Source of the DNA: Mesorhizobium sp. 131-2-1
GTDB taxonomy: Bacteria > Pseudomonadota > Alphaproteobacteria > Rhizobiales > Rhizobiaceae
Direction of reading: 5' to 3'
Length of the DNA: 64,000 bases
Assembly: GCF_016756535.1 (NCBI RefSeq)
Contig: NZ_AP023247.1
Location: 4,588,501-4,652,500 of the forward strand
Part shown: positions 1 through 64,000 of the stretch, piece by piece
Position numbering within the stretch: the first letter of the stretch is position 1
How the letters are laid out: every line of letters begins with the position of its first letter
Made by a program: the position numbers and the translations under genes
The notes under the pieces: generated by a model
Seen by the model: the letters and a program-made list of their open reading frames with translations, nothing else
What the model was told of the DNA's origin: nothing
The model's database searches: none

Positions 1-252
1 GCCTTTGCCCGCCTTCGGCTTGGCTGCCTTTGGCTTGGCGGCGGCCGGCTTTGCCGTCTTGGCGGCGGCGGCTTTGCTAGGCTTGGCGGCAGCCTTCTTC
101 GGCGCCGCCTTCTTCTTCGGCTTGGCGGCCTCACCATCGATCTCGGCCGTGGCCTGGTCCCAATGCTGCATGTCCGCGCCTTCAGGCCGGCCGGCCTGTT
201 CCCAGATCGCGTGTGCCCGCTGGCGAATGCGTTCCTGCCTGTCGTCCGTCAC
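1..252 (-). CDS. DUF2934 protein with Lys/Ala/Pro-rich tail (C-terminus cut by window edge)
   Basis: The protein starts at a GTG preceded by GGAGG with 5 bases of spacing. The first 45 residues carry the DUF2934 pattern (RIRQRAHAIWEQAGRPEG, then HWDQATAEID). After that comes a low-complexity tail of repeated KKAAPKK/AAKP units reminiscent of histone H1-like or DNA-binding tails. The tail runs off the left edge, so its length is unknown. DUF2934 is a small family common in rhizobia with no established biochemical role. A second member lies at 40492-40818 and shares the N-terminal motif but not the basic tail. Nucleic-acid binding by the tail is only an inference from composition. Confidence 0.8.
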   Translation of the reverse strand, partial: MTDDRQERIRQRAHAIWEQAGRPEGADMQHWDQATAEIDGEAAKPKKKAAPKKAAAKPSKAAAAKTAKPAAAKPKAAKPKAGKG

Positions 253-437
253 TGTTGCCTCCGTGCTGGGTCCAATCGGTGGGTCCAAATCCCCGGCAAA
301 GATTAGCCGAAATTTGAGCCGGCGTCTTGGGTGGAGAGCGAGACAGGTGCTCAGTTGACGAATGGGGCAGTCGAAGTCCTTCGCAACGAGTCGGTTGTAT
401 GAGATAATCGTGCCGCAGGCCGCATTTGAGGCGGCAG

Positions 438-650
438 ATGCCAACGCATGGCCACGGCGGAATATATGAACCCGCTGATCTGGACTTGATCCAGCGGGTG
501 TTCGACAAGCTGTGCGCCGAGCGCCGTCTCGCCCTGAAAGACAAGGAACAGAGGGAAGCGCTCGCGGAAGACGTCTTCAGCGTTTTCCAAATCGGTGTGA
601 CGGACGAAACGGAACTGTGGCGAGCGCTTTCGAAGCGTCGCAGGGCCTAG
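438..650 (+). CDS. small conserved-looking hypothetical protein
   Basis: A 70-residue protein with no recognisable catalytic motif. The ATG at 438 is chosen over an upstream in-frame TTG because GAGG lies 5 bases in front of it. The body is charged and predicted helical (LIQRVFDKLCAERRLAL, then EQREALAEDVFSVFQIG), ending in RRRA. It converges with the gene at 654-863, with only 3 bases between the two stops. It sits in the small stress-protein island, but I see no GGAAC-type promoter in front of it. Function unknown. Confidence 0.6.
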   Translation: MPTHGHGGIYEPADLDLIQRVFDKLCAERRLALKDKEQREALAEDVFSVFQIGVTDETELWRALSKRRRA

Positions 651-653
651 CTC

Positions 654-863
654 CTACTCGGCCAGGACGGCGACGCCCAGCAAGGCCGCCTTCTTGGTGA
701 TCAGGCCGGCGAGATCGGCATCCGAACGCTCGGTGCCGGTGCGCCGGCGCAGCTCGTCGATCGCATCCTTCATCGACAGCAATCCGGTACCCCGCTCGGC
801 CAGCAGCTTGTCGCAACAAGCCGCCACATTCTCTGAGTTTCGGGTCTCGACATGCGGCAACAT
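654..863 (-). CDS. small hypothetical protein
   Basis: A 69-residue protein. Start ATG at 863 is supported by AGGAG 7 bases upstream; longer in-frame starts lack such a site. The sequence is helical, with two Cys (AACCDKLL) and a central DELRRRTGTERSDADLAGL segment that could form a small helix-turn-helix-like bundle. This is visual only. No family recognised. Confidence 0.6.
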   Translation of the reverse strand: MLPHVETRNSENVAACCDKLLAERGTGLLSMKDAIDELRRRTGTERSDADLAGLITKKAALLGVAVLAE

Positions 864-971
864 GGACGTGCTCCTTTCCCACCCAAAACCCCTCGCCCCG
901 CCGCTTCGCCAGGGAAGCGGCGGGGCCGTCATGCTTAGCCGGATCCGGCCATCACTCGATGACCTAGGTTA

Positions 972-1271
972 TCACTCGATAACCTCGACAACCCGGCGCG
1001 TGCCGGGATCGACCAGCACTGTGTGGTCACCGACGACCGTGTATCTGTACTGGGTGTCGGGAACCTCCCGCAGCTCGACCGTATCAGGCAAGGTCGAGCC
1101 GACATTGAGCTCGACGCCCAGAAGGTTGATCGAGGCCAGCGGGTGCTTGTGAACGTATTCGCGGATGACGGTGCGCTGCTCGGGCGTCACGATCACTTGA
1201 TCCGCGACGGCCGCGCCGATGCCGGCAATCATCGCCAGGCCGGCGACAGCAGGAATAAGGGCGATTTTCAT
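972..1271 (-). CDS. DUF1236 exported protein, copy 1
   Basis: A 99-residue protein with a signal peptide (MKIALIPAVAGLAMIAGIGA, cleavage near residue 23 before DQVIV). The DUF1236 core follows: EQRTVIREYVHKHPLAS, then LPDTVELREVP, then the C-terminal VLVDPGTRRVVEVI strand pair. RBS GGAGG sits just upstream. DUF1236 proteins are small periplasmic or secreted proteins of rhizobia with unknown function. Copy 2 (4485-4784) is a full-length paralogue, and 5009-5800 carries the same domain after a repeat region. A GGAAC-N16-CGTT element lies 89-113 bases upstream (1360-1384), so general-stress expression is likely. Confidence 0.88.
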   Translation of the reverse strand: MKIALIPAVAGLAMIAGIGAAVADQVIVTPEQRTVIREYVHKHPLASINLLGVELNVGSTLPDTVELREVPDTQYRYTVVGDHTVLVDPGTRRVVEVIE

Positions 1272-1359
1272 GTCTGCCTCCTGTTGGTTGGTTGCGAGCG
1301 TCGCCGCCTCCGCGGCCTGCGGAAGCATGAGAGTTCGAATTGGCGGGCTCTCAAAGGCA

Positions 1360-1384
1360 AACGCCGCGGCATGGCTCTTGTTCC
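1360..1384 (-). promoter_or_regulatory. RpoE2/EcfG-type general stress promoter
   Basis: On the minus strand GGAAC is followed by exactly 16 bases and CGTT. This matches the known alphaproteobacterial EcfG/RpoE2 consensus. It faces the DUF1236 gene starting at 1271. Confidence 0.7.
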
Positions 1385-1470
1385 GCTGGCGGGCACGAAT
1401 TGATCCATGCCGGAACCCTGCCGCCATGCGCCGCATTGAAGGCGAATGATTCACAAGCGGAGGCGCGAAA

Positions 1471-1800
1471 ATGATTGAGGACATGCCATTCGACCCGCCG
1501 GTCGCCATCGCCGTTGGCGCCGGCTTCAGGCGCGACATCGCATCGCTGGCGCAAATGCAGAATTTCCTGAAGGAATGGCCGCTGGCCGAGAACGACGCGC
1601 TCCACGCCAAGGCGCTCGGCGCCTGCGAGGCGGCACGAGCCGGAGACGCAACCCTGGCGCAGACACGGCGCGCCTTCATGGCCTTCGCCAGGGCGGCCGG
1701 CATCATCTGGACAGGCATCGATCCGGTGACGACGCTGCGCCGGGCCAGGGTCAGGACGATGCGCGCCACGCACGCCGGGCGCGACCGACACCCGCGCTGA
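1471..1800 (+). CDS. DUF982 domain protein
   Basis: A 109-residue protein. RBS GGAGG lies 8 bases before the ATG. The DUF982 pattern is clear: FDPPVAIAVGAGFRRDIAS, a FLKEWPL segment, HAKALGACEAARAG and a helix RRAFMAFARAAG. DUF982 is a rhizobial small-protein family without known activity, often present in many copies. A weak GGAAC-N19-TT sequence begins at 1412. The last 20 residues (RARVRTMRATHAGRDRHPR) are basic and extend past the usual domain. Convergent with 1810-2127. Confidence 0.85.
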   Translation: MIEDMPFDPPVAIAVGAGFRRDIASLAQMQNFLKEWPLAENDALHAKALGACEAARAGDATLAQTRRAFMAFARAAGIIWTGIDPVTTLRRARVRTMRATHAGRDRHPR

Positions 1801-1809
1801 CCTTCATCG

Positions 1810-2127
1810 CTATTGCTTGGGCTGCGGCGGCAACTCGCCTGGCCTGATCACCGGCATGTTGCCTTGCTCGGGCGCCGGCTGGGCCATGCCCTGGTCGCCG
1901 GTCGGCGGCGGCTGCAGCACACCGCCGCAAGGTTTGAGCTTGCCGGTGAGTCCATTGTCCGTGCCGGTGTCGGCGGCCGGCTTCTGGTCGGCACTGCCTG
2001 GCACTTGCGGCTCGGCCTGGCATGGGCCGGCGGGCGCCTGCGTCTGGTCGTTGCTGTCCTGAGCGGCCGTCGGACCGGCCAGCGCCATGACCAGAAGCGC
2101 GCATGGCGCAAAGGCGAAAGGTCTCAT
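1810..2127 (-). CDS. exported Pro/Gln-rich hypothetical protein
   Basis: A 105-residue protein. The N-terminus is a signal peptide (MRPFAFAPCALLVMALAGPT, Ala-Ala-Gln cleavage site near residue 23). The mature part is low complexity, rich in Pro, Gln and Gly, with two Cys (GPCQAEPQ and KPCGGV) that might pair. RBS GGAG precedes the ATG. No family assigned; probably periplasmic and disordered. Confidence 0.65.
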   Translation of the reverse strand: MRPFAFAPCALLVMALAGPTAAQDSNDQTQAPAGPCQAEPQVPGSADQKPAADTGTDNGLTGKLKPCGGVLQPPPTGDQGMAQPAPEQGNMPVIRPGELPPQPKQ

Positions 2128-2220
2128 GGTCTGGCTCCTTTCCTTGTCCGGAAAAGGATGCGGGCGCCGATTGGTTCCCTGGCGCCGGCCGGGCGCCCCC
2201 TCTCCGGCGAGGGCGTCGCG

Positions 2221-2245
2221 GGAACCGGGGGCCAGGCCGCGAGTT
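2221..2245 (+). promoter_or_regulatory. candidate general stress promoter
   Basis: GGAAC, 17 bases, then GTT. This fits the looser RpoE2 rule GGAAC-N18-TT but lacks the C of CGTT. It lies 46 bases before the ATG at 2292. Confidence 0.4.
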
Positions 2246-2291
2246 CAAATCCTGAGACCGGAGTTTCAGTGGCGAGCCAAAGGAGGCAGTC

Positions 2292-2615
2292 ATGGGACCA
2301 CGCAAGAAACCGAATGACGAGGTCGAGCCGTCAGTGGCCGGCGACAAGGCCCAGGCGCCAAACGACGAGGTCGAGGCGCCCTCACCCAGCCAGCAGGATT
2401 GGGACGCGATCAAGGGCGCCAGGATCCTGCCGGACGGCGCCCTACCGCAAGAGGAAGTGCCGGGAACCACCGGCATCGAGAAGGCGGGCGCCCTGCCGGA
2501 AGAGGACGACGACAATCCCTACCAGGAGAGCGACGAGGCCTTGCCCGACGATGCCGAAGAAGCGGCCATCGCGCGCGATCCGGCAAGACGCGGCGGACCT
2601 TTCGACGAGGTGTGA
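2292..2615 (+). CDS. acidic, probably disordered hypothetical protein
   Basis: A 107-residue protein that is strongly acidic, with many Asp, Glu and Pro. It contains two similar KKPNDEVE/QAPNDEVE segments in the first 30 residues and a second pair around ARILPDGALPQEE and KAGALPEEDDD. These look like internal duplications. RBS GGAGG precedes the ATG by 5 bases. No hydrophobic segment, so cytoplasmic. Composition resembles small hydrophilin or stress proteins; this is inference only. A candidate stress promoter is at 2221-2245. Confidence 0.7.
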   Translation: MGPRKKPNDEVEPSVAGDKAQAPNDEVEAPSPSQQDWDAIKGARILPDGALPQEEVPGTTGIEKAGALPEEDDDNPYQESDEALPDDAEEAAIARDPARRGGPFDEV

Positions 2616-2754
2616 GGCCGACGCTGGCAGGCGCGCGGATACCCTGCCGAGAGCGAGGCAGATGTCTGTTTGGCTAGTAGGGTGTCAATCTAACGAGCCA
2701 AATCGGAAATGGCGGTCCGGTCCTCGCCAGGACGCTATCGCTTGGCCCATGGGC

Positions 2755-2779
2755 GGAACATTAGAACTCTCTAACAGTT
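2755..2779 (+). promoter_or_regulatory. candidate general stress promoter
   Basis: GGAAC, 17 bases, then GTT. The spacer contains AGAACT and ends near AGTTCT, so an inverted repeat overlaps the element. It is 31 bases upstream of the short ORF at 2811. Confidence 0.4.
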
Positions 2780-2810
2780 CTATCTTGGTGCGTTTTCCAA
2801 GAGTTGAACA

Positions 2811-2942
2811 ATGGCCGTGTCGGCGTTTGATTTCGTCTTTTTTTCCGGCCTGACGGGCGACGATCTGTTAGGTGGATTCGTCTCGCTACTGGCGTGCCTG
2901 GTGCTTTTCAACGTTATGGCGGAGGACCGCCCAAATCGGTAG
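2811..2942 (+). CDS. possible 43-residue membrane microprotein
   Basis: A short reading frame encoding 43 residues. The segment DLLGGFVSLLACLVLFNVMA (residues 18-37) could be one transmembrane helix, followed by a charged tail (EDRPNR). Only a weak AAGAG lies upstream of the ATG. The GGAAC-N17-GTT element just upstream makes expression plausible. It may also be chance. Confidence 0.35.
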   Translation: MAVSAFDFVFFSGLTGDDLLGGFVSLLACLVLFNVMAEDRPNR

Positions 2943-3271
2943 CCCGCAGGCTGCGGCTCGGTGAGATTCTCGCAAGATGGCTCGAGAACAAAGTTCGCCT
3001 CCTGTCGTTGGAAATGCCGGCCGGATTGTCCCCATTCACGGGCAACCGTTCCGTCCAGGAACGCGCCTGCGTGGCTCCGAAGGCTAAGACGCGGCCGGCG
3101 ACCCAATGGGTCAAGCCGGGGCTGATCGGCGTGTGAAGCACCTCCGCAGTGCGGAGGATCTGCGCTATGCCTCGCTACAGGATTTCCGCGACCGGACGAA
3201 AAAGCCTTGTCAGCAAAGAGCGGCTCGAAACAAAAGTTAGTTTCAGCGGTTCCTCTTCATTGGAGGAACCT
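2943..3271. other. gene-free stretch
   Basis: No reading frame with a ribosome binding site, no strong hairpin with a T-run and no RNA gene is visible. A longer in-frame extension of the next gene (to 3149) exists but lacks an RBS. Confidence 0.5.
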
Positions 3272-3448
3272 ATGTGGCCGACAATCAACGATGGGGATGA
3301 GCACCAGGCCCCCCTAAAACTGTTGGCCGATCGACTGGCGAGGGAGACTGGTATCAGCGAGGATGAAGCCGAGCGGCTGATCAAGCTGATAGGGACTGAT
3401 TGGAACTCGCTGCTTCGCGAGGCCAAGTTCCTGAAAGGTCGACACTAG
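3272..3448 (+). CDS. DUF3606-like small protein
   Basis: A 58-residue protein. The ATG at 3272 is set by GGAGG 6 bases upstream. The C-terminal 40 residues (LADRLARETGISEDEAERLI, then GTDWNSLLREAKFLK) follow the pattern of DUF3606-type small helical proteins. They are similar to the last 40 residues of 40492-40818 (MRAGISGDEAQELIDRLGND). This repeated TGIS/AGIS-x-DEA-x-x-LI-x-x-(I/L)G motif therefore occurs in both small-protein islands. Function unknown. Confidence 0.65.
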   Translation: MWPTINDGDEHQAPLKLLADRLARETGISEDEAERLIKLIGTDWNSLLREAKFLKGRH

Positions 3449-3478
3449 AGGTGTCGCCAGAGGTGTCGCCGCCGAGCG

Positions 3479-3895
3479 CTAACCGATCCGCCTGATGCGG
3501 CCCTTTTCGAGGTGAAATACTCCGTTGTTGCCGCCTTGCTTCTCAAAGTCGGTTTGTAACTCATCCCAGGTGCCAAGGTATTTTCCGCAATCATCGCAAA
3601 AAATCGGCGTGTCTGGACCGGCATCCTCGGGAATTCTCAGCCTGATGGTCAAGCAGTATGGGCATTCCAGCTTGTGATCGAGATATTTCGGGGGCTTCCG
3701 CTCCGGATGCCCTGACTTCCGCGCGATCCATTCCACGAAGTCAGGATCGACGGTCTCAAAGCCGGTGAAATCGCGGACCATCTGCGCGGCGAATTCGCGC
3801 CATTGGCTTTCTGGAATCTTCCCTTGAATGATCGCCCGGCGAAAAGCACTTCGCAGAATTTCGCTGTCGCTTGCCGAGACCTTGTCGCGTGGCAT
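3479..3895 (-). CDS. small protein with IPE-x-QW domain plus zinc ribbon
   Basis: 138 residues from the ATG at 3895; a TTG 15 codons upstream is possible. Residues about 10-45 (ILRSAFRRAIIQGKIPESQW, then FAAQMVRDFTG) match closely the whole of the 64-residue protein at 44122-44316. The second half has CPYC and CDDC pairs about 25 residues apart, a likely zinc ribbon, separated by RLRIPEDAGPDTPIF. A nucleic-acid or protein adaptor role is possible, but there is no established function. The two-domain form next to a one-domain paralogue 40 kb away is notable. Confidence 0.7.
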   Translation of the reverse strand: MPRDKVSASDSEILRSAFRRAIIQGKIPESQWREFAAQMVRDFTGFETVDPDFVEWIARKSGHPERKPPKYLDHKLECPYCLTIRLRIPEDAGPDTPIFCDDCGKYLGTWDELQTDFEKQGGNNGVFHLEKGRIRRIG

Positions 3896-4047
3896 TGTCG
3901 TGATCCCGCACAGATAGGCGGAAGCACTGCCAGCTTCCAAGCGCCCGCATGCCCCTATTCGATACGGGCGGCTTGGGAATTATACGCCGCACTGCGAATT
4001 TCGCGAGTCCTGCAAAAATTGGCCCGACACGCAGCCGCCGGCGGCGC

Positions 4048-4269
4048 TCAGTTCGGCGCGCCGTCGCCCACCGTCTCGGCAACGAAGGAGGCCGCGATCA
4101 GGTCGTCGGCGTCGATGCTTAGGGAGCCGTCGGCGCCTCCCATGATGGCGACGACCTTCTGGAAAGTCTTCATCTCATGTTCGGTAATGCGGGCGTTTCG
4201 CATCCTGGCCCGCAGGTCGGCGACACGCATCCCCAATGCCAGGGATGTTCCGATTTCACGTTTCGACAT
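4048..4269 (-). CDS. small hypothetical protein under stress promoter
   Basis: A 73-residue protein, start ATG 4269 with a GGAGGGAG tract upstream. The first half is basic (MSKREIGTSLALGMRVADLR). The C-terminal part has an acidic DGSLSIDADDLIA stretch that superficially resembles an EF-hand loop, but the spacing is not convincing. A perfect GGAAC-N16-CGTT lies 107 bases upstream. Confidence 0.6.
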   Translation of the reverse strand: MSKREIGTSLALGMRVADLRARMRNARITEHEMKTFQKVVAIMGGADGSLSIDADDLIAASFVAETVGDGAPN

Positions 4270-4375
4270 AACAGTTATGCTCCCTCCCCCAACCCGTTTC
4301 TTCTTCGCCGGTCGCTTGATTCGTTGCCCTGCTGAGTACTGCCTACTAATGAGGCAGCACAAAGTCAGACGCGGC

Positions 4376-4400
4376 AACGCACGGCGAGAGGGAAGGTTCC
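4376..4400 (-). promoter_or_regulatory. RpoE2/EcfG-type general stress promoter
   Basis: GGAAC-N16-CGTT on the minus strand, directed at the gene starting at 4269. Confidence 0.7.
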
Positions 4401-4484
4401 TGCATATATCTGCATATAATGGTCACGAAATAATACCGGGTGGCCCGCCCACCGCTCCGGCAAGCGGCGGACTGCCTTTTCAGG

Positions 4485-4784
4485 TTACTGGATGATCTTC
4501 ACGATTTTGCGAGTTCCCGGATCGACAAGCACGGTCTGGTTGTCGACGACCACGTAACGGTATTTCACGTTGGGAACTTCGCGCAGCTCTACCGTATCGG
4601 GAAGTGCGGTGCCGACATTGAGCTCAACGCCAGGAAGCTTGACCGAAGCCAGCGGCTGCTTGTGCACATATTCCCGGATGATGGTTTCCTGCTGGGGTTC
4701 GATGATGACATCCTGAGCGGCCGCGGCGCCCATGCCGGCGAGCAGCAGCAGGCCTGCGGCGGCTGTCTTGAGATGCAGTCTCAT
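4485..4784 (-). CDS. DUF1236 exported protein, copy 2
   Basis: A 99-residue protein, the same length as copy 1 (972-1271) and alignable along its whole length. Signal peptide MRLHLKTAAAGLLLLAGMGA with cleavage near residue 23, then EQ-type helix ETIIREYVHKQPLAS, LPDTVELREVP and VLVDPGTRKIVKII. RBS GGAGAC precedes the ATG. It is divergent from the third DUF1236 gene (5009). Each side of the 224-base divergent region has its own GGAAC element, so the pair is probably co-induced under stress. Location: periplasm; function unknown. Confidence 0.88.
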   Translation of the reverse strand: MRLHLKTAAAGLLLLAGMGAAAAQDVIIEPQQETIIREYVHKQPLASVKLPGVELNVGTALPDTVELREVPNVKYRYVVVDNQTVLVDPGTRKIVKIIQ

Positions 4785-4861
4785 GATGGTCTCCTGTCTT
4801 GACCGGCGACCTCTTCCACCACGCGCAAAATGCCGTCCGCAGCCGGGCCGCCTCGGTCGTT

Positions 4862-4886
4862 AACGTCACGGCACTGGGCTTGTTCC
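4862..4886 (-). promoter_or_regulatory. RpoE2/EcfG-type general stress promoter
   Basis: GGAAC-N16-CGTT on the minus strand, 78 bases upstream of the DUF1236 gene starting at 4784. Confidence 0.72.
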
Positions 4887-4946
4887 GGGCATTTTTTTGA
4901 CTTCGTGGCCGAGCCGACTTGCTTTGAAAGGCGGCCGATTTGCTTC

Positions 4947-4971
4947 GGAACAAAGGTCCCGAGTGAGGGTT
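4947..4971 (+). promoter_or_regulatory. candidate general stress promoter
   Basis: GGAAC-N17-GTT on the plus strand, 37 bases before the ATG at 5009. It is the divergent partner of the element at 4862-4886. Confidence 0.5.
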
Positions 4972-5008
4972 ACCCCAACGAAGGGACTACACTTCGAGGA
5001 GAGTTCTC

Positions 5009-5800
5009 ATGAAACAGATTCTGATCACCAGCATGCTCGCGCTCGGTGTCGGTTGCGGCGCCGCGATGGCCCAGGCACAGGCGCCGGCCGAGGTCCAGCC
5101 AAGCGGTGACGCCAATTGTGTCGCCGGCGCTGCCGACTGCCAGAAGGGCGGCAATGCCGGTGAGCAAGCCCAGGGCAAGGCCAAGATGAAGACCGAGGAA
5201 CAGGCGCAGGGCAAAGCCAAGGTGAAGACCGACGAACAGGCGCAAGGCAAGGCCGGCGCAACCACCGAGGAACAGGCCCAGGGCAAGCCGAAGTTGAAGA
5301 CGGATGAGCAGGCGCAGGGCAAGGCCGGCACCGCCACCGAGGAGCAGGCCCAGGGCAAGGCAAAGGCGAAGACCGAGGAACAGGCTCAGGGCAAGGCCGG
5401 CACCGCCACCGAGCAACAGGCCCAGGGCAAGCCGAAGCTGAAGACGGATGAGCAGGCGCAGGGCAAGGCCGGCGCCACCACCGAGGAGCAGGCCCAGGGC
5501 AAGACCTCGACCCAGACCGACCAGGGCTCGACCGCATCGATCACCAATGTGACGGTCGAACAGAAGACCGAGATCACCAATGTGATCCGGGAGACGAACG
5601 TCTCGCCGGTCGCCAGGGTCGATTTCGACATCTCCGTCGGCGTCGAAGTGCCCCGGCACAAGGTGCGGCTGCATCGCCTGCCGGCGCGCATCGTCAAGAT
5701 CGTTCCAGCCTACGAAGCCTACGAATATTTCGTGCTGGCCGACGGCAGGATCGTGATCGTCGATCCGGACACGCTGAAGATCGTCATCATCCTGACCTGA
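5009..5800 (+). CDS. DUF1236 protein with ten 12-residue QAQGK repeats
   Basis: A 263-residue protein. Signal peptide at 1-22 (ends AMAQAQ). Cys37 and Cys44 lie in a short linker. Residues 51-170 hold ten tandem 12-mers built on EQAQGK, alternating Lys-rich (KAKMKT, PKLKT) and neutral (AGATT, AGTAT) spacers. Residues about 180-263 are a DUF1236 domain (FDISVGVEVPRHKVRLHRLP, then IVDPDTLKIVIIL). The repeat region is hydrophilic and likely extended, perhaps spanning or binding the cell wall; this is inference. The DNA repeat is near-perfect at 36 bases per unit, so copy number may vary between strains. Strong RBS GAGGAGAG upstream. Confidence 0.88.
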   Translation: MKQILITSMLALGVGCGAAMAQAQAPAEVQPSGDANCVAGAADCQKGGNAGEQAQGKAKMKTEEQAQGKAKVKTDEQAQGKAGATTEEQAQGKPKLKTDEQAQGKAGTATEEQAQGKAKAKTEEQAQGKAGTATEQQAQGKPKLKTDEQAQGKAGATTEEQAQGKTSTQTDQGSTASITNVTVEQKTEITNVIRETNVSPVARVDFDISVGVEVPRHKVRLHRLPARIVKIVPAYEAYEYFVLADGRIVIVDPDTLKIVIILT

Positions 5801-5825
5801 CGCGCGTTCACGAGGCCGCGTCACC

Positions 5826-5857
5826 AGGCCCGCCGCGCCCTATGGCATGGCGGGCCT
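5826..5857 (+). terminator. hairpin after DUF1236 repeat gene
   Basis: A 9-base perfect stem (AGGCCCGCC with GGCGGGCCT) and 14-base loop, 25 bases after the stop, followed by only two T. Likely a weak intrinsic terminator. Confidence 0.45.
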
Positions 5858-5981
5858 TCCCGTTCGCGGTGCCCAGGAAACGGACACAGACGCCGCCGCC
5901 GGCGCGACGTTAATCCGGCGGCAATCCTTTCATATTAGCGTAGCCGAATATTTCGGGGATTGCTGAGGGGGTCAGCGGCCG

Positions 5982-6983
5982 ATGGCGATGGTATTACGTA
6001 GCGCGGCTGGCGCATTGGAAGCAGACGTGCCGGCAAACCGGGGCACGGCGGACCTTGCCGAAGCGATCGGCCGGATGGCGCAGTTGATGGAGCATTCGCG
6101 CGAGCGGATCCGGCTGCTGGAGGCGGTGATCGAGAATTTCCCCGGCGGCGTCTCGCTGTTCGACCAGGACCTCAACATGGTCGTCTGCAACCAGCGGCAA
6201 CGGACCCTCCTCGACTATCCGGACGACCTCTTCGCCAATGGCTATCCGTCGATGGAGATGCTGTTTCGCTTCAACGCCGAGCGCGGCGAATACGGGCCGG
6301 GCGAAGTCGAGCTGCATGTCGCGCGCCGGCTGGCGCTGGTCAAGCAGCGCGAGGCGCATGTCTATGAGCGGACCCGTCCGAACGGAACCATTGTCGAGGT
6401 GCGCGGCATGCCGATCGAGGGCGGTGGCTTCGTCACCACCTATTTCGACGTCACCGAGCAGCGCCGCGACCAGGCGACGATCGCTCATATGGCGCATCAC
6501 GACGCGCTGACCGACCTGCCCAACCGCATGCTGTTTTCCGACCGGCTGCACAGCGCGGTGGCGCTTGCCAGGCGGGGGGCGCTGATGGCCGTGCACTATC
6601 TCGACCTCGACAAGTTCAAGCCGGTCAATGACGGTTTCGGCCACAAGGCCGGCGACAGGCTGCTGGTCGACGTGGCCGCCCGGCTGCGCGGCACGGTGCG
6701 CGACCACGATACGGTGGCGCGGCTTGGCGGTGACGAATTCGCCATCGTCCAGACTGGCATCGCCGAAAGGGCCGATGCGGCGGCGCTTGCCTCGCGGATC
6801 ATCGATCGCTTCCGCGAACCCTTCACGGTCGCCGGCGAGCCGCTGGTCCTCGGCCTCAGCGTCGGCATCGCGCTGGCCCCCGGCGATGGCGTGAGCAGCG
6901 ACGAGCTGCTGCAGAAAGCCGACATGGCGCTCTACCGCAGCAAGTCAGGCGGGCGCGGAACATTCCATTTCTTCGAGGCCTGA
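5982..6983 (+). CDS. PAS-GGDEF diguanylate cyclase
   Basis: 333 residues, no transmembrane segment, so cytosolic. Residues about 38-160 form a PAS-like sensor (LLEAVIENFPGGVSLFDQDL, ending YFDVTEQRRDQ). Residues about 165-330 are a GGDEF domain with the intact GGDEF signature near residue 250. An RDHD motif (RxxD inhibitory I-site) lies exactly five residues before it, so the enzyme should make cyclic di-GMP and be product-inhibited. No EAL domain. The start is uncertain between ATG 5982 and ATG 5988. Single-gene unit. Confidence 0.92.
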   Translation: MAMVLRSAAGALEADVPANRGTADLAEAIGRMAQLMEHSRERIRLLEAVIENFPGGVSLFDQDLNMVVCNQRQRTLLDYPDDLFANGYPSMEMLFRFNAERGEYGPGEVELHVARRLALVKQREAHVYERTRPNGTIVEVRGMPIEGGGFVTTYFDVTEQRRDQATIAHMAHHDALTDLPNRMLFSDRLHSAVALARRGALMAVHYLDLDKFKPVNDGFGHKAGDRLLVDVAARLRGTVRDHDTVARLGGDEFAIVQTGIAERADAAALASRIIDRFREPFTVAGEPLVLGLSVGIALAPGDGVSSDELLQKADMALYRSKSGGRGTFHFFEA

Positions 6984-7215
6984 GGTCCCTGGGGCCGACG
7001 GCAAAACTGGCTTCCCCAAACATTCGCAAGTGCTAATATGATTGCGCGCGGAGAGAACACCCAATCTCCGCGTGGAGCGCCGGCCGAGTCTCCATAAAGC
7101 TGCCTCGGCCGGCACTCCTCCTCGCGTGCCGCCTCGATGGCACGATCTCGTCGGGAGAAACAACGGCCGCGGCGGAGACGCTTCCGCACGCCCCCGACCG
7201 CAATGGGAGGAAATC

Positions 7216-7512
7216 ATGTCGCATTACGTTATACTCGTGAACTTCACCGAGCAGGGCGCCAAATCCATCAAGGACACGGTGAAACGTGCGGAGAAATTCA
7301 AGGCGATGGCCGCCGAGAGCGGAGTGAAGGTGAACTCGTTGCTGTGGACGCTCGGCCAGCACGATGTGGTGGCGGCCGTCGAGGCCAATGACGACATCGC
7401 CGCAACGGCCCTCAGCCTCTCCGTGGCGTCGCTCGGCAATGTGCGCACGCAGACGTTGAAGGCCTTCGACGCCGCCGACATGGCGAAGATCCTCGGAAAG
7501 ATGGTGGTCTGA
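7216..7512 (+). CDS. GYD domain protein
   Basis: A 98-residue protein with a strong RBS (GGGAGG) 6 bases before the ATG. The fold pattern is ferredoxin-like: MSHYVILVNFTEQGAKSIKD, then WTLGQHDVVAAVEANDDIAA and a C-terminal helix MAKILGKMV. GYD proteins are small cytosolic proteins of unknown role, structurally related to signalling ferredoxin-like domains. Full length for the family. Longer in-frame starts upstream to 7042 lack an RBS. Confidence 0.88.
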   Translation: MSHYVILVNFTEQGAKSIKDTVKRAEKFKAMAAESGVKVNSLLWTLGQHDVVAAVEANDDIAATALSLSVASLGNVRTQTLKAFDAADMAKILGKMVV

Positions 7513-7562
7513 CCGCAAGCAGCCCGGCGCGAGGCGACACGCCGGGCATGCCCCCGGGGGCA

Positions 7563-7642
7563 CGTCCAAAAGGCGGCCTGACACGCCCAAAAGGCGGCCC
7601 TGGCACGCCCAAAAGGCGGCCCTGACGCGCCCAAAAGGCGGC
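7563..7642. repeat. four iteron-like direct repeats
   Basis: The 15-base unit CGYCCAAAAGGCGGC occurs at 7563, 7584, 7606 and 7628, i.e. at 21-22 base spacing (two helical turns). It lies in the 365-base gap between the GYD gene and the SyrA/ExoX-like gene. The rest of the gap holds no gene I can support. Confidence 0.7.
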
Positions 7643-7877
7643 GCTTCGGCTGGGGCAGCGGGCTCGCCTCAACCGCCAGTGGAAGAGATCTAGACAACCC
7701 TTGCACCCAAGGTCGTAAGGCCCTAAGTCCTAAGACGTAGGTCGCAAACAACAGGCCGAAAGGCAGATGAGAGCGCGGCACAGTGCCAACTTGCGACCCT
7801 GCGTGAAAGGTGCAACGCTCGAATAGGGTAGAGACATGGGCGGGCATTCCGGACACTAGACAGTCCGGAGCGTTCGA

Positions 7878-8162
7878 TTGGGCAAAATGTATTTTCCGCA
7901 GTTTCTTGTGGGAATGTCGGTCACGCTTCTCGTGGTCCTTGGATGGACCTACGCGGAGACGGGATCGCTTTGGCAATCGCTGGGCTGGGCCTTCGTCGCC
8001 GCCCTGCTGCTGCAAGTGGGTTATTTCATCGCCGTGCTGGGGATCATCTACGGCCGCGGCTCTTCAGCCGCCAAGACCAGCGACAGCTCGATGCCGGCCA
8101 AGATACCGGGCCCCTTCAAGCGCGACGGCATCATCTACAGTCTGCTGTCGCGGCTGCTCTAA
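7878..8162 (+). CDS. SyrA/ExoX-like exopolysaccharide-control membrane protein
   Basis: 94 residues from TTG 7878, which has GGAG 7 bases upstream; ATG 7887 (MYFPQFLVGM) is the alternative start. Two transmembrane helices: LVGMSVTLLVVLGWTYA, then WAFVAALLLQVGYFIAVLGI. A short cytosolic tail (SMPAKIPGPFKRDGIIYSLL) follows. Size, MYFP start and the helix pair resemble the rhizobial exopolysaccharide production repressor (ExoX) and SyrA family, inner-membrane proteins that modulate succinoglycan-type synthesis. No exo genes are adjacent. Assignment from pattern memory, moderately sure. Confidence 0.7.
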   Translation: MGKMYFPQFLVGMSVTLLVVLGWTYAETGSLWQSLGWAFVAALLLQVGYFIAVLGIIYGRGSSAAKTSDSSMPAKIPGPFKRDGIIYSLLSRLL

Positions 8163-8176
8163 GCGCCTGGCGATTG

Positions 8177-8205
8177 GCCAATCTCCCTTTGCGGAGGAGA
8201 TTGGC
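8177..8205. terminator. perfect hairpin between convergent genes
   Basis: A 10-base perfect stem GCCAATCTCC/GGAGATTGGC with a 9-base loop between the stops at 8162 and 8230. It may serve both genes. The stem resembles one arm of the palindromic repeat at 35349-35507. Confidence 0.5.
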
Positions 8206-8229
8206 AACTGCGCCGCCGGCGTCAGTTCC

Positions 8230-8637
8230 TCAGCGAGGCGCCGACTGCAGGCCTGAGGCGGCCGGCACTGGTTCGGACGAAAACACCACCACGGCGAAGA
8301 TCAGGATGGCGGCGGCGACGATCAACGAGCCGCCGGCCACGACCGGCTCCAGCGTCGTATTGCCGTGCAGCATGAGGTAGAGCGCGGGCATCATGATCAC
8401 CAGGCCGAGCGTGTAGAGGCCGTAGTGGATCATGGCGATGCGGCGGGCCGCCTTGGCCGGATTGAGCGCGTAGTAGCCGCCGAACAGCGCCGACGTAACC
8501 CAGCCGAGAAGGTTGATGTGGGCATGCGCGGGAAACGCGCCATGGTCGCCCGAGATGGCCATTTCCAGGCCGGCGGCGACGCCCAGGATAAGAAACACGA
8601 TGGCTGTTTTGAAGAAGAGTTCCGAAACCCGTGGCAT
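8230..8637 (-). CDS. four-helix membrane protein resembling a heme-copper oxidase subunit I fragment
   Basis: 135 residues, RBS GGGGAG upstream. Four hydrophobic helices. The segment FPAHAHINLLGWVTSALFGG (from about residue 35) matches the H-x-H-x-x-LLGW pattern seen in the helix containing heme ligands of oxidase and NO-reductase subunit I. Stand-alone proteins of this size are known in rhizobia and often labelled cytochrome-c oxidase, but the remaining ligands are missing. A role as a small heme protein or assembly factor is conjecture. Confidence 0.7.
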   Translation of the reverse strand: MPRVSELFFKTAIVFLILGVAAGLEMAISGDHGAFPAHAHINLLGWVTSALFGGYYALNPAKAARRIAMIHYGLYTLGLVIMMPALYLMLHGNTTLEPVVAGGSLIVAAAILIFAVVVFSSEPVPAASGLQSAPR

Positions 8638-8914
8638 GCTGTTGTTCTCCCCAATGCCGTTGAACCCGACTCTGGGACGGTACACGAGCCAACGAATATT
8701 AGCTATGCCGCACTTGGGGTTAGCAACCGTTGCGTGGGTGCGCGCCGGAGCGAAATTGCCGGCGGCGATGTTGCCGTTCTCTCCCGGAAGTCGAGGAGAT
8801 GTAGGCGGGCGCGAACGCGGACGGCACGACTTTGTTCTACGTCGCGAGACGCTCAAAACAATGCCGCCGGGTGGAGCCCGGCGGCATAATTTCGTCTGAG
8901 TCCTTCGATCGGCC

Positions 8915-9697
8915 TTACGGCGTTGCCGGAGCCTCTTCCGCCAGCTTGGCGGCTGCCTGGTCGATCTTGTCGGCAAGCACACCCGTGGCCCAGTCCTTGA
9001 CCTCGTCGTCGACCGGCTTGTTGGCCATGCCGGCAAGTGCATCGTCGAGCGATGGGACGGCGGCAGCGGCTTCGTCGGCCTTGGCCTGGGCGTCGGCTGC
9101 GGCGTCGATCAAGCCCTGCTGGGCGTCGATTTGCGATTGCACATCGGCGATCTGCCCGGCGAGAGCCGCCTTCTCGTCGTCCGTCATGTTGGTCTGGTCA
9201 GTCGCTTTCAGCCCGTCGAGCTCCGTCTTGAGAGAGTCAATCTGAGCCTGCGCTCCGGCGGCCGCGGCGGCGGCCGCGTCGGCCGCGGCCTGGGCGTTCT
9301 GGGCAACCGCGGATCCCATCACGTAAGCCTGCACGCTGGCGAAGTTCTTGCTCTTGGAGTGCATGTAGGCGTTGATGTTGCGTTGCAGCGAGTTCAGCCG
9401 GCCGAGCTTGGCGTGGAGATTTTTCTCCTTGGGCGTAGCGGCGACCTCGACGTCATCGACGGCGGCCTCTGTCTTCTTGCCCGACTTGGCCGATGCCGAC
9501 TTGCCGTGCGTGCCGCTCTTGCCGGAATTGCCCTGCGTGCCGCTCTTGCCGGAATTGCCGCCGCCGTTGCCGCCGCCACTGTTGCCATGGCTGCCGCCAT
9601 TGCCATTGCCGCCGCCATGGCCGTTGCCGGCCAGCGCAGGAGCTGCGAGAAGCGCGAATGCGGCCACCGCCGCCAATAGGGATTTTCGGGTTGTCAT
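8915..9697 (-). CDS. exported Gly/Asn/Ser-repeat protein with coiled coil
   Basis: A 260-residue protein, RBS GGAGG. Signal peptide MTTRKSLLAAVAAFALLAAP (cleavage near residue 23). A Gly/Asn-rich region (GHGGGNGNGG, then GNSGKSGTQ and GKSGTHGKS repeats) spans residues 24-75. A helical segment about residues 85-260 has Ala-rich heptads (QAAADAAAAAAAGAQAQIDSLK, split by TDQTNMTDDEKAALAGQI) likely to form a coiled coil. A second Gly/Asn family is at 25274 and 26273 but shares no C-terminal domain with this one. Cell-surface or periplasmic; function unknown. Confidence 0.75.
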   Translation of the reverse strand: MTTRKSLLAAVAAFALLAAPALAGNGHGGGNGNGGSHGNSGGGNGGGNSGKSGTQGNSGKSGTHGKSASAKSGKKTEAAVDDVEVAATPKEKNLHAKLGRLNSLQRNINAYMHSKSKNFASVQAYVMGSAVAQNAQAAADAAAAAAAGAQAQIDSLKTELDGLKATDQTNMTDDEKAALAGQIADVQSQIDAQQGLIDAAADAQAKADEAAAAVPSLDDALAGMANKPVDDEVKDWATGVLADKIDQAAAKLAEEAPATP

Positions 9698-9993
9698 AGT
9701 ACCTCCTCGGGGATTCGCCACCTCGCCCACCCGCTATAGCAGCGTCATATGCGAATTTGCTAATTCCATGGAGTAAACTTTAGATAAATACAGTTGCGAT
9801 GCGCGAGTACCGCATCGAGAGACATGGATAAGCTATTGAATTTAAATATGATTATGGCAAACCGACAGCAACTGCACCCTTTGGACCGCAGAAGCCCTAT
9901 ACTGATCAGACCTTAGTCCTAACTGACCTTGAGACGCAGTTACGCCAGCAACATCTTGCAGACATCAAGTGAAACCTTTTGGCGGCAAGATGC

Positions 9994-10401
9994 TCAGCTT
10001 GCAACCAAGGGTACAGTGACTGTCGTTGCGTAATTGATCGGGTACTGGTCGAAATACGGAAACTCGATGACGAAGGCGTAGCTGGCGGTCAGATGCGCCA
10101 TCTTGAAGCCGCCGCTGGCAGGATCGGTCGCTATCGTCACGACCACGTTCTTCAGGCCCAGCGCCAGCAGTTTCTGCGTGGCGATCGCCTGGATCTGGCT
10201 CTGCGTAAGCGTGTTGTTGAGCTGCAGGGCGCGGGCCGACGTTTCCAGCGTGTAGCGGACGGTCGACGTGGCATTGAACGACCAGCCAAACGCGAAGATT
10301 CCGAACAGCAGCATCACCAGGAAAGGCGCGATCAGCGCGAACTCCAGCCCGGCGCCGCCGGAACGGTCGCGGAGCCATCCGGCGATCCGTTCAGCGGACA
10401 C
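9994..10401 (-). CDS. TadE-like minor pilin
   Basis: A 135-residue protein. A short basic N-terminus ([14 protein letters not shown]) is followed by a hydrophobic helix [18 protein letters not shown] with the conserved Glu five residues after the Gly, the type IV prepilin-like pattern of TadE. The rest is predicted periplasmic. Its start overlaps the stop of the upstream TadE gene by 11 bases, so translation is coupled. It is the last gene of the tad-like operon 12107 to 9994. No tadA, tadB, tadC or prepilin peptidase gene is in the window. Confidence 0.85.
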
Positions 10402-10831
10402 GGATCACCTCCTGATGGGTCATAACCCGCGGATCCGGAAAGACGCCGAAATTGAACGGCGGCACCCAGGTGCCTGTCGCCGAGATCTGGACGAAGACAT
10501 TCGGCAGCTTGGTTCCGCCGCAGATCGTGGTCTCGGTCACGACCGTGGTGCCGCACAGATAGGACCGAACCAGTACGACCGCGGCATCGTCGGGCTTGTT
10601 GTTCCAGCTCGACAGCGCGACCGCCTGCGTTCCCGTGTCATTGGTCGCGCCGGCCATCACGAGATTGGCCGCGGTTTTGACGCCGGCGCGCATCTGCAGG
10701 TAGCTCGTGATGTAGGACCAGCCGTCGGCGATGCCGAGGCAGACGAAGCACAGGATGGGCAGCACCATGGCAAATTCCACGGCGGCTATCCCGGATCTAT
10801 CCCGGAGAATGCGCGAGATCCGCCCAGCCAT
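10391..10831 (-). CDS. TadE-like minor pilin (second copy)
   Basis: 146 residues. N-terminal [19 protein letters not shown], then [13 protein letters not shown], is the TadE transmembrane pattern with Glu at the +5 position. The extracytoplasmic part has a Cys pair (SYLCGTTV and TTICGGT). Four bases separate it from the TadG-like gene upstream. Middle gene of the three-gene pilin operon. Confidence 0.85.
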
Positions 10832-10835
10832 CCCG

Positions 10836-12107
10836 CTACTCGACCAGCTGAACGGACTGCGTCGCCGGAATGTCCTTCATCCCAAGGCTGGTGCAGTTCT
10901 GTTTGATGGTCGTGCTGCCGGACCACTGGATGGTATCGGCGACGACCTGGGTGCAGCCGCCGTTCCCGGAGAAGTTGCCGAGGTAATTGACCTGCTGCCT
11001 GGGGAAATAGATGGCGCCGGTCAAAAGCGACGTCGCCGTGCCGTTGAAGGTGCTCTGCGCCGCGGCCCCCGTCCTGTCGCCATAGAACAGCACGCCGGAA
11101 TAGGTGCCGGAGGTCGGCGCGCTCAGCGTCACCGTGGCGGTGCCGTTCATGCTGACGGTGTTGCTGCCCGCCATGAAGATGGTTACCCCGCTGCCGGCGA
11201 CGACTGCGTTGGCGTTGACCTTCATGCCGCCCTGCACGACATAGACGCCGGGCTGCAGGGTGACATTGCCCTTGAGATCCATGCCGCTGCAATAGGTTCC
11301 AGGCTGGAGCGTTTGCGTGGTTTTGTTGCCGTTGACGCTCTTGCACGGGTTGCCGCCCGTGGGCGTCGGCAGGCTGGAGTAGGGATCGGATGCGGGCAGG
11401 GCCTTGGTGAGGTTGGAACTGCAGGTCGTGGTCACCGGGTTGTTCAGCACCATGCCGCCGACCGTGATCAGGCAGTCGGCCTTGATCGTCGCCGATCCCT
11501 GGGTCCTGATGGCGTCCGCGGCAACCGAGTCCGACATGACCGAGCAGCCGGTGAGGTTGACGGTGGTGTTGCCGGAAAAGAGCGCAGCCTGGACCGCCGA
11601 AGGACTGAGCGCCAGCACGCAAGCCTTAGAGGCGTCGGTGATGAGCGCCACCGCCCTCGCCCGCTGCGGAACGGGAGTGCTGTTGAAGATCGCCGTGAAG
11701 TAGCGATCGAGGTTATGCTTGACGATGACCTCGACCGCCTTCTTCGCGGTGTTCGGGCCGGACAATGGCGGCGTGTTGACCTCGATGGTGCCCGGCGCGA
11801 CAAAATCGTTCGAGGTCGCCGACTGGGTGGCGGCGGCGACGATGGTCGGGTTGTCGGAACCCGCGATCTTCTCGAGCGCGCCGGCATAGGCCGCGGCATC
11901 GGCGACCGCCTGCAGCTTCAGGCTGCTGTAGTACCAAAGCGAGGTCTCGACACCGAGGCCGGCGCCGCCGACGACGACCGGCAAGGCGAAGGCGAAGATG
12001 ACGGCGACGTTGCCGCCCACGCCTCTGCTTCCCAGCAGGCGACGAAGGTGATCCCTCATAAAGAAACGGACGCGCGGTGCCATGCTTCCATATGAGCAAG
12101 CATGCAT
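10836..12107 (-). CDS. TadG-like pilus-associated protein
   Basis: Up to 423 residues; starts at 12107, 12083 or 12059 are all possible and none has a good RBS. The N-terminal part has GSRGVGGNVAVIFAFALPVV, the Tad 'Flp pilus assembly TadG' helix, then SLWYYSSLKLQAVADAAAYA, the usual helix after it. The long C-terminal region is Thr/Ser/Gly-rich beta-type sequence (many NGTATVTLSAP-like strands) with paired Cys, likely outside the membrane. First gene of the operon with two TadE genes, so it probably contributes to a Flp/Tad pilus encoded mainly elsewhere. Confidence 0.85.
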   Translation of the reverse strand: MHACSYGSMAPRVRFFMRDHLRRLLGSRGVGGNVAVIFAFALPVVVGGAGLGVETSLWYYSSLKLQAVADAAAYAGALEKIAGSDNPTIVAAATQSATSNDFVAPGTIEVNTPPLSGPNTAKKAVEVIVKHNLDRYFTAIFNSTPVPQRARAVALITDASKACVLALSPSAVQAALFSGNTTVNLTGCSVMSDSVAADAIRTQGSATIKADCLITVGGMVLNNPVTTTCSSNLTKALPASDPYSSLPTPTGGNPCKSVNGNKTTQTLQPGTYCSGMDLKGNVTLQPGVYVVQGGMKVNANAVVAGSGVTIFMAGSNTVSMNGTATVTLSAPTSGTYSGVLFYGDRTGAAAQSTFNGTATSLLTGAIYFPRQQVNYLGNFSGNGGCTQVVADTIQWSGSTTIKQNCTSLGMKDIPATQSVQLVE

Positions 12108-12229
12108 AAACGAATGGCTAATTTTTTCGCTCGACTTGTCGCGGGCGGCGCTTGAAGGGCCATTTTTTTCAAAGGCTTGAACTGCGCGGGCCCTCCGGCT
12201 AGCGGCAGCATATAGCAGCTTATGTCGGC

Positions 12230-12466
12230 TTACGGCGCTCTCAGAATGTCGGCGCCGGGCTGCTCGTCGAACAGCACCGTGCAGCCGCGCTGGAGCGCCA
12301 CCGCCGACAATGCGTTCGCCACCGTCTCGTCGGGCGAGATGAAGTCCCCGGTCAGCACACGCAATTCCTCCACCGCCCGCGCCATCGACACGAGCCGCCC
12401 GGCGGCGCGGCCGGTGGCGCAGGCATCGACGATATAGACGAGGTCTGTGATCTCGAACTGGCCCAT
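12230..12466 (-). CDS. small hypothetical protein under stress promoter
   Basis: A 78-residue protein with RBS GGAGG 5 bases before ATG 12466. The sequence alternates strands and helices (MGQFEITDLVYIVDACATGR, SMARAVEELRVLTGD, LQRGCTVLFDEQPG) and is acidic. No family recognised. A perfect GGAAC-N16-CGTT lies 38 bases upstream. It is divergent from the SOS-regulated dinB gene, so two stress systems meet in this gap. Confidence 0.65.
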   Translation of the reverse strand: MGQFEITDLVYIVDACATGRAAGRLVSMARAVEELRVLTGDFISPDETVANALSAVALQRGCTVLFDEQPGADILRAP

Positions 12467-12503
12467 CTCAGGCCTCCGCAAAACAGCATCCCTTCCAGCC
12501 ATA

Positions 12504-12528
12504 AACGCCGCCGACCAGACGATGTTCC
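12504..12528 (-). promoter_or_regulatory. RpoE2/EcfG-type general stress promoter
   Basis: GGAAC-N16-CGTT on the minus strand, directly ahead of the gene starting at 12466. Confidence 0.7.
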
Positions 12529-12667
12529 GGCCACGCGGCATCGACCTTGGTCGATGCTGCATTGCGCTCCAGACTCCCATCCGAGGCACAAAAAAACGAT
12601 ATTCCGCCGGAATCTTGCATCCTCGCGATCACCGCCATGCGTGCCCTCGCCGACGGTTCGGCACCGC

Positions 12668-12701
12668 TTGACAAAAGACCCTATTTGTTCTCTTTTTGTT
12701 C
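12668..12701 (+). promoter_or_regulatory. SOS promoter: -35 TTGACA and LexA box GTTC-N7-GTTC
   Basis: TTGACA at 12668-12673. A direct repeat GTTC-TCTTTTT-GTTC at 12687-12701 is the known alphaproteobacterial LexA operator and covers the expected -10 region. It lies 59 bases upstream of the dinB ATG at 12760. Confidence 0.82.
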
Positions 12702-12759
12702 GGCAAAAAATTCCTTAAAACAGGCCCTGCTAATGCTGCAACGCCGCAAGGTGACCGGG

Positions 12760-14013
12760 ATGGTGCAGGGCACGGAAGCCACCATCCTGCACGCCGATCT
12801 CGACGCCTTCTATGCCTCGGTCGAGCAGTTGCTCGACCCGTCGCTGAGGGGCAAGCCGATCGCCGTCGGCGGTGGCGTGGTGCTGGCCGCCTCCTATGAG
12901 GCGAAAGCCTTCGGCGTGCGCGGCGGCATGCCTGGCCGCAAGGCGCGCGAGCTCTGCCCAGAACTCATCTTCGTCGGCGGTCGTTTCAGCGAGTACCAGC
13001 GCCTCGGCGACGCGGCGATCAAGGTGCTCGATGATTTCACGCCGCTGGTCGAGCGCATCTCGATCGACGAGGCCTTCGCCGACGTCGCCGGCTGCACGCA
13101 TCTGTTCGGGCCGCCGGACGAAATCGCCCGCGCCATCCGCCGTCGCGTCAAGGCCGAGCTCGGCCTGCCGATCTCGATCGGCGTGGCGCGCACCAAGCAC
13201 CTCGCCAAGGTCGCCTCGCAGGTGGCGAAACCCGACGGGCTTGTCGTGGTCGAGCCCGGCACCGAACTCGCCTTCCTGCACGACCTGCCGGTCACGCTGA
13301 TGTGGGGCGTCGGCCCGGCGACCAGGGCACGGCTGGCCGAGATCGGCGTCGAGACCATCGGGCAGCTGGCGCGCAGCCATGGCGGCGCGCTGAAACGCCT
13401 GCTTGGCCCGGCCGCAGGCGAAAAGCTCGCGGCACTTGCCTGGAACCGCGACCCGCGCCGGCTGGAGACGCACCGCCGGGCGCACTCGGCCGGCGCGCAG
13501 TCGGCGCTTGGGCGCAAGCCGGCTGTGGCGCGGGTGTTCGTGCCGACGCTGCTGCACCTGGCCGACCGCGTCGCCAGCCGCTTGCGCGCCAAGGCGCGTC
13601 CCGGCCGCACGGTGACGGTGCGGGTGCGCTTCGCCGATATGCGCGCCGTCAGCCGCTCGGTGACGCTGGAGCAGCCGATCCAGGCCACCACGATGCTGGC
13701 CGAGATCGCCGAGGAGCTGGTGCGCGGCGTGCTCGCCGCCAATGCGCAGGAGCGGGAGATTTCGCTGCTGGCGATCTCGGTCTCGCATCTGGAGGAAAGT
13801 GCCGAGCTGCAGCTCGAACTACCGCTCGGCCTCGCCGACGAGAAGCTCAAGCCCGGCAGCCGCAAGGGCCTCGCCCGCTTCGGCGCCGACCGCGCCATCG
13901 ACAAGATCCGCCAGCGTTTTGGCCGCGAGGCCGTCGGCTACGGCACGGTGGCGCTGGAGGCGGCGCGCTCGGTGCCGGACGAATTCAGGGAGCTGGCGGA
14001 GAAGGAGTTGTAG
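12760..14013 (+). CDS. dinB: DNA polymerase IV (Y-family translesion polymerase)
   Basis: 417 residues from ATG 12760 (AAGG 8 bases ahead); ATG 12733 is possible. Catalytic motifs are intact: ILHADLDAFYASVEQ near the N-terminus and ERISIDEAFADVAG. The helix-hairpin-helix region LPVTLMWGVGPATRARLAEI and a little-finger domain (ARVFVPTLLHLADRV onward) follow. A family-typical beta-clamp motif is plausible in the SAELQLELPLGL segment. It makes error-prone synthesis across lesions. The LexA box upstream places it in the SOS regulon. Long in-frame extensions upstream to 12547 would run through the operator and are rejected. Confidence 0.93.
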   Translation: MVQGTEATILHADLDAFYASVEQLLDPSLRGKPIAVGGGVVLAASYEAKAFGVRGGMPGRKARELCPELIFVGGRFSEYQRLGDAAIKVLDDFTPLVERISIDEAFADVAGCTHLFGPPDEIARAIRRRVKAELGLPISIGVARTKHLAKVASQVAKPDGLVVVEPGTELAFLHDLPVTLMWGVGPATRARLAEIGVETIGQLARSHGGALKRLLGPAAGEKLAALAWNRDPRRLETHRRAHSAGAQSALGRKPAVARVFVPTLLHLADRVASRLRAKARPGRTVTVRVRFADMRAVSRSVTLEQPIQATTMLAEIAEELVRGVLAANAQEREISLLAISVSHLEESAELQLELPLGLADEKLKPGSRKGLARFGADRAIDKIRQRFGREAVGYGTVALEAARSVPDEFRELAEKEL

Positions 14014-14062
14014 TTGGCGAAGGCGCCCGAGCTGGCCGCTTTCGCCAATCGCCAACATCGCC

Positions 14063-14407
14063 CTACCGGCGACCGGTGCTCCAGTAGCGGTGAACCCTGA
14101 CACCGCTGGCGCTTCCGCCGTGCCATGGCTCGCAGGCGATCCCATCGCGGTCGGCGTCATGTGTCGGCCAGTAGCCGGGTTGTCCGCGACGCGCGGGAGC
14201 CAGACCAACGAAGCGAGCGGCCGTACAGTTCGGGAAAGCGGCAAGGTGCCTGAGGGCCGTCGCCGGCGAGTCGATCCGGATGCCGACAAAGCCGTAGACG
14301 ATGTAGCCCGACAACAGGATGAAGGGTGCAAAGAGAGCTGCCCATCTCAGCCAGCCCAGACTGCGATGGTGACGAGGTGCAGGCCAACGCAAGAATGGCA
14401 AAAGCAT
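14063..14407 (-). CDS. membrane-anchored excalibur calcium-binding domain protein
   Basis: 114 residues. A transmembrane helix WAALFAPFILLSGYIVYGFV lies at about residues 22-41. The C-terminal half has the excalibur pattern: FPNCTAARFVGLAPARRGQPG, split by a YW, then DADRDGIACEPW. This domain has a DxDxDGxxCE calcium loop related to EF-hands. The RBS is weak, so the start is uncertain. The gene lies directly downstream of the decayed ABC ATPase remnant on the same strand. Confidence 0.75.
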   Translation of the reverse strand: MLLPFLRWPAPRHHRSLGWLRWAALFAPFILLSGYIVYGFVGIRIDSPATALRHLAAFPNCTAARFVGLAPARRGQPGYWPTHDADRDGIACEPWHGGSASGVRVHRYWSTGRR

Positions 14408-14505
14408 TCTTGGCACGCCCCCGGTTCGGTGCCCGGAAAAGCCTAACCTAAACCGCCCGCAGCGACAATCACGTCGGCAGCAAAGTAAAGATGTGCGGAG
14501 GCCTG

Positions 14506-14688
14506 CCGGATGCGCATGCCTTCGGCGTCGAACACCCGTGCGCGCCGGCTGGAAGCGGAGCGTGATAGTCTCGCCGAAGTGTGGCTGGTCCTCGCGCCGC
14601 TCGGCGACCACGGTCTCGCCGGTTGGCCATGCACACAGGAGGTCGAGCCGAGGCGCTCGGTGACATCGACGGCAAGCGAGAGCGTCAC
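14506..14688 (-). pseudogene. remnant of a sugar ABC transporter ATPase (TOBE domain)
   Basis: Three frames must be joined to read a MalK/UgpC-type C-terminal TOBE domain: LSLAVDVTERLGSTS in one frame, TGETVVAERREDQPHFGETI and TLRFQPA in the next, then RVFDAEGMRIR back in the first. Two indels break it. The nucleotide-binding domain is absent upstream, so only the last 60 codons or so remain. Read from established TOBE patterns of the UgpC family. Confidence 0.75.
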
Positions 14689-14766
14689 GCCCTGCTCTGC
14701 CCCGCCCTTGGCGGGGAGAGGAAGGCGTCGATGCCGTCACTGTTGCGCCCATTTGGGCGATATACC

Positions 14767-15210
14767 TTACTGATTGATCTCGGGCTCGACGAGTTTTGCC
14801 AGGTTGCGGAGCGACTCCTGCCAGCCGAGATAGCAGGCTTCGACCGGAATGGCGTCCGGAATGCCTGCCTGCGTGATATCGAGATCGGTGCCGCGCGATA
14901 CTTTCTTCAGGATCACGGTGACCTGGATCTCGCCCGGCAGATTGGGGTCGTCGAACCTGTCGGTGTAGCGCAGGCGCTCGCCCGGAACGAGCTCGAGATA
15001 TTCGCCGCCGAAGGAATGGCTGTCACCGGTGGTGAAATTGCGGAAGGACATCTTGAACGTGCCGCCGACCTTCGCCTCGAAGCTGTGCACCGTGCAGGTG
15101 AAGCCGTTCGGCGGAAGCCATTTCGCCAGCGCGTCCGCTTCCGTGAATGCGCGGTAAACCTTCTCCGGCTTGGTCGCCAGAACGCGGTGCAAACGTACGG
15201 TGCTTGGCAT
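14767..15210 (-). CDS. SRPBCC/AHSA1-type START-fold protein
   Basis: A 147-residue protein. It begins VRLHRVLATKPEKVYRAFTE and contains DALAKWLPPNGFT, GGTFKMSFRNF and the final helix GWQESLRNLAKLVEPEI, the usual architecture of polyketide-cyclase/AHSA1-like proteins that bind hydrophobic ligands. AAGGAC precedes the ATG. It stands alone here; no ArsR partner is adjacent, unlike the pair at 57328-58220. Confidence 0.85.
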   Translation of the reverse strand: MPSTVRLHRVLATKPEKVYRAFTEADALAKWLPPNGFTCTVHSFEAKVGGTFKMSFRNFTTGDSHSFGGEYLELVPGERLRYTDRFDDPNLPGEIQVTVILKKVSRGTDLDITQAGIPDAIPVEACYLGWQESLRNLAKLVEPEINQ

Positions 15211-15562
15211 ATCGTATGTCCTTTCTGATTTGCCGATCGATGCCCCAAGGACGCGTGGGGGCCGGCCGGCCCGACACGGGCTCTCAAAATTCTTGAAGGC
15301 CTGTCCTCTCTCGCACCCTGCCCTGCTCAGCGAAGCATGTGACGCGAATGCCTTCAACCCATCGCCTTGCGGACGGATTTGGAGAAAGGCCGGTCGCGGC
15401 AAGCTTGCGGGCATGCCGGGGAGCGGCAAGGGAAGCGGACGTCGCGACGTTGCCCCAGTCTGCGGCGGCTCGACGAGGCCTGCCGGCACCGGCCGATGTC
15501 ACGACCCTTGACCGCTCCGGCGGTTGGGACGAGCGTAGCGGCAGACTTTGCGTGGGGGACCC
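15211..15562. other. gene-free divergent region
   Basis: Upstream sequence of both the SRPBCC gene and the adenine deaminase gene. No supported reading frame, no clear riboswitch and no inverted repeat strong enough to report. Confidence 0.5.
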
Positions 15563-17272
15563 ATGGATTCGAAGAAACTGCTCACCCGCATGATCCGCGC
15601 CGGCGCCGGCGAGATCCCCGCCGACCTGGTGATCCGCAACGTGCGGCTGCTCGATGTCGTCACCGGCACGGTGAGCGAAACCGATATCGCCATCGTCGCC
15701 GACCGCATCGTCGGCACCCATGCGCGTTATCAGGCGGCCGAGGTGATCGACGGCCGCGGCCGCTTTGCGGTGCCCGGCTTCATCGACACGCATCTCCACA
15801 TCGAATCCTCGCTGGTCAGCCCGCTCGAATTCGACCGCTGCGTGCTGCCGCACGGCGTCACCACCGTGCTTTGCGACCCGCATGAGATCGCCAATGTGCT
15901 GGGCGTCGAAGGCATCCGCTATTTCCTCGACTGCACCGAACGGACCATCCTCGACGTGCGGGTCAACCTTTCATCCTGCGTGCCGTCGACGGTGTTCGAG
16001 ACCTCGGGCGCACGGCTGGAGGCGGAGGACCTCATCCCGCTGCGCACCCATCCCAAGGTGGTCGGCCTTGCCGAGGTGATGAATTTTCCGGGCGTGCTTG
16101 CCGGCGACGAGGGCATGATCGCCAAGCTCGACGCCTTTTCCGACGGCCACATAGACGGCCACGCGCCGCTGCTCAGGGGCCAGCGGCTCAACGGCTACCT
16201 GGCGGCGCGCATCCGCACCGACCACGAGACCACGACCGCCGCCGAGGCGCGCGAAAAGCTCGCCAAGGGCATGGCGATCCTGATCCGCGAGGGTTCGGCC
16301 TCCAAGGACCTCAACGCGCTGGCCGAGATCCTCGATGCCGACACGTCGAGCTTCGTGGCGCTCTGCACCGACGACCGCAATCCGCTCGACATCGCCGAGG
16401 AAGGCCATCTCGATTCCTCGATCCGGCGGCTGATCGCCAAGGGTCGGCCGCTGCATCACGTCTACCGCGCCGCCAGCCATTCGGCGGCGCGCATCTTCGG
16501 CCTCACCGACCGCGGCCTGGTGGCGCCCGGCTGGCGGGCGGACATCGCCCTTCTCGACGACCTCGAGGACTGCCGCGTCAGCGACGTCATCGCCGCCGGA
16601 CGTCTGGTGACGCCGGCGCTGTTCGAGACGCGGCGGGCGGTGGCGCCGGTCGGCCTCGGCTCGGTGAAGGCCAAGCCCGTCACGGCGGAGGCCTTCCGCG
16701 TCGAGGCCAGGCCCGGCCGCAACCAGACGCCGGTGATTGCGATCAAGCCCGGCCTGATCATCACCTTCCGAGAGGACGCCGCCCTGCCCGTCCTCGACCA
16801 GTGCCTGCAGGCCGACACGGAAGCCGACATCCTCAAGGCGGCGGTGGTCGAGCGGCACGGCAGGAACGGCAATATCGGCAAGGGTTTTGTCAGGGGCATC
16901 GGCCTCAAACGCGGCGCCATCGCCTCCTCAATCGGCCATGACTGCCACAACATCACCGTCGTCGGCGCCACCGACGCCGACATGGCGGTGGCGGTCAACC
17001 GGCTGATCGAGATGGGCGGCGGCATGGCGGTGGCCGACAACGGCGTCATCACCGCCGAGCTGGCGCTGCCGCTGGCCGGGCTGATGAGCCTTGAATCCTT
17101 CGAGACCGTCACCCACGCCCTGCACCGGCTGCGCGAGGCGACGCGCGACATCGGCTGCACGATCCCCGAGCCCTTCCTGCAGGTGGCGTTCCTGGCGCTG
17201 CCCGTCATCCCGCATCTCAAGCTCACCGACATGGGCCTGTTCGACGTCGACCGGTTCGGCTTCGTCGAGTGA
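15563..17272 (+). CDS. ade: adenine deaminase
   Basis: 569 residues from ATG 15563 (GGGGGA upstream); an earlier GTG-type start at 15548 adds five codons. Amidohydrolase fold: N-terminal beta sandwich ([20 protein letters not shown]), metal site [29 protein letters not shown], and [16 protein letters not shown] near the catalytic Asp. The C-terminal ade-specific domain contains [18 protein letters not shown]. It converts adenine to hypoxanthine and ammonia in purine salvage. Length is normal. Single gene with no neighbours in the pathway. Confidence 0.94.
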
Positions 17273-17315
17273 GACGGCATCCGGGCCGCCCCTTCGGGAG
17301 ACCGAGAGTGACTCC

Positions 17316-17334
17316 TCCCGGCCACTTGCCGGGA
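17316..17334. terminator. short hairpin between convergent genes
   Basis: TCCCGGC and GCCGGGA, a 7-base stem with 5-base loop, between the stops at 17272 and 17393. No T-run follows, so the terminator role is tentative. Confidence 0.35.
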
Positions 17335-17392
17335 TAATCACCCGATGCGCTGTCCTGCATCAAAGTGATTATCCTGCCGTGCGATGCTGATC

Positions 17393-18667
17393 TCAGATTT
17401 CTCCGAAGTAACGAGCACGCGCCAGATCATCCGAGGGAGCCTCGGGTCCCAATCCGACGACATCCGGAACCCGCGTCGGATCGCGGGCAAAAAGCGCAAA
17501 GGCATGCTGGCGCCGCCGGTCGGCCGCCTCTCCGCGCTCGAACAGCAAAGCTGTCTCCATCGCCTCCAGTCGTCGCATGCAGCCGTAGAAATCATCGTGG
17601 TCGCCAGCGTAGGCCTCGGCCGCCGATCGCCAGTCGGGGTTTTCGAGCAATCGGTCCCGCAACAACCGGACATCGCGAAGCGTCCGTGACAGCCCCCTGC
17701 CCCAGGCAGGGTCGGTGGCGGCCGCTGTATCGCCGACCAGAACAACCCCGTCGCGACAGGGCCTGTCGACCCATCGATGCGACCCGTCGAAGCTGGCAAA
17801 CGGACCTGCCTGCCGTGCCCGATCGAACCAGTGGCCGGGCGCGCCCGTTGCATGCAGCTGCCGTATCATCTCCTCCACCGAATGACGGCCGGAAAGGCGC
17901 TTCGGCAGAACATCCTTGTGGTGGATGAGATAGATGCGGTTGCGCCCAGGCGCAATTTTCATCGCGATTGCCATGCGCCCGCCCCTGGGATCATAAAAGA
18001 GATTGATGGTGTTTGCCCGCGGTGGGGCATTGCTGGCGAGAAACTCCGAACAATCGACGTCGCCCTCCAGGATCATGCCGGCCGTGATCAGCTGTTCCGG
18101 GTCATGCCTCACCTCAAATCCAAGAAGCGAACGTAGACGCGAGTCCTTGCCATCCGCCAGGACGACCAGGCGCGCCGAGAGTCCCTTGGCGTCGCTGCCG
18201 ATGTGAACTCGTGGGACATCGCCAAATGTCACCGCCGAGGCCACGCTCCCGCGCTTCACCTCCGTTCCCAGGTTCTCGGCATGTTTCAACAGAACCGTTT
18301 GCATCTGCGGATGGGGAAACGTCATGCAACAGGTCCGGGAAGGCGTCGTCGCGATCAAGTCCCGCACAGCCTGCAGCGAGCCGTCCCTGAATCTTGAATA
18401 GTAGGCCGCCTCGGTGGCGCAACTTCCCAGAAGCAAAGCATAGATGCCCAGGCGCTGGGCCTCGAGACTTCCCCAGGGCATGAGAACCTCTCCACGGATG
18501 CGGTCCCTGAATTCGTCCTGCTGTTCGACGATGAGAACTCGCGCGCCGCGACCGGCAAGGGCGATGGCCAGCGAGGATCCCGCAAGACCACCACCAACAA
18601 TGATCAGGTCATAGTCGGCGCCAGCGCCGTTGGGTAACAGAGTCCGGCCGTCTTTCCTCTCTGCCAT
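17393..18667 (-). CDS. FAD-dependent monooxygenase (PHBH fold)
   Basis: 424 residues from ATG 18667, chosen for GGGAG 6 bases upstream. The dinucleotide-binding motif IIVGGGLAGSSLAIALAGRG is near the N-terminus. A DG-type motif LVVLADGKDSRLR lies mid-protein, and VVLVGDTAAATDPAWGRGL binds the FAD ribityl. Substrate is unknown; the family hydroxylates aromatic or lipid-like molecules, and some relatives are halogenases or geranylgeranyl reductases. It follows the decarboxylase gene on the same strand (56 bases apart), so the two may act on one small molecule, for example an aromatic amine. That is inference. Confidence 0.82.
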   Translation of the reverse strand: MAERKDGRTLLPNGAGADYDLIIVGGGLAGSSLAIALAGRGARVLIVEQQDEFRDRIRGEVLMPWGSLEAQRLGIYALLLGSCATEAAYYSRFRDGSLQAVRDLIATTPSRTCCMTFPHPQMQTVLLKHAENLGTEVKRGSVASAVTFGDVPRVHIGSDAKGLSARLVVLADGKDSRLRSLLGFEVRHDPEQLITAGMILEGDVDCSEFLASNAPPRANTINLFYDPRGGRMAIAMKIAPGRNRIYLIHHKDVLPKRLSGRHSVEEMIRQLHATGAPGHWFDRARQAGPFASFDGSHRWVDRPCRDGVVLVGDTAAATDPAWGRGLSRTLRDVRLLRDRLLENPDWRSAAEAYAGDHDDFYGCMRRLEAMETALLFERGEAADRRRQHAFALFARDPTRVPDVVGLGPEAPSDDLARARYFGEI

Positions 18668-18723
18668 GGCTGACTCCCAAAGTACCGTCGAGGCCATCAG
18701 ACCGGCAGTCGGCGAACTCAGCC

Positions 18724-20103
18724 TCAATCGTTGAGTTCATCGGCTGCCGCGATCACCTCCGAGACGATTTCGAGCACATTGCCGTCCGTCGTGCGGTGGT
18801 TGACGAAGCATGCCCGCAGCGCGAACTGGTCGCGGACCGACGCGTTCGACAGATAGACGCGACCGCGGGCATTCACGCGTCTCAGGATCGCCCTGTTGTC
18901 CTTGGCGCGATGGCGGAAACAGACCGCGCTGAGCGGCACCGGCGCCAGAAGCTCCAGCTCCGGATGCGCCTCGACCGTCTCCGCCAAAAGCCGGGCATGG
19001 CGCAGGTCCTCGGCGATCGCCTCGCGAAAGGCGCGGCGCCCGTGATATTGCAGCGACAGCCAAAGCTTCAGCGCGCGGAAACGCCGCGACAGCTCGAACG
19101 ATTCCTCGAAGAAGGCGAAACCTTCCGTTGGGTCCTGACTCAGCAGGCCGACATAGTCGTCGCTGTGCGAAAACGTCTTGCGCGCGATGTCCTGGTGGCG
19201 ATGCAGCAGGCAGCCGCAGTCGAGCGGCTGGTACAGCCATTTGTGCGCGTCGAGCGAAAGCGAATCCGCCAGCGCCAACGAATTGAGCTGATCCGGCAAG
19301 GCCAGGGCCGCCAGAACGCCATACGCGCCGTCGACATGCAGCCACAGGCCCTCGCGCCCGGCGATAGCGGCGATCTCGGGCAGCGGGTCGATGGCGCCGG
19401 AGACGATGGTGCCGACCGTGGCGACGATCGCGACAGGCATTTGTCCGGCCGCACGATCGGCGGCGATGGCCGTCTGGAGGGCGTCCGGACGCATCCGGAA
19501 CTGGTCGTCGACGGGTATCAGGCGCAGGTTCGCCGTGCCGATGCCGAGCAGCGCCACCGCCTTGGGAATAGACATGTGCACCTGCTCGGACGCATAGATC
19601 ACGCCGCCGCGCACCCCTGTTTCGTTGGCCGGCAGCTTTGCCTCCCGCGCCATCGCCAGCGCCATCAGGTTTGCCGCCGAGCCGCCGCCGCACAGGCTGC
19701 CGGTGAAGCCGGCGCAGCCGACCGCCTCCGCCAGCCAACCGACGACGGCGTGCTCGATCGATGTCGCCGCCGGCGCCGATCGCCACGAGGTGACGTTCTG
19801 ATTGAGCACCGCCGCCAGCAATTCACCCACCGCCCCTACCGGCTCGCCGGAACCGAAGACATAGGCGAAGAACCTGCCGGCGGATGGTCGCGCATGCTCG
19901 GCGATCAGCTTGAAGTCGTGCAGGACGTCACGGCCTCGGCCTTCCTCGGCCCAAGGCCGCGAGAAGAGCGCGGTTGTCTCCCTGCCGCTGGTCGACGGAT
20001 AGGCCGGACGGTCGTCGAGCGAGGCCCAATAGGTCGTGGCGAGGTCCATCGCCTCGTCCGCCAGCTGCGACAATTCCTGATTGGAGATTTCGAGCGCCTT
20101 CAT
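18724..20103 (-). CDS. PLP-dependent group II amino-acid decarboxylase
   Basis: 459 residues from ATG 20103 with a G-rich RBS. Fold type I features are present: GSLCGGGSAANLMALAMARE, the LWLHVDGAYG motif with the PLP-pairing Asp, and SLSLDAHKWLYQPLDCG with the Schiff-base Lys. Similar to aromatic-L-amino-acid, glutamate and tyrosine decarboxylases; substrate cannot be read. It forms a putative two-gene operon with the FAD monooxygenase at 17393-18667. Confidence 0.88.
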   Translation of the reverse strand: MKALEISNQELSQLADEAMDLATTYWASLDDRPAYPSTSGRETTALFSRPWAEEGRGRDVLHDFKLIAEHARPSAGRFFAYVFGSGEPVGAVGELLAAVLNQNVTSWRSAPAATSIEHAVVGWLAEAVGCAGFTGSLCGGGSAANLMALAMAREAKLPANETGVRGGVIYASEQVHMSIPKAVALLGIGTANLRLIPVDDQFRMRPDALQTAIAADRAAGQMPVAIVATVGTIVSGAIDPLPEIAAIAGREGLWLHVDGAYGVLAALALPDQLNSLALADSLSLDAHKWLYQPLDCGCLLHRHQDIARKTFSHSDDYVGLLSQDPTEGFAFFEESFELSRRFRALKLWLSLQYHGRRAFREAIAEDLRHARLLAETVEAHPELELLAPVPLSAVCFRHRAKDNRAILRRVNARGRVYLSNASVRDQFALRACFVNHRTTDGNVLEIVSEVIAAADELND

Positions 20104-20180
20104 TGGCCTGCCCCCCTGCAAGCGAAATCATTGGAGTTGATTAGCACAAAACCGGCATCGTCATTGGCAAGGGTTTTCCG

Positions 20181-20909
20181 TCAGATCGGCAGGGGCGGAT
20201 CCGCCAGCTCCACAGGATCATGGCCGGCAGCGGAACGGATTTCGGTCAGCGACCAGACCTGCCGCCCATCGCGGAAGTTCGCGGGATCGAGCCAGGCCTC
20301 GAGGGCGGCGCAGCGGGCCGGCCATTCGCTGGCAAGCATAGAATACATGCAGATGTCGCAGGGCTTGCCCTTCAAGAACAGGCCCTGACGGAGCATGCCC
20401 TCGTAGACGAAGCCGAGCCGCTCGGCCGCCTTGCGCGAGCGGTGGTTGGTCGAAGTGCAGGTCCATTCGAGGCGCCGGTAGCCGAGGTCGTCGAAGACGT
20501 GGCGCAGGATGAGGTAGAGCGCCTCGGTGGCGAGCCGCGTGCGCTGCAGGGGCGGCGTGTAGAGCACGTAGCCGAGCTCGACGACATGGTGCGCGGGTCT
20601 CGCCTCCATCAGGCAGAGCCATCCGAGCGGCTGGTCATCGGGACCGTCGACGGCGAAGAAGGCACGCTTGGTATCGGCCACGAGGGCGGCGATATGCTCG
20701 GCGAAGGCTTGTTCGGTGGCGAATGGTCCCACCTTCATGTCGACCCAGGTGGCCTGCGTATGCTCGTCATGCGATAGCGGATAGAGCTCTGCCGCGTCGC
20801 GCGCGGCGTCGAGCGGCCGCAGCCGCCCCCAGCGGCCGGCAAGCTCGATGGGGATGGGAACCGGCGCATCACCCGGCGTGACCTCGTTCGGTTTCAGCTT
20901 GGATGACAT
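20181..20909 (-). CDS. GNAT-family acetyltransferase
   Basis: 242 residues. RimJ/RimL-type layout: GRLRPLDAARDAAELYPLSH at the N-terminus, WLCLMEARPAHHVVELGYVL, the acetyl-CoA loop QRTRLATEALYLILRHVFDD, then WTCTSTNHRSRKAAERLGF and YEGMLRQGLFLKGKPCD. The last pair is typical of enzymes acetylating protein N-termini or small amines. The start (ATG 20909 or 20921) has no strong RBS. Not obviously linked to the upstream decarboxylase. Confidence 0.87.
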   Translation of the reverse strand: MSSKLKPNEVTPGDAPVPIPIELAGRWGRLRPLDAARDAAELYPLSHDEHTQATWVDMKVGPFATEQAFAEHIAALVADTKRAFFAVDGPDDQPLGWLCLMEARPAHHVVELGYVLYTPPLQRTRLATEALYLILRHVFDDLGYRRLEWTCTSTNHRSRKAAERLGFVYEGMLRQGLFLKGKPCDICMYSMLASEWPARCAALEAWLDPANFRDGRQVWSLTEIRSAAGHDPVELADPPLPI

Positions 20910-20978
20910 TGTCGTGCGCACCCTATCTTTTGACGCAGTTGCGGACGGAAAGCTGTTTCACACTTTTCCTGGAATGCC

Positions 20979-21713
20979 CTAGTTCCAGAACCGGAACATC
21001 CTGCCCATCCTGTTCGGCATCATGAACATCTCCTCCGCCCGGCGAAAGCCGGCATCCCGGCCCATGCTGAGCCATGTGTCGACGGTCTCGGGGAAATCGG
21101 CCAGCAGCATATGCCGTTCCATGGCGGCGAATTCCTCGTCGGAAACGGCCGACCATTCGTCACGCAGCAGGGAGAAGCGGGCGAGCCAGGCGGCGCGATC
21201 CTCTCCCCTTAACAGCGCCGGCTCCCAGATGGCGAACAGGCCTGCGCCGCCCAGGGCCCTCCGGGCGTGCCGCATCAGTCTCGCCTTGTCCTCGGTCGGC
21301 AGGTGGTGCAGCGACATGCCGATCCAGATCACGTCGACGGGTTCCGACCAGGTCGCCATCGCCGCCGCGAAATCGCCGCAGCGCAGTTCGACCGGGCAAG
21401 GGAGATCCTCGAGCACGCGAGCCGCCAGCCGCAGCGATGCCTCGGACAGGTCGATGCCGACATAACCGCCGATCGCCGTCGTCTTCAGCATCGCGGCGGA
21501 GGCAGCGGCATCGCCGCACGCCACGTCGAGGAACCGGAACGATGCCGGCGCGTGTTCGGCGAGCTGGTCGCGCAGCAGGCGGTAGACCTCGCGATGGAAC
21601 ATGAGGTTCGCGGCCACGATCCTGCGGTAGGTGTCGAGCTCCTGGTTGAACATGTCCTGGGAGCCGGCTGGCTCGCTCCCTGTCGTCACCGGCATGCCTT
21701 CGCTCGATGTCAC
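20979..21713 (-). CDS. SAM-dependent methyltransferase (class I)
   Basis: 244 residues. The start is set at GTG 21713 because GGAGGG precedes it by 5 bases; ATG 21725 and 21695 lack a spaced RBS. SAM motif I is FRFLDVACGDAAASAAML, then GYVGIDLSEASLRLA, and post-motif VDVIWIGMSLHHL. Mixed helix-strand C-terminal part. Substrate unknown. The next gene on this strand (20909) starts 70 bases beyond its stop, so a shared transcript is possible. Confidence 0.85.
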   Translation of the reverse strand: MTSSEGMPVTTGSEPAGSQDMFNQELDTYRRIVAANLMFHREVYRLLRDQLAEHAPASFRFLDVACGDAAASAAMLKTTAIGGYVGIDLSEASLRLAARVLEDLPCPVELRCGDFAAAMATWSEPVDVIWIGMSLHHLPTEDKARLMRHARRALGGAGLFAIWEPALLRGEDRAAWLARFSLLRDEWSAVSDEEFAAMERHMLLADFPETVDTWLSMGRDAGFRRAEEMFMMPNRMGRMFRFWN

Positions 21714-21745
21714 GATGCCCTCCATGGAAGGTCGGTGGGATGCCG

Positions 21746-22663
21746 CTAGGAAGCGGCACCTGCTGCGTAGAGATGCAAGGCGCGGAAGACCGCCGTGTGG
21801 CCAGGGGTCGCGATACCGAACTCGACGCCCAACGCGTGCATCCGCCCGGACAGCCAGGCGACCTCGATCGGCTTTCCCCGTTCGAGGTCGTTGGCCATCG
21901 ACGATTTTACGTGCCGTGGAAATGCGGTCCATCTGGTCATTACGCGCCCCTCGAACCCCTCGGCCATCGGATGGCCGGCGGCCGCGGCGACCGCCATCCC
22001 CTCGTCGCGCAACTGCTCGATGAAGATACGGGCTTCAGGGTCGTCGAGGATCGGACCGATCCCGGAGCGCATGAGCGACGTTCCGCCGGAGAAGGCCGCC
22101 AATGTCACGAACTTCTCCCAAAGGACATCCTCGATGTCGGCAACCGGCTTCAGCTCGAGCCCGACGGCCCGATCGCACAGTGCCTGGAAGTCCTTGATGA
22201 CAGGGTCGCGGTATCCGCCGACGAGGATGTCAAGCAGCCCGCCCGCGTGGACGACTTCTCCGGGCTGTTTGATGAATGCGGACAAGTAGGTGGCCCCACC
22301 GATCACCCTGTCGCTGGGAATATGGCGGCGCAGTATGCCGATGCCGTCGATGCCGTTTTGCAGCGTCACGACGCGCGTGTTCCCGCCGATGAGCGGCCCG
22401 AGCGCGGCGGCGGCCTTCTCGCTGTCGTAGAGCTTGACCGCGAAAATCACCAGATCGACAGGACCGATGTCGGCCGGCGCATCGCTCGCGGATACATTTG
22501 ACAGCAGGATGTTGCCGAGGTCGCTTTGAATGCGCAGGCCGCTCTGGCGCATTGCCTGCAAATGGGCACCGCGAGCAATGAAGCTGACGTCGCCCCCCGC
22601 CTCGGCGAGCCTGGCGCCGACATAGCCGCCGATGCCGCCCGCTCCTATCATTGCGATCCGCAT
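21746..22663 (-). CDS. panE: 2-dehydropantoate 2-reductase family protein
   Basis: 305 residues. NADPH motif MRIAMIGAGGIGGYVGARLA at the N-terminus, then VDLVIFAVKLYDSEKAA, VVTLQNGIDG and the helical C-terminal ApbA domain with ENVLWEKF-like WEKFVTLAAFSGGTSLMRS. It would reduce ketopantoate to pantoate in pantothenate synthesis. Rhizobia often carry several paralogues of uncertain substrate, so the symbol is tentative. Divergent from the histidine kinase gene. Confidence 0.82.
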   Translation of the reverse strand: MRIAMIGAGGIGGYVGARLAEAGGDVSFIARGAHLQAMRQSGLRIQSDLGNILLSNVSASDAPADIGPVDLVIFAVKLYDSEKAAAALGPLIGGNTRVVTLQNGIDGIGILRRHIPSDRVIGGATYLSAFIKQPGEVVHAGGLLDILVGGYRDPVIKDFQALCDRAVGLELKPVADIEDVLWEKFVTLAAFSGGTSLMRSGIGPILDDPEARIFIEQLRDEGMAVAAAAGHPMAEGFEGRVMTRWTAFPRHVKSSMANDLERGKPIEVAWLSGRMHALGVEFGIATPGHTAVFRALHLYAAGAAS

Positions 22664-23066
22664 GCCGTCCCCTCGACGCCCGCCGCCGTGATCGGCCGCG
22701 CGAAGCCGGAATGGCTTCCACCAGCCTGATCAATATTAGCATTTCCTTGAATACACAGCCAGCGGGCGGAGATCGCGACGAGCCCTACCTTACCTCCCGC
22801 CACGCCGCGATCATGGCGTCGGCGGCGTGCTCGCCCTCCCTTTTGTCGGTCAGCCAAGAGATGACCGACACCCGCATGGCCTGGCGGCCGCGCCACCTGG
22901 CGCCGCCGGCGAAGGCGATGCCATCGGCCTGCAGGTAAAGACCGATCCCCCCGCCTGTCCGAGACTGTTGCCGCGCCTGGCCGAAAGAAAACCCGCGTGG
23001 CCACACCAAGGTCGATGTCGCAAACGCCGCGCTAAGCCTATAGTCTTCTCAGCCAGGGGAGAGGTG
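22664..23066. other. 403-base divergent gap, no supported gene
   Basis: Between the ketopantoate reductase and histidine kinase starts. Several open frames cross it, including a 74-codon minus-strand frame (22785-23009), but none has an RBS or a recognisable domain. No clear -35/-10 pair or dyad was found by eye. Confidence 0.4.
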
Positions 23067-24473
23067 GTGCGATTGCTCGAAGCTTTCTTGGGGGGATATT
23101 TGCGGCGCTGGGGCAGGCTTTCGCTCGCCCTGCAGTTCTTCATTGCCGGCGGCGTCGGACTGCTGGCGGCAATGCTTGTGGTCGGGCTTTGGGTGACCTC
23201 GCAGATCCGGGAGGGCGTGATAACCAACTCCGCCGCGACCACGGCGCTCTATGTCGACAGCGTGATCGCGCCGCTGCTGCCCGACATGCGCAAGAGCCGC
23301 GAGCTCGGCGACACCGTCAAGCGGGCGCTGGACGAGACGCTCGGCCAGGGCGCGCTCGGCAACCGGCTGGTCTCGTTCAAGCTGTGGCGACGCGACGGCA
23401 CCATCCTCTATGCCAAGGACCCGACATTGATCGGCAAGACGTTCGAGCCGAACGCACACCTGATCGCCGCCTTCGGCGGCAATGTCGTGGCCGAGTACAA
23501 CGACGTCTCCGACGATGTCGAAAACAGGGACAACAAGACTTTCGCCCAGCCGCTGTTCGAGATCTACAATCCGGTGCGCGAGCCCTGGTCGGGCGAAGTC
23601 GTTGCCGTGTCGGAATTCTACGAGGTCGCCGACGAGTTCCAGGCGACGCTGAGGGCGGCACTTTGGTCGAGCTGGCTGGTGGTGGCGGGCGCCACGGCGG
23701 CGGCGCTGGCGCTGTTGTCCGGCATCGTCTTTCGCGGCAGCCGCACCATCGAGACGCAGCGCGCGGCGCTCGAGGCCAAGATCGCGGAATTGCAGGCGGC
23801 GCTGTCGCAGAATTCGACGCTGCGCCAGCGCGTGCAGCGCGCCTCGCGTCGCGCCACCGCCATCAACGAGCGCTACCTCAGGCGCATCGGCGCCGACCTG
23901 CATGACGGGCCGGCGCAGCTTGTCGCGCTCGCCGCGCTCAGGATGGACAGCCCGATCCTGCTTGATCCCGCCGCTTCGAGCGAGTTGCGCGAGGCCGAGA
24001 TATCAGGCATCCATAAGACGCTCGGCGAGGCGATGCGCGAGATCCGCGGCATCTGCAACGGTTTGGTGCTGCCGCAGATCGAAACACAGGCCGTGCCCGA
24101 CATATTGCGGCTGGCGGTGAAGGAACATGAACGCCGCACAAGCAGCAGGGTGGCGCTGACGCTTCCCGCCCGCTTGCCTGAACTCGGCACTTCCGAGAAG
24201 ATCAGCATCTACCGTTTCGTCCAGGAAGGATTGAACAATGCCTGGCGGCACGGAAAGGGCAAGGATCAGGCGGTGCGGGCAGGCACGAAAGGTGGCAGGC
24301 TGATGGTCGAGGTGATGGACGGAGGTCCCGGCTTCGATCCGGGCAAGAGCGAAGGGCTCGGGCTTGCGGGCTTGCGGGAACGCATCGAGAGCATTGGCGG
24401 GCAGTTCGAGACGCTGTCCGGCCCGCAAGGCACGCGATTGGTAATTACATTGTCTGTCGAGGAGCAGCCGTGA
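23067..24473 (+). CDS. membrane histidine kinase (NarX/DegS type, HisKA_3)
   Basis: 468 residues from GTG 23067 (AGGGGA 6 bases upstream); the frame stays open to 22827 without an RBS. Two transmembrane helices (about residues 20-43 and 197-219) frame a periplasmic sensor of about 150 residues. After a coiled coil (LEAKIAELQAALSQNSTLRQ), the HisKA_3 motif RIGADLHDGPAQLVALAAL carries the phospho-acceptor His279. The ATPase domain has EGLNNAWRHG (N box) and GLGLAGLRERIESIGG (G box). Its stop overlaps the start of the regulator by 4 bases. Confidence 0.93.
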   Translation: MRLLEAFLGGYLRRWGRLSLALQFFIAGGVGLLAAMLVVGLWVTSQIREGVITNSAATTALYVDSVIAPLLPDMRKSRELGDTVKRALDETLGQGALGNRLVSFKLWRRDGTILYAKDPTLIGKTFEPNAHLIAAFGGNVVAEYNDVSDDVENRDNKTFAQPLFEIYNPVREPWSGEVVAVSEFYEVADEFQATLRAALWSSWLVVAGATAAALALLSGIVFRGSRTIETQRAALEAKIAELQAALSQNSTLRQRVQRASRRATAINERYLRRIGADLHDGPAQLVALAALRMDSPILLDPAASSELREAEISGIHKTLGEAMREIRGICNGLVLPQIETQAVPDILRLAVKEHERRTSSRVALTLPARLPELGTSEKISIYRFVQEGLNNAWRHGKGKDQAVRAGTKGGRLMVEVMDGGPGFDPGKSEGLGLAGLRERIESIGGQFETLSGPQGTRLVITLSVEEQP

Positions 24474-25117
24474 CCGGAACCATCCGCATCGCCATTGTCG
24501 ACGACCATCCCCTGTTTCGCGAGGGTGTCGCGCGCAGCCTGGGCGAGATCGGCGGCTTCGCCGTCGTTGGCGAAGGCGCCAGCGCCGAGGACGCCGAAAG
24601 GCTGGTCCAGACGATCGCGCCCGATATCCTCCTGCTCGACATCAGCATGCCTGGCGGCGGGCTCAATGCCGCGGCCACCATCCTGTCCGGCCACCCCGGC
24701 CAGAAGATCGTCATGCTAACCGTGTCGGAGACCAATGCCGACGTCGCCCAGGCGCTCAACACCGGCGTGCGCGGCTATGTGCTGAAGGGTGTCGGCTCCA
24801 AGACGCTGGCCGAGATCCTCAGCGATGTCGCGGCCGGCCAGAGCTATGTCTCGCCGACGCTGTCGGCGAGACTGTTGTCGGACCTCCTGCAGCCGGCGAG
24901 CCGTAAGCCCGATCCGCTCAGCCAGCTCACCGGTCGCGAGGCCGAGATCCTGCGGCTGGTGGCGGAGGGCCTCAGCAACAAGGAGGTCGCCGCCAGGCTT
25001 TCGCTGCAGGAGAAGACGGTCAAGCATCACATGACCAGGGTGCTGGCCAAGCTCAACGTGCGCAACCGCACGGAGGCGGCGCTGCTGATGCACGAGGCGA
25101 AGGAACGAGGGCTGTAG
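24470..25117 (+). CDS. NarL/FixJ-type response regulator
   Basis: 215 residues. Receiver domain with acidic pair DDH at residues 11-13, phospho-acceptor Asp57 in LLLDISMPG, and Lys in RGYVLKGVG. A LuxR helix-turn-helix follows (LTGREAEILRLVAEGLSNKE, then KTVKHHMTRVLAKL). GTG start overlaps the kinase stop (GTGA), so the pair is translationally coupled. Targets unknown; no co-transcribed gene follows, since a repeat array and a facing gene come next. Confidence 0.94.
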   Translation: MTGTIRIAIVDDHPLFREGVARSLGEIGGFAVVGEGASAEDAERLVQTIAPDILLLDISMPGGGLNAAATILSGHPGQKIVMLTVSETNADVAQALNTGVRGYVLKGVGSKTLAEILSDVAAGQSYVSPTLSARLLSDLLQPASRKPDPLSQLTGREAEILRLVAEGLSNKEVAARLSLQEKTVKHHMTRVLAKLNVRNRTEAALLMHEAKERGL

Positions 25118-25156
25118 GGACGAAAGGGATTAGGGATTGGGCAGTAGGGAAGACTG

Positions 25157-25208
<52 letters not shown>

Positions 25209-25240
25209 AAAAAATCACCCCCGCCCTCAGGACGGGGGTG
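25209..25240 (-). terminator. intrinsic terminator of the Gly/Asn-repeat gene
   Basis: On the minus strand CACCCCCG, a 9-base loop and CGGGGGTG are followed by A and six T. It is 34 bases after the stop at 25274. Confidence 0.85.
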
Positions 25241-25273
25241 CGTGAGGCACAGAGAGGGGGTAGCTCCCTGCCC

Positions 25274-25756
25274 TCACAAGGCCAAAAGGCGCGCCACATC
25301 CTCAGGCGTCGCCTCGCGCTCGATGATGGTGCGGCCAAAGGCATCCTCCATCTCGAAACGGCCGTTCTGGATTTCTTCCTTCATGCCGTCGAGATGGGTG
25401 ACCTTGATCGTGCTGCCATCGATCTCGATTTTGTCTCCGGTCGCCGCGTTGACGTGGCTGTTGTGATTGGCGCTGTTGCCGCGGTTGGCGTTGTTGTTGC
25501 CTGAGTTGTTGCTACCGCTATTGTTGCTGTTGCCGCCGCCGGAGCTTGAATTGCCGCCGCTGTTGCCATTGCCGCCGTTCCCGTTCCCGCCATTGCCGTT
25601 GCCGCCATTGCCATTTCCGCCATCGGCGTAAGCCAAGGTAGGAACGATCCTGGCGGCGCCGTAAATCTTAACGTGGCAAGGCGCGATCGTCAGCGCCAGC
25701 GCCGTCGAGATCCCCAGAGCAAGCCGGCTCAGCCGGTTCAAGGACAGTTTGGGCAT
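25274..25756 (-). CDS. exported Gly/Asn-repeat protein with conserved C-terminal domain (copy A)
   Basis: 160 residues. Signal peptide about 1-42, unusually long, ending near LAYADGG. Residues about 45-100 are NGNGG/NSGGN/NNSGS low-complexity repeats. Residues about 103-160 form a compact domain: TGDKIEIDGSTIKVTHLDGM, then KEEIQNGRFEMEDAFGRTII and EREATPEDVARLLAL. The C-terminal domain is shared with copy B (26273-26752) at high identity, so the pair arose by duplication. Secreted or surface protein; no function known. RBS AAGG lies close to the ATG. Confidence 0.78.
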   Translation of the reverse strand: MPKLSLNRLSRLALGISTALALTIAPCHVKIYGAARIVPTLAYADGGNGNGGNGNGGNGNGGNGNSGGNSSSGGGNSNNSGSNNSGNNNANRGNSANHNSHVNAATGDKIEIDGSTIKVTHLDGMKEEIQNGRFEMEDAFGRTIIEREATPEDVARLLAL

Positions 25757-26272
25757 CCTTCTCTCCCTGCCGGCGTTCTGAGCGGTCTGGCTGACCGCGG
25801 CCGGCATGATTGAGAAGGCGAACATCGATGCATACGCACGCGCGCGAAAGCGGCCCACGACCCATGCCTTGCCGGTTCGGACCTTTTTTACGGCCAGTGC
25901 CGGACCTATGTCGCACTGTCGGCGCAACGCCGCCAGGCGCGCGCCCGCCAACCGCGAACCGAGGCCGGCTTACGGGGCATTAACCAAACCTCTTGGAAAG
26001 CGGAGCGTAATTCTCTAGAACTATAGCGCGAGAAAAACACAGGACCGCGCCAACGAAACGCGATGCGCCAAGGGTCGCCCAGCAGGAATGCGAGGCGGAC
26101 CCAAAAAAAAATACCCCCGCCAGAGAGCGGGGGTAAGGTGAGCAACGAAAGTCCTGTCAACCGATGATCAAGAACCGAAGAGACGAAGCAAAAGGTGGCA
26201 ACCTGATTTTGCAGCGCTGACCTTCGGTCCCGAAAAGATCACTCCAGATAGAACCTCGCTCTCACAAACCGT
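25757..26272. other. 516-base gap between the two Gly/Asn-repeat paralogues
   Basis: Contains the terminator of copy B (26103-26135) and about 340 bases upstream of copy A that must hold its promoter. No reading frame with an RBS is visible. Confidence 0.5.
26103..26135 (-). terminator. intrinsic terminator of copy B
   Basis: On the minus strand TACCCCCGC, 6-base loop, GCGGGGGTA, then a run of T. It lies 138 bases past the stop at 26273. The stem is almost the same as that of the terminator at 25209-25240, so it was probably duplicated with the gene. Confidence 0.85.
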
Positions 26273-26752
26273 TCAAAAACTCTTCAACCGCGCCACATCG
26301 GCCGCGGTTGCCGCTCTTTCGACGATGGTGCGCCCAAGCGCGTCCTCCATCGTGAAGCGGCCGTTTTCGATTTCTTCCTTCATTCCGTTAGGGTGCGTGA
26401 CCCTGATGTTCTTGCCGTCGATTTCGACCTTGTCGCCGGTTACGGCGTTGACATGATCGACAGAGACATCGTCGGCCTTGCCTTTGCTGTTGCCCTTGCC
26501 GTTGCCGCCGGCGTTGCTGTTGCCGCTGTTTCCGTTTCCGCTGCTATTGCCGCCGCTGTTTCCGTTCCCGCCGCCGCTATTGCCGCCGCCGTTTCCGTTC
26601 CCGCCGCCATTGCCGTTGCCGCCCTTGCCGGCATAGGCCTTGCTCGTGGCGACACCATCGACTGAGAGGTGAAAGGGTGCGAAAATCAGCGCAAGCGCGG
26701 CGAATACGCGCAAGACAAGCCAGCCCAGTTGGCCCATGCGCAGTACGCGCAT
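26273..26752 (-). CDS. exported Gly/Asn-repeat protein with conserved C-terminal domain (copy B)
   Basis: 159 residues, start ATG 26752. Hydrophobic N-terminal signal (WLVLRVFAALALIFAPFHLS) with cleavage near YAGKGG at about residue 40. Gly/Asn/Ser repeats to about residue 95, including GNGKGNSKGK. The C-terminal domain is VTGDKVEIDGKNIRVTHPNG, then KEEIENGRFTMEDALGRTIV and ERAATAADVARLKSF, matching copy A nearly position by position. The repeat region differs in length and composition, the domain does not, so selection acts on the domain. Confidence 0.78.
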   Translation of the reverse strand: MRVLRMGQLGWLVLRVFAALALIFAPFHLSVDGVATSKAYAGKGGNGNGGGNGNGGGNSGGGNGNSGGNSSGNGNSGNSNAGGNGKGNSKGKADDVSVDHVNAVTGDKVEIDGKNIRVTHPNGMKEEIENGRFTMEDALGRTIVERAATAADVARLKSF

Positions 26753-27298
26753 CCCACTCTCCCCTTGCCGGTCAACCGGCGCGACAGCTAGCCGAAAACC
26801 CCAACGGCATTGTCGATGAGAAAGCATTCACAAATCGCGGGGCTTCGCGAAAGTGGCCCACGACCCTTGTCTTGCCTATTCAGACCTTTTGCTTGGCCGA
26901 TATCAGACTTAGGTCTTAGTTCAACCTCAGGATGTGGTCCTGCGCAGTGTCCTGCAAGGCTGATTCAGGAAGCACCGGCGCCGCAATCCGGGCCGGCGAC
27001 GCCGCCCCCACTGGAGCAGGCACCCGCACTGCCGGCAGGAACTGGCCAGAATTGCGGAAACGCTTCGCCCAGACGGCGCTGGGAGCCATGAAGGCAAGGC
27101 GGCGGCCGAGCATATTGCCTGGGGGCATGTTCCTGAACGAAGCACAGGTCAGGAATAGCATACATCGAAACAATGACTTAAGTGGCGTCTCTAATGCGAT
27201 TTGAGACCCAAGTCATTTGACCGGCCGGGCCGACGAGCCGGACGGTTGACAGGCCCGATTCGTCTGGCAAACTCGCCCAGCATTTTCTGGAGGGTGGG
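26753..27298. other. 546-base gap before the RiPP-like peptide gene
   Basis: Open frames of 60-90 codons exist on both strands but lack RBS and recognisable domains. A TTGACA at 27246-27251 lies 48 bases before the peptide ATG, with no clear -10 at 17 bases. Confidence 0.4.
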
Positions 27299-27409
27299 AT
27301 GACCAAGAAAACCTATGAAAAGCCCGAGCTTGTGAAGAAGGACAAGCTTTCGCGCGTGACCGCTGGCAATGGCGGTTCGGTGATCGCCAATGGCCCTGGG
27401 CCGTCCTGA
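27299..27409 (+). CDS. putative RiPP precursor peptide with lasso-type leader
   Basis: 36 residues, RBS GGAGGGTGGG directly upstream of the ATG. Leader MTKKTYEKPELVKKDKLSRV holds the YxxPxL motif (Tyr6, Pro9, Leu11) that RRE proteins recognise in lasso-peptide leaders. Thr21 stands at the usual -2 position before a Gly23 core start. The predicted core is 14 residues (GNGGSVIANGPGPS). A lasso ring needs Asp or Glu at core position 7-9; here position 9 is Asn, so a classical macrolactam is not expected. No B1, B2 or C gene lies within the window. The gene sits between the Gly/Asn-repeat genes and a glycan/export operon. Identified by motif only. Confidence 0.6.
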   Translation: MTKKTYEKPELVKKDKLSRVTAGNGGSVIANGPGPS

Positions 27410-27418
27410 CGCAAGCCT

Positions 27419-27881
27419 TCAAGGGCAGAACTCAAATCTCTGGCCTGGCAGCGGCGTTGGCAATCGTGCCGTCATAGCCGTGCCGAAGGCTGCCGCAATG
27501 ATGGCTGCAATGCCGGCGCATTGCAGTGCCGTCAGGCTCTCATGCAGGAACAGGAAGCCGATCAGCGCGCCCAGCGCCGGTTCCAGGCAGGTCAGCATGC
27601 CATAGACCCTGGCCGGCATCCTGGTCAGCGCCACCATCTCCAGCCAGAACGGCAGTGCGCTCGAGAGCAGTCCGACGAGCATGGCGCTGATCAGGATCGA
27701 CGGCTGGGCGAGTACCGGCTCGACGCCGGCAAAGCCGAAGGGCAGCGCTACAAGCGCAGCGATCGCCATACCCCAGGCCGTGGTGCGGACGCCAAGCTCG
27801 GCACCGGCCTTCTGCGCAAAGACGATGTAGAGCTCCGATCTGCACCGATGTCATGGCGCAGAGAAGCGCCGCGACGGGCAT
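27419..27881 (-). pseudogene. EamA/RhtA-type exporter with internal deletion and frameshift
   Basis: The start MPVAALLCAMTSVQIG in one frame is joined after a frameshift to ELYIVFAQKAGAELG in another, which continues to a normal EamA second half (GMLTCLEPALGALIGFLFLH). Helices 2 to about 5 of the usual ten are missing, so about 120 codons were lost. The remaining ORF (27419-27769) is too short for a working EamA transporter. Interpretation from the known RhtA layout. Confidence 0.7.
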
Positions 27882-28545
27882 GGCGCTGGCTTCTCGGCGA
27901 GGTTTGACGATCGGCGTCAACGTCGCTGTTCTCCCCTACCCTTGCGACTGCGTGCCTGGGATAGAGTCAACACGCCTGCCTGTCGTGGCCGCAAAGAGGA
28001 TGGTTGATGGGCAACAGCGAGGTTGGCCGCCGGAGGCCAAAAGCCGAGACGCTGGCGGGACGGGCGCGCTCGGGTGTGGAGGATCGCCAACGCATCCTAT
28101 TTCGCACCGACTCTCGTTGCATCGCACAAAGCTTGCACCAGCCATCCGTCTACCATGCGGCAGCCAGAACGGAGAAATGAAAAGTTTTTATCTATATACT
28201 GCCGAAATGCCCGCGAAAGTTGCGAAGCATCTTCTAAAATGCAACCCGATCAATACTTTCAGGCAGACAGCATTGTCCCTGGCATGATTGTGGTGTCTTA
28301 CCAGCTCTCGGGCACGAGATTGCGGAGTATGGCATAATATTGGCAATTTCGTGCCATTTCTGCGCCCTGTCATCACAGATGTATTTCAACACGGTAAACA
28401 TTTTGTGTTGCATTGCAGCATTCCATGCTACACTCGTTAGCAGTTGCGAATGTGCCGTGGAGGAGTTGAGCAGCTTGGGCCTTCTGCTGACCGGCGCCGA
28501 TTTCAATCCAGCCTCAACGAATGATGACGCCGGCGGAAGCCACTG
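27882..28545. other. 664-base, locally AT-rich gap before the acyltransferase operon
   Basis: From about 28170 the sequence is clearly less GC-rich than its surroundings. A 36-codon frame at 28177-28287 has GGAGAA just before its ATG, but no family resemblance. A possible promoter (TTGCAT, 15 bases, TACACT, near 28412-28438) precedes the operon. No gene is supported firmly. Confidence 0.4.
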
Positions 28546-29745
28546 ATGGCAAACGTGCGCGACATACAGCTCGATGCGCTGCGCGCCGTTGCGGTGACGA
28601 TGGTGCTCTATGCCCACTTCCTGGCGCCCGGCGGGACTTCCTTTGTCGGCCATCTCGGCGTCAGGTTGTTCTTCGTGCTGTCCGGCTTCCTGATCACGCG
28701 GCTCCTGCTCGAGGCGCGCGACGCCGCCGCGTTCGAGGCGGGACCGGCGCTAAGGGCTTTCTACATCCGGCGCATGCTCAGGATATTCCCGCCCTATTTC
28801 GCCGTGCTCGGCCTCGTCTGGCTGGTTAACCCGGATCAATCGTCGAGGGGATCGCTGGTCTGGCATGCGCTTTACCTGTCGAATTTCTGGTACGCATTGC
28901 ACAATGAATGGACCCCCTGGGTCCTCTCCCATCTCTGGAGCCTGAGCATAGAGGAACAGTTCTATCTAGCCTGGCCGCTGATCGTGCTTCTGGCGCCACG
29001 CCGACGCCTTGAGTCGATCTGCATCGGCGTCATTCTGTTGTCGCTGTCGTTTCGCTTCTACTGGCCGATCGCCGGCACCCCTGGCCCTGCACGCGACCTG
29101 CTTCCGCCCGCATCGATGGATGCGCTGGCATCGGGTGCGCTGCTTGCGGCTTGGCGATCCAGAACTGCCGGCTTGCCGCAGTGGTTGCGGCTTGGCTGGC
29201 CGGCGCTCGCGGCAGCGTTTTTCGTCTTGCAGTGGTTTGGTCCGACGCCCGAAAATCCCGTGCAGGAATGGGGCCGCTGGTTGCTCCTGGAAGTCCTGCC
29301 TCTCGCGCCGCTTGTCATGGTCGTTGCAAGCTGCTCGTCTGGCGTTGGCGGCTATCGCGGACGGCTTCTCGACCTTTGGCCCCTGCAGGCCCTTGGCCGT
29401 ATCAGCTACGGTGTATACCTGTACCACAACATAGTCCTGGCGCTTGCCGTCATGTCCCAGCCCTGGATCCCCCTCAACGTCTCTGGACAGGGGCCGGGAC
29501 GGTTTCTGATTGTGGGAACGGCCACTGTCATCGTGGCTTCAATTTCATGGCTGGTTCTCGAAAGGCCGCTCAACAGCTTCAAGCGCTACTTTCCCTATGT
29601 CGCCAAAACCCGTGCCAGTATTCAGCCACGCGTCGATACAAGCGATGCCGCATGGCTCGGGCGAACTGCAGGCGCATATCCTACTGGATCGCCCGATGGC
29701 CGCGCGCCGTCGCTCGACCTCCAGCGAAAGGATGCGCGCCAATGA
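28546..29745 (+). CDS. acyltransferase 3 family membrane protein
   Basis: 399 residues with about ten hydrophobic helices. The family signature is clear: DIQLDALRAVAVTMVLYAHF at the start, GVRLFFVLSGFLITRLLL, FYIRRMLRIFPPYFAVL and LSHLWSLSIEEQFYLAWPL. These enzymes O-acylate exported sugars or lipids in the inner membrane (ExoZ, OafA type). The last 60 residues are hydrophilic and cytosolic. Its stop overlaps the next start by ATGA, so it begins a four-gene coupled operon. Confidence 0.9.
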   Translation: MANVRDIQLDALRAVAVTMVLYAHFLAPGGTSFVGHLGVRLFFVLSGFLITRLLLEARDAAAFEAGPALRAFYIRRMLRIFPPYFAVLGLVWLVNPDQSSRGSLVWHALYLSNFWYALHNEWTPWVLSHLWSLSIEEQFYLAWPLIVLLAPRRRLESICIGVILLSLSFRFYWPIAGTPGPARDLLPPASMDALASGALLAAWRSRTAGLPQWLRLGWPALAAAFFVLQWFGPTPENPVQEWGRWLLLEVLPLAPLVMVVASCSSGVGGYRGRLLDLWPLQALGRISYGVYLYHNIVLALAVMSQPWIPLNVSGQGPGRFLIVGTATVIVASISWLVLERPLNSFKRYFPYVAKTRASIQPRVDTSDAAWLGRTAGAYPTGSPDGRAPSLDLQRKDARQ

Positions 29746-30854
29746 CTGCCGCGCCGCTCGTTTCCGTGCTTTTGCCGGTCTACAATGCCGGGCCCTACAT
29801 CGCCGCCGCGATCGGCTCGATCCTGCGCCAGGACTACGATCGCCTGGAGGTGATCGCGATCGACGACGGCTCGAGCGACAACTCGCTGGAGATCCTCGAG
29901 CGCCACCGCAAGGCCGACAGCCGCGTCAGGCTCGTCTCGCGCGAAAACCGCGGCCTCGTCGCCACGCTGAATGAAGGGCTGCAGCTCGCCCGTGGCGAAC
30001 TGGTCGCCCGCATGGACGCCGACGACTTCGCCTATCCCTGGCGCCTGTCGCGCCAGGTGGCGCTGTTCGCCGAGCGGCCGGAGCTCGGCTTCTGCGGCGC
30101 CGGCATAGACATGCTGCAGCACGGCCGCATCAAGAGCGGCGTGCCCGATCCGGTGTTCAAGATCGGCCGCATCCCGATCCTGTCGCAGTTCTTCACCATC
30201 TTCATGCACCCGACCGTGGTCTACAACCGCCAGGTCATCGGCGACGACAGCCTGCGCTACGATCCGCAATACAGGCATGCCGAGGATTTCGATCTCTTTC
30301 GACGGCTCGCCGCCCGCTACCCGGCGGCGATGATGCCGGAGAACCTGCTCGTCTACCGCATCCATCCGGGCAGCGTGACCAGCCGGCACAGCGAGGAGAT
30401 GCGCCGGACGCATCTCAGTATCGTGGCCGAGAATCTCGAGCGCGAGGGCCTGGCGGAGGCGACGCAGGACCTGCGCGCCATCGGCGAGGATGTTTCCTTC
30501 GATACGGTCGCCCGCGCGGCCGAATTCATCGTCGCGCTGGAGGAGCGGATCGCCTCACTTCCCGACGAGACACGGCCGAGCTTCGCCGCCGGCGCGCTCA
30601 ACCTGTTCTATTTCCTCTACCAGCTTGTCGGCGACGAGAAGACGCCGCCGCTGACGCGTGAGCTGCTGACGCGGACGGCGAAATGGGACGCCATCCGCCG
30701 CCGCGAGAAATACGCGCTCAGCCCCGGCAACTGGGCTCCCTGGCTCAGCCTCGCCTCGATCACCGCCGGCAAGAAGGCCGACTGGCTGGCCTATTATCTC
30801 AAGACCAAGCCGGAAGCCGAAGTGCTGAAGCCTTTTCGATTGGGGGTGGCATGA
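29742..30854 (+). CDS. family 2 glycosyltransferase
   Basis: 370 residues. GT-A fold: PLVSVLLPVYNAGPYIAAAI, IAIDDGSSDNSLEILERH, then the metal-binding Asp motif VARMDADDFAYPWRL. RHAEDFDLFRRLA is the probable catalytic-base region. It uses a nucleotide sugar to extend a glycan; sugar specificity unknown. Coupled by 4-base overlaps to the acyltransferase before it and the second transferase after it. Confidence 0.9.
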   Translation: MTAAPLVSVLLPVYNAGPYIAAAIGSILRQDYDRLEVIAIDDGSSDNSLEILERHRKADSRVRLVSRENRGLVATLNEGLQLARGELVARMDADDFAYPWRLSRQVALFAERPELGFCGAGIDMLQHGRIKSGVPDPVFKIGRIPILSQFFTIFMHPTVVYNRQVIGDDSLRYDPQYRHAEDFDLFRRLAARYPAAMMPENLLVYRIHPGSVTSRHSEEMRRTHLSIVAENLEREGLAEATQDLRAIGEDVSFDTVARAAEFIVALEERIASLPDETRPSFAAGALNLFYFLYQLVGDEKTPPLTRELLTRTAKWDAIRRREKYALSPGNWAPWLSLASITAGKKADWLAYYLKTKPEAEVLKPFRLGVA

Positions 30855-31855
30855 TGGATAGGCCCGTTGTCCAGCCCGCCCGTCCGTCTTCACCCCGCAG
30901 GCAGCGACCGGAGGTCTCCTTCATCGTCTGCACGCGCGACCGCGCCGCGGTACTCGAAGCCTGCATCGCCTCCATTCAGACCGCCTGCCGGGCGCATCCG
31001 GCCTTCCCGGCCGAGTTGGTGGTGGTCGACAATGGCTCGCGCGACGGCACGACAGAGCGCCTGGCGTCGATCGCCGAAACCTCGCAGGTGCCGATCACCG
31101 CGCTTCTCGAGCCGCGGCCCGGACTGGCGGCGGCGCGCAATGCAGGGCTGGCGCGGGCCCGCGGCCGCGTGCTGGTCTTCGTCGACGACGACTGCAAGCT
31201 CGACCGGACCTATCTGCGCGACCTGCAGCGGCATTATGCAAGCGGCGAGAAATGGCTGATCCGCGGCGGCCGCGTCGAGCTCGGCGACGCGCGCGACCTG
31301 CCCTTCACCATCAAGCGTTGCGAACAGCGCCAACGGCTGACGCCGGCCGTGCATCCGGGCGGCTTCGTGCTCGGCTGCAACATGACCATGCACCGCGACG
31401 TCGCCGCGCGAATCGGCCCGTTCGACGAGCGCTTCGGGGCCGGCGGCGCGCTGCGCTCGGCCGAGGACACCGACTATCTGGTGCGGGCCATGCTCATCGG
31501 CATGCCGGTCGAATACGTGCCCGACATGACCATTTTCCACCATCACGGCCGGCGCGACCGCAAGGCGATCGACCGGCTGCACCGCGACTATCATTTCGGC
31601 AATGGTGCGCTCTGCCTGAAGCACATCCGGCGCGCGCCCTGGCTGCTGCGCCACTTCTACTGGGCGGCGCGCGCCGCACTGCGCGAGCTTGCCGGCGGGC
31701 CGAGGTTCGACCCCGAGCTCAGGCTGTCGCACTGGCCCGTTGTCGCCATGAACCTGGCGGGGGCGGCGAAATTCGCGCTGCTCGTCATCGCCAGGCGGCC
31801 ACCGCCCGAACCGTTGCGCGCCGAAGCGGGTGAAGCCGAGGCCAGCGCAAGATGA
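30851..31855 (+). CDS. family 2 glycosyltransferase
   Basis: 334 residues, starting at ATG 30851 (ATGA overlap) or ATG 30854. GT-A motifs: EVSFIVCTRDRAAVLEACI, ELVVVDNGSRDGTTERL, RGRVLVFVDDDCKLDR and AEDTDYLVRAML. The C-terminal part (HHHGRRDRKAIDRLHRDYHF) is basic and ends in a hydrophobic stretch MNLAGAAKFALLVIA, perhaps membrane-associated. Third gene of the coupled operon. Confidence 0.9.
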   Translation: MMDRPVVQPARPSSPRRQRPEVSFIVCTRDRAAVLEACIASIQTACRAHPAFPAELVVVDNGSRDGTTERLASIAETSQVPITALLEPRPGLAAARNAGLARARGRVLVFVDDDCKLDRTYLRDLQRHYASGEKWLIRGGRVELGDARDLPFTIKRCEQRQRLTPAVHPGGFVLGCNMTMHRDVAARIGPFDERFGAGGALRSAEDTDYLVRAMLIGMPVEYVPDMTIFHHHGRRDRKAIDRLHRDYHFGNGALCLKHIRRAPWLLRHFYWAARAALRELAGGPRFDPELRLSHWPVVAMNLAGAAKFALLVIARRPPPEPLRAEAGEAEASAR

Positions 31856-33630
31856 TCCGGCCGCTGCCTCCCGCCCTCTCCATGCTGCGCAGTGCGCTGG
31901 GCGGCAGGCTGATGCGCCTGCTGCCGGTCGTGGTGCTGCTCGGCCTTGGCGGCGCGGCGCTCGAGGGCCTAGGCATCGGCCTGATCATCCCGCTGCTCGG
32001 CATCATCATGGGCCATGGCGACGCTTCCGGCATGGGCGGTTTCTCGGCACTGCTGCAGAAGGTAGGTGCCGGGCTTGGCGAGCGCGAGCGGCTGGTCGCC
32101 ATCTCGGCGGCGATCCTTGGCTCGATCCTGCTCAAGAACCTGCTCGGTTACGCCAACACGGTGCTGACCGCCCATATCTACGGCAAGGCGAGCTATTCGC
32201 TCCGCAGCGCGCTGTCGGAACGGCTGCTCAGGATCGGCTATCCCTTCTTCCTGAAGGAGAGCCCGGGCCGGCTGCTCAACATCATCTCCAACGAGTCCTG
32301 GCGCGCTTCCGACGCCATCCAGGCCCTGCTCGGCTCGGTCGTCAGTGCCTCGGCGGCGCTCATCCTGCTCACCTTCCTGCTGCTCCTGTCATGGCAGATG
32401 ACGCTGCTGGTGACGCTCGGGCTGGCCCTCGTCCAGGTGGCGCACGCGGTGCTGTCGGCGCACCTCAAGGCGCCGAGCCGCAGCGTCGCGGCGCGCAACA
32501 GCGCGCTTGCCTCGCAGATGCTGCATCTCGTGCATGCCGGGCGCCTGATCCGCATCTTCGGCCAGGAGGAGCGCGAGAAGGCTGCCTTCGACAAAGCCTC
32601 CGACGGCGTGCGCCGCGCCTCCTTCGTGCTCTCGACCCGCCAGGGCGCGCTGCCGCCGCTGACCGAGGTGCTGCATGCGCTGCTGTTCCTGGCGACGGTG
32701 ATCGGCGCTTATGTCGCCAATGTCAGCTTTCCGTTGACCGCCGCCTTCCTGATCCTGCTCTACCGGCTGCAGCCGCATATGCGAGCCTTGCAGATGTCAT
32801 GGAGCCAGTTGCAGGGGCTTTCGGGCTCGCTGGAGGAAGTGACCTGGCTGCTCGATCCCGTCGGCAAACCCGCGCCGCCGCGGGGCAGCCTGCCGTTTCC
32901 AGGGGTTGGCGAGAGGATCGCCTTCGAAAGCGTGAGCTTCACCTATGCCAGCGAGGAGCAGCGGGCGGCGGTGCTGCACGCCGCGACATTCGAGATCAAA
33001 GCGGGACGCTCGACAGCGCTGATCGGCCGCTCCGGCGCCGGCAAAACGACGATCGTCAACCTTCTGTGCCGCTTCGTCGAGCCTGACGGCGGCGAGATCC
33101 TCGTCGACGGCACGCCGCTCAGCGAGATCGATCCCTCTGGCTGGCGTCGCCACATCGCGCTCGCCAGCCAGGAGCTGGAGCTGGTCGACGGCAGCATCCT
33201 CGACAACATCACCTATGGCCACGACACCGCCACGCCCGCGGACGCCGAGCGCGCGGCGCGGCTAGCCGAAGCGCATGAGTTCATCGAGCGGCTGCCGCAA
33301 GGCTACGCCACGGTGGCCGGCTATCGCGGCGTCAACCTCTCGGCCGGGCAGCGGCAGCGCATCGCGCTGGCGCGGGCGCTGGTGCGCGACCCCGACATAC
33401 TGATCCTCGACGAGGCCACCAACGCGGTCGACGGGCTGTCGGAAGCGGCGATCGTGGAAACGCTGAAATCGCGCGCCGGCCGGCGTACGACGCTGGTCAT
33501 CAGCCATCACCACTCAACGATCTCGTTCTGCGACGACGTGGTGATCCTCGAGCACGGCCGGGTGAAGAAGCAGGCGGCGTTCGCGACGCTGGCCGCGCGC
33601 AGCATGGACGAGCTTTACCAGCCGGAGTGA
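31852..33630 (+). CDS. ABC exporter, fused membrane and ATPase domains
   Basis: 592 residues. Six-helix exporter domain at about 1-340 (MRLLPVVVLLGLGGAALEGL onward). ATPase domain: Walker A LIGRSGAGKTTIVN, Q-loop ALASQELELVDG, signature VNLSAGQRQRIALA, Walker B DILILDEATNAVDG and H-loop VISHHHS. MsbA/lipid-linked glycan and lasso-peptide exporters share this architecture. As last gene of the acyltransferase and glycosyltransferase operon it probably exports the modified product or flips its lipid carrier. Confidence 0.9.
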   Translation: MIRPLPPALSMLRSALGGRLMRLLPVVVLLGLGGAALEGLGIGLIIPLLGIIMGHGDASGMGGFSALLQKVGAGLGERERLVAISAAILGSILLKNLLGYANTVLTAHIYGKASYSLRSALSERLLRIGYPFFLKESPGRLLNIISNESWRASDAIQALLGSVVSASAALILLTFLLLLSWQMTLLVTLGLALVQVAHAVLSAHLKAPSRSVAARNSALASQMLHLVHAGRLIRIFGQEEREKAAFDKASDGVRRASFVLSTRQGALPPLTEVLHALLFLATVIGAYVANVSFPLTAAFLILLYRLQPHMRALQMSWSQLQGLSGSLEEVTWLLDPVGKPAPPRGSLPFPGVGERIAFESVSFTYASEEQRAAVLHAATFEIKAGRSTALIGRSGAGKTTIVNLLCRFVEPDGGEILVDGTPLSEIDPSGWRRHIALASQELELVDGSILDNITYGHDTATPADAERAARLAEAHEFIERLPQGYATVAGYRGVNLSAGQRQRIALARALVRDPDILILDEATNAVDGLSEAAIVETLKSRAGRRTTLVISHHHSTISFCDDVVILEHGRVKKQAAFATLAARSMDELYQPE

Positions 33631-33643
33631 AGCGGCGCCGAAA

Positions 33644-33677
33644 CTGCCGATCTCCCCCACGTGGGCGAGATCGGCAG
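33644..33677. terminator. long perfect palindrome between convergent genes
   Basis: CTGCCGATCTC and GAGATCGGCAG flank an inner CCCAC-GTGGG pair, giving a nearly continuous 16-base stem. It sits between stops at 33630 and 33702 and lacks T-runs; it may be a bidirectional terminator or a mobile repeat fragment. Confidence 0.5.
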
Positions 33678-33701
33678 CTTGGGGCTTTCGCCTTGCCAAG
33701 C

Positions 33702-35120
33702 CTACGACGCGTGCAGCCGGCGGCGCGCCCGCCGGCGGTGCGTGGGGTGCGCGGGATCGGCTACCACGCCGGCGATCTCGACGACATTGTCCTCGCGGGT
33801 CCTGGCGGCGGTGACCCGGTGCAGGCGCTCATAGGGCAGCAGTTCCTTGATGCGGGCGTTGAGTGTGGCGACCTCCGCGCGCAGGTCCTCGCATTCCTGC
33901 TTCTGGATATCGAGCTCGATCTGCTCGGAGGCCTGCTGCAGCGATAGTTGCGAGAGATTGGCGTTGACGGCCGAGAGGTTCATCTTGACGCTTTCGCTCT
34001 CGTTCCTCAGCACCGCCAGCTTCTCGTCGGCGATCTGCTTTTCGGCCAGTGCGTCGCTGGCCTGCGCCTTGAGTCTGGCGATCTCGGCGACGGCTTCGCC
34101 GTTCTCGTTCGCGGCATGCTCCAGCCGCGCCTGCAGGGCCTGGATCTCGGCACGCAGGCCGCGCATTTCCAGGAGGCTGCGGGCGACCTCGGCCTCGCGG
34201 TCGGCTTCCATCTGGCTGCTCGCCTCGGCCGATTCCTGGAGCTTCGCCTGCGCGTTCTCCAGCGCCTTCTGCAGCCGCGCCTCTTCCTTCTCGCTCCTGC
34301 CCAGCGCCGCCGCCAGGTCGGTGATGCGCGCCATGTCGGTGGCATGCATGGCCGCGACCTCGTCCAGCTTGTGGCGCGCCTCGGCCTCGCGCTTCTGCGA
34401 CTGGTCGAGGTCGATCGCCAGGCTGACCTGCTTTTCCCTCAGCATCTTGCTTTCGCTGGCGCTCCGGTTGGCTTCGACGGCCTTGGCCGAAAGCTGCTTG
34501 GCCATGTCGCCGAACTCGGCCTCGCGCCTGGCGCCGGCATTGGCCGCCTCGACCAGTTCGAGCCTTGCCGCGGCGAGCGCGGCGCGCAGCGCCTCCCGCT
34601 CCTGCACCAGGCCGGCCTCGCGCTGCTGCAGCGCCTCAAAGGCGCCGTCGCGCTCGCGCTGCCTGCGCGCCGCCTCGGAGAGCTGATCCGACAGCGCCCG
34701 CTGCTCGCCGGCAAGCCCGACGTTGGTGAGCTCCATCTCGTTGGCGCGCAGGATGTCGCCGTGCAGTATGCCGAGGAATTCGCGCGTCAGATGGTGCGAG
34801 GTGGCGACCTCTGAGAGCTTGCCGGAGATCTCCTCCAGATGCCCCTGCGCGTCGCGGAACAGGCCGTCCAAGGCGCCCAGCGCGGCAAGCCGGGTCTGCG
34901 TGTGCGGGGTCAACCGCGGCGGGCGTTCGGGACCGTCAGCATCGGCCTCGGGCCGTGGCCCGTCATCTTGCGCCGGGGCATCCTCGTCGCCGGCATCGGC
35001 GTCTTGCAACAACTGTTCTTCGTCGAGGCAGGCATCAAATGCTTCCGCCAGATCCGTCTGGAGCTCCTCGAACGCCTTGTCCACCTCGTCGGCACGCTTG
35101 ATCAGTTTCTTGAAGTTCAT
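33702..35120 (-). CDS. large coiled-coil protein of unknown function
   Basis: 472 residues. Residues about 70-430 are almost uninterrupted heptads rich in Ala, Glu, Leu and Arg (EALRAALAAARLELVEAANA, ARLQKALENAQAKLQESAEA). The N-terminus is acidic (DEEQLLQDADAGDEDAPAQD) and the C-terminus basic (HRRRARRRLHAS). No transmembrane or ATPase segment. It lies downstream of minE on the same strand, separated by 421 bases with a palindromic repeat, so a shared transcript is uncertain. A cytoskeletal or polar-scaffold role would fit but is inference. Confidence 0.75.
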   Translation of the reverse strand: MNFKKLIKRADEVDKAFEELQTDLAEAFDACLDEEQLLQDADAGDEDAPAQDDGPRPEADADGPERPPRLTPHTQTRLAALGALDGLFRDAQGHLEEISGKLSEVATSHHLTREFLGILHGDILRANEMELTNVGLAGEQRALSDQLSEAARRQRERDGAFEALQQREAGLVQEREALRAALAAARLELVEAANAGARREAEFGDMAKQLSAKAVEANRSASESKMLREKQVSLAIDLDQSQKREAEARHKLDEVAAMHATDMARITDLAAALGRSEKEEARLQKALENAQAKLQESAEASSQMEADREAEVARSLLEMRGLRAEIQALQARLEHAANENGEAVAEIARLKAQASDALAEKQIADEKLAVLRNESESVKMNLSAVNANLSQLSLQQASEQIELDIQKQECEDLRAEVATLNARIKELLPYERLHRVTAARTREDNVVEIAGVVADPAHPTHRRRARRRLHAS

Positions 35121-35348
35121 AACAGAACACCTTCTACGCACACACGATCCAGATACTTAACGAATTGCTAATATTCGCTTTTACACCCGCGACTACCGCA
35201 AGGGAAGTCCTCCGATGGGACTAGCGTGCATAGGGAATACACCGCCCCAGGTGGTGCTGCTGAAGAGCGCGCGGACGTTTGGGAGCTTCGGGTGCGAAGA
35301 TTGGGAGGCTGGTGCAACAGCGCAGGACAAGTATCGCCGCGTTCCGTC

Positions 35349-35507
35349 GCGCCCCCCTCTGGCCTGCCGGCCATCTCCCCCTCAAGGGGGGAGATTAGCG
35401 GCTTCGGCGCTGGCTCTCATCCTGCGGCTTTGGAGATTGGCGAAACCGCCAGTGACGATCAATCTCCCCCCAAGAGGGGGAGATGTCCGGCAGGACAGAG
35501 GGGGCGC
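35349..35507. repeat. palindromic intergenic repeat (MITE-like)
   Basis: Arms of about 47 bases, imperfectly inverted: left has CCCCCTCTGG, CCTGCCGGCCATCTCC, CCCCTCAAGGGGGGAGATT, and right has AATCTCCCCCCAAG, GGGGGAGATG, CCGGCAGG, CAGAGGGGGCGC. The centre holds GGAGATTGGCGAAACCGCCAG. The element fills the gap between minE and the coiled-coil gene; the remaining gap to 35121 shows nothing. Confidence 0.75.
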
Positions 35508-35541
35508 TGTCCCGCCGGCTGTCAAAAGTTACTGCTGATCC

Positions 35542-35814
35542 CTACCCCGCCAGCGCCAGCGGCGTGGCGCTCTTGTTGGGGATCTGGATGTCGATTTCGA
35601 GCGTCGACATGGTCTTGCCGCGCTCCATCGAGACCTGCAGGTAGTCCTGGTCGATCTGCACGTGCCTGGCAATGACCGCCATGATCTCCTCGCGCAGGAC
35701 GGAGACGAGATCGGGCTGGCCGCGGCTCTGGCGCTCATAGGCGAGCAGCAGCTGCAGCCGCTCGCGCGCTACCGGCGCGCTGTTGCGCCGCTTGAAGAGG
35801 TCGAAAATGTTCAT
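35542..35814 (-). CDS. minE: cell division topological specificity factor MinE
   Basis: 90 residues. The N-terminal amphipathic helix [20 protein letters not shown] anchors to membrane and MinD. The core ILLAYERQ-type [20 protein letters not shown] and [20 protein letters not shown] are the topological domain. It stimulates MinD ATPase and drives pole-to-pole oscillation. Start overlaps the minD stop by 4 bases (ATGA). Confidence 0.95.
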
Positions 35815-36626
35815 GCCGCCCTCCTTCCGAGCAGACGGTCGAGAAAGCCCTTGCGCTCGAAGGGCACCACCACCGGCAGGTCCTCGCCTTCGAGCCGCCT
35901 TGCCGCGTCGAGATAGGCCTTGGCGGCGCTGTTCAGCGGATCGGTGAGCGTCACCGGCGAGCCGAGGTTCGAGGCCCTCAGGACATCCTGGCTCTCGGGG
36001 ATGATGCCCAGGAGCGGCGTCGAGAGTATCTCCAGCACGTCGTTGATCGAGAGCATTTCGCCGCGCGCGGCGCGCGCCGCGTCATAGCGCGTCACCAGCA
36101 CGTGCTTCGCGATCTGCTCGCCCTGCTCGGCCTTCATGGTGCGGGCGTCGAGCAGGCCGATGATGCGGTCGGAATCGCGCACCGAGCTGACTTCCGGGTT
36201 GGTGACGATGACCGCCTCGTCGGCGAAGCGCATGGCGAGCTGGGCGCCGCGCTCGATGCCGGCCGGGCTGTCGCAGAAGACATAGTCGAAGACGGAGCGC
36301 AGCCGCTCGATCACCTCGCCGACGCCCTCCTCGGTCAGCGCATCCTTGTCGCGCGTCTGCGAGGCCGGAAGCAGGAACAGCGTCTCCACCCGCTTGTCGC
36401 GGATCAGCGCCTGCGAAAGCTTGGCCGTGCCCTGGATGACGTTGACGAGGTCGAACACGACGCGCCGCTCGGCGCCCATGATCAGGTCGAGGTTGCGTAA
36501 GCCGACGTCGAAGTCGACCAGCGCCACCTTCTTGCCGGATTTGGCGACCGCCGCCCCTAACGCCGCCGTCGACGTCGTCTTGCCGACGCCCCCCTTGCCC
36601 GAGGTGACCACGACTACCTTGCCCAT
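35811..36626 (-). CDS. minD: septum site-determining ATPase MinD
   Basis: 271 residues from ATG 36626. Deviant Walker A KGGVGKTT near residue 10, [19 protein letters not shown] (MinD hallmark), [15 protein letters not shown] [19 protein letters not shown], and a C-terminal amphipathic helix [16 protein letters not shown] for membrane binding. Recruits MinC to block FtsZ rings away from midcell. Second gene of minCDE, 115 bases after minC. Confidence 0.96.
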
Positions 36627-36741
36627 GAAATGCCTCCGTTTGGCGATTGTTATTTCGGCCGTGCCAGGCACGGTGTTGAAGGACCATCGCACGCGAAACC
36701 GGTCCCAGGCTTACGATTGCGCCGCCCCAAATCGGCCGGGG

Positions 36742-37506
36742 TCAGCCGAGCGGCACCACACACAGCACGTCGTTTTCCAGGAAGGCCTGCACCGCCTTGC
36801 CGCGCGAGACCTTCTCCATCTCCTCGGCGGTGGTGTACCAGCCGTCGACCGAGATCAGCTCGGCCTCGTTCTTGCGGCAGAAGACGCGGGCCGAGATGTT
36901 GCCGAGCGCGCCGGCCGAAGCGCGGCCGCGCAGCGTGCCGTAGACATGGATGGAGCCGGCGGCGACGATCTCCGAGCCGGACGCGACCGAGCCGAGCACG
37001 ATGACATCGCCATGCGCATGGAAGATCGACTGGCCGGAGCGGATCGGCGTGCGCACCATCAGCGTGTCGCCGCCCGGCGGCGTCGCCTTCGTCTGGCCGC
37101 CTGCCTTGCCGTCCCCGGCCTTCACCTCTTCAGCCTTGCCCTCTTCCGCCATCTTGCGGCCGGGATGCAGCAGCAGGCCATCGCTGGTCGCCTCCTTGGC
37201 GCCGATCAGTTTCGGCGGCAGATGCGCGCCAAGCTCGGCGCCGCCATCCATCTCGATGGCATAGACGCGGATGTCGCGCTGGCCCAGCACGCCAACCAGC
37301 GAATCGATGGCCGCGACATCGGGCTTCAGCGTGTTGAGATCGAGCACCACCGGCCGCCCGGCAAAATAGCCCGGCGAGTTGCCGATCCAGCGATCAAGGC
37401 TCTCCAGCCAGACATCCAGAGGCGCTTCGGGGGTGAGCGTGAAAGCGACGAATGAGCGGGCACGAAAACGGATGGATTTGGTCTCGACAGGGGCTGCGAA
37501 GGTCAC
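36742..37506 (-). CDS. minC: septum site-determining protein MinC
   Basis: 254 residues. N-terminal FtsZ-binding domain (SIRFRARSFVAFTLTPEAPL, then GQRDIRVYAIEMDGG), a Lys/Glu/Gly linker (EEGKAEEVKAGDGKAGGQTK), and a C-terminal beta-helix (VRTPIRSGQSIFHAHGDVIV, then GSVASGSEIVAAGSIHVYGT). Inhibits FtsZ polymerisation under MinD control. First gene of minCDE; promoter presumably in the 271 bases to the divergent lipoprotein gene. Confidence 0.94.
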   Translation of the reverse strand: MTFAAPVETKSIRFRARSFVAFTLTPEAPLDVWLESLDRWIGNSPGYFAGRPVVLDLNTLKPDVAAIDSLVGVLGQRDIRVYAIEMDGGAELGAHLPPKLIGAKEATSDGLLLHPGRKMAEEGKAEEVKAGDGKAGGQTKATPPGGDTLMVRTPIRSGQSIFHAHGDVIVLGSVASGSEIVAAGSIHVYGTLRGRASAGALGNISARVFCRKNEAELISVDGWYTTAEEMEKVSRGKAVQAFLENDVLCVVPLG

Positions 37507-37777
37507 GGGAAGCGATTCCTTACTGATAGGTAAACGCTAGGGGCCGAATGGTTAACGAATGGTTAATTTTGGGGGTTGGGAGCGTTAAGAGCTGACTTGG
37601 CCAACTGTTGTGGCGAGGTGGTCACAGGGACCGGATCCATCCTGAGGGGGCGGTTAGATGGCAACCGAGGACCCGACCAACGGCTGCAGCATGTGAAGTT
37701 CCTAATATACGCAGGTATGCCGCACCGGGCACGATCTGGCGCGGCTGATTTCCACTCTTTCCGGAAGGAGACGGGGC

Positions 37778-38233
37778 ATGCGCATCAATCAGGCAGGCAG
37801 CAGGCGGTCAGGCAGCAAGTGGGCAGGCAGGGCAAGCGCGACATTTGGCGCGCTGTTGCTGGCATCCCTTGCAGGATGCATGACGTACCGGGCGAGCGGC
37901 AGAGACACATTCCAGACCAGCGGCATAGAAGAATGGTTGACCGCGACCGATGCCGATGCGGTGGTCAATCAGATGGCAGCGAAGGGACTGATGCCGGCAT
38001 CCATCGACTGCCGCTTCGACCGTGCCGTTCCGGGTCAGGTGGCTTACGTCTCGAAGTTCACCTGGCAGCGGGCTCCGGCAAACACACGTTATCATTGGGA
38101 AGTCGGCGATCCGACCTACCTCGCCAGCAAGGAACTCAAATCCAACCGTGTTGGCCTTCACCGCATCGCCGCGAAAATCGTCCGCGATCCCGCCACCGGC
38201 CGAAAGGTTGGATGCTCGATCTGGACGAATTAG
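37778..38233 (+). CDS. putative lipoprotein
   Basis: 151 residues, RBS AAGGAG 9 bases upstream. Twin-Arg-free basic start followed by a lipobox LLASLAGC, with Cys34 as lipidation site. Mature part has a conserved-looking layout with DTFQTSGIEEWLTATDADAV and YHWEVGDPTYLASKELKSNR. Two further Cys (IDCRFD and VGCSIW) may form a disulfide. No family recognised; outer-membrane or periplasmic lipoprotein. Confidence 0.75.
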   Translation: MRINQAGSRRSGSKWAGRASATFGALLLASLAGCMTYRASGRDTFQTSGIEEWLTATDADAVVNQMAAKGLMPASIDCRFDRAVPGQVAYVSKFTWQRAPANTRYHWEVGDPTYLASKELKSNRVGLHRIAAKIVRDPATGRKVGCSIWTN

Positions 38234-38259
38234 TCCCAACGAATGGGGCTACAAGGCGC

Positions 38260-38284
38260 CAAGCCGGCGCGAGGCGCCGGCTTG
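38260..38284. terminator. perfect 11-base hairpin between convergent genes
   Basis: CAAGCCGGCGC, GAG loop, GCGCCGGCTTG, between stops at 38233 and 38300. Strong stem without T-run; probably terminates both transcripts. Confidence 0.55.
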
Positions 38285-38299
38285 GGTTGCCTCAGGCAA

Positions 38300-38761
38300 T
38301 CAGGCAGCCTTGCGTTCCTTCAGGGCCTTCTCAAAGGCATCCTTGATCGGCTTGGACAGGTCCTCGGTTGCTCTCAACATCAATGCCTGGAGGGCCTTGG
38401 CCTGCTCGGCGGACTTTTCGATCTGCTTGTTCAGGAAGGCGGTCTGCAGCTCGAGGAACTCGGACGGCGACTTCACGGCCATCAGTGCTTCGAGGTGCGT
38501 GAAGGAGGCTTCGGCATTGGTGCGCAGAGCGGCAATCATCTGCAGGGACACCTCGTTGCCGGTGGTCTTGGCCATTTCGAGGCTCGACTCAAAGGCCTTT
38601 TGAGTCGTCTCGGCGCCCGAACTCAATTTGGAAAATACTTCCTTCGACTGTTCAACGCCCTGCTCGGCGACAGCGCGGACCTGCTCGACAGCCTTGGACG
38701 GGTCGAAGGCAGGGGTTTCGACGTTTTCGATGGTTTCGGTCTTGGCGGGGAGCTTGGACAT
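38300..38761 (-). CDS. phasin family protein
   Basis: 153 residues from ATG 38761. All-helical: KAVEQVRAVAEQGVEQSKEV, FSKLSSGAETTQKAFESSLE, then ASFTHLEALMAVKSPSEFLE and LQTAFLNKQIEKSAEQAKAL, the Phasin_2 pattern. It coats polyhydroxyalkanoate granules and limits their size. ATG 38770 is the alternative start. Monocistronic. Confidence 0.9.
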   Translation of the reverse strand: MSKLPAKTETIENVETPAFDPSKAVEQVRAVAEQGVEQSKEVFSKLSSGAETTQKAFESSLEMAKTTGNEVSLQMIAALRTNAEASFTHLEALMAVKSPSEFLELQTAFLNKQIEKSAEQAKALQALMLRATEDLSKPIKDAFEKALKERKAA

Positions 38762-39424
38762 TCTTTCCATCCTTTTTCCGGGGGCGGCCTCAAAACAAAG
38801 CCGTCCCTTCGTACGAAACCGTCGCAACGGATTTATGAAGCCCGGACGAGTTTGCCCGAGCGGGGTGCGCGCCCGCGCGGCGTGCTTTTTCATTTCTTGC
38901 CAACGCCAACCAAGAACGCGGACAGGCCAAGAACCTAGAGGCTTTCGCCATAGCCGAGCGTATAGGCGACGGCTTTTGATCGGGCTCATCCGATTGGAGG
39001 ACAGGAGGAGCCGCAACACAGCCATTTTATCAACTTAGTGGTGAAGGCATGACCGGCCTACAATCTTTCCAGCCGGCAAACCTACCCCGTTTGCAGGTCA
39101 GACCCCGGCGGTCGAACCCCGAGCCCATGCGCCTTCCGGCCGCTGGGCTTTTCGGCCGCCGGGGCCTTCAGCCTCGCCAGCGCGTTTCCTGATCATCTGT
39201 CCCTCCTCAAAAGGGAGAGGCCCCTACGCGATCACGCCATACGCCCCGAATAGAACTCTGCTAGTTTGTTCGCGCGGCGGACCCCGGTTCGCCTGGCCGG
39301 CGCCATATACCCCAACGCCCCCCGCCCAATGTGGCGTCGGCCAACTTCCATCCGTTGCGCCCCCTAGCGTCCCGGAACGGTATGTGTAAGACGGTTTTGG
39401 TCGCCCTCGACCGCACCCATCCCC
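38762..39424. other. 663-base gap, at most one microprotein
   Basis: No gene is firm. A 32-codon minus-strand frame at 39098-39196 (MIRKRAGEAEGPGGRKAQRP) has an excellent RBS (GGAGGGACAG), but no family and an atypical Arg/Gly composition. A CCCTCCTC...GAGAGG-like small hairpin lies upstream of it. The remainder shows no RNA gene or terminator. Confidence 0.35.
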
Positions 39425-39850
39425 TCACGCCGCGATCTGCGCCTCGCGCGCGGCCGCAATCATCACACTCGCCAGCAACCCATAAGCGGCCTCCCAGGCC
39501 TCGCGGACCGGCCGGGTGAAGGCCTCGCCCAGGCCGGCGGCAAGGGTCTCGATCAGCGCCTGGCCGACGATCGGGTAATGATGCTCCTCGACGCCGTAGC
39601 CGACGTGGCGCCTGGCGAGGTCGCGCACGGTGGGCAGGATGGTCTCGGCGCGGTCCAGCCCATGCACGACGAAGCCGAGGGCCGCCATCAGCTTGGCGCC
39701 CTGCTTGGTCATGTCCCTTTCCGGAAACAGCGCCCGAAGATCGCCGTCGATGGCGAACAGGCGTTCATAGAATATGGCGGCGGCGGCCACGCGGATCGGG
39801 ACGACCTCGCGAAAGCTGTCCTGGACAAGTCTGATCTGGTCGGGTGTCAT
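39425..39850 (-). CDS. single-domain globin (hemin-receptor/flavohemoglobin-like)
   Basis: 141 residues from ATG 39850, GGAG upstream. Globin helices: MTPDQIRLVQDSFREVVPIR, FYERLFAIDGDLRALFPERD, the distal region KLMAALGFVVHGLD, and the proximal RRHVGYGVEEHHYPIVGQAL with the heme-ligating His. No reductase domain, so length fits single-domain bacterial hemoglobins. Probably binds O2 or NO in the cytosol. Confidence 0.9.
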   Translation of the reverse strand: MTPDQIRLVQDSFREVVPIRVAAAAIFYERLFAIDGDLRALFPERDMTKQGAKLMAALGFVVHGLDRAETILPTVRDLARRHVGYGVEEHHYPIVGQALIETLAAGLGEAFTRPVREAWEAAYGLLASVMIAAAREAQIAA

Positions 39851-39994
39851 GCGCGCGCTCCAATGGTTGGTAAGCGGCGACTGTCCTACCAGGGCGTTTC
39901 GCACTCATGTCGCCGCTCGCGCGGCGTGTTTCAGCGATGTCTCGTCGCGGTATCAGGTTGGGGCCAATCCCCTCGCCGGTGCCATCAGCGCCCA

Positions 39995-40144
39995 TCAATG
40001 GCGCTTGAAGTACTGCACCTCGCGCTCGTGCTTCTCGGCGGCCTCGCGGGTGTCGAAGGTGCCGAGGTTGCGGCGCTTGCCGGTCTTTTCGTCCTTCTTG
40101 CGCGAATAGAGCCGGAATTTTCCGGATTTGAGTTTTCGGATCAT
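39995..40144 (-). CDS. 49-residue basic protein
   Basis: Sequence MIRKLKSGKFRLYSRKKDEK, then TGKRRNLGTFDTREAAEKHE and REVQYFKRH. This looks like one three-stranded sheet plus helix, similar to the AP2-like N-terminal DNA-arm fold (GTFDTREAAEKHER). Very basic, so nucleic-acid binding is plausible. This small family is recurrent in rhizobia as I recall. Too short for most gene finders' thresholds. Confidence 0.7.
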   Translation of the reverse strand: MIRKLKSGKFRLYSRKKDEKTGKRRNLGTFDTREAAEKHEREVQYFKRH

Positions 40145-40210
40145 CTGTCTCTGACGCCTCGAAACCGATTCAACCGACTGGCCTAACGCCCTGTTTTGAT
40201 AACCCTGCGG

Positions 40211-40393
40211 CTAGTGGCGCGGATGCGATCTGGACTCGAAAGGGTTCTCCGAGAGCCGGGCCGTGCGCTGATCATCCTGCCGCGACGACCGCTTCTTCGG
40301 CCTGGGCTCGGCCTTGACGATCGGCGTCTTCGCAATCAGGTAATCGGCCCGATTTGTCCGGTAGTCTTCCTTTTGGATTTTTTGCACAGCCAT
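40211..40393 (-). CDS. small basic hypothetical protein under stress promoter
   Basis: 60 residues from ATG 40393, with AGGAG 9 bases ahead. A perfect GGAAC-N16-CGTT ends 22 bases upstream of this start, so the longer in-frame starts at 40423, 40444 and 40477 are ruled out. Sequence MAVQKIQKEDYRTNRADYLI, then a Lys/Arg-rich disordered tail (PRPKKRSSRQDDQ). No family. Confidence 0.65.
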   Translation of the reverse strand: MAVQKIQKEDYRTNRADYLIAKTPIVKAEPRPKKRSSRQDDQRTARLSENPFESRSHPRH

Positions 40394-40414
40394 CATGATC
40401 TCCTGACAGAGTTC

Positions 40415-40439
40415 AACGCGCATCGGCGCCACCCGTTCC
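40415..40439 (-). promoter_or_regulatory. RpoE2/EcfG-type general stress promoter
   Basis: GGAAC-N16-CGTT on the minus strand, immediately upstream of the gene starting at 40393. Confidence 0.72.
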
Positions 40440-40491
40440 AGCATTGCCGCCAGCGCGGACTGGCCGTCCGGGTTCAATGCAAGCCCGCAAG

Positions 40492-40818
40492 CTAAAGCCG
40501 CCGTCTTGCCTTGAGGCTGCGGGCGGCCGACTCGATCGCGGCGCGGTCGTTGCCCAGCCTGTCGATCAGTTCCTGCGCCTCGTCGCCCGAAATACCGGCG
40601 CGCATGGCCAGTTCCTCGACCGTCAGGATGTCGGTGCTCGCGATCTCGCGGGTTTTGGGCAGCGCGTCGCCCGCCGTCAGCGGCAAGGCGGCCTCGCGGT
40701 CGATTTCCGCCTCGGCCTGGTCCCAGTGGCGCTGGTGATTGCCGAACAGGCGGCCCTCGCGTTCCCAGATCTCGTAGGCACGCTGCCTGATCTTTGCCAG
40801 CCGATCGTCATCGCCCAT
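40492..40818 (-). CDS. DUF2934 plus DUF3606-like protein
   Basis: 108 residues, RBS GGAGGAAC. Residues 5-45 are DUF2934 (KIRQRAYEIWEREGRLFGNH, then WDQAEAEIDREAAL). Residues 65-108 contain EELAMRAGISGDEAQELIDR and LGNDRAAIESAARSLKARRR, like the small protein at 3272-3448. It therefore fuses two modules that occur separately in the first island (1-252 and 3272-3448). Function unknown. Confidence 0.82.
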   Translation of the reverse strand: MGDDDRLAKIRQRAYEIWEREGRLFGNHQRHWDQAEAEIDREAALPLTAGDALPKTREIASTDILTVEELAMRAGISGDEAQELIDRLGNDRAAIESAARSLKARRRL

Positions 40819-40912
40819 TGTCCGTTCCTCCATTTCAGCTGTTTCTGAAACGCCGGGCGCGGCCGAACGATCCAAGAAATCTGCGCGATCGACCGGCAAG
40901 GTCCGGAACGGA

Positions 40913-41731
40913 TTACTGCGCAACCAGCCCCGGCACCTCATAGGTCCAGACCCGGAACGCCTTGAGGACATGCGGGCCGAAGGAGTTGATGAGGGGAATA
41001 TCGGCCGCGTCGCGGCCGCGCGCGACGACGACCCTGCCGATCCTGGGCGTGTTGTTGCGCGGGTCGAAAGTATGCCAAGCGCCTTCCAGGAACACCTCGA
41101 TCCAGGCGCTGAAGTCCATCGGGTCGACGACCGGGACGCCGATGTCGCCAAGATGTCCGTTGACGTAGCGGGCGGGGATGTTGAGGCAGCGGCAGAGCGT
41201 CAGCGCGAGATGGGCGAAGTCGCGGCAGACGCCGATGCCCTCCTGGTAGGCCTCGAAAGCGGTTCGCGTCGATCTCGCCTGCATGTAGTCGAACCGGATG
41301 TGGCCATGGACGAAGTCGCAGATCGCCTGCACGCGGCCCCAACCCGGCGCGACGGCGCCGAACATGTCCCACGCCGTCTGGCTGAGGCGGTCCGTCTCGC
41401 AATAGCGGCTGCCCATGAGGTAGACCAGGCAGGCGTCCGGCAATTCCTTGACCGCGACTTCGCGGGCGGAAGGCGACTGCCTGTCGGTCCTGCCGTCGTC
41501 CTCGATGGTCGCGTCGCCCCACATCGTCAGGTCGCCAGCGGGCGCGATCAGCCGCCGGCAGCGGTTGCCGAAGAGATCGCGGTAGGTCGATGTCGGAACG
41601 GCGGGCGTGGTGAACAGGGTTTCGGGCACCCTGATATCGGCCGCGCGGTCCTCGTGGACCGAAAGCAGGCAGACCAGGGCCGTCGGCTGCTGGCAGGTCA
41701 GTGTGATCTCATAACCGTAGCGGATCAGCAT
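40913..41731 (-). CDS. transglutaminase-like cysteine peptidase family protein
   Basis: 272 residues. N-terminal beta domain (MLIRYGYEITLTCQQPTALV), then transglutaminase core with catalytic Cys in GIGVCRDFAHLALTLCRCLN, His in EGAWHTFDPRNN and the Asp nearby. Such cytosolic proteins may cleave or cross-link peptides; substrate unknown. Last gene of the overlapping small-protein operon 43284 to 40913, four bases after the DUF1488 gene. Confidence 0.9.
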   Translation of the reverse strand: MLIRYGYEITLTCQQPTALVCLLSVHEDRAADIRVPETLFTTPAVPTSTYRDLFGNRCRRLIAPAGDLTMWGDATIEDDGRTDRQSPSAREVAVKELPDACLVYLMGSRYCETDRLSQTAWDMFGAVAPGWGRVQAICDFVHGHIRFDYMQARSTRTAFEAYQEGIGVCRDFAHLALTLCRCLNIPARYVNGHLGDIGVPVVDPMDFSAWIEVFLEGAWHTFDPRNNTPRIGRVVVARGRDAADIPLINSFGPHVLKAFRVWTYEVPGLVAQ

Positions 41732-41735
41732 CCGG

Positions 41736-42011
41736 TTACCGGAAATCGGCAGCGGTTAGAGTGTAGGAGTCGCCGCGCTTGCGGGCATAGGCTTTGCTGG
41801 CAACGTCCAGGATTGAGGCCCGCAAGGCGTCGAAGGCCGAAAGATAGGCCGTCTCGGCAGTTCCCTTGCCGCCCAGGGCGACGCCGGATCGCGCCAGCGC
41901 CTCGGCCTCGACGAAGAAGCGGACCTTCGACATGCCGTCGTGACCGATGAAGCAGACGGCGTTGCGCGTTTCATCGAAGCTGCGGCTGGGGTTTGGAAAG
42001 GCGAGCGTCAT
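41736..42011 (-). CDS. DUF1488 domain protein
   Basis: 91 residues. Family pattern MTLAFPNPSRSFDETRNAVC, then FIGHDGMSKVRFFVEAEALA and a C-terminal helix. Start overlaps the upstream stop (ATGA). DUF1488 is a small rhizobial family with no known role. Part of the compact operon. Confidence 0.85.
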   Translation of the reverse strand: MTLAFPNPSRSFDETRNAVCFIGHDGMSKVRFFVEAEALARSGVALGGKGTAETAYLSAFDALRASILDVASKAYARKRGDSYTLTAADFR

Positions 42012-42334
42012 GACTGGCCTGCTTGTGTCTGGCTAGCGCCAGGAGCCAAAGACCGCGCCGCGGCCCGCTCCCTTCTGCGCTCGCTGTTTCGACGATTGAG
42101 GGACAACATGCCGTGCGTCGCGTCCGAACGGTTCAGGCCGATCATGAACGCGCCGTCCACATGTGCCGGAATGCCGGTGAAGACGTGATAGACGGTCCAG
42201 GAACGATCGGCTTCGACGCGGCGGCCATACTGATGATCCCGGAAGTCGCGGGCCAGCGCGCCACCCTCGTTCTCCCAGACCCGAAGTGCCTCGGCATTGC
42301 GTGCGCTATCGGTTCTGTTCTTGTTGCCGTTCAT
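42008..42334 (-). CDS. small protein with SWTV-x-FTG domain
   Basis: 108 residues from ATG 42334. The core RSWTVYHVFTGIPAHVDGAF, then MIGLNRSDATHGMLSLNRRN, aligns with the whole of the 63-residue protein at 43795-43986 (SWTVFDIFTGQPAEF, MVGI, VVKLNAQDAKRREE). N-terminal extension EALRVWENEGGALARDFR. Overlaps both neighbours by 4 bases. Function unknown. Confidence 0.75.
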   Translation of the reverse strand: MNGNKNRTDSARNAEALRVWENEGGALARDFRDHQYGRRVEADRSWTVYHVFTGIPAHVDGAFMIGLNRSDATHGMLSLNRRNSERRRERAAARSLAPGASQTQAGQS

Positions 42335-42573
42335 GATGTCGACCTTTCGTCCTTGTCCGCCTGCGCGGCGATGACGCCGGAGTAGATCATTGCGCCGTCG
42401 GCGTCGGCGATGGCGACGGCATCCGGCCATTGCGGCATGTTCAGCGTCCGTGCCAGAATCCGCGCGATCTCGATCGCGTCGTCGAGGCCTGCCGCCAGCG
42501 CCGACTCGCGGCCGATGAGGGCGTGCGCGTCGTCGGCGGCGCGGGTGCGGTAGAATTCGATCACGATCTTCAT
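42331..42573 (-). CDS. small hypothetical protein
   Basis: 80 residues. Begins with a beta strand (MKIVIEFYRTR), then an Ala-rich helix (AAGLDDAIEIARILARTLNM) and a strand pair AVAIADADGAMIYSGVIAAQ, suggesting a small alpha/beta fold. RBS weak; stop overlaps the next start by ATGA, supporting coupled translation. Confidence 0.65.
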   Translation of the reverse strand: MKIVIEFYRTRAADDAHALIGRESALAAGLDDAIEIARILARTLNMPQWPDAVAIADADGAMIYSGVIAAQADKDERSTS

Positions 42574-42597
42574 CGTCGTCGGCGCCCCGCTCTCCCG

Positions 42598-42738
42598 TCA
42601 GCCCTTGCCCTTGCCGCGGGCGACGACACTGGCAGCGCCCTTGACCTGGCTGCCGAACAGGCTCTCAGGCATGACCGGCACCTTTTCCTGTTTCGGCTTC
42701 CTGATCTCGCGGTTCGATCGCTTCTGTCCCTTGGCCAT
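42598..42738 (-). CDS. 46-residue basic protein
   Basis: MAKGQKRSNREIRKPKQEKV, PVMPESLFGSQVKGAASVVA and a RGKGKGKG-like tail. AAAGGA is 9 bases upstream. Its first 74 bases overlap the end of the gene at 42665-43024 in another frame. Strongly basic; possibly nucleic-acid binding. Too short for usual cut-offs. Confidence 0.6.
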   Translation of the reverse strand: MAKGQKRSNREIRKPKQEKVPVMPESLFGSQVKGAASVVARGKGKG

Positions 42739-43024
42739 GTCCAAACGTCCTTTCGATGAGCGTTATGCCGTCGCCCGGCAATGTTCCGGCCGGTTCGAGG
42801 CTGTCCTCGGTCGCCACCCGTTCATGCGGTTCGCCTTCGCTGCGAATGCGGTATTGCGGCGAGTTTCCCTTCGGCGGGAGCACGCGGGTGACGCGGTAGA
42901 TCTCCCCGACCCTTGGACCCGCGCCAAGGCCGCCCTTCAGCCGCACGGCCTGCCCGACGTCGAAAAGATGCGCCGCGGCTCCGTGCTGGATCGGGCGTGC
43001 ATTGCGTTGCATGAGGGTTGTCAT
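42665..43024 (-). CDS. SH3-like small hypothetical protein
   Basis: 119 residues, GGAGAC upstream of ATG 43024. A likely beta-barrel: AAHLFDVGQAVRLKGGLGAG, PRVGEIYRVTRVLPPKGNSP, QYRIRSEGEPHERVATEDSL. This resembles short translation/SH3-fold domains. The last 25 codons overlap the 46-residue gene in a different frame. No function. Confidence 0.68.
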   Translation of the reverse strand: MTTLMQRNARPIQHGAAAHLFDVGQAVRLKGGLGAGPRVGEIYRVTRVLPPKGNSPQYRIRSEGEPHERVATEDSLEPAGTLPGDGITLIERTFGHGQGTEAIEPRDQEAETGKGAGHA

Positions 43025-43284
43025 GATTGTCTCCGGTCCTCGACGAGCGCCGCCTCGAGCGAGGCTGCTTCGATCGGCACCATTTGCTGCGTCGACCCCT
43101 TCGTGGAGATCGCCGGCAGGTGAATGAAAGTGGCCACGCGGCGCCATGCGGTGCGGGAGGGCCCTTCGAGGGACTCCTCGTCGAGATCGACGCGGTATTC
43201 TCCGGGTGGCTGCGGCGCATCGAAGCCCGGCAGCACAAACGCCGAGTTGAAGCGAACGACTGATGGCGTGGTGCGAGTGGTCAT
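43021..43284 (-). CDS. small hypothetical protein, first gene of operon
   Basis: 87 residues. Core SAFVLPGFDAPQPPGEYRVD, LDEESLEGPSRTAWRRVATF and IHLPAISTKGSTQQMVPIEA looks like a beta-rich domain. GGAAAG precedes the ATG. Its stop overlaps the next start by 4 bases. Leads the chain of seven minus-strand genes ending at 40913. Confidence 0.68.
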   Translation of the reverse strand: MTTRTTPSVVRFNSAFVLPGFDAPQPPGEYRVDLDEESLEGPSRTAWRRVATFIHLPAISTKGSTQQMVPIEAASLEAALVEDRRQS

Positions 43285-43794
43285 TTGCGGCTTTCCGCGG
43301 AAACGCGCGCATGCGCCTTCCGCTTCAATTCCAGCCGAACCGCCGAAACGACGTCCGGTGCTGCCAGTACATCCGTGGTCAACGCCGGCATCATTTCAGG
43401 GTTCGAACGAAACGAAATGCCGCGCCGGAGCGGCGCGATGCATTCGCTATCGAAAATTCGGAGGCGGATGGCGAGGCTTCGCTATACGAAAGGCCACCTC
43501 GACCAAATCAACGAATTTAATATATGCGCCCCAATTGCGCCGCGAACAAGGAGGCGGCGGCATTTTATTTTTATTGGTTAAATAAAATATCTGAATTTCA
43601 TGCCCGAAAAACAGGCAGAAATTCGCCTTATCCGCTCTAATATTTTCGAGCTTAGAAATATTTCGGCCAGATATTTTTGCAAACCCGACAATTAATTTCT
43701 GCGCTCCTATCTATCCCATGCCAAGGCGTCTATAAGAAAGGTTTGGACGCCAGGAAGAAGCTGCCATGCAGGCGCAACCGAGAAGGAGGCGAAC
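43285..43794. other. 510-base divergent gap, AT-rich in its second half
   Basis: Upstream region of the seven-gene minus operon and the plus-strand gene at 43795. From about 43505 the sequence is markedly AT-rich. A degenerate stress promoter is at 43381-43405. No convincing reading frame. Confidence 0.5.
43381..43405 (-). promoter_or_regulatory. degenerate general stress promoter candidate
   Basis: Minus strand CGAAC-N16-CGTT, one mismatch from GGAAC, about 97 bases before the operon start at 43284. Confidence 0.35.
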
Positions 43795-43986
43795 ATGGCA
43801 AACCGCTACGCGCTTCGGATGGAAGGTCGGAACAGCTGGACAGTTTTCGACATCTTCACGGGCCAGCCCGCCGAATTTGAGCAGAAGCTCATGGTCGGCA
43901 TCAGGACGCACCGTGCTGAAAAGACGGTGGTCAAACTGAACGCGCAGGATGCCAAGAGGCGGGAAGAGGCCGACAGGAGACCCTGA
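43795..43986 (+). CDS. small protein with SWTV-x-FTG domain (stand-alone form)
   Basis: 63 residues, strong RBS AAGGAGG. NSWTVFDIFTGQPAEFEQKL and MVGIRTHRAEKTVVKLNAQD correspond to the central domain of 42008-42334; both end in Arg/Glu-rich RREE. This is a short beta-rich fold with unknown role. First of three small plus-strand genes. Confidence 0.75.
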   Translation: MANRYALRMEGRNSWTVFDIFTGQPAEFEQKLMVGIRTHRAEKTVVKLNAQDAKRREEADRRP

Positions 43987-44121
43987 TCGGTGCCGCCGCC
44001 AAACGTCCGCGGGAAATGACCGCCAGCGTCTCATCCGGGCATACAGTCCTGCGCTCGCCGGTCATAGCATGGGCACCGGCGCTCAAGAGCGTCCATCGTG
44101 CCCTTTGATGGGAGTTGCATC

Positions 44122-44316
44122 ATGGAAAGCGATCTTCCGGCCGATGCCATTTCGACCTTCGACTGCAACATACTGCGCGACGCCTTCAGGACATCGGTCA
44201 TTGAAGGTCAGATCCCCGAAGACCAGTGGGACGCATGCGCCGCGCAGCTAATTCGAAATTATACCGGCAACTTCGATTGCGATTCAGCGCTGTTGGCCTG
44301 GGTCATGCAGAAATGA
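44122..44316 (+). CDS. small protein with IPE-x-QW domain (stand-alone form)
   Basis: 64 residues, GGGAG before the ATG. CNILRDAFRTSVIEGQIPED and QWDACAAQLIRNYTG match the N-terminal domain of 3479-3895, which adds a zinc ribbon. Helical domain with unknown partner. Confidence 0.75.
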   Translation: MESDLPADAISTFDCNILRDAFRTSVIEGQIPEDQWDACAAQLIRNYTGNFDCDSALLAWVMQK

Positions 44317-44394
44317 CTTTGTCGAGGCGGTTGCGGTAGCTGCTAGCCACTCCCCTGCCAGCTTTTCACCTGAAAGGACTACGGATTGAGAAAC

Positions 44395-44565
44395 ATGAAA
44401 ACCCCGGACGCGCCCCCGATCGCGATCATACCGATCGTCAAGTCAAACGTCTTGTCCGCGCGGCTCACGATCAGGAAGGACGAAGCAGCAAGGCGCAAGG
44501 TCGCCGACACCGACGGAACGGTGCGGCGGGAACGTGAACTGGCGGAACGCAACCGTCTGATTTGA
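44395..44565 (+). CDS. 56-residue hypothetical protein
   Basis: MKTPDAPPIAIIPIVKSNVL, then SARLTIRKDEAARRKVADTD and RERELAERNRLI. Amphipathic, charged, likely helical C-terminus. RBS GAG close to the ATG. It lies in line with the two preceding small genes; moderate confidence only. Confidence 0.45.
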   Translation: MKTPDAPPIAIIPIVKSNVLSARLTIRKDEAARRKVADTDGTVRRERELAERNRLI

Positions 44566-44697
44566 CGCGCCAATCTCCGGCGCGTGCCGCGAGCGCCTCG
44601 GCCGCCACCAACGACAATCCAATCTTCGGCGACGCCCCCGCCCCGGGGAGTGACTCCAAGGCTGCGCTGCCATTATAGGTTGGAGTCCCAACCTTGA

Positions 44698-46107
<1,410 letters not shown>

Positions 46108-46124
46108 GGCTCGCAGGATCCAGG

Positions 46125-46295
46125 TTCCTCGCCCCCACAAAGTGGGGGAGAGGTGGCTCGGCGAAGCCGAGACGGAGCGGGGATTGTGGCGCGGGCCTGC
46201 GCCAGGTGTGCTCCTGGGAGAAGGGTCTGCGCTCTACGAGACCCCTCTCCGGCCGCTTCACGGCCACCTCTCCCCCGTTTCACGGGGGCGAGGAA
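46125..46295. repeat. palindromic repeat overlapping the TetR gene end (MITE-like)
   Basis: 33-base terminal inverted arms: left TTCCTCGCCCCCAC...GTGGGGGAGAGGTGGC, right GCCACCTCTCCCCC...GGGGGCGAGGAA, 171 bases overall with internal sub-palindromes. The TetR stop codon (46280-46282) and its last residues lie inside the right arm, so the insertion has replaced the original 3' end. Confidence 0.75.
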
Positions 46296-46861
46296 GCCAG
46301 GCTGATCAGCCGCTTCGCGGCCGCCGCCGCGGCGGTGCAGTAGTTGCGGTCGCCGTGGACGAGGATCATCACCATGGCGCCCTCGACCAGCAGGAACAGC
46401 TCGCGCGCCCGCTCGGCCGGCGACGGCACTTGCGCCTCGGCCAGCAGGGTCGCCAGATGCCGTTCCATCAGCGCCTTGTGCTCGCGCGCCATCGAGCGGG
46501 CGGGATGGCCGGAGAGGTCTGCGAGCTCGATCGCCAACCGGGTGAAGCCCGATCCCGCCCAGCGCGGTTTTGCCGACCATCTGGCCAGCCCAGCGAACAG
46601 CTTGTCGATCAGCTGCTCGGCGCCGCCCGAGAGGTCGATGCCGTAGGTCTGGAACTCGGCGAAGGCGCGCTCGTGCTGCGAGGCGAGCACCGCCGTCAGC
46701 AGCGCGTCCTTGCTGTCGAAATGGTAGTAGAGCGTCTTCTTGGTGACGCCGGCGGCGGTCGCGATCTCATCCATGCCGACGCGGAAGAAGCCGCGGCGGC
46801 GAAACAGCTTGTAGGCCGCCTGCAATATCACTGGCCTGGTCTGGTCGGACGATCGGGGCAC
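46280..46861 (-). CDS. TetR-family transcriptional regulator
   Basis: 193 residues from GTG 46861; ATG 46912 would give 17 more codons but would run into the operator at 46881-46904 and has no RBS. Helix-turn-helix: PVILQAAYKLFRRRGFFRVG, MDEIATAAGVTKKTLYYHFD. The ligand-binding part contains MVMILVHGDRNYCTAAA. The last codons (LASSPP) are provided by the palindromic repeat. Most likely represses the divergent 46963 gene and itself. Confidence 0.88.
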   Translation of the reverse strand: MPRSSDQTRPVILQAAYKLFRRRGFFRVGMDEIATAAGVTKKTLYYHFDSKDALLTAVLASQHERAFAEFQTYGIDLSGGAEQLIDKLFAGLARWSAKPRWAGSGFTRLAIELADLSGHPARSMAREHKALMERHLATLLAEAQVPSPAERARELFLLVEGAMVMILVHGDRNYCTAAAAAAKRLISLASSPP

Positions 46862-46880
46862 GGGTTTGTCGCCGCTCGAT

Positions 46881-46904
46881 TGTATACTCGCTAGTGAGTT
46901 TACA
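46881..46904. promoter_or_regulatory. 24-base palindromic TetR operator candidate
   Basis: TGTAtACTCgCTAGtGAGTtTACA, 20 of 24 positions symmetrical. It lies between the TetR and lldD-like genes, 59 bases before the ATG at 46963. Confidence 0.75.
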
Positions 46905-46962
46905 TCGACCATGGCGCGGCATTCAATGATCAGCAACGGCTAATGTTGGATGGGAGGCGACG

Positions 46963-48189
46963 ATGGAAAGAGTAGTCCCCACGGCACTCGATGTTCCCAC
47001 CGGGATCGTGGTGTTGCCCGACAAGGTCGGCGCATCATCGGTGGCGCCCCGGCTGCTGACCGGCATGACCTGCATCGAGGATCTCAGGCAGGCCGCCCGC
47101 CGCCGCGTGCCAAAGGCCTTCTTCGACTATGTCGAGGCCGGCGCCTATTCCGAGCAGACCTTGCGCGCCAATCGCGCCGATCTCGAGCGCCTCAGCTTCC
47201 GCCAGCGCGTGCTGGTCGACGTCGCGCAACGCGATACGGCGACCATCATCCTCGGCGAGAAGGCCGCGCTGCCGATCGCGCTGGCGCCGATCGGCATTGG
47301 CGGCATGCAGTGGGCCGATGGCGAGATCCTCGCCTGTCGCGCCGCGCAGGCCGCCGGCGTGCCCTATACGCTGGGCACGATGTCGATCTGCTCGATCGAG
47401 GACGTCGCCGAGGCGGTCGAAAAACCGTTCTGGTTCCAGCTCTATGTGATGAAGGACCGCGGCTTCGTGCGCTCGCTGGTCGAGCGCGCCATTGCCGCCC
47501 GCTGCAGCGCGCTGGTGCTCACCGTCGACCTGCAGGTGCTGGGCCAGCGCCATATCGACGTCAAGAACGGGCTCGCGGTGCCGCCGGCGCTGAAATTGAG
47601 AAATATCCTCGACATGGCGTCAAGGCCGGGCTGGGCCTGGCGCATGCTCAGCGCCAAACGCTGGACCTTCGGCAACCTCGCCGGCCACGTGAAGGGCGAG
47701 CAAGGCGTGAAGGAGCTGGCGGACTGGGTGTCGCACCAGTTCGACGCGACGCTCAACTGGAGCGATGTCGAGTGGATCCGGAGCATCTGGCCGGGCAAGC
47801 TCATCATCAAGGGCATTCTCGACACGGACGACGCGCGGATGGCCAGCAAAGCCGGCGCCAGCGCCATCGTGGTGTCCAACCATGGCGGAAGGCAGCTCGA
47901 CGGCGCGCCGTCGACGATCTCCAAACTGCCGCGGATCGTCGAGGCGGTCGGCGCCGAAACTGAGGTGCTGTTCGATGGCGGCGTGCGCTCCGGCCAGGAT
48001 GTGATGCGCGCGCTGGCGCTGGGCGCCCGTGGCTGCCTGGTCGGGCGGGCCTATATCTACGGGCTCGGCGCCGGCGGCGAAGCGGGCGTCGCAACAGCCA
48101 TCGAGATCCTGCGCAAGGAGCTGTCCGTCACCATGGCGCTGACCGGCACCAGAAGCGTCGAGGAAATCGACCGGCGGGTGTTGGATTAG
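46963..48189 (+). CDS. lldD: FMN-dependent alpha-hydroxy-acid dehydrogenase (L-lactate type)
   Basis: 408 residues, RBS GGGAGG. N-terminal FDYVEAGAYSEQTLRANRAD, FMN barrel motif LPIALAPIGIGGMQW, PFWFQLYVMKDRGFVRSLVE, Lys in KLIIKGILDTDDA, and the active-site signature SNHGGRQLDGAPSTI with catalytic His and Arg. It oxidises L-lactate or a related L-2-hydroxyacid to the 2-oxoacid. The substrate is not certain, so the symbol is tentative. The TetR operator upstream suggests ligand-dependent induction. Confidence 0.88.
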   Translation: MERVVPTALDVPTGIVVLPDKVGASSVAPRLLTGMTCIEDLRQAARRRVPKAFFDYVEAGAYSEQTLRANRADLERLSFRQRVLVDVAQRDTATIILGEKAALPIALAPIGIGGMQWADGEILACRAAQAAGVPYTLGTMSICSIEDVAEAVEKPFWFQLYVMKDRGFVRSLVERAIAARCSALVLTVDLQVLGQRHIDVKNGLAVPPALKLRNILDMASRPGWAWRMLSAKRWTFGNLAGHVKGEQGVKELADWVSHQFDATLNWSDVEWIRSIWPGKLIIKGILDTDDARMASKAGASAIVVSNHGGRQLDGAPSTISKLPRIVEAVGAETEVLFDGGVRSGQDVMRALALGARGCLVGRAYIYGLGAGGEAGVATAIEILRKELSVTMALTGTRSVEEIDRRVLD

Positions 48190-48223
48190 GGGGGGCCAAG
48201 GCTGGCCGGCCGGAAAACGCCCC

Positions 48224-48922
48224 CTACTCGCACTGCCGGCGCGGGCCGCCGTCATAGGGCTGGTAGCTGTTGTCTTCCGGCCGGTAGGAGCGATAGCGGC
48301 TGAAGCAAGAGGCGACATGGCCGGCGGAAGGCCCACTCGATGCGCCCTCGGCCGAGACGTCCTCGCCCGACCAGCCCTGATACGTCGTGGCGTAGCCATC
48401 CATCGCGGCGGCGTCCATCGAGGTGTCCCGCACCTTGACGTAGCCCTGTTCGGTGGCGCCGGCGTCGATGTAGGGCGAGATGCATGGGCGCTGCTCGCCG
48501 CTGTAGGACCTGTAGCTGTTGTCGTCCGGGCGATAAGAGCGGTAGCGGCTCGCGCACCATTCGACATGGGCGGCCGGCAGTTCCGCGGCCTGCGCGCTAT
48601 CCTCGCCGGCGGCCAACACCTCGGCCTGCCCATCGCCCGCCGACGGCTCGATCGAGGCGGTCACCTCGGGCCCGATCTCCGGCTTCGCGGCATTGCTGGG
48701 CTTGGGGTCCATCGGAACCGGACGGGAGGGAAGTCGCTCCAAGGCCTGGCTGGCCGCGCCCACGGGCCCGGCATTCCTGGTCCAGAGCTCGGCCACGCCA
48801 GCGCTCGGGGCGACCATGCCCGCCGGCTTGGCGGCCAGAAGCCAGGTGGCGAAGGCCAAGCCGCTGGCGAAAACCGCAAGGGTCAGCACGAAGCCACCCA
48901 GAATTGCCAACAAAGCTCTCAC
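48224..48922 (-). CDS. BA14K-family protein with two BA14K motifs
   Basis: 232 residues. An N-terminal helix (ALLAILGGFVLTLAVFASGL) acts as signal or anchor. Two copies of the BA14K motif follow: HVEWCASRYRSYRPDDNSYR near residue 120 and HVASCFSRYRSYRPEDNSYQ near residue 205, each with a downstream Cys (RPC, RQC). BA14K is known from a Brucella lectin-like immunogen and is found in rhizobial envelopes. A linker rich in Ala, Pro and Glu separates the anchor from the first motif. A weak GGAAC-N18-TT occurs 30 bases upstream. Confidence 0.85.
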   Translation of the reverse strand: MRALLAILGGFVLTLAVFASGLAFATWLLAAKPAGMVAPSAGVAELWTRNAGPVGAASQALERLPSRPVPMDPKPSNAAKPEIGPEVTASIEPSAGDGQAEVLAAGEDSAQAAELPAAHVEWCASRYRSYRPDDNSYRSYSGEQRPCISPYIDAGATEQGYVKVRDTSMDAAAMDGYATTYQGWSGEDVSAEGASSGPSAGHVASCFSRYRSYRPEDNSYQPYDGGPRRQCE

Positions 48923-49011
48923 GCCACGCCTCCTTCAGCCCCCGCTCATAGAATGCGGGGCGGTGAGGCTGGTTCCAACCGAGGGAGTGCAAGGGGCGAG
49001 GAACCCAAGCG

Positions 49012-50151
49012 TCAACGGGCGCCCACCACCTCCTTATACGCCCTCACCTCACCGTCCTGCCCGCGGATGCGCCAGGTCTCGCCATCCCGCCCCTCGATCG
49101 CGCACGACGCCAGCGGCACCTTGCCGCCGCCTTCGGGCAGGTCGATGACATAGGTGGGATTGCAGATGCCCGACAGCCGCTGGCGCAGCGCGCTCACCAG
49201 CGCCTGGCCCTCGGCGATGGTCGTGCGGCGATGCGCCATGCCGCGCGCGAGGTCGCCGTGGTGGAGGTAGTAGGGTTTGACGCCCAGCCGGTACATCAGC
49301 TCGCGGCAGAGCTCCTCCAGCGCCTCGACCGTATCGTTGACGCCCTTCAAGAGAACGCTCTGGTTGAGCAGCACGAAGCCCGCCTGCCTCAAGGTGCGGC
49401 AGGCACCTTCGGTAGCGTCGGTGATCTCCCGCGCGTGGTTGAAGTGGGTGACGACGGTGACCATCAGCCGGCCTTGGAGAGCCTTAACCAGTCCGGCGGT
49501 GACGCGCGAGGGCAGCGCTACGGGAACGCGGGTGTGGATGCGCAACAGCCGCACATGCGGGATCGCCTCGACGCCGGCGCGGATTTCGCCGAGCGCCTTG
49601 TCGGGCAGCGAGAGCGGGTCGCCACCGGTCAGGATCACCTCACGGATTTCGCGATGGCCGGCGATGTAGGCCAAGGCAGGCTCAAGCGCCTCGCGCGTAT
49701 AGCCGCGGCCGATCGAGGTCAGCGACTCCTTGCGGAAGCAGAAACGGCAATAGACCGCGCATTGATAGGTCGGGAACAAAAGCACCCGGTCGGCGTGGCG
49801 GTGCGTCAGCCTCGGAACGGGACTGAAATCATGATCGCCGATCGGGTCGTCGAGCTCGCCTTCCGTCGCCACCAGCTCTGCCGGCGACGGGATCACCTGC
49901 GCCCGGATCGGATCGTGCGGGTCGTTCCAGTCGATCAGGTCGAGATAGGGTTTGGGGGCGCGCACCTTGTGGTGCGCCGCCGCCTGCTGCGCCGCCGCGC
50001 GCTCAGCGGGCGACAACGGCAGCGAATTCAGGTCGCGGACATGGCGCACGCCGGCGCGCACATCGTCCTGCCAGACGGCATCGGCGGCGCGCTCATCGGC
50101 CGTGCTGGCGTCGGAAATGCCGGCGTCCGGCATATCGAGGTCTGAATTCAT
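49012..50151 (-). CDS. kamA: lysine 2,3-aminomutase family radical SAM protein
   Basis: 379 residues, AGGAG 6 bases before ATG 50151. The radical SAM cluster motif is CAVYCRFCFRKESLTSIGRG, then LTGGDPLSLPDKALGEI. PLP-Lys region SGICNPTYVIDLPEGGGKVP near the C-terminus. The family includes lysine 2,3-aminomutase (lysine to beta-lysine) and EpmB (Lys34 of EF-P). At this length, without an epmA neighbour, either is possible. Single gene. Confidence 0.85.
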   Translation of the reverse strand: MNSDLDMPDAGISDASTADERAADAVWQDDVRAGVRHVRDLNSLPLSPAERAAAQQAAAHHKVRAPKPYLDLIDWNDPHDPIRAQVIPSPAELVATEGELDDPIGDHDFSPVPRLTHRHADRVLLFPTYQCAVYCRFCFRKESLTSIGRGYTREALEPALAYIAGHREIREVILTGGDPLSLPDKALGEIRAGVEAIPHVRLLRIHTRVPVALPSRVTAGLVKALQGRLMVTVVTHFNHAREITDATEGACRTLRQAGFVLLNQSVLLKGVNDTVEALEELCRELMYRLGVKPYYLHHGDLARGMAHRRTTIAEGQALVSALRQRLSGICNPTYVIDLPEGGGKVPLASCAIEGRDGETWRIRGQDGEVRAYKEVVGAR

Positions 50152-50497
50152 CGGAGGCTCCTTGAACTTGCGCCGCTGGATACAGCATTGGAGCCCAAGG
50201 GTGAACCCGGAAGGCCGCGCGCGAGCCAGGCAGCCGCTGATCGATTGATCCGGTCCATCAGATGGAAATCCGCAAGCCGGCCTGGCCTGTTTTTCAGGGC
50301 GAAAGAATTATTTTCGGATCGCGCCTTGTCTGAAAACCCATATGGCTCTATGTTGAAAGTATCGATCTTGCTTGTTGAACTTTGTTCTGGCGCAATCTGC
50401 GCTCTTGGCGACCTTCCTCTCAAAATCGATCTGAATCGTTTGCCGCGCAGGCTGTGCGGCGAGCAATTTTTCTGTGACTGATTGAAAGGAAATCGTC
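50152..50497. other. 346-base divergent region with a long cold-shock leader
   Basis: Upstream of both kamA and the cold-shock gene. From about 50350 the sequence likely forms the long 5' leader typical of cspA mRNAs; no distinct fold was proven by eye. No other gene. Confidence 0.4.
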
Positions 50498-50707
50498 ATG
50501 AATACTGGTACCGTAAAATTCTTCAATGCGACCAAGGGCTTTGGCTTCATCGAGCTGGGCAACGGCCAGCCGGATGTCTTCGTGCACATCTCGGCCGTCG
50601 AGCGCGCCGGCATGCGGTCCCTCGTCGAGGGGCAGAAGGTCAGCTTCGACGTCGTGAAGGACAACCGCAACGGCAAGAGCTCGGCCGAGAACCTTCAGGC
50701 CGCGTAA
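50498..50707 (+). CDS. cspA: cold-shock protein, CspA family
   Basis: 69 residues. [20 protein letters not shown], then [20 protein letters not shown] and [20 protein letters not shown]. The two RNA-binding motifs KGFGFI and DVFVHIS are intact. RBS GAAAGGAAAT. Acts as RNA chaperone. Followed by a strong terminator. Confidence 0.95.
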
Positions 50708-50771
50708 CGAGAACTGCGCTTCTGGTCCTTGACCACGGATGTACTGGCACTGACTATCGAGGCGCATTGGA

Positions 50772-50797
50772 GAGGCCGGGTTTCGCCCGGCCTTTTT
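50772..50797 (+). terminator. intrinsic terminator of the cold-shock gene
   Basis: AGGCCGGG, 5-base loop, CCCGGCCT followed by TTTT and more T. It lies 65 bases after the stop. Confidence 0.9.
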
Positions 50798-50823
50798 GCT
50801 TTTTCAGGATTGGAGACCGTCAG

Positions 50824-51060
50824 ATGCGGCACCAGCCGGTACCCGAAGGAATATTCAAGCCGAAGCCGACAGCCGGCGAAACCAAGCAGGACGCCACGAC
50901 CAGGGCGGCCCGCCAGATCCTCGACGGGGAAGTGGCCGAACGCGAGCGAAAGACCGAACGCTTGAGGCAGGCCAGGCTTGCCATGCAAGCCATCGAGGCA
51001 GCCAGCCCCGCGGCCAGTTCGCCGGCGAAAAAGCGAACGGGCAAACGCAAGCAGGCATAG
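50824..51060 (+). CDS. small charged helical hypothetical protein
   Basis: 78 residues, GGAG 8 bases upstream. MRHQPVPEGIFKPKPTAGET, then helical DATTRAARQILDGEVAERER and a Lys/Arg/Ala tail. It starts 27 bases after the cold-shock terminator, so it probably needs read-through or its own promoter. Unknown function. Confidence 0.65.
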   Translation: MRHQPVPEGIFKPKPTAGETKQDATTRAARQILDGEVAERERKTERLRQARLAMQAIEAASPAASSPAKKRTGKRKQA

Positions 51061-51156
51061 CAGCGCGAAGGCCGACGCCGAGGCCCCCTGCCCCGAACCA
51101 TAGGTGTTTGAGCAAAAAGGTACTAATCTGCGCAGGCTGGGCTTCGGGGCAGGCCA

Positions 51157-52092
51157 ATGGATTTCAGCGCAGGCCATGGCTACCTTCTCATCGGCGGGCT
51201 CATCCTGGTTGGCGCCGGGCTGCTGATCCTTTCGCTGATCGTCAATCTTCGTGTGGCGCACAGCGTGCGCGACGAGGTGCGCCATCGTGAAAAGCTGCTG
51301 GAATATTACCGCAACATCTTTTCGCAACTGGGCGTGATTCTGATCGGCATCGGCGTCTCGCTGTTCATCTTCTTTTTCCAGCAGAACTACCAGGACCAGC
51401 GCAAACGCGAGACGGAGCTGCAGCAGGTCATGGCAAAGCTGGCGGCACGCATTGCCCGCGGCGCCCCCGTCATCGAAACGCTTGGCGAGTTCGACGACGT
51501 GTTGGATAAGGGCGGCGCCTATGTCAGTCCAGAACTCGGCGGAAAGAACGCTGCGATCAGCGCTGAGGGGGCCGAGCTTGGCAAGCAGGTCGGCAAGATC
51601 CGGCTGGTCGAACGCGACGTCGATGTCCGGGACTTCGACATATTGAACCTGTCGCGTGATTTCGAAACGACGTTCATTGTCAACGAGCTCGATCCGACGC
51701 TGTGGTTCAACATCGTGCGGGACGAGAGCGAGATCAAATATGCCAGCACCCAGCTCGCCCTCGACTACAAGGACCTGCAGGAGGCGATCGGCGACGAGCC
51801 GATCGAGCTTGCTGTCGCCAATCCCGACAAGGAACGGAAGATCAAGCACGAGGTTCTCGACATCCTCTATGATGCCGACCTGCTGCGCCAGCGCAGCAGG
51901 CTGTTTCTCGGCCGCGCGTGCTGGCTGTTCAGCAAGGGCAAGAGCTTCGTCACCCTTCGACCCGCCGACGAGATCGAGGCCGATGCTAGGTCGCAACAGG
52001 AATGGATCGAGCGATCGAAACCGCTGCTGACACAGTCAAGGTCGGGCAGCGGCGATTGCTTCAAGCTGCTCCACTACGGCCAGGCGCCGTGA
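51157..52092 (+). CDS. two-helix membrane protein, unknown function
   Basis: 311 residues. Two N-terminal transmembrane helices: YLLIGGLILVGAGLLILSLI (about 9-28) and LGVILIGIGVSLFIFFFQQN (about 58-77). The rest is cytosolic or periplasmic, charged and helical (ETELQQVMAKLAARIARGAP; LDPTLWFNIVRDESEIKYAS). No family recognised. Weak RBS (GGCAGG). Confidence 0.7.
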   Translation: MDFSAGHGYLLIGGLILVGAGLLILSLIVNLRVAHSVRDEVRHREKLLEYYRNIFSQLGVILIGIGVSLFIFFFQQNYQDQRKRETELQQVMAKLAARIARGAPVIETLGEFDDVLDKGGAYVSPELGGKNAAISAEGAELGKQVGKIRLVERDVDVRDFDILNLSRDFETTFIVNELDPTLWFNIVRDESEIKYASTQLALDYKDLQEAIGDEPIELAVANPDKERKIKHEVLDILYDADLLRQRSRLFLGRACWLFSKGKSFVTLRPADEIEADARSQQEWIERSKPLLTQSRSGSGDCFKLLHYGQAP

Positions 52093-52146
52093 GCTGAGAG
52101 CGAGCGGGCGTACGTTGGCGTGGGTACACCTCTGACTAATCCTGGA

Positions 52147-53361
52147 CTACTGAGCCGGTCCACGACGTTCGCGAGCGACGCGCCGAGCAAGCACGACGCA
52201 CACCAGGCAGCCCGCGCCTGCGAGACCCATCACGATGCCCATCGGTGCCGGCGTGCCGTTGGCGAACAGGCCGACCAGGGCCGAGCCGACCATTCCACTG
52301 CCGTACTGGATGGCGCCAACAACCGCGGAGGCCGCGCCGGCGCGCTGCTTGACGCTGGAGAGCGCACCGGCGACGGCATTGGCGAGGATAAGACCGTTCA
52401 TCGCGGTGAACAGGAATTGCGTGACGATGAGGCCGGCAACGCCACCGAAGCCAGTGATGGTCACCAGCGCTAGGGCAATGCCGAACACGCCCGCGCCCAA
52501 TGCCCCCGCCAGCAACATGCGGTCGCTGCCAAAGCGGGTGACCAAGCGCGAATTAAGGAAGTTGGTCGCCATGAGGCCCAGCACGCCCGACGAGAACACC
52601 AGACCATATAGCTGAGGGCTTAGGCCGTGATAGCTGATGTAGGCGAAGGCACCCCCGGCAATGTTGGCAAAGACGCCGACATAGAAGAAGCCGACGGCTG
52701 CCGCGTATCCAAGCAGCACGCGATTGCGAAGTACCGAGCTGTAGCCGACGATGGCTTGCCAGGCGCTGTCGGCATGCCGCTTCTCGGGGGGCAGTGTCTC
52801 GGGAACCGTCAATATCGCGATCACTGTGATGCCTCCGATCGCGACGAGGGTCCAGAAGATGGCCTGCCATGATGCGGCTGCCAGGATCTGCGCTCCAACG
52901 CTCGGTCCCAAAAGGGGTGCGACCGCCATGACCGTCATCAGGGTCGATAGGACCTTGGCGGCCCGGTCCCGCTCGTAAAGGTCGCGCACCATGGCGCGGG
53001 CCAAGGCGACGCCGGCGCTTGCACCCAGAGCCTGCACGACCCGCCAGCCGATCAGTTGCCAGCCATCGGTCGACAGTGCGCAGCCGGCCGAGCCGATGGT
53101 GAAGACGACGATGCCAAGTGCCACTGGCCCCCGCCGACCAAAGCGGTCACTGACCGGTCCCCAGAAAAGCTGACCGAAGCCGAAGCCGAGAAGGTAGCCG
53201 GAGATCGCGAATTGCAGCGTGCCCTCGCTCGCTCCAAGGGCTGCTCGCATGGTTGGCAAGGCGGGCAGGAAGAGATCGGTCGAGATAGATGCGAAGCCGA
53301 GCAAGACGGCAAGGATGAACAGCAATCGGACTCCGCCAGGATCAGCCCCGTCGCCAGTCAA
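52147..53361 (-). CDS. MFS drug transporter of the Bcr/CflA type
   Basis: 404 residues from TTG 53361, with GGAGAG 9 bases upstream. Twelve hydrophobic helices; motif A variant GPVSDRFGRRGPVALGI between helices 2 and 3, motif B-like GWRVVQALGASAGVALARAM, and LYERDRAAKVLSTL. Proton-driven export of drugs or sulfonamides is typical for Bcr/CflA. Substrate cannot be read. Confidence 0.88.
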   Translation of the reverse strand: MTGDGADPGGVRLLFILAVLLGFASISTDLFLPALPTMRAALGASEGTLQFAISGYLLGFGFGQLFWGPVSDRFGRRGPVALGIVVFTIGSAGCALSTDGWQLIGWRVVQALGASAGVALARAMVRDLYERDRAAKVLSTLMTVMAVAPLLGPSVGAQILAAASWQAIFWTLVAIGGITVIAILTVPETLPPEKRHADSAWQAIVGYSSVLRNRVLLGYAAAVGFFYVGVFANIAGGAFAYISYHGLSPQLYGLVFSSGVLGLMATNFLNSRLVTRFGSDRMLLAGALGAGVFGIALALVTITGFGGVAGLIVTQFLFTAMNGLILANAVAGALSSVKQRAGAASAVVGAIQYGSGMVGSALVGLFANGTPAPMGIVMGLAGAGCLVCVVLARRVARERRGPAQ

Positions 53362-53776
53362 AGCCCAAATCTCTCCACCATGGATGCATTCCCTTCCCGA
53401 AGACCGCGTGAAGCCCTCGGCTGCCTATGTAGCCTATGCTCGGTCCCGAGATTAGGGTGATTAATCTGAAGAGACCTATGAGCTCAGCTCAACAATGGCG
53501 ATTAGCCCATCGACGGTATGATCCTGGTGGTGGCCCGCGAGCAAAGCTCTATTCGCGGCGGCAAAACCGGGCGCAGAGCGGGTTGAGAATGAGCGGATGA
53601 AGCCCGGCGTTGTGGGTGTCAAAGCCCAATTACTCTCAACGGTCGGGTTCGACTCATTGCGGCCTTTCAGCTGCGATCCTCGCCTGTTGGAGCGTTGGTC
53701 ATTCGGAGACCAATGGTGTTCTTGGTGGAACGCTAATATAGATGGACGCTCGAATGGGCAGCGCCTGACGAATGCC
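53362..53776. other. 415-base gap, no supported gene
   Basis: Between the MFS start and the small exported Cys protein. Open frames exist but without RBS or domain. No hairpin with T-run. Confidence 0.45.
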
Positions 53777-54109
53777 ATGCGAAGGTTCATCCTCACAGCA
53801 ATATGTATCGCCGCCGCAACAGGCGCGAACGCCCATGATTGGTACGAGGACAAGATTGACCCGCTGACGAAATTCAAGTGTTGCGGTGGTCATGATTGCC
53901 GCGCCATCCCTCCGTCTTCGGTGCGGGCCAGAATTGACGGCGGCTACACTTACCTGCCGCATGGTTTCACCATCCCACGGGACCGCGTACAGGAATCCCC
54001 GGACGGCCAATTCCATATCTGCGAGAATACCTACGTCATAACCAATCAGCCGTATTTGCGCTGCTTTTTCGCACCCCGTGTCAAGGTCTCGATGCTTCTC
54101 CCACGTTGA
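53777..54109 (+). CDS. small exported cysteine-rich protein
   Basis: 110 residues from ATG 53777. Signal peptide MRRFILTAICIAAATGANAH with cleavage near residue 20. The mature part has HDWYEDKIDPLTKFKCCGGH, DCRAIPPSSVRARIDGG, FHICENTYVITNQPYLRCFF: five Cys, likely disulfides. Periplasmic; the HDWY/CCGGxDCR pattern is recurrent in rhizobia as I recall, but has no assigned role. Confidence 0.75.
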   Translation: MRRFILTAICIAAATGANAHDWYEDKIDPLTKFKCCGGHDCRAIPPSSVRARIDGGYTYLPHGFTIPRDRVQESPDGQFHICENTYVITNQPYLRCFFAPRVKVSMLLPR

Positions 54110-54240
54110 GGCCAATACTGCGCGTCGCAGCCCGGATCGACATCGGCAGGAAATTGGGCAACCTTGCCGGCGCATCCTACTCCTGACGACTCAGGATGGA
54201 TGAAACACCATTGCAGTTCGGAACTGCACACCTGGTACGG

Positions 54241-55308
54241 TCAAGCCGTCGGCGCCGCGCTGCGCCGCTCGAGCGCTGTCTTGCGGATGATTTCGGCGAT
54301 CTCCGGGCTGCTGCTGCACAGCATCTGGAAATCCACCGCGTGCAGCGACAGGAGTGAGACCGCCGTTGCGGCGCTGACGGTCGCCATACGCGGTTCGCCG
54401 CTGATCAGCGCCATCTCGCCGAAGAAGGCGCCAGGGCCAAGCTCGACCGGGTTCGGCGTCGCGACGGTGACGCGCCCCTCCACGACGAAGAACATCTGAT
54501 CACCGGGCTCGCCTTTGCGGCAGATCACGGCGCCCGCCGGCACCGTGCGAGGTCTTAACGCGCGCACGATCTCGACCAGCACGGCCGGGCCGAGCTTCTG
54601 AAACAACGGCACGCCGGCGACCAATTGCCAATTACGGACGAATTCCCCGCGGCGAACTTCCTGAGAGAAGCCGGTGGCAAGAATGCCGGCCCAGAGCGCG
54701 AAGATGCCAATGCCGCTCATCATGACCGCCCCGGCAAGGACGCGGCCAGCGAAGCTTTGCGGAATTTCGTCGCCATAGCCGGTGGTGGACAGCGTGACCA
54801 CCGCCCACCACATTGCCTGGGGGATGCTGCCGAACTTTTCCGGTTGGATGTCGCGCTCGATAACATAGCCCGCGAGCGCGACGCCGAACAGAACGACGCC
54901 GAAGAGCGTGGTGACGCCGATCAGGTTGCGCGCCTCGTTAGCCAGCACCCTGCCCAGCACCGGGAAGAAGGTCGAGTCGCGCAGCGGTTTCAGCAGCCAG
55001 ACGGCACAGTAGAGGCTCCAGTCGGGCGTGCCGACGAGCAGAAATGCGGCGAGTGGAGCCAGGACCGCGAGCACATCGATGGCGATTGCCGGCGTCCTGT
55101 CGTGAAGGTCTCCCGCCCGGCGCTTGAGCAGCGTCGCGGCCATCTGCACAAGATAGGCGCCCCAAATGACGGCGAGCAGGGCAAGCAGAGCCAGTCTGCT
55201 TCGTCCCGAAATGTTCGGTGTCGTGAGCGCAGCCACCGCCAGGAGCCCTGGCGCAGCCAGTACCGCGTTGAGCGGCGCGTAAATTCTCAGGAAAGGCAGT
55301 ACCGACAT
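54241..55308 (-). CDS. cyclic-nucleotide-gated K+ channel (MloK1-like)
   Basis: 355 residues, the same length as MloK1 as I recall it. Six transmembrane helices (about 1-210). Selectivity filter TTGYGD at 175-180, immediately followed by Glu181. C-terminal CNBD at about 235-350 with phosphate-binding cassette FFGEMALISGEPRMATV, in which Arg307 is kept. From memory, MloK1 of M. loti has Thr at 181 and Ser at 308; here these are Glu and Met. The S4 segment lacks the dense Arg repeat of voltage sensors. cAMP-gated K+ conductance is expected; this channel family is the crystallised bacterial model for HCN/CNG channels. Start MSVLPFLRIYAP is as in MloK1. Confidence 0.92.
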   Translation of the reverse strand: MSVLPFLRIYAPLNAVLAAPGLLAVAALTTPNISGRSRLALLALLAVIWGAYLVQMAATLLKRRAGDLHDRTPAIAIDVLAVLAPLAAFLLVGTPDWSLYCAVWLLKPLRDSTFFPVLGRVLANEARNLIGVTTLFGVVLFGVALAGYVIERDIQPEKFGSIPQAMWWAVVTLSTTGYGDEIPQSFAGRVLAGAVMMSGIGIFALWAGILATGFSQEVRRGEFVRNWQLVAGVPLFQKLGPAVLVEIVRALRPRTVPAGAVICRKGEPGDQMFFVVEGRVTVATPNPVELGPGAFFGEMALISGEPRMATVSAATAVSLLSLHAVDFQMLCSSSPEIAEIIRKTALERRSAAPTA

Positions 55309-55485
55309 GCTGTGCCCACGAGCCGCCACTATCCTCCAAGATAGAATGCCTTCAGGGCAAGCGCAAAGGTGCTTGCTATCGCTGCGATCTGCATCCCCAA
55401 CGGCCAAATCAAATGTCCGGGATTGCTTCGTGAGCGGACCTGAACGGACGGGCTACAACCGACGAGAATGACCTTCTCAGCCATT

Positions 55486-57044
55486 CTAGTCGGCGACACG
55501 CCGCAGCGTGCCGAGATGATTGTCGTCGAGAAACCCGATGGTCATTGCCGACGCCTTGCCGTCGGCGCCGACGGCAAAGCTGACGCCCGTCGGCCTGTCC
55601 GGCGTCTCGGCATCGGGGAAGGTCAGGAACAAATCGCCGTCGAAATGCGTCAGGGAATAGGACCGGGCACCCCCCGGGCCGACCTTGAGGACGAGGCCGT
55701 CTCCCGCGCTCGCCACGACCGCATCGCCGATAAAGTCGTTGGTGTAGCGGCCGGTATAGCCACTGGCTGGCTCGGCCGGCCTTGCCGGAGACGGCGGCGC
55801 GGCATAGGTGGCCTTGGCCGCCTCGACCACCGGACCGAACATCCCGCCGTAGATGCCGTCCCACGCCTTGATCCAGTCCTTCTCGACCGAACCGTCGAAG
55901 ACGAGATCGGCGAAACTGTCGGACAGCCCCTCCGGCACACCTGTCGGGAAGGCGTTGGCTAGGATGACGATGCCAAGCTTTTCCTTCGGGAAGATCGTCA
56001 CCAGGGTCCGTGCGCCGACGCTGAAGGCGCCGGCATGGCCCCAGCTCAAGCCGTGCCGGCCGAATTCGACGTTCCAGCCGAGGCCGTAGAAGGATTCGCC
56101 GCCGGAGACCGGGTTCCTGCCCGCGTCATCAGCGGCACATGCGTCTGGCCCAGCGCGTCGGCGGCAATCAGCGTCTTGCCGGCATAGACCCCGTCGCCCA
56201 GCACGAGGCGCAGCCATTGCGACAGATCGCGTGCGGTGGAACTGACGCCGCCGGCGGGCGCTTGCGCGTCCGGATCGCGCTTGATCTTCGCCGCCCAGGC
56301 GCCATCGACCCTGACGTGGAGTGCCGCGCGATCGGCGTGCTTGAGGAAATCCGCATGACGCGAGCTGGTCGAGGCCATGCCGAGCGGTCGGTAGAGCTTT
56401 TCCTCGGCGACCTCTTCCCACGGCCTGCCTGTCGGCTTGGCGGCAGCGACGGCACCCTCGGTCAGTCCGAAATTGCTGTAGGAATAGCCGGCGCGAAAGC
56501 TCGACGAAGCCGGAACGAAGCGCAGGCGGTGCAGGATCTCGGCGCGATCGTAACCAATGTCCTCGAGGTCGTCGCCGGCGGTGCCCGGAAGCCCGCTTCG
56601 GTGCGAGAACAGGTCGCGGATGGTGAGTTCGCTGGTCGGATAGGCTTCGGCGAGCCGGAAAGCCGGATCGAGGTCGGCGATCTTCGAATTCCAGGACACG
56701 ATGCCGTCGCTGACCAGCGCCGCCACGACAGTGGCGGAGACCGGCTTGGAAAGCGAAGCGATCTGGAACACCGTGTCGGCGTCGACGGCCTCCGGTTTGC
56801 CGGCCTCGCGATGGCCGAAGCCTTTGAGGAAGACCACCTCGTCGTCATGCACGACCGCGATGGCGAGACCGGGCACGCCACCGTCCGCGACGGTGGCTTC
56901 GGCTAGCGCTTCGAGCTTCGGCAGGGCGGCTGTGATGCGCTCGGGCGTGATGGGGTCGGCCGACGCCGCAGCAGGGGGCCAAAACGCCAGGATGGCGATG
57001 ACGGCCAAAATCCTCAAATGACAGAGATTCCAATCAGGCCGCAT
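55486..57044 (-). pseudogene. beta-lactamase-related serine hydrolase, single frameshift
   Basis: ATG 57044 (GGAGG upstream) opens a frame with signal peptide, IASLSKPVSATVVAALVSDG (SxxK catalytic Ser-Lys) and GYSYSNFGLTEGAV (YxN). At about 56125 it shifts frame: LGQTHVPLM in the first frame continues as GRNPVSGGESFYGLGWNVEF in the other, through HAGAFSVGARTLVTIFPKEK to a normal C-terminal DUF3471-like end at 55486. One base change restores it, so this is either a real recent frameshift or a sequencing error. Would be an exported penicillin-binding or esterase-like enzyme of about 515 residues. Confidence 0.78.
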
Positions 57045-57279
57045 GCTGGCGCCTCCCCTCCCTGCATTCACCCGCCAATGGTACAGGCCGGCGCAGGCGA
57101 GGCCAAGCCTTCGCTCCGATGGCAATCGGCTTGAGGAACACGGCTTTCGTCCGGGCGACATCGTGGGCGGGAAGCCGGAGCGAAGTGCTGGTCTCCATGT
57201 CGCGGGGAGATGTTCGGCAGCACAGAGCGGGGCGGCGCAGAGCGCCAGCCAACTGAAGACTCCCACTCCTCCAAAAAAT

Positions 57280-57337
57280 TCAACCAAACGGTTGACAATC
57301 ATTTTTGCCTCCTCCATATTCAACCACATGGTTGAAT
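57280..57337 (+). promoter_or_regulatory. promoter and two tandem operators of the ArsR/SRPBCC operon
   Basis: Two near-identical palindromes: TCAACC-AAAC-GGTTGA at 57280-57295 and ATTCAACC-ACAT-GGTTGAAT at 57318-57337, with centres 40 bases apart. TTGACA (57292-57297) and CATATT (57315-57320, 17-base spacer) form a promoter. The expected start of transcription is at or next to the ATG at 57328, so the mRNA looks leaderless and the second operator covers it. Confidence 0.8.
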
Positions 57338-57696
57338 TACTTACAGACGAGATGGACCAGATCTTCCACGCCCTAGGCGATGCGACCCGTCGGCAGATGC
57401 TGCGGGAACTCGCTGGCGGCGGGCGCACAGTAAGCCAACTGGCCGAGCCGTTCGCAATGTCGCTGGCGGCGGCGTCCAAGCACATCAAGGTGCTGGAGAA
57501 CGCCGGGCTGATCCGCCGCGAAGTGACGGGGCGTACGCATACTTGCCACCTCGAAGCCGGGCCGCTGGCCAGCGCCTATGAGTGGCTCGGAGCTTACTCG
57601 CGCTTCTGGACAGGGCGGCTCGACATACTGGAACGGTTGCTGCGCGAGGACGATGGCCGCAAGGCCGCGAACGAGAAGAAGGGAGACCAGACATGA
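57328..57696 (+). CDS. ArsR/SdpR-type transcriptional repressor
   Basis: 122 residues from ATG 57328. Winged helix: LTDEMDQIFHALGDATRRQM, LRELAGGGRTVSQLAEPFAM, SLAAASKHIKVLENAGLIRR, with wing REVTGRTHTCHLEA. No metal-binding Cys motif (ELCVCDL) at all, so it senses something other than arsenite; SRPBCC-linked relatives of this type are known. Its stop overlaps the next start by ATGA. Probably binds the two palindromes that flank and overlap its own start. Confidence 0.9.
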   Translation: MVELLTDEMDQIFHALGDATRRQMLRELAGGGRTVSQLAEPFAMSLAAASKHIKVLENAGLIRREVTGRTHTCHLEAGPLASAYEWLGAYSRFWTGRLDILERLLREDDGRKAANEKKGDQT

Positions 57697-58220
57697 CCGA
57701 CCGCAACGGTTCCTATGGCACACTCATCGAGCCAGCCACCTTGATGATCGAGCGGCTGCTGCCGGGTCCGGCCGAGCGCATATGGGGCTACATCATCGAC
57801 CCGGAATTGCGCCGCCAGTGGCTGGCCTCGGGCCCGATGGGCAACACCGCAGGCGCCGCCTTCGAGCTGGTCTGGCGCAACAGCGAGCTCACGGATCCGC
57901 CGGGCGAGCGTCCACCCGGCTTTCCCGACGAGCATCGCATGCCGGGCGAAATCGTAGAGATCGATCAGCCGCGCAAGCTCGCCATCACCTGGGGCAGCAC
58001 CGGCGGCGTCACCTTCGAACTCAAGCCGCAAGGCACGGACGTGCTGCTCACCGTCATCCACCGCCGCCTGGGCGAGCGCTCGATGCTGCTCAACATCGCA
58101 CCCGGCTGGCATATCCATCTCGACATCCTCGCCGCCAGGCTGCGCGGCGAGCGGCCCGAGCCGTTCTGGGATGGCTGGCTGCGGCTGAGGAAGGATTACG
58201 ACGAGCGCCTGCCGGCTTGA
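57693..58220 (+). CDS. SRPBCC/AHSA1-type protein coupled to ArsR
   Basis: 175 residues. START-fold pattern: EPATLMIERLLPGPAERIWG, RRQWLASGPMGNTAGAAFEL, MPGEIVEIDQPRKLAITWGS and TLVTVIHRRLGER-like VLLTVIHRRLGERSMLLNIA, with C-terminal WLRLRKDYDERL. ArsR plus SRPBCC pairs are a common co-inherited module in rhizobia; the SRPBCC protein probably binds the inducing hydrophobic ligand or modifies it. Confidence 0.88.
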   Translation: MTDRNGSYGTLIEPATLMIERLLPGPAERIWGYIIDPELRRQWLASGPMGNTAGAAFELVWRNSELTDPPGERPPGFPDEHRMPGEIVEIDQPRKLAITWGSTGGVTFELKPQGTDVLLTVIHRRLGERSMLLNIAPGWHIHLDILAARLRGERPEPFWDGWLRLRKDYDERLPA

Positions 58221-58415
58221 AGCGAGAGAACGCGAACCAGGAAAGGAGACGATAAACAGGCACTTCGAGACTTGACTGAACGACGACCGACAAGCGGGCG
58301 ATAGCCCGCATAACGACCGCTGCCCGTTGCAGCGGCAAACCCCGAACATTCCCGAAATTTTCAACCGCCGGCCCGCGGGCCGCACAACTGCGCCTTGAGC
58401 GCCATGGAGAAAGCT

Positions 58416-58991
58416 ATGCGTAAATTGATCGCCGCCATGAAGATTTCCATCGACGGCAAGGCGGAGGGGCCGTCCGGTATCGCCGACTGGGTCCATGCCT
58501 GGTCGGAGGACTACGGGCTGATGGATCAGGTCGATGCCTGCATCCTGGGCGGCCGTATGTATCCGGGCTACGAGCAGTACTGGACCGCGATCCAGAACGC
58601 GCCGGACCAGCCGCTGCCGATGACCGGCAAGCCGGCGGCGCGCGAAGAACTGCCCTGGGCGCGCTTCGCGGCCAAGACGCCGCACTATGTGCTGTCGAAC
58701 ACGGTCACTTCGGCCAGCTGGCCGACGACGAAGTTCCTGCGTTCGGCCAACGATGTCGCTGCGCTGAAACGCCAACCCGGCAAGGACATCTACCTTATGG
58801 GCGGCTCGACCATCGTCGACAGCCTGAGCGAGGCCGGCCTGGTCGACGAATTCCGCTTCGTGCTCTACCCGCTGATCGCCGGCGAGGGAAAGGTGCTGTT
58901 TGCCAGGACCGCGCAACGGCGGGAGCTGGAACTTGCCAAGGTGGAGCAGTTGCCGGGCGGTCGGGTGAGCGTTGTCTACAAAGTCGCGTAA
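58416..58991 (+). CDS. dihydrofolate reductase-like (RibD C-terminal) protein
   Basis: 191 residues from ATG 58416 (GGAGAAAG upstream). MRKLIAAMKISIDGKAEGPS, then DQVDACILGGRMYPGYEQYW, FAAKTPHYVLSNTVTSASWP, KDIYLMGGSTIVDSLSEAGL and VDEFRFVLYPLIAGEGKVLF. This RibD_C/DHFR-fold family uses NADPH; it lacks the first-domain features of true FolA. Reductase of unknown substrate. It may be co-regulated with the ArsR operon 200 bases upstream. Confidence 0.87.
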   Translation: MRKLIAAMKISIDGKAEGPSGIADWVHAWSEDYGLMDQVDACILGGRMYPGYEQYWTAIQNAPDQPLPMTGKPAAREELPWARFAAKTPHYVLSNTVTSASWPTTKFLRSANDVAALKRQPGKDIYLMGGSTIVDSLSEAGLVDEFRFVLYPLIAGEGKVLFARTAQRRELELAKVEQLPGGRVSVVYKVA

Positions 58992-59005
58992 GACCGTAGC
59001 GCGGC

Positions 59006-59036
59006 GCCCCTCTGTCCCGCCGAAGGACAGAGGGGC
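59006..59036. terminator. perfect 12-base hairpin between convergent genes
   Basis: GCCCCTCTGTCC, 7-base loop, GGACAGAGGGGC between stops at 58991 and 59050. Related to the CCCCTCTG arm of the 35349 repeat. Probably terminates both directions. Confidence 0.55.
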
Positions 59037-59049
59037 AGGCGCTTCTGAC

Positions 59050-59454
59050 CTAGCGCTCGAACTTCTTGATTGCCTCTCGTGTGACCGGCGTGAAGAAATT
59101 GACGAGATTGCCGTCGGGGTCCCGGAACAGCAGCGAACGGTTGCCCCAGGGCATCGTGGTCGGCGCCTGCACCAGTGAGCCGGCGATGCGATCGGCGAGC
59201 CGTCGGTACTCCGCATCGACATCGGCGACGCGGAACTCGATGATCGCCGTGCGGTTGGCGGCAGGCTGCGCGACATGATCGCCGCCGAAGAGCTGCAGGG
59301 TACGCGTGCTGCCGATGGCGAGCGTGCCGGCCGCGGTGATCAGCTCGGCGAAATCCTCGGTGTAAAGCGTCAGCCGGGTGCCGGTCATCTCCTCATAGAA
59401 GGCGACCAGCCGCCTGACATCGGCGGTGATGATGCGGATCGAAACGAAATTCAT
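59050..59454 (-). CDS. VOC/glyoxalase-fold protein
   Basis: 134 residues, GGAGTAG upstream of ATG 59454. VOC repeats: MNFVSIRIITADVRRLVAFY, EEMTGTRLTLYTEDFAELIT, then IIEFRVADVDAEYRRLADRI and LLFRDPDGNLVNFFTPVTRE. Metal ligands are partly non-canonical, so the activity (lyase, dioxygenase or binding protein) is open. Divergent from the YafY-type regulator, which probably controls it. Confidence 0.85.
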   Translation of the reverse strand: MNFVSIRIITADVRRLVAFYEEMTGTRLTLYTEDFAELITAAGTLAIGSTRTLQLFGGDHVAQPAANRTAIIEFRVADVDAEYRRLADRIAGSLVQAPTTMPWGNRSLLFRDPDGNLVNFFTPVTREAIKKFER

Positions 59455-59460
59455 TTTCAG

Positions 59461-59535
59461 TCTACTCCGTCGTTTGGCCGTGGAGTCTTCTCCGTCGGCG
59501 GGCCGCGGAGTGTTCTCCGTCGGCGGAAGCGCCCG
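59461..59535. repeat. three copies of a 25-base tandem repeat
   Basis: Copies at 59461, 59486 and 59511 share CTCCGTCG...GGAG. They occupy the control region of the divergent VOC/YafY pair, and the first provides the VOC ribosome binding site on the minus strand. Confidence 0.7.
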
Positions 59536-59568
59536 TCGAGGCGCCGTGTCCGCCTTGTGGACCAGGGC

Positions 59569-59590
59569 TGTTGCCAGCATAGTGGCAACA
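59569..59590. promoter_or_regulatory. palindromic operator TGTTGCCA-N6-TGGCAACA
   Basis: Perfect 8-base inverted repeat, 12 bases before the regulator's TTG start. It is the form of site bound by YafY/WYL-type HTH regulators; autoregulation likely. Confidence 0.8.
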
Positions 59591-59601
59591 GGAGACTTGC
59601 C

Positions 59602-60300
59602 TTGCGCCGCGCCGACAGACTGTTCCAGCTCATCCAGATCCTGCGACGCTCGACCCACCCGATCACCGCCAGCCGGATCGCCGAGGAGCTCGAGACCTCG
59701 CGCCGTTCGGTCTATCGCGACATCGCCGACCTCATCGGCCAGCGCGTGCCGATCCGCGGTGAGGCCGGCCTCGGCTACGTGCTGGACCGCGACTACGACA
59801 TGCCGCCGCTGATGTTGACCCCGGACGAGCTGGAGGCGGCTGTGCTCGGCGCGCAATGGGTGGCCGACAAGGGCGATGCGGTGCTGGCGGGTGCGGCGCG
59901 CGACCTGATCGCCAAGATTGCCACCGTTGTGCCCGAGCGCCTTCGCCCGTTCGTCAGCCAACCCAGCGTCGGGGCGCCGCTCAGCCGGGCGAGCCTGCCC
60001 GACGGGCTGGATGTCGCGCGGGTTCGCGCATCGATCCGCACGGGCCACAAGATCCGCATCCGCTACCGCAACAAGCGCGACGAGGACAGCGAACGCGTCA
60101 TCTGGCCGACGATGATCGGCTATGCCGAAACGGTGCGGCTGCTCGCCGCCTGGTGCGAGCTGCGCCGGGATTTCCGCCATTTCCGCACCGACCGCATCAG
60201 CGCCGCCGCCTTTCTCGACGAGCGCATCGGCTGCCGGCCTGCAGAGCTGCGTAGCCGCTGGAAGCGGCACATGGAGGCGCAAGGATTGCGCCTGCCCTAG
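59602..60300 (+). CDS. HTH-WYL transcriptional regulator (YafY type)
   Basis: 232 residues from TTG 59602, chosen because AGGAG stands 7 bases before it and the frame upstream runs over the operator. HTH_11: RRADRLFQLIQILRRSTHPI, TASRIAEELETSRRSVYRDI. WYL region RIRYRNKRDEDSERVIWPTM and LLAAWCELRRDFRHFRTDRI. WYL domains sense small ligands. It likely controls the divergent VOC gene and itself through 59569-59590. Confidence 0.9.
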   Translation: MRRADRLFQLIQILRRSTHPITASRIAEELETSRRSVYRDIADLIGQRVPIRGEAGLGYVLDRDYDMPPLMLTPDELEAAVLGAQWVADKGDAVLAGAARDLIAKIATVVPERLRPFVSQPSVGAPLSRASLPDGLDVARVRASIRTGHKIRIRYRNKRDEDSERVIWPTMIGYAETVRLLAAWCELRRDFRHFRTDRISAAAFLDERIGCRPAELRSRWKRHMEAQGLRLP

Positions 60301-60387
60301 CCGCAATCGACCGGAGCCGCCTTTTCGGGCAATCTCCCATCCGTCGGCGGATCATGGGCAGATGATGGCCGCCGAGGGAGGATTGCC

Positions 60388-62049
60388 ATGACCAGGACGC
60401 CAGCCGGGCTGCCGCGCTACGACGACGCCGTCGCGCATTTCCACATCGAGGACGAGATCGCCAAACTGCACGGCGATCCGGCGACCGGCATCAATGCCTA
60501 TGTCGAATGCTGCGGCCGCTACACGGGGCAAAACCGTCTTGCGCTGCGCGCCATCTCCGCCGGCGGCGAGCTGCGTGAATTCAGCTTTGACGATCTCGCC
60601 GACATGTCCGGCCGCGCCGGCAATATGCTTAAGGAGCTTGGCGTTCGCCCGGGCGATGTGGTGGCCGGCATGCTGCCACGCATCCCCGAGCTGGTGGCGT
60701 TGATCCTCGGCGCATGGCGCATCGGCGCGGTCTACCAGCCGCTGTTCACCGCCTTCGGCCCGAAAGCGATCGAGCACCGCCTGAGCTACAGCAAGGCAAA
60801 GCTGGTGGTGACCAATCTGGCAAACCGCGGCAAGCTCGACGAAGTGGAGAACCACCCACGCGTCGCGACCATCCTCGGGGCCGGCGATGCCCTGCCCGCC
60901 GGCGATATCGATTTCCGCGCCGCGCTGGCCTCCGCCTCGCCCGAGTGTGAACCGGTGATGCGCACGGGCGACGACCTGTTCATGATGATGTCGACCTCCG
61001 GGACGACGGGACACCCGAAGGGCGTGCCGGTGCCGCTGAGGGCGCTGCTCGCCTTCGGCGCCTACATGCGCGACGCGATCGGGCTGCGGGCCGACGATGT
61101 GTTCTGGAACATCGCCGACCCGGGCTGGGCCTATGGGCTCTACTACGCCATAACCGGCCCGCTGCAGCTCGGCATCGCCACCACTTTCTACGAAGGCGCC
61201 TTCAACGCCAAAAGCACCTACGACATCATCGAGCGGCTCGGCGTCACCAGCCTCGCCGGCTCGCCGACCGCCTATCGCCTGTTGATGGCGGAAGGCGCTG
61301 AGGCCGCAGCCCGCGTCAAGGGCAGGCTCCGTGTCGTGAGCAGCGCCGGCGAGCCGCTCAACCCGGAAGTGATCCGCTGGTTCGACGCCAACCTCGCCGC
61401 CCCCATCCACGACCATTACGGTCAGACCGAGAACGGCATGATGGTCAACAACCATCATGGCCTGGCGCACAGCGTGCGCGCGGGCTCGGCCGGCTTTGCC
61501 ATGCCCGGATACCGGATGGTGGTGCTGGATGAGGCGGGCAACGAGCTCGGCCCCAATCAGCCAGGCATCCTCGCGGTCGACATCGCAAGATCGCCGCTGC
61601 GCTGGTTCGACGGCTATCACCAGGCCGAGACGCCGGCGATCTCGGGCGGCTACTACCGCACCGGCGACACGGTGGAATACGAGCCGGACGGCTCGGTCTC
61701 CTTCATCGGCCGGGCAGACGACGTCATTACCTCGGCCGGATACCGCATTGGCCCGTTCGACGTCGAAAGCGCGCTGATCGAGCATCCGGCGGTCAACGAG
61801 GCGGCGGTCGTCGGCGTGCCCGACCCGCAACGCACCGAGATCGTCAAGGCTTTCGTGGTGCTGGCCTCAGCCTATCAGGGGAGCGAGGCGCTCGCCGAGG
61901 AGTTGGCCCAGCATGTCAAGAAACGGCTCTCGGCGCATTCCTATCCACGCGAGGTCGAGTTCGTGGCCGAACTGCCGAAAACGCCGAGCGGCAAGATCCA
62001 AAGGTTCCTGCTGCGCAAGGCCGAGGTGGAGAAGCGCAAGGCCGGGTAA
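60388..62049 (+). CDS. AMP-dependent acyl-CoA synthetase
   Basis: 553 residues. ANL adenylating fold: FMMMSTSGTTGHPKGVPVPL (P-loop), VSSAGEPLNPEVIRWFDANL, IHDHYGQTENGMMVNNHHGL, YYRTGDTVEYEPDGSVSFIG and the catalytic Lys in KTPSGKIQRFLLRKAEVE. N-terminal part resembles acetyl/propionyl-CoA synthetase-like proteins. Chain length cannot be read. Weak RBS; ATG 60388 gives normal length. Confidence 0.92.
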   Translation: MTRTPAGLPRYDDAVAHFHIEDEIAKLHGDPATGINAYVECCGRYTGQNRLALRAISAGGELREFSFDDLADMSGRAGNMLKELGVRPGDVVAGMLPRIPELVALILGAWRIGAVYQPLFTAFGPKAIEHRLSYSKAKLVVTNLANRGKLDEVENHPRVATILGAGDALPAGDIDFRAALASASPECEPVMRTGDDLFMMMSTSGTTGHPKGVPVPLRALLAFGAYMRDAIGLRADDVFWNIADPGWAYGLYYAITGPLQLGIATTFYEGAFNAKSTYDIIERLGVTSLAGSPTAYRLLMAEGAEAAARVKGRLRVVSSAGEPLNPEVIRWFDANLAAPIHDHYGQTENGMMVNNHHGLAHSVRAGSAGFAMPGYRMVVLDEAGNELGPNQPGILAVDIARSPLRWFDGYHQAETPAISGGYYRTGDTVEYEPDGSVSFIGRADDVITSAGYRIGPFDVESALIEHPAVNEAAVVGVPDPQRTEIVKAFVVLASAYQGSEALAEELAQHVKKRLSAHSYPREVEFVAELPKTPSGKIQRFLLRKAEVEKRKAG

Positions 62050-62142
62050 AGATTCGGCTCTGCGTTGATTTCCGCCACGCAAAAGCCGCCAATTCGGGCG
62101 AAGGCTGCCGGGGCTATTGATCGCTAATCTGGGGGCTAAATC

Positions 62143-63036
62143 ATGCGATTGGTCTGGACGCTTCTCTTCGTGCTTGCGGGCAGCGCGGCACTCGCTGCCT
62201 CACCGGAGGACGACTATATCGCCGCGCGTGACAAGGCGATTGCCGACATCGCCGCGCAGCAAAGCGCGAACGCTCCCGTCGAAACGCTCGATGCGGTCGG
62301 CGCGAAGGCGCTGGCCGATCTCGAAAAGCGTCTTTCCGCCCTTCTCGGCCCGCTGGCGGTTGAGGGTTTTCCGGCAACCGGCACGATCAATCTCCAAAGC
62401 CTGAGCGACTCCGACATCGGATTCGGCATGCTCGACGGGCTGAGATACGCTACGAGCGACGACGGCCCGAGCCTTGTCGCGACCACGCGCGGGCTTGCCG
62501 AACGCTGGCTGCAGTCCAGGGCCGACGAGACCGACGAAAACCTCAAGCTGCCCGCCGGCATCGACGAGGCGCTGAAGCTCGACGCCTTCTACACCCAGGC
62601 CATCGGCGCCGACGCAGCCTTCGTGAAGACGCTCGACTTTGCACTGAAGAAGCCTGGAGGCGCCGACATGGCGATCGCGCGGCTCGGCGGCTGGACTCAG
62701 GACGTCGGGCCGATCTACGACCAGCAGGTCATCGTCACGCTGGTCAAGGGCGATCGCGTCCTGATCGCCGAGGCAGCCGCTGCGCCCGCCGTTCCGAAGA
62801 TCGCGGCCTGCGATGCGCTTTGGACCGCGGCCGACGCCGCCGCCCAGAAATTCCAGGAGGCCTACCAGGCTTCGGAACTCAAGGACGAAAAATCCTACGA
62901 TGCGGCCAATGTCGCCTGGGAAAAAGGCGACGCCGACTACCGCGCCTGCATGGGCGAGCGCCTGCCGGGCGACGCGGCGTTCCCGGCGCTGCTTGCCCAG
63001 GCGCAGCAGCTTGCAGACCAGATGGCGGGAAAGTAG
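62143..63036 (+). CDS. exported hypothetical protein
   Basis: 297 residues. Signal peptide MRLVWTLLFVLAGSAALAAS with cleavage near residue 19. Mature part is acidic and helical: AARDKAIADIAAQQSANAPV, TTRGLAERWLQSRADETDEN, AACDALWTAADAAAQKFQEA. Two Cys (IAACDALW and RACMGERL) could pair. No family recognised. It may form a unit with the CHASE sensor starting 150 bases later. Confidence 0.72.
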   Translation: MRLVWTLLFVLAGSAALAASPEDDYIAARDKAIADIAAQQSANAPVETLDAVGAKALADLEKRLSALLGPLAVEGFPATGTINLQSLSDSDIGFGMLDGLRYATSDDGPSLVATTRGLAERWLQSRADETDENLKLPAGIDEALKLDAFYTQAIGADAAFVKTLDFALKKPGGADMAIARLGGWTQDVGPIYDQQVIVTLVKGDRVLIAEAAAAPAVPKIAACDALWTAADAAAQKFQEAYQASELKDEKSYDAANVAWEKGDADYRACMGERLPGDAAFPALLAQAQQLADQMAGK

Positions 63037-63184
63037 GCGCTGAGAGGCGCCTGCCCTGGCGCTTCCATCCCCGCGGCAATCGGCCCGATGCTGAAACTTC
63101 TGGCCAGCCTGGAAGTCTAAATTTAAGCACTTTCTACTAGGTTCGACCGACTGACTATTGTCCAGGAAGGGCATTCGGGTCGAA

Positions 63185-64000
63185 TTGGCCAAAACGGATT
63201 CCAGCGTCGGCCGCATCAGGCAGGCCGTTTTTTCCACCGCCAACGTGCCGGCGGCGATAGCCTTTGTCGTGCTTCTGATCTGCGCCATTTTTGCCGACCA
63301 GCAGAACAGAAAAGTCTCCGATCAACTGGTGCGCGCCGATGTCCTGGCCAAGGTCAACATTATCCGCGCCAAGCTCGAGGGCAACATAAACGGCAATCTC
63401 CAGCTCACGCAAGGCCTGGTGTCGGCCATCGTCACCGAGCCCTATTTGGGCCAGCAGAGATTTGCCTTGCTTGCCGGCAATCTGTTCGAGCAGAAGTCGC
63501 AGTTGCGCAACATCGCTGGCGCGCCGGACCTCGTCATCTCGCTGATGTACCCGATGAAAGGCAACGAGAAGGCGATCGGGCTCGACTACCGCAAGAACGA
63601 AGCGCAACGCGCGGCTGCGCTTCGGGCGCGCGACCGGCATGAACTGGTGTTCGCCGGCCCGGTCGACCTGGCGCAAGGCGGGCGCGGCTTCATAGGCCGC
63701 ATCCCGGTCTTCGTGCCGACGGCGGGCGGCGGCGACCGCTTCTGGGGCATCGTCTCGGCTGTGGTCGATGTCGACCGGCTCTACGCGGCGAGCGGCCTCA
63801 CCGATCCCGGCATCGACATCGATGTCGCGCTGACCGGCAAGGATGCACTGGGCGACGGCGGCGAACGCTTCTTCGGCGGCGGCAATGTCATCGCCGGCAA
63901 CCCGGTGACGGCCGAGGTGGCGCTGCCCTCGGGCTCGTGGCGGATTTCGGCCATTCCCAAGGGCGGTTGGCCAGCGGCGCCGAAGAATGAGCTGACCTTG
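63185..64000 (+). CDS. CHASE-domain sensor protein, 5' part (runs off window)
   Basis: At least 272 residues, open to the right edge. Start uncertain: TTG 63185 or in-frame TTG 63158 near AGGAAGG. Transmembrane helix VPAAIAFVVLLICAIFADQQ. The CHASE pattern follows: RAKLEGNINGNLQLTQGLVS, LFEQKSQLRNIAGAPDLVIS, LMYPMKGNEKAIGLDYRKNE, DLAQGGRGFIGRIPVFVPTA, FWGIVSAVVDVDRLYAASGL. An extracytoplasmic sensor; output domain (kinase or GGDEF) lies beyond the window. Confidence 0.85.
   Translation, partial: MAKTDSSVGRIRQAVFSTANVPAAIAFVVLLICAIFADQQNRKVSDQLVRADVLAKVNIIRAKLEGNINGNLQLTQGLVSAIVTEPYLGQQRFALLAGNLFEQKSQLRNIAGAPDLVISLMYPMKGNEKAIGLDYRKNEAQRAAALRARDRHELVFAGPVDLAQGGRGFIGRIPVFVPTAGGGDRFWGIVSAVVDVDRLYAASGLTDPGIDIDVALTGKDALGDGGERFFGGGNVIAGNPVTAEVALPSGSWRISAIPKGGWPAAPKNELTL

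Follow-up and report, generated by a model that had tools for sequence, protein, structure and literature searches.

A genome-dispersed family of lasso-leader precursor peptides in Mesorhizobium and its co-occurrence with a cyclase-free B1-B2-K-N locus

In the 64,000-nucleotide stretch of Mesorhizobium sp. 131-2-1 analysed here (the window; C1:4588501-4652500 of a 7.1 Mb genome, G000), a small gene (Table 1) encodes a peptide that belongs to a precursor family dispersed over the genome. The family co-occurs with a locus elsewhere in the genome that encodes a discrete RRE (B1), a lasso-type peptidase (B2), an HprK-like kinase (K) and an NTP_transf_5 protein (N), retains the catalytic residues and carries no lasso cyclase (C), and every core that could be parsed contains Ser. 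From the sequences and by analogy with characterized systems, we consider it probable that the window peptide is a solitary member of a genome-dispersed RiPP precursor family that is processed in trans by this single cyclase-free, lasso-derived enzyme set to yield linear phosphorylated peptides. What appeared to be an orphan becomes a family with at least 880 profile matches, spread over 97 Mesorhizobium-type genomes, and its candidate enzymes can be named, which makes a direct biochemical test possible.

Table 1. Features of the precursor gene, numbered from the first base of the window
Feature	Position	Strand	Basis or remark
Precursor gene (36 aa + stop), MTKKTYEKPELVKKDKLSRVTAGNGGSVIANGPGPS	27299..27409	+	Translation and family matches
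Leader, 22 codons, with YxxPxL (Tyr6, Pro9, Leu11) and Thr(-2)-Ala(-1)	27299..27364	+	Translation and alignment A2
Predicted 14-residue core GNGGSVIANGPGPS, without Asp or Glu	27365..27406	+	Cleavage site inferred from lasso leaders
Core Ser5 codon, predicted phosphorylation site	27377..27379	+	Ser in 154/154 parsed distinct cores; putative modification
Shine-Dalgarno GGAGGG	27289..27294	+	Four bases 5' of ATG; TGGAGTGTGGG at the equivalent place in related genome G001
TTGACA, -35-like element	27246..27251	+	53 bases 5' of the start codon; position common among precursors

The gene had been described in a first-pass annotation of the window as an orphan precursor with a lasso-type leader and no lasso-ring acceptor. 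The elements listed there (ribosome-binding site, YxxPxL, Thr at -2, Gly at the start of the core and Asn at core position 9) are all present. Thr21 and Ala22 occupy positions -2 and -1, Gly23 is core residue 1 and core residues 7-9 are Ile-Ala-Asn; with Asn at position 9 and neither Asp nor Glu in the whole core, a ring acceptor is indeed missing. The NCBIfam lasso-leader models scored below their cut-offs on this peptide (NF033521, 13 bits against 19; NF033534, 12.8 bits against 30). The same annotation had stated that the window holds no B1, B2 or C gene. This is correct for B2 and C, as both PF13471 matches and all six PF00733 matches obtained in whole-genome searches fall outside the window, and for B1 it holds for the stretch at 18-37 kb, where there is no obvious RRE among the called genes.

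Searches with the window peptide as query yielded 11 matches at E<=10 in its own genome, eight of them at E<=0.03, and matches at E<=1 in 102 of the 146 genomes of the genus sample. Homologues, which the annotation had proposed to look for in other genomes, therefore exist, and with relatives in its own genome and in most genomes of the genus the peptide is not the isolated oddity that the word orphan implied. A profile made from 25 relatives (A2), in whose 25-row alignment Y6, P9, L11, L17 and A22 are invariant and the leader consensus is YEKPVLxKxxKLSxVTA, matched at E<=0.01 in at least 100 of the 146 genomes and at least 11 times in the own genome. There, four precursors form a tandem array at C1:4459.8-4460.4 kb without an adjoining enzyme, and single ones lie at C1:232.4, 1374, 1476, 3680 and 4690 kb. 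Only 15 of the 177 profile matches listed for 20 genomes fall within the 15 kb surrounding the enzyme locus, in 11 of 20 loci, so that cluster-based RiPP mining would miss most copies. In a plasmid collection, the consensus peptide matched only two records, both from Mesorhizobium and with uninformative annotation. The hexamer TTGACA is present in 73 of 156 precursor upstream regions, in 68 of these 73 at 50-69 bases 5' of the start, and is enriched over shuffled upstream sequence, related copies being counted apart. Its presence suggests that a housekeeping-type promoter drives many dispersed copies, each as a transcription unit of its own. Other words were also enriched in the upstream scan, which probably reflects near-identical relatives. 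A diverged precursor type, with a leader ending in TERTA or TARTA and a core QIVASG or QIVVSG, was seen in G019, G119 and G044 (L219, L220 and L223), and is the sole copy found in two genomes without the C-less locus.

The whole-genome search for enzymes that the annotation had called for led to B1 and B2 genes without C at C1:232-236 kb, besides a canonical lasso cluster with C that is dealt with below; the only two matches to PF13471, the B2 fold, lie in that cluster and in the C-less locus (C1:235.7 kb). The latter spans C1:232.4-236.4 kb (L039) and comprises a precursor, MTRKTYEAPVLRKAGRLSGITAANGNSLVTI, with the same kind of leader, together with N, a formyltransferase-like gene, K, B2 and B1, and has no transporter. 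Its B2 scored 72.7 bits with NF033537 (cut-off 33), B1 41.5 bits with PF05402 (cut-off 23.4) and N 94.1 bits with PF14907 (cut-off 31.2), while K is only distantly HprK-like (TIGR04352, 29 bits with a cut-off of 200; PF07475, 17.7 bits with a cut-off of 33.3). In a search of solved structures only B1 matched (TfuB1, E 1e-5; TbiB1, E 0.03), and K, B2 and N gave nothing at E<=0.1. Using B2 as the bait, we collected 108 loci, namely 21 and 72 of Mesorhizobium type and 15 from more distant organisms, some genomes being represented twice. All four enzymes were detected in every one of the 108 by tblastn at E<=1e-4 (B1, K and N not having served as baits), and C in none. K residues H134, K157, D174 and D175 are kept in every locus, and His-Lys-Asp-Asp is the motif of lasso kinases (PMC9266682, PMC10368454). 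In B2, Cys74 and His111 are likewise kept in 108/108 loci, as is the DxD of N; D124, which might be the third member of the B2 triad, is found in 90 of 93 Mesorhizobium-type loci and in 5 of the 15 distant ones, where it is not clearly conserved. The formyltransferase-like gene (PF00551; L039 11179-12195) adjoins N in 6 of the 21 and 11 of the 72 Mesorhizobium-type loci.

The distribution of the precursors follows that of this locus. The searches scored at most 27 candidates per genome for B2 and 54 for the precursors. Among the matches listed, the C-less B2 type (profile A1, E<=1e-15) occurs in 97 of the 146 genus genomes, and all 97 hold precursors, with at least 3-28 matches each (median 8). 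Forty-six of the 49 genomes without it have no precursor at E<=0.01 among the matches listed, and the other three (G019, G119 and G134) have one each. Of 16 genomes with a PF13471 protein that is not of the C-less type, 13 are without precursor among the matches listed, and five genomes whose only PF13471 match is the C-less B2 (one of them, G122, 79% complete) carry at least 6-16. The co-occurrence, 97/97 against 3/49, supports the first alternative of the annotation, that is, enzymes acting in trans. The corresponding Fisher p of 8e-35 ignores the kinship of the genomes and, since these are related, we do not count it as evidence. As relatedness inflates such counts, a tree was built from acsA, a gene that adjoins the locus. 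It had 107 distinct rows, from 30 of the 49 locus-free genomes and from 91 locus sequences collapsed to 77, two loci without a usable acsA being left out. On this tree the locus changes state seven times, at least six of them forced by well-supported branches. The 51 rows with known precursor counts provided four independent pairs differing in the locus: the presence of two or more precursors goes with the locus in 4/4 pairs and that of any precursor in a mean of 3.6/4, and with only four pairs the sign test cannot reach significance (p 0.125). For the canonical-type B2, taken as a control, there were six independent pairs and the precursors mostly did not follow (mean 1.1/6). In 19 of the 30 locus-free genomes dhaK, which flanks the locus, lies at most 1.5 kb from acsA, an interval too short to accommodate the locus; the stretches examined in the other 11 showed no dhaK. 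The co-occurrence of precursors and locus is clustered by descent.

The cores of the family have one residue in common. The 252 places considered correspond to 157 distinct precursors (by exact sequence, close relatives being counted separately), and leader and core could be separated in 154 of them; the other three were left out and contain Ser as well. All 154 distinct cores contain Ser; 148 have one within positions 2-6, and in 132 the first Ser falls at positions 3-5. When cores were drawn from the pooled composition (500 draws), a mean of 114 and a maximum of 129 contained Ser, and when residues were shuffled within cores (2000 shuffles), Ser was at positions 2-6 in a mean of 91 and a maximum of 112, compared with the 148 observed. 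The cores are Gly- and Pro-rich and 151/154 are of 5-16 residues, and position -2 is Thr in 106/154 and Val in 40/154. Core residues 7-9, whose tabulation across relatives had been recommended, include Asp or Glu in only 6 of the 154, and 44 cores are shorter than nine residues.

The system is not confined to the genus. The C-less B2 type (E<=1e-12) was found in 17 of 397 genomes sampled from across the order: six belong to the genus of the window, and the other 11 represent seven further genera of six families. Beside nine of these 11 other-genus loci there are 24 family-like precursors (L281 has six, L285 five, L284 four, L283 three and L286 two; L276, L278, L279 and L280 have one each), and Ser is present in the predicted core of all 24. 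L277 gave only a weak precursor match (E 0.008) and no precursor was read beside L282. Profile A6 found further precursor matches elsewhere in the other-genus genomes, some in arrays and many of them weak. In a whole-genome search, a full-length PF00733 protein was absent from six of the 11 genomes (G384, G303, G520, G420, G531 and G275), with partial matches of at most 36.4 bits, and the remaining five have full-length or nearly full-length ones. Since six of 11 genomes have no full-length protein of the asparagine-synthase type, the B1-B2-K-N system exists without a lasso cyclase. Distant named relatives include two MAGs, one from Xanthobacteraceae (L212; nine precursors, of which eight form an array) and one from Rhizobiales (L214). 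The others are from Ancylobacter koreensis (L215) and from a contig whose binning as Phycisphaera may be wrong (L213). Genes for an AMP-ligase, an acyl carrier and a GNAT-type protein adjoin the C-less locus in L212 (12442-14571; carrier and GNAT below the Pfam cut-offs), L214 (4655-6865) and L285 (4424-6664), and L280 has AMP-ligase and GNAT-type genes without a carrier. Such neighbours hint at an acylation of the product.

Several studied enzymes suggest what the locus might do. LppK acts on a linear RiPP made without cyclase and phosphorylates its core Ser3; with S3A the phosphorylation is lost (PMC13381572). BsfK also phosphorylates core Ser3, with BsfB1 helping both kinase and peptidase (PMC10368454), and PsmK and PsmN add a phosphate and then a hexose (PMC9266682). 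By analogy, we propose the following sequence of reactions, with its cleavage site and end product. The discrete RRE B1 would bind the YxxPxL leader and present the precursor to K, which would phosphorylate the conserved core Ser (Ser5 in the window peptide); the transglutaminase-fold peptidase B2 would cut after Thr-Ala, and N may add a further group, a hexose or a nucleotide, to the phosphate. A linear product would be expected, since a ring acceptor is missing from most cores and some genomes with the system have no cyclase. The annotation is thus partly supported: its proposal that the leader recruits an RRE for a non-lasso modification is probably right, and a modification by the acyl- and glycosyltransferase operon, which it had named as a possibility, is not supported, as detailed below.

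Other explanations were weighed against this one. One possibility is that the enzymes only remove the leader, or that K and N act elsewhere, the products being unmodified short peptides such as signals. The short, Gly- and Pro-rich cores (151/154 of 5-16 residues) would suit this role, and deleting the gene for N made no detectable difference in the LPP system (PMC13381572). K and N are, however, present with their catalytic residues in 108/108 loci, and Ser is in every parsed core (154/154, and 24/24 in other genera), so that we hold unmodified products to be unlikely. A different origin of the modification is offered by the complete canonical lasso cluster of the same genome, A-B1-B2-C-K-D (C1:261285-267127; L055 8785-14627). 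Its C scored 782 bits with NF033535, and its precursor has Gly1, Asp9 and a C-terminal Ser. The cluster resembles the C-less locus in having B1, B2, an HprK-like kinase and an NTP_transf_5 gene nearby, and differs from it by its C, its ABC exporter and a precursor with Gly1 and Asp9; the K proteins of the two are 23% identical and the B1 proteins 18%. Its surroundings are polysaccharide-looking genes, and the NTP_transf_5 gene is about 0.5 kb upstream. As YxxPxL is common to both kinds of leader, the dispersed precursors might be trans substrates of this cluster (C1:261-267 kb) and be made into lasso peptides by its cyclase. Against such a route, a residue able to close the ring is found at core 7-9 in just 6/154 cores and 44/154 are too short to have a ninth residue; 13 of the 16 genomes with another PF13471 protein and no C-less locus have no precursors listed, while the five C-less-only genomes have at least 6-16; and six other-genus genomes carry the system and no full-length PF00733 protein. 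The five C-less-only Mesorhizobium genomes do carry full-length PF00733 proteins, in a search that cannot separate C from ordinary asparagine synthetases. Core residues, co-occurrence and the genomes without a full-length C-like protein led us to reject the canonical cyclase, whose use in trans we regard as extremely unlikely.

The remaining alternatives concern the surroundings of the gene. The acyltransferase/glycosyltransferase/ABC operon at 28546-33630 is on the same strand and 1.1 kb 3' of the peptide, its protein families are compatible with glycan modification, and in the one related genome compared (L044) it is downstream too, all of which would fit an operon that modifies and exports the window peptide specifically. 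In L044, however, three further genes separate peptide and operon. The other family members of the own genome lie elsewhere, including the four-gene array at C1:4459.8-4460.4 kb, which has no operon of this kind beside it, and the family tracks the B1-B2-K-N locus in all 97 genomes that have it. A modifying role of the operon is therefore not supported; given its position in L044 it might still contribute to this one copy, which we judge very unlikely. The view that the frame arose by chance or is a dead relic could draw on its solitary position and its length of 36 aa, and the family does include a copy, at C1:236.5 kb (C1:236512-236598), that reads through the motif without ATG, GTG or TTG at the expected start. 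It is contradicted by the family-level homology and by a syntenic copy, the closest one found (genome G001, L044 9812-9916), which is 82% identical, is at the equivalent place with the same left-hand neighbours and differs in the 22 leader codons by six synonymous-only changes and three replacements. The upstream stretch from TTGACA to the Shine-Dalgarno is largely kept between the two copies, with the ribosome-binding site preserved, and the position of TTGACA is the one common to the family. A chance ORF is thus ruled out and a relic deserves hardly any credence; on sequence comparison, ORF 27299-27409 is confirmed as real, beyond chance.

Processing of the family by the C-less locus has its closest parallel in the Linear Polyphosphorylated Peptides (LPPs), linear, phosphorylated and cyclase-free relatives of lasso peptides already described in Bacillota (Popov et al. 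2026, May; PMC13381572). The available text of that report gives LPPs a YxxP leader, a kinase-target Ser near the N-terminus of the core and variable cores, and the present family has the same features, the kinase target being here predicted. The LPP combination of RRE, HprK-like kinase and NTP-transferase without cyclase is found in 108/108 loci. LPPs are processed by LppS, an SpI-like (archaeal-type) signal peptidase, and have an MsbA-like exporter (PMC13381572); here, a lasso-type B2 is the peptidase encoded between B1 and K, no SpI gene is found among the called genes of the own locus, and this locus has no exporter. The LPP leader YxxPxVLxHQxIxFETxxS (PMC13381572) is not found in the family, whose consensus shares with it only YxxPx and a hydrophobic residue. 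In addition, LPP clusters contain one to three precursors, with a 45-aa core in the one tested, whereas at least 3-28 are dispersed in each Mesorhizobium genome, mostly with cores of 5-16 aa; and the available text terms LPPs restricted to Bacillota, while the present system is mainly from Hyphomicrobiales. The phosphorylated lasso peptides paeninodin (PadeK), pseudomycoidin (PsmK, PsmN) and Bsf (BsfK, BsfB1) share with it B1, B2, K and N homologues and YxxPxL (PMC9266682, PMC8498205, PMC10368454), as well as a Thr (or Ile/Val) at -2, the BsfK target being core Ser3. Their clusters encode C beside the cognate precursor, whereas here there is no cyclase and a ring acceptor is rare. With respect to lasso peptides as such, the YxxPxL motif, Thr at -2, B1 and B2 are all found, although B1 and B2 are not beside the window gene; the Asp or Glu expected at core 7-9 is replaced by Ile-Ala-Asn in the window peptide and present in 6/154 cores, and no locus has the cyclase. 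By analogy, the system would work like an LPP system whose SpI-like peptidase is replaced by a lasso B2 and whose leader motif differs; it lies outside the definition of lasso peptides. On our best reading, it is set apart from LPPs by the lasso B2 peptidase and the genome-dispersed precursors. According to the available text on RRE-Finder, its discrete lasso RRE model finds almost 8,000 proteins, of which only about 4,000 occur together with a peptidase and a cyclase, and some of the others could be RREs from uncharacterised RiPP classes (PMC7470986); that text contains no description of a B1-B2-K-N set or of dispersed precursors. Nor did our searches of open-licence PMC papers turn up a description of an alphaproteobacterial B1-B2-K-N system or of genome-dispersed precursors.

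These results suggest a role for lasso-type leader peptidases in cyclase-free pathways of Alphaproteobacteria as well, in parallel to the LPPs of Bacillota. A wider proposal, which may hold or may equally fail, is that of a distinct RiPP class of Hyphomicrobiales in which one chromosomal B1-B2-K-N locus serves up to 28 scattered, single or tandem precursors, many with their own promoter. It would produce a combinatorial set of short linear peptides bearing a hexose or nucleotide linked through phospho-Ser, formylated or acylated in some lineages by the attached formyltransferase or AMP-ligase/ACP/GNAT proteins, and could constitute a species-specific private repertoire for signalling or conflict.

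Two other observations were made around the gene. At 25274-25756 and 26273-26752 the window encodes a pair of related proteins that look secreted; both contain Gly/Asn-rich repeats, and they have a C-terminal part in common (no Pfam match at E<=0.01). On the minus strand, at 27446-27914, is a gene for a transporter which we take to be of the EamA type. It matches in two pieces only (residues 5-32 and 166-294) and looks therefore like a decayed copy; the same transporter is intact in G001 (L044 9940-10827), where it has 295 aa.
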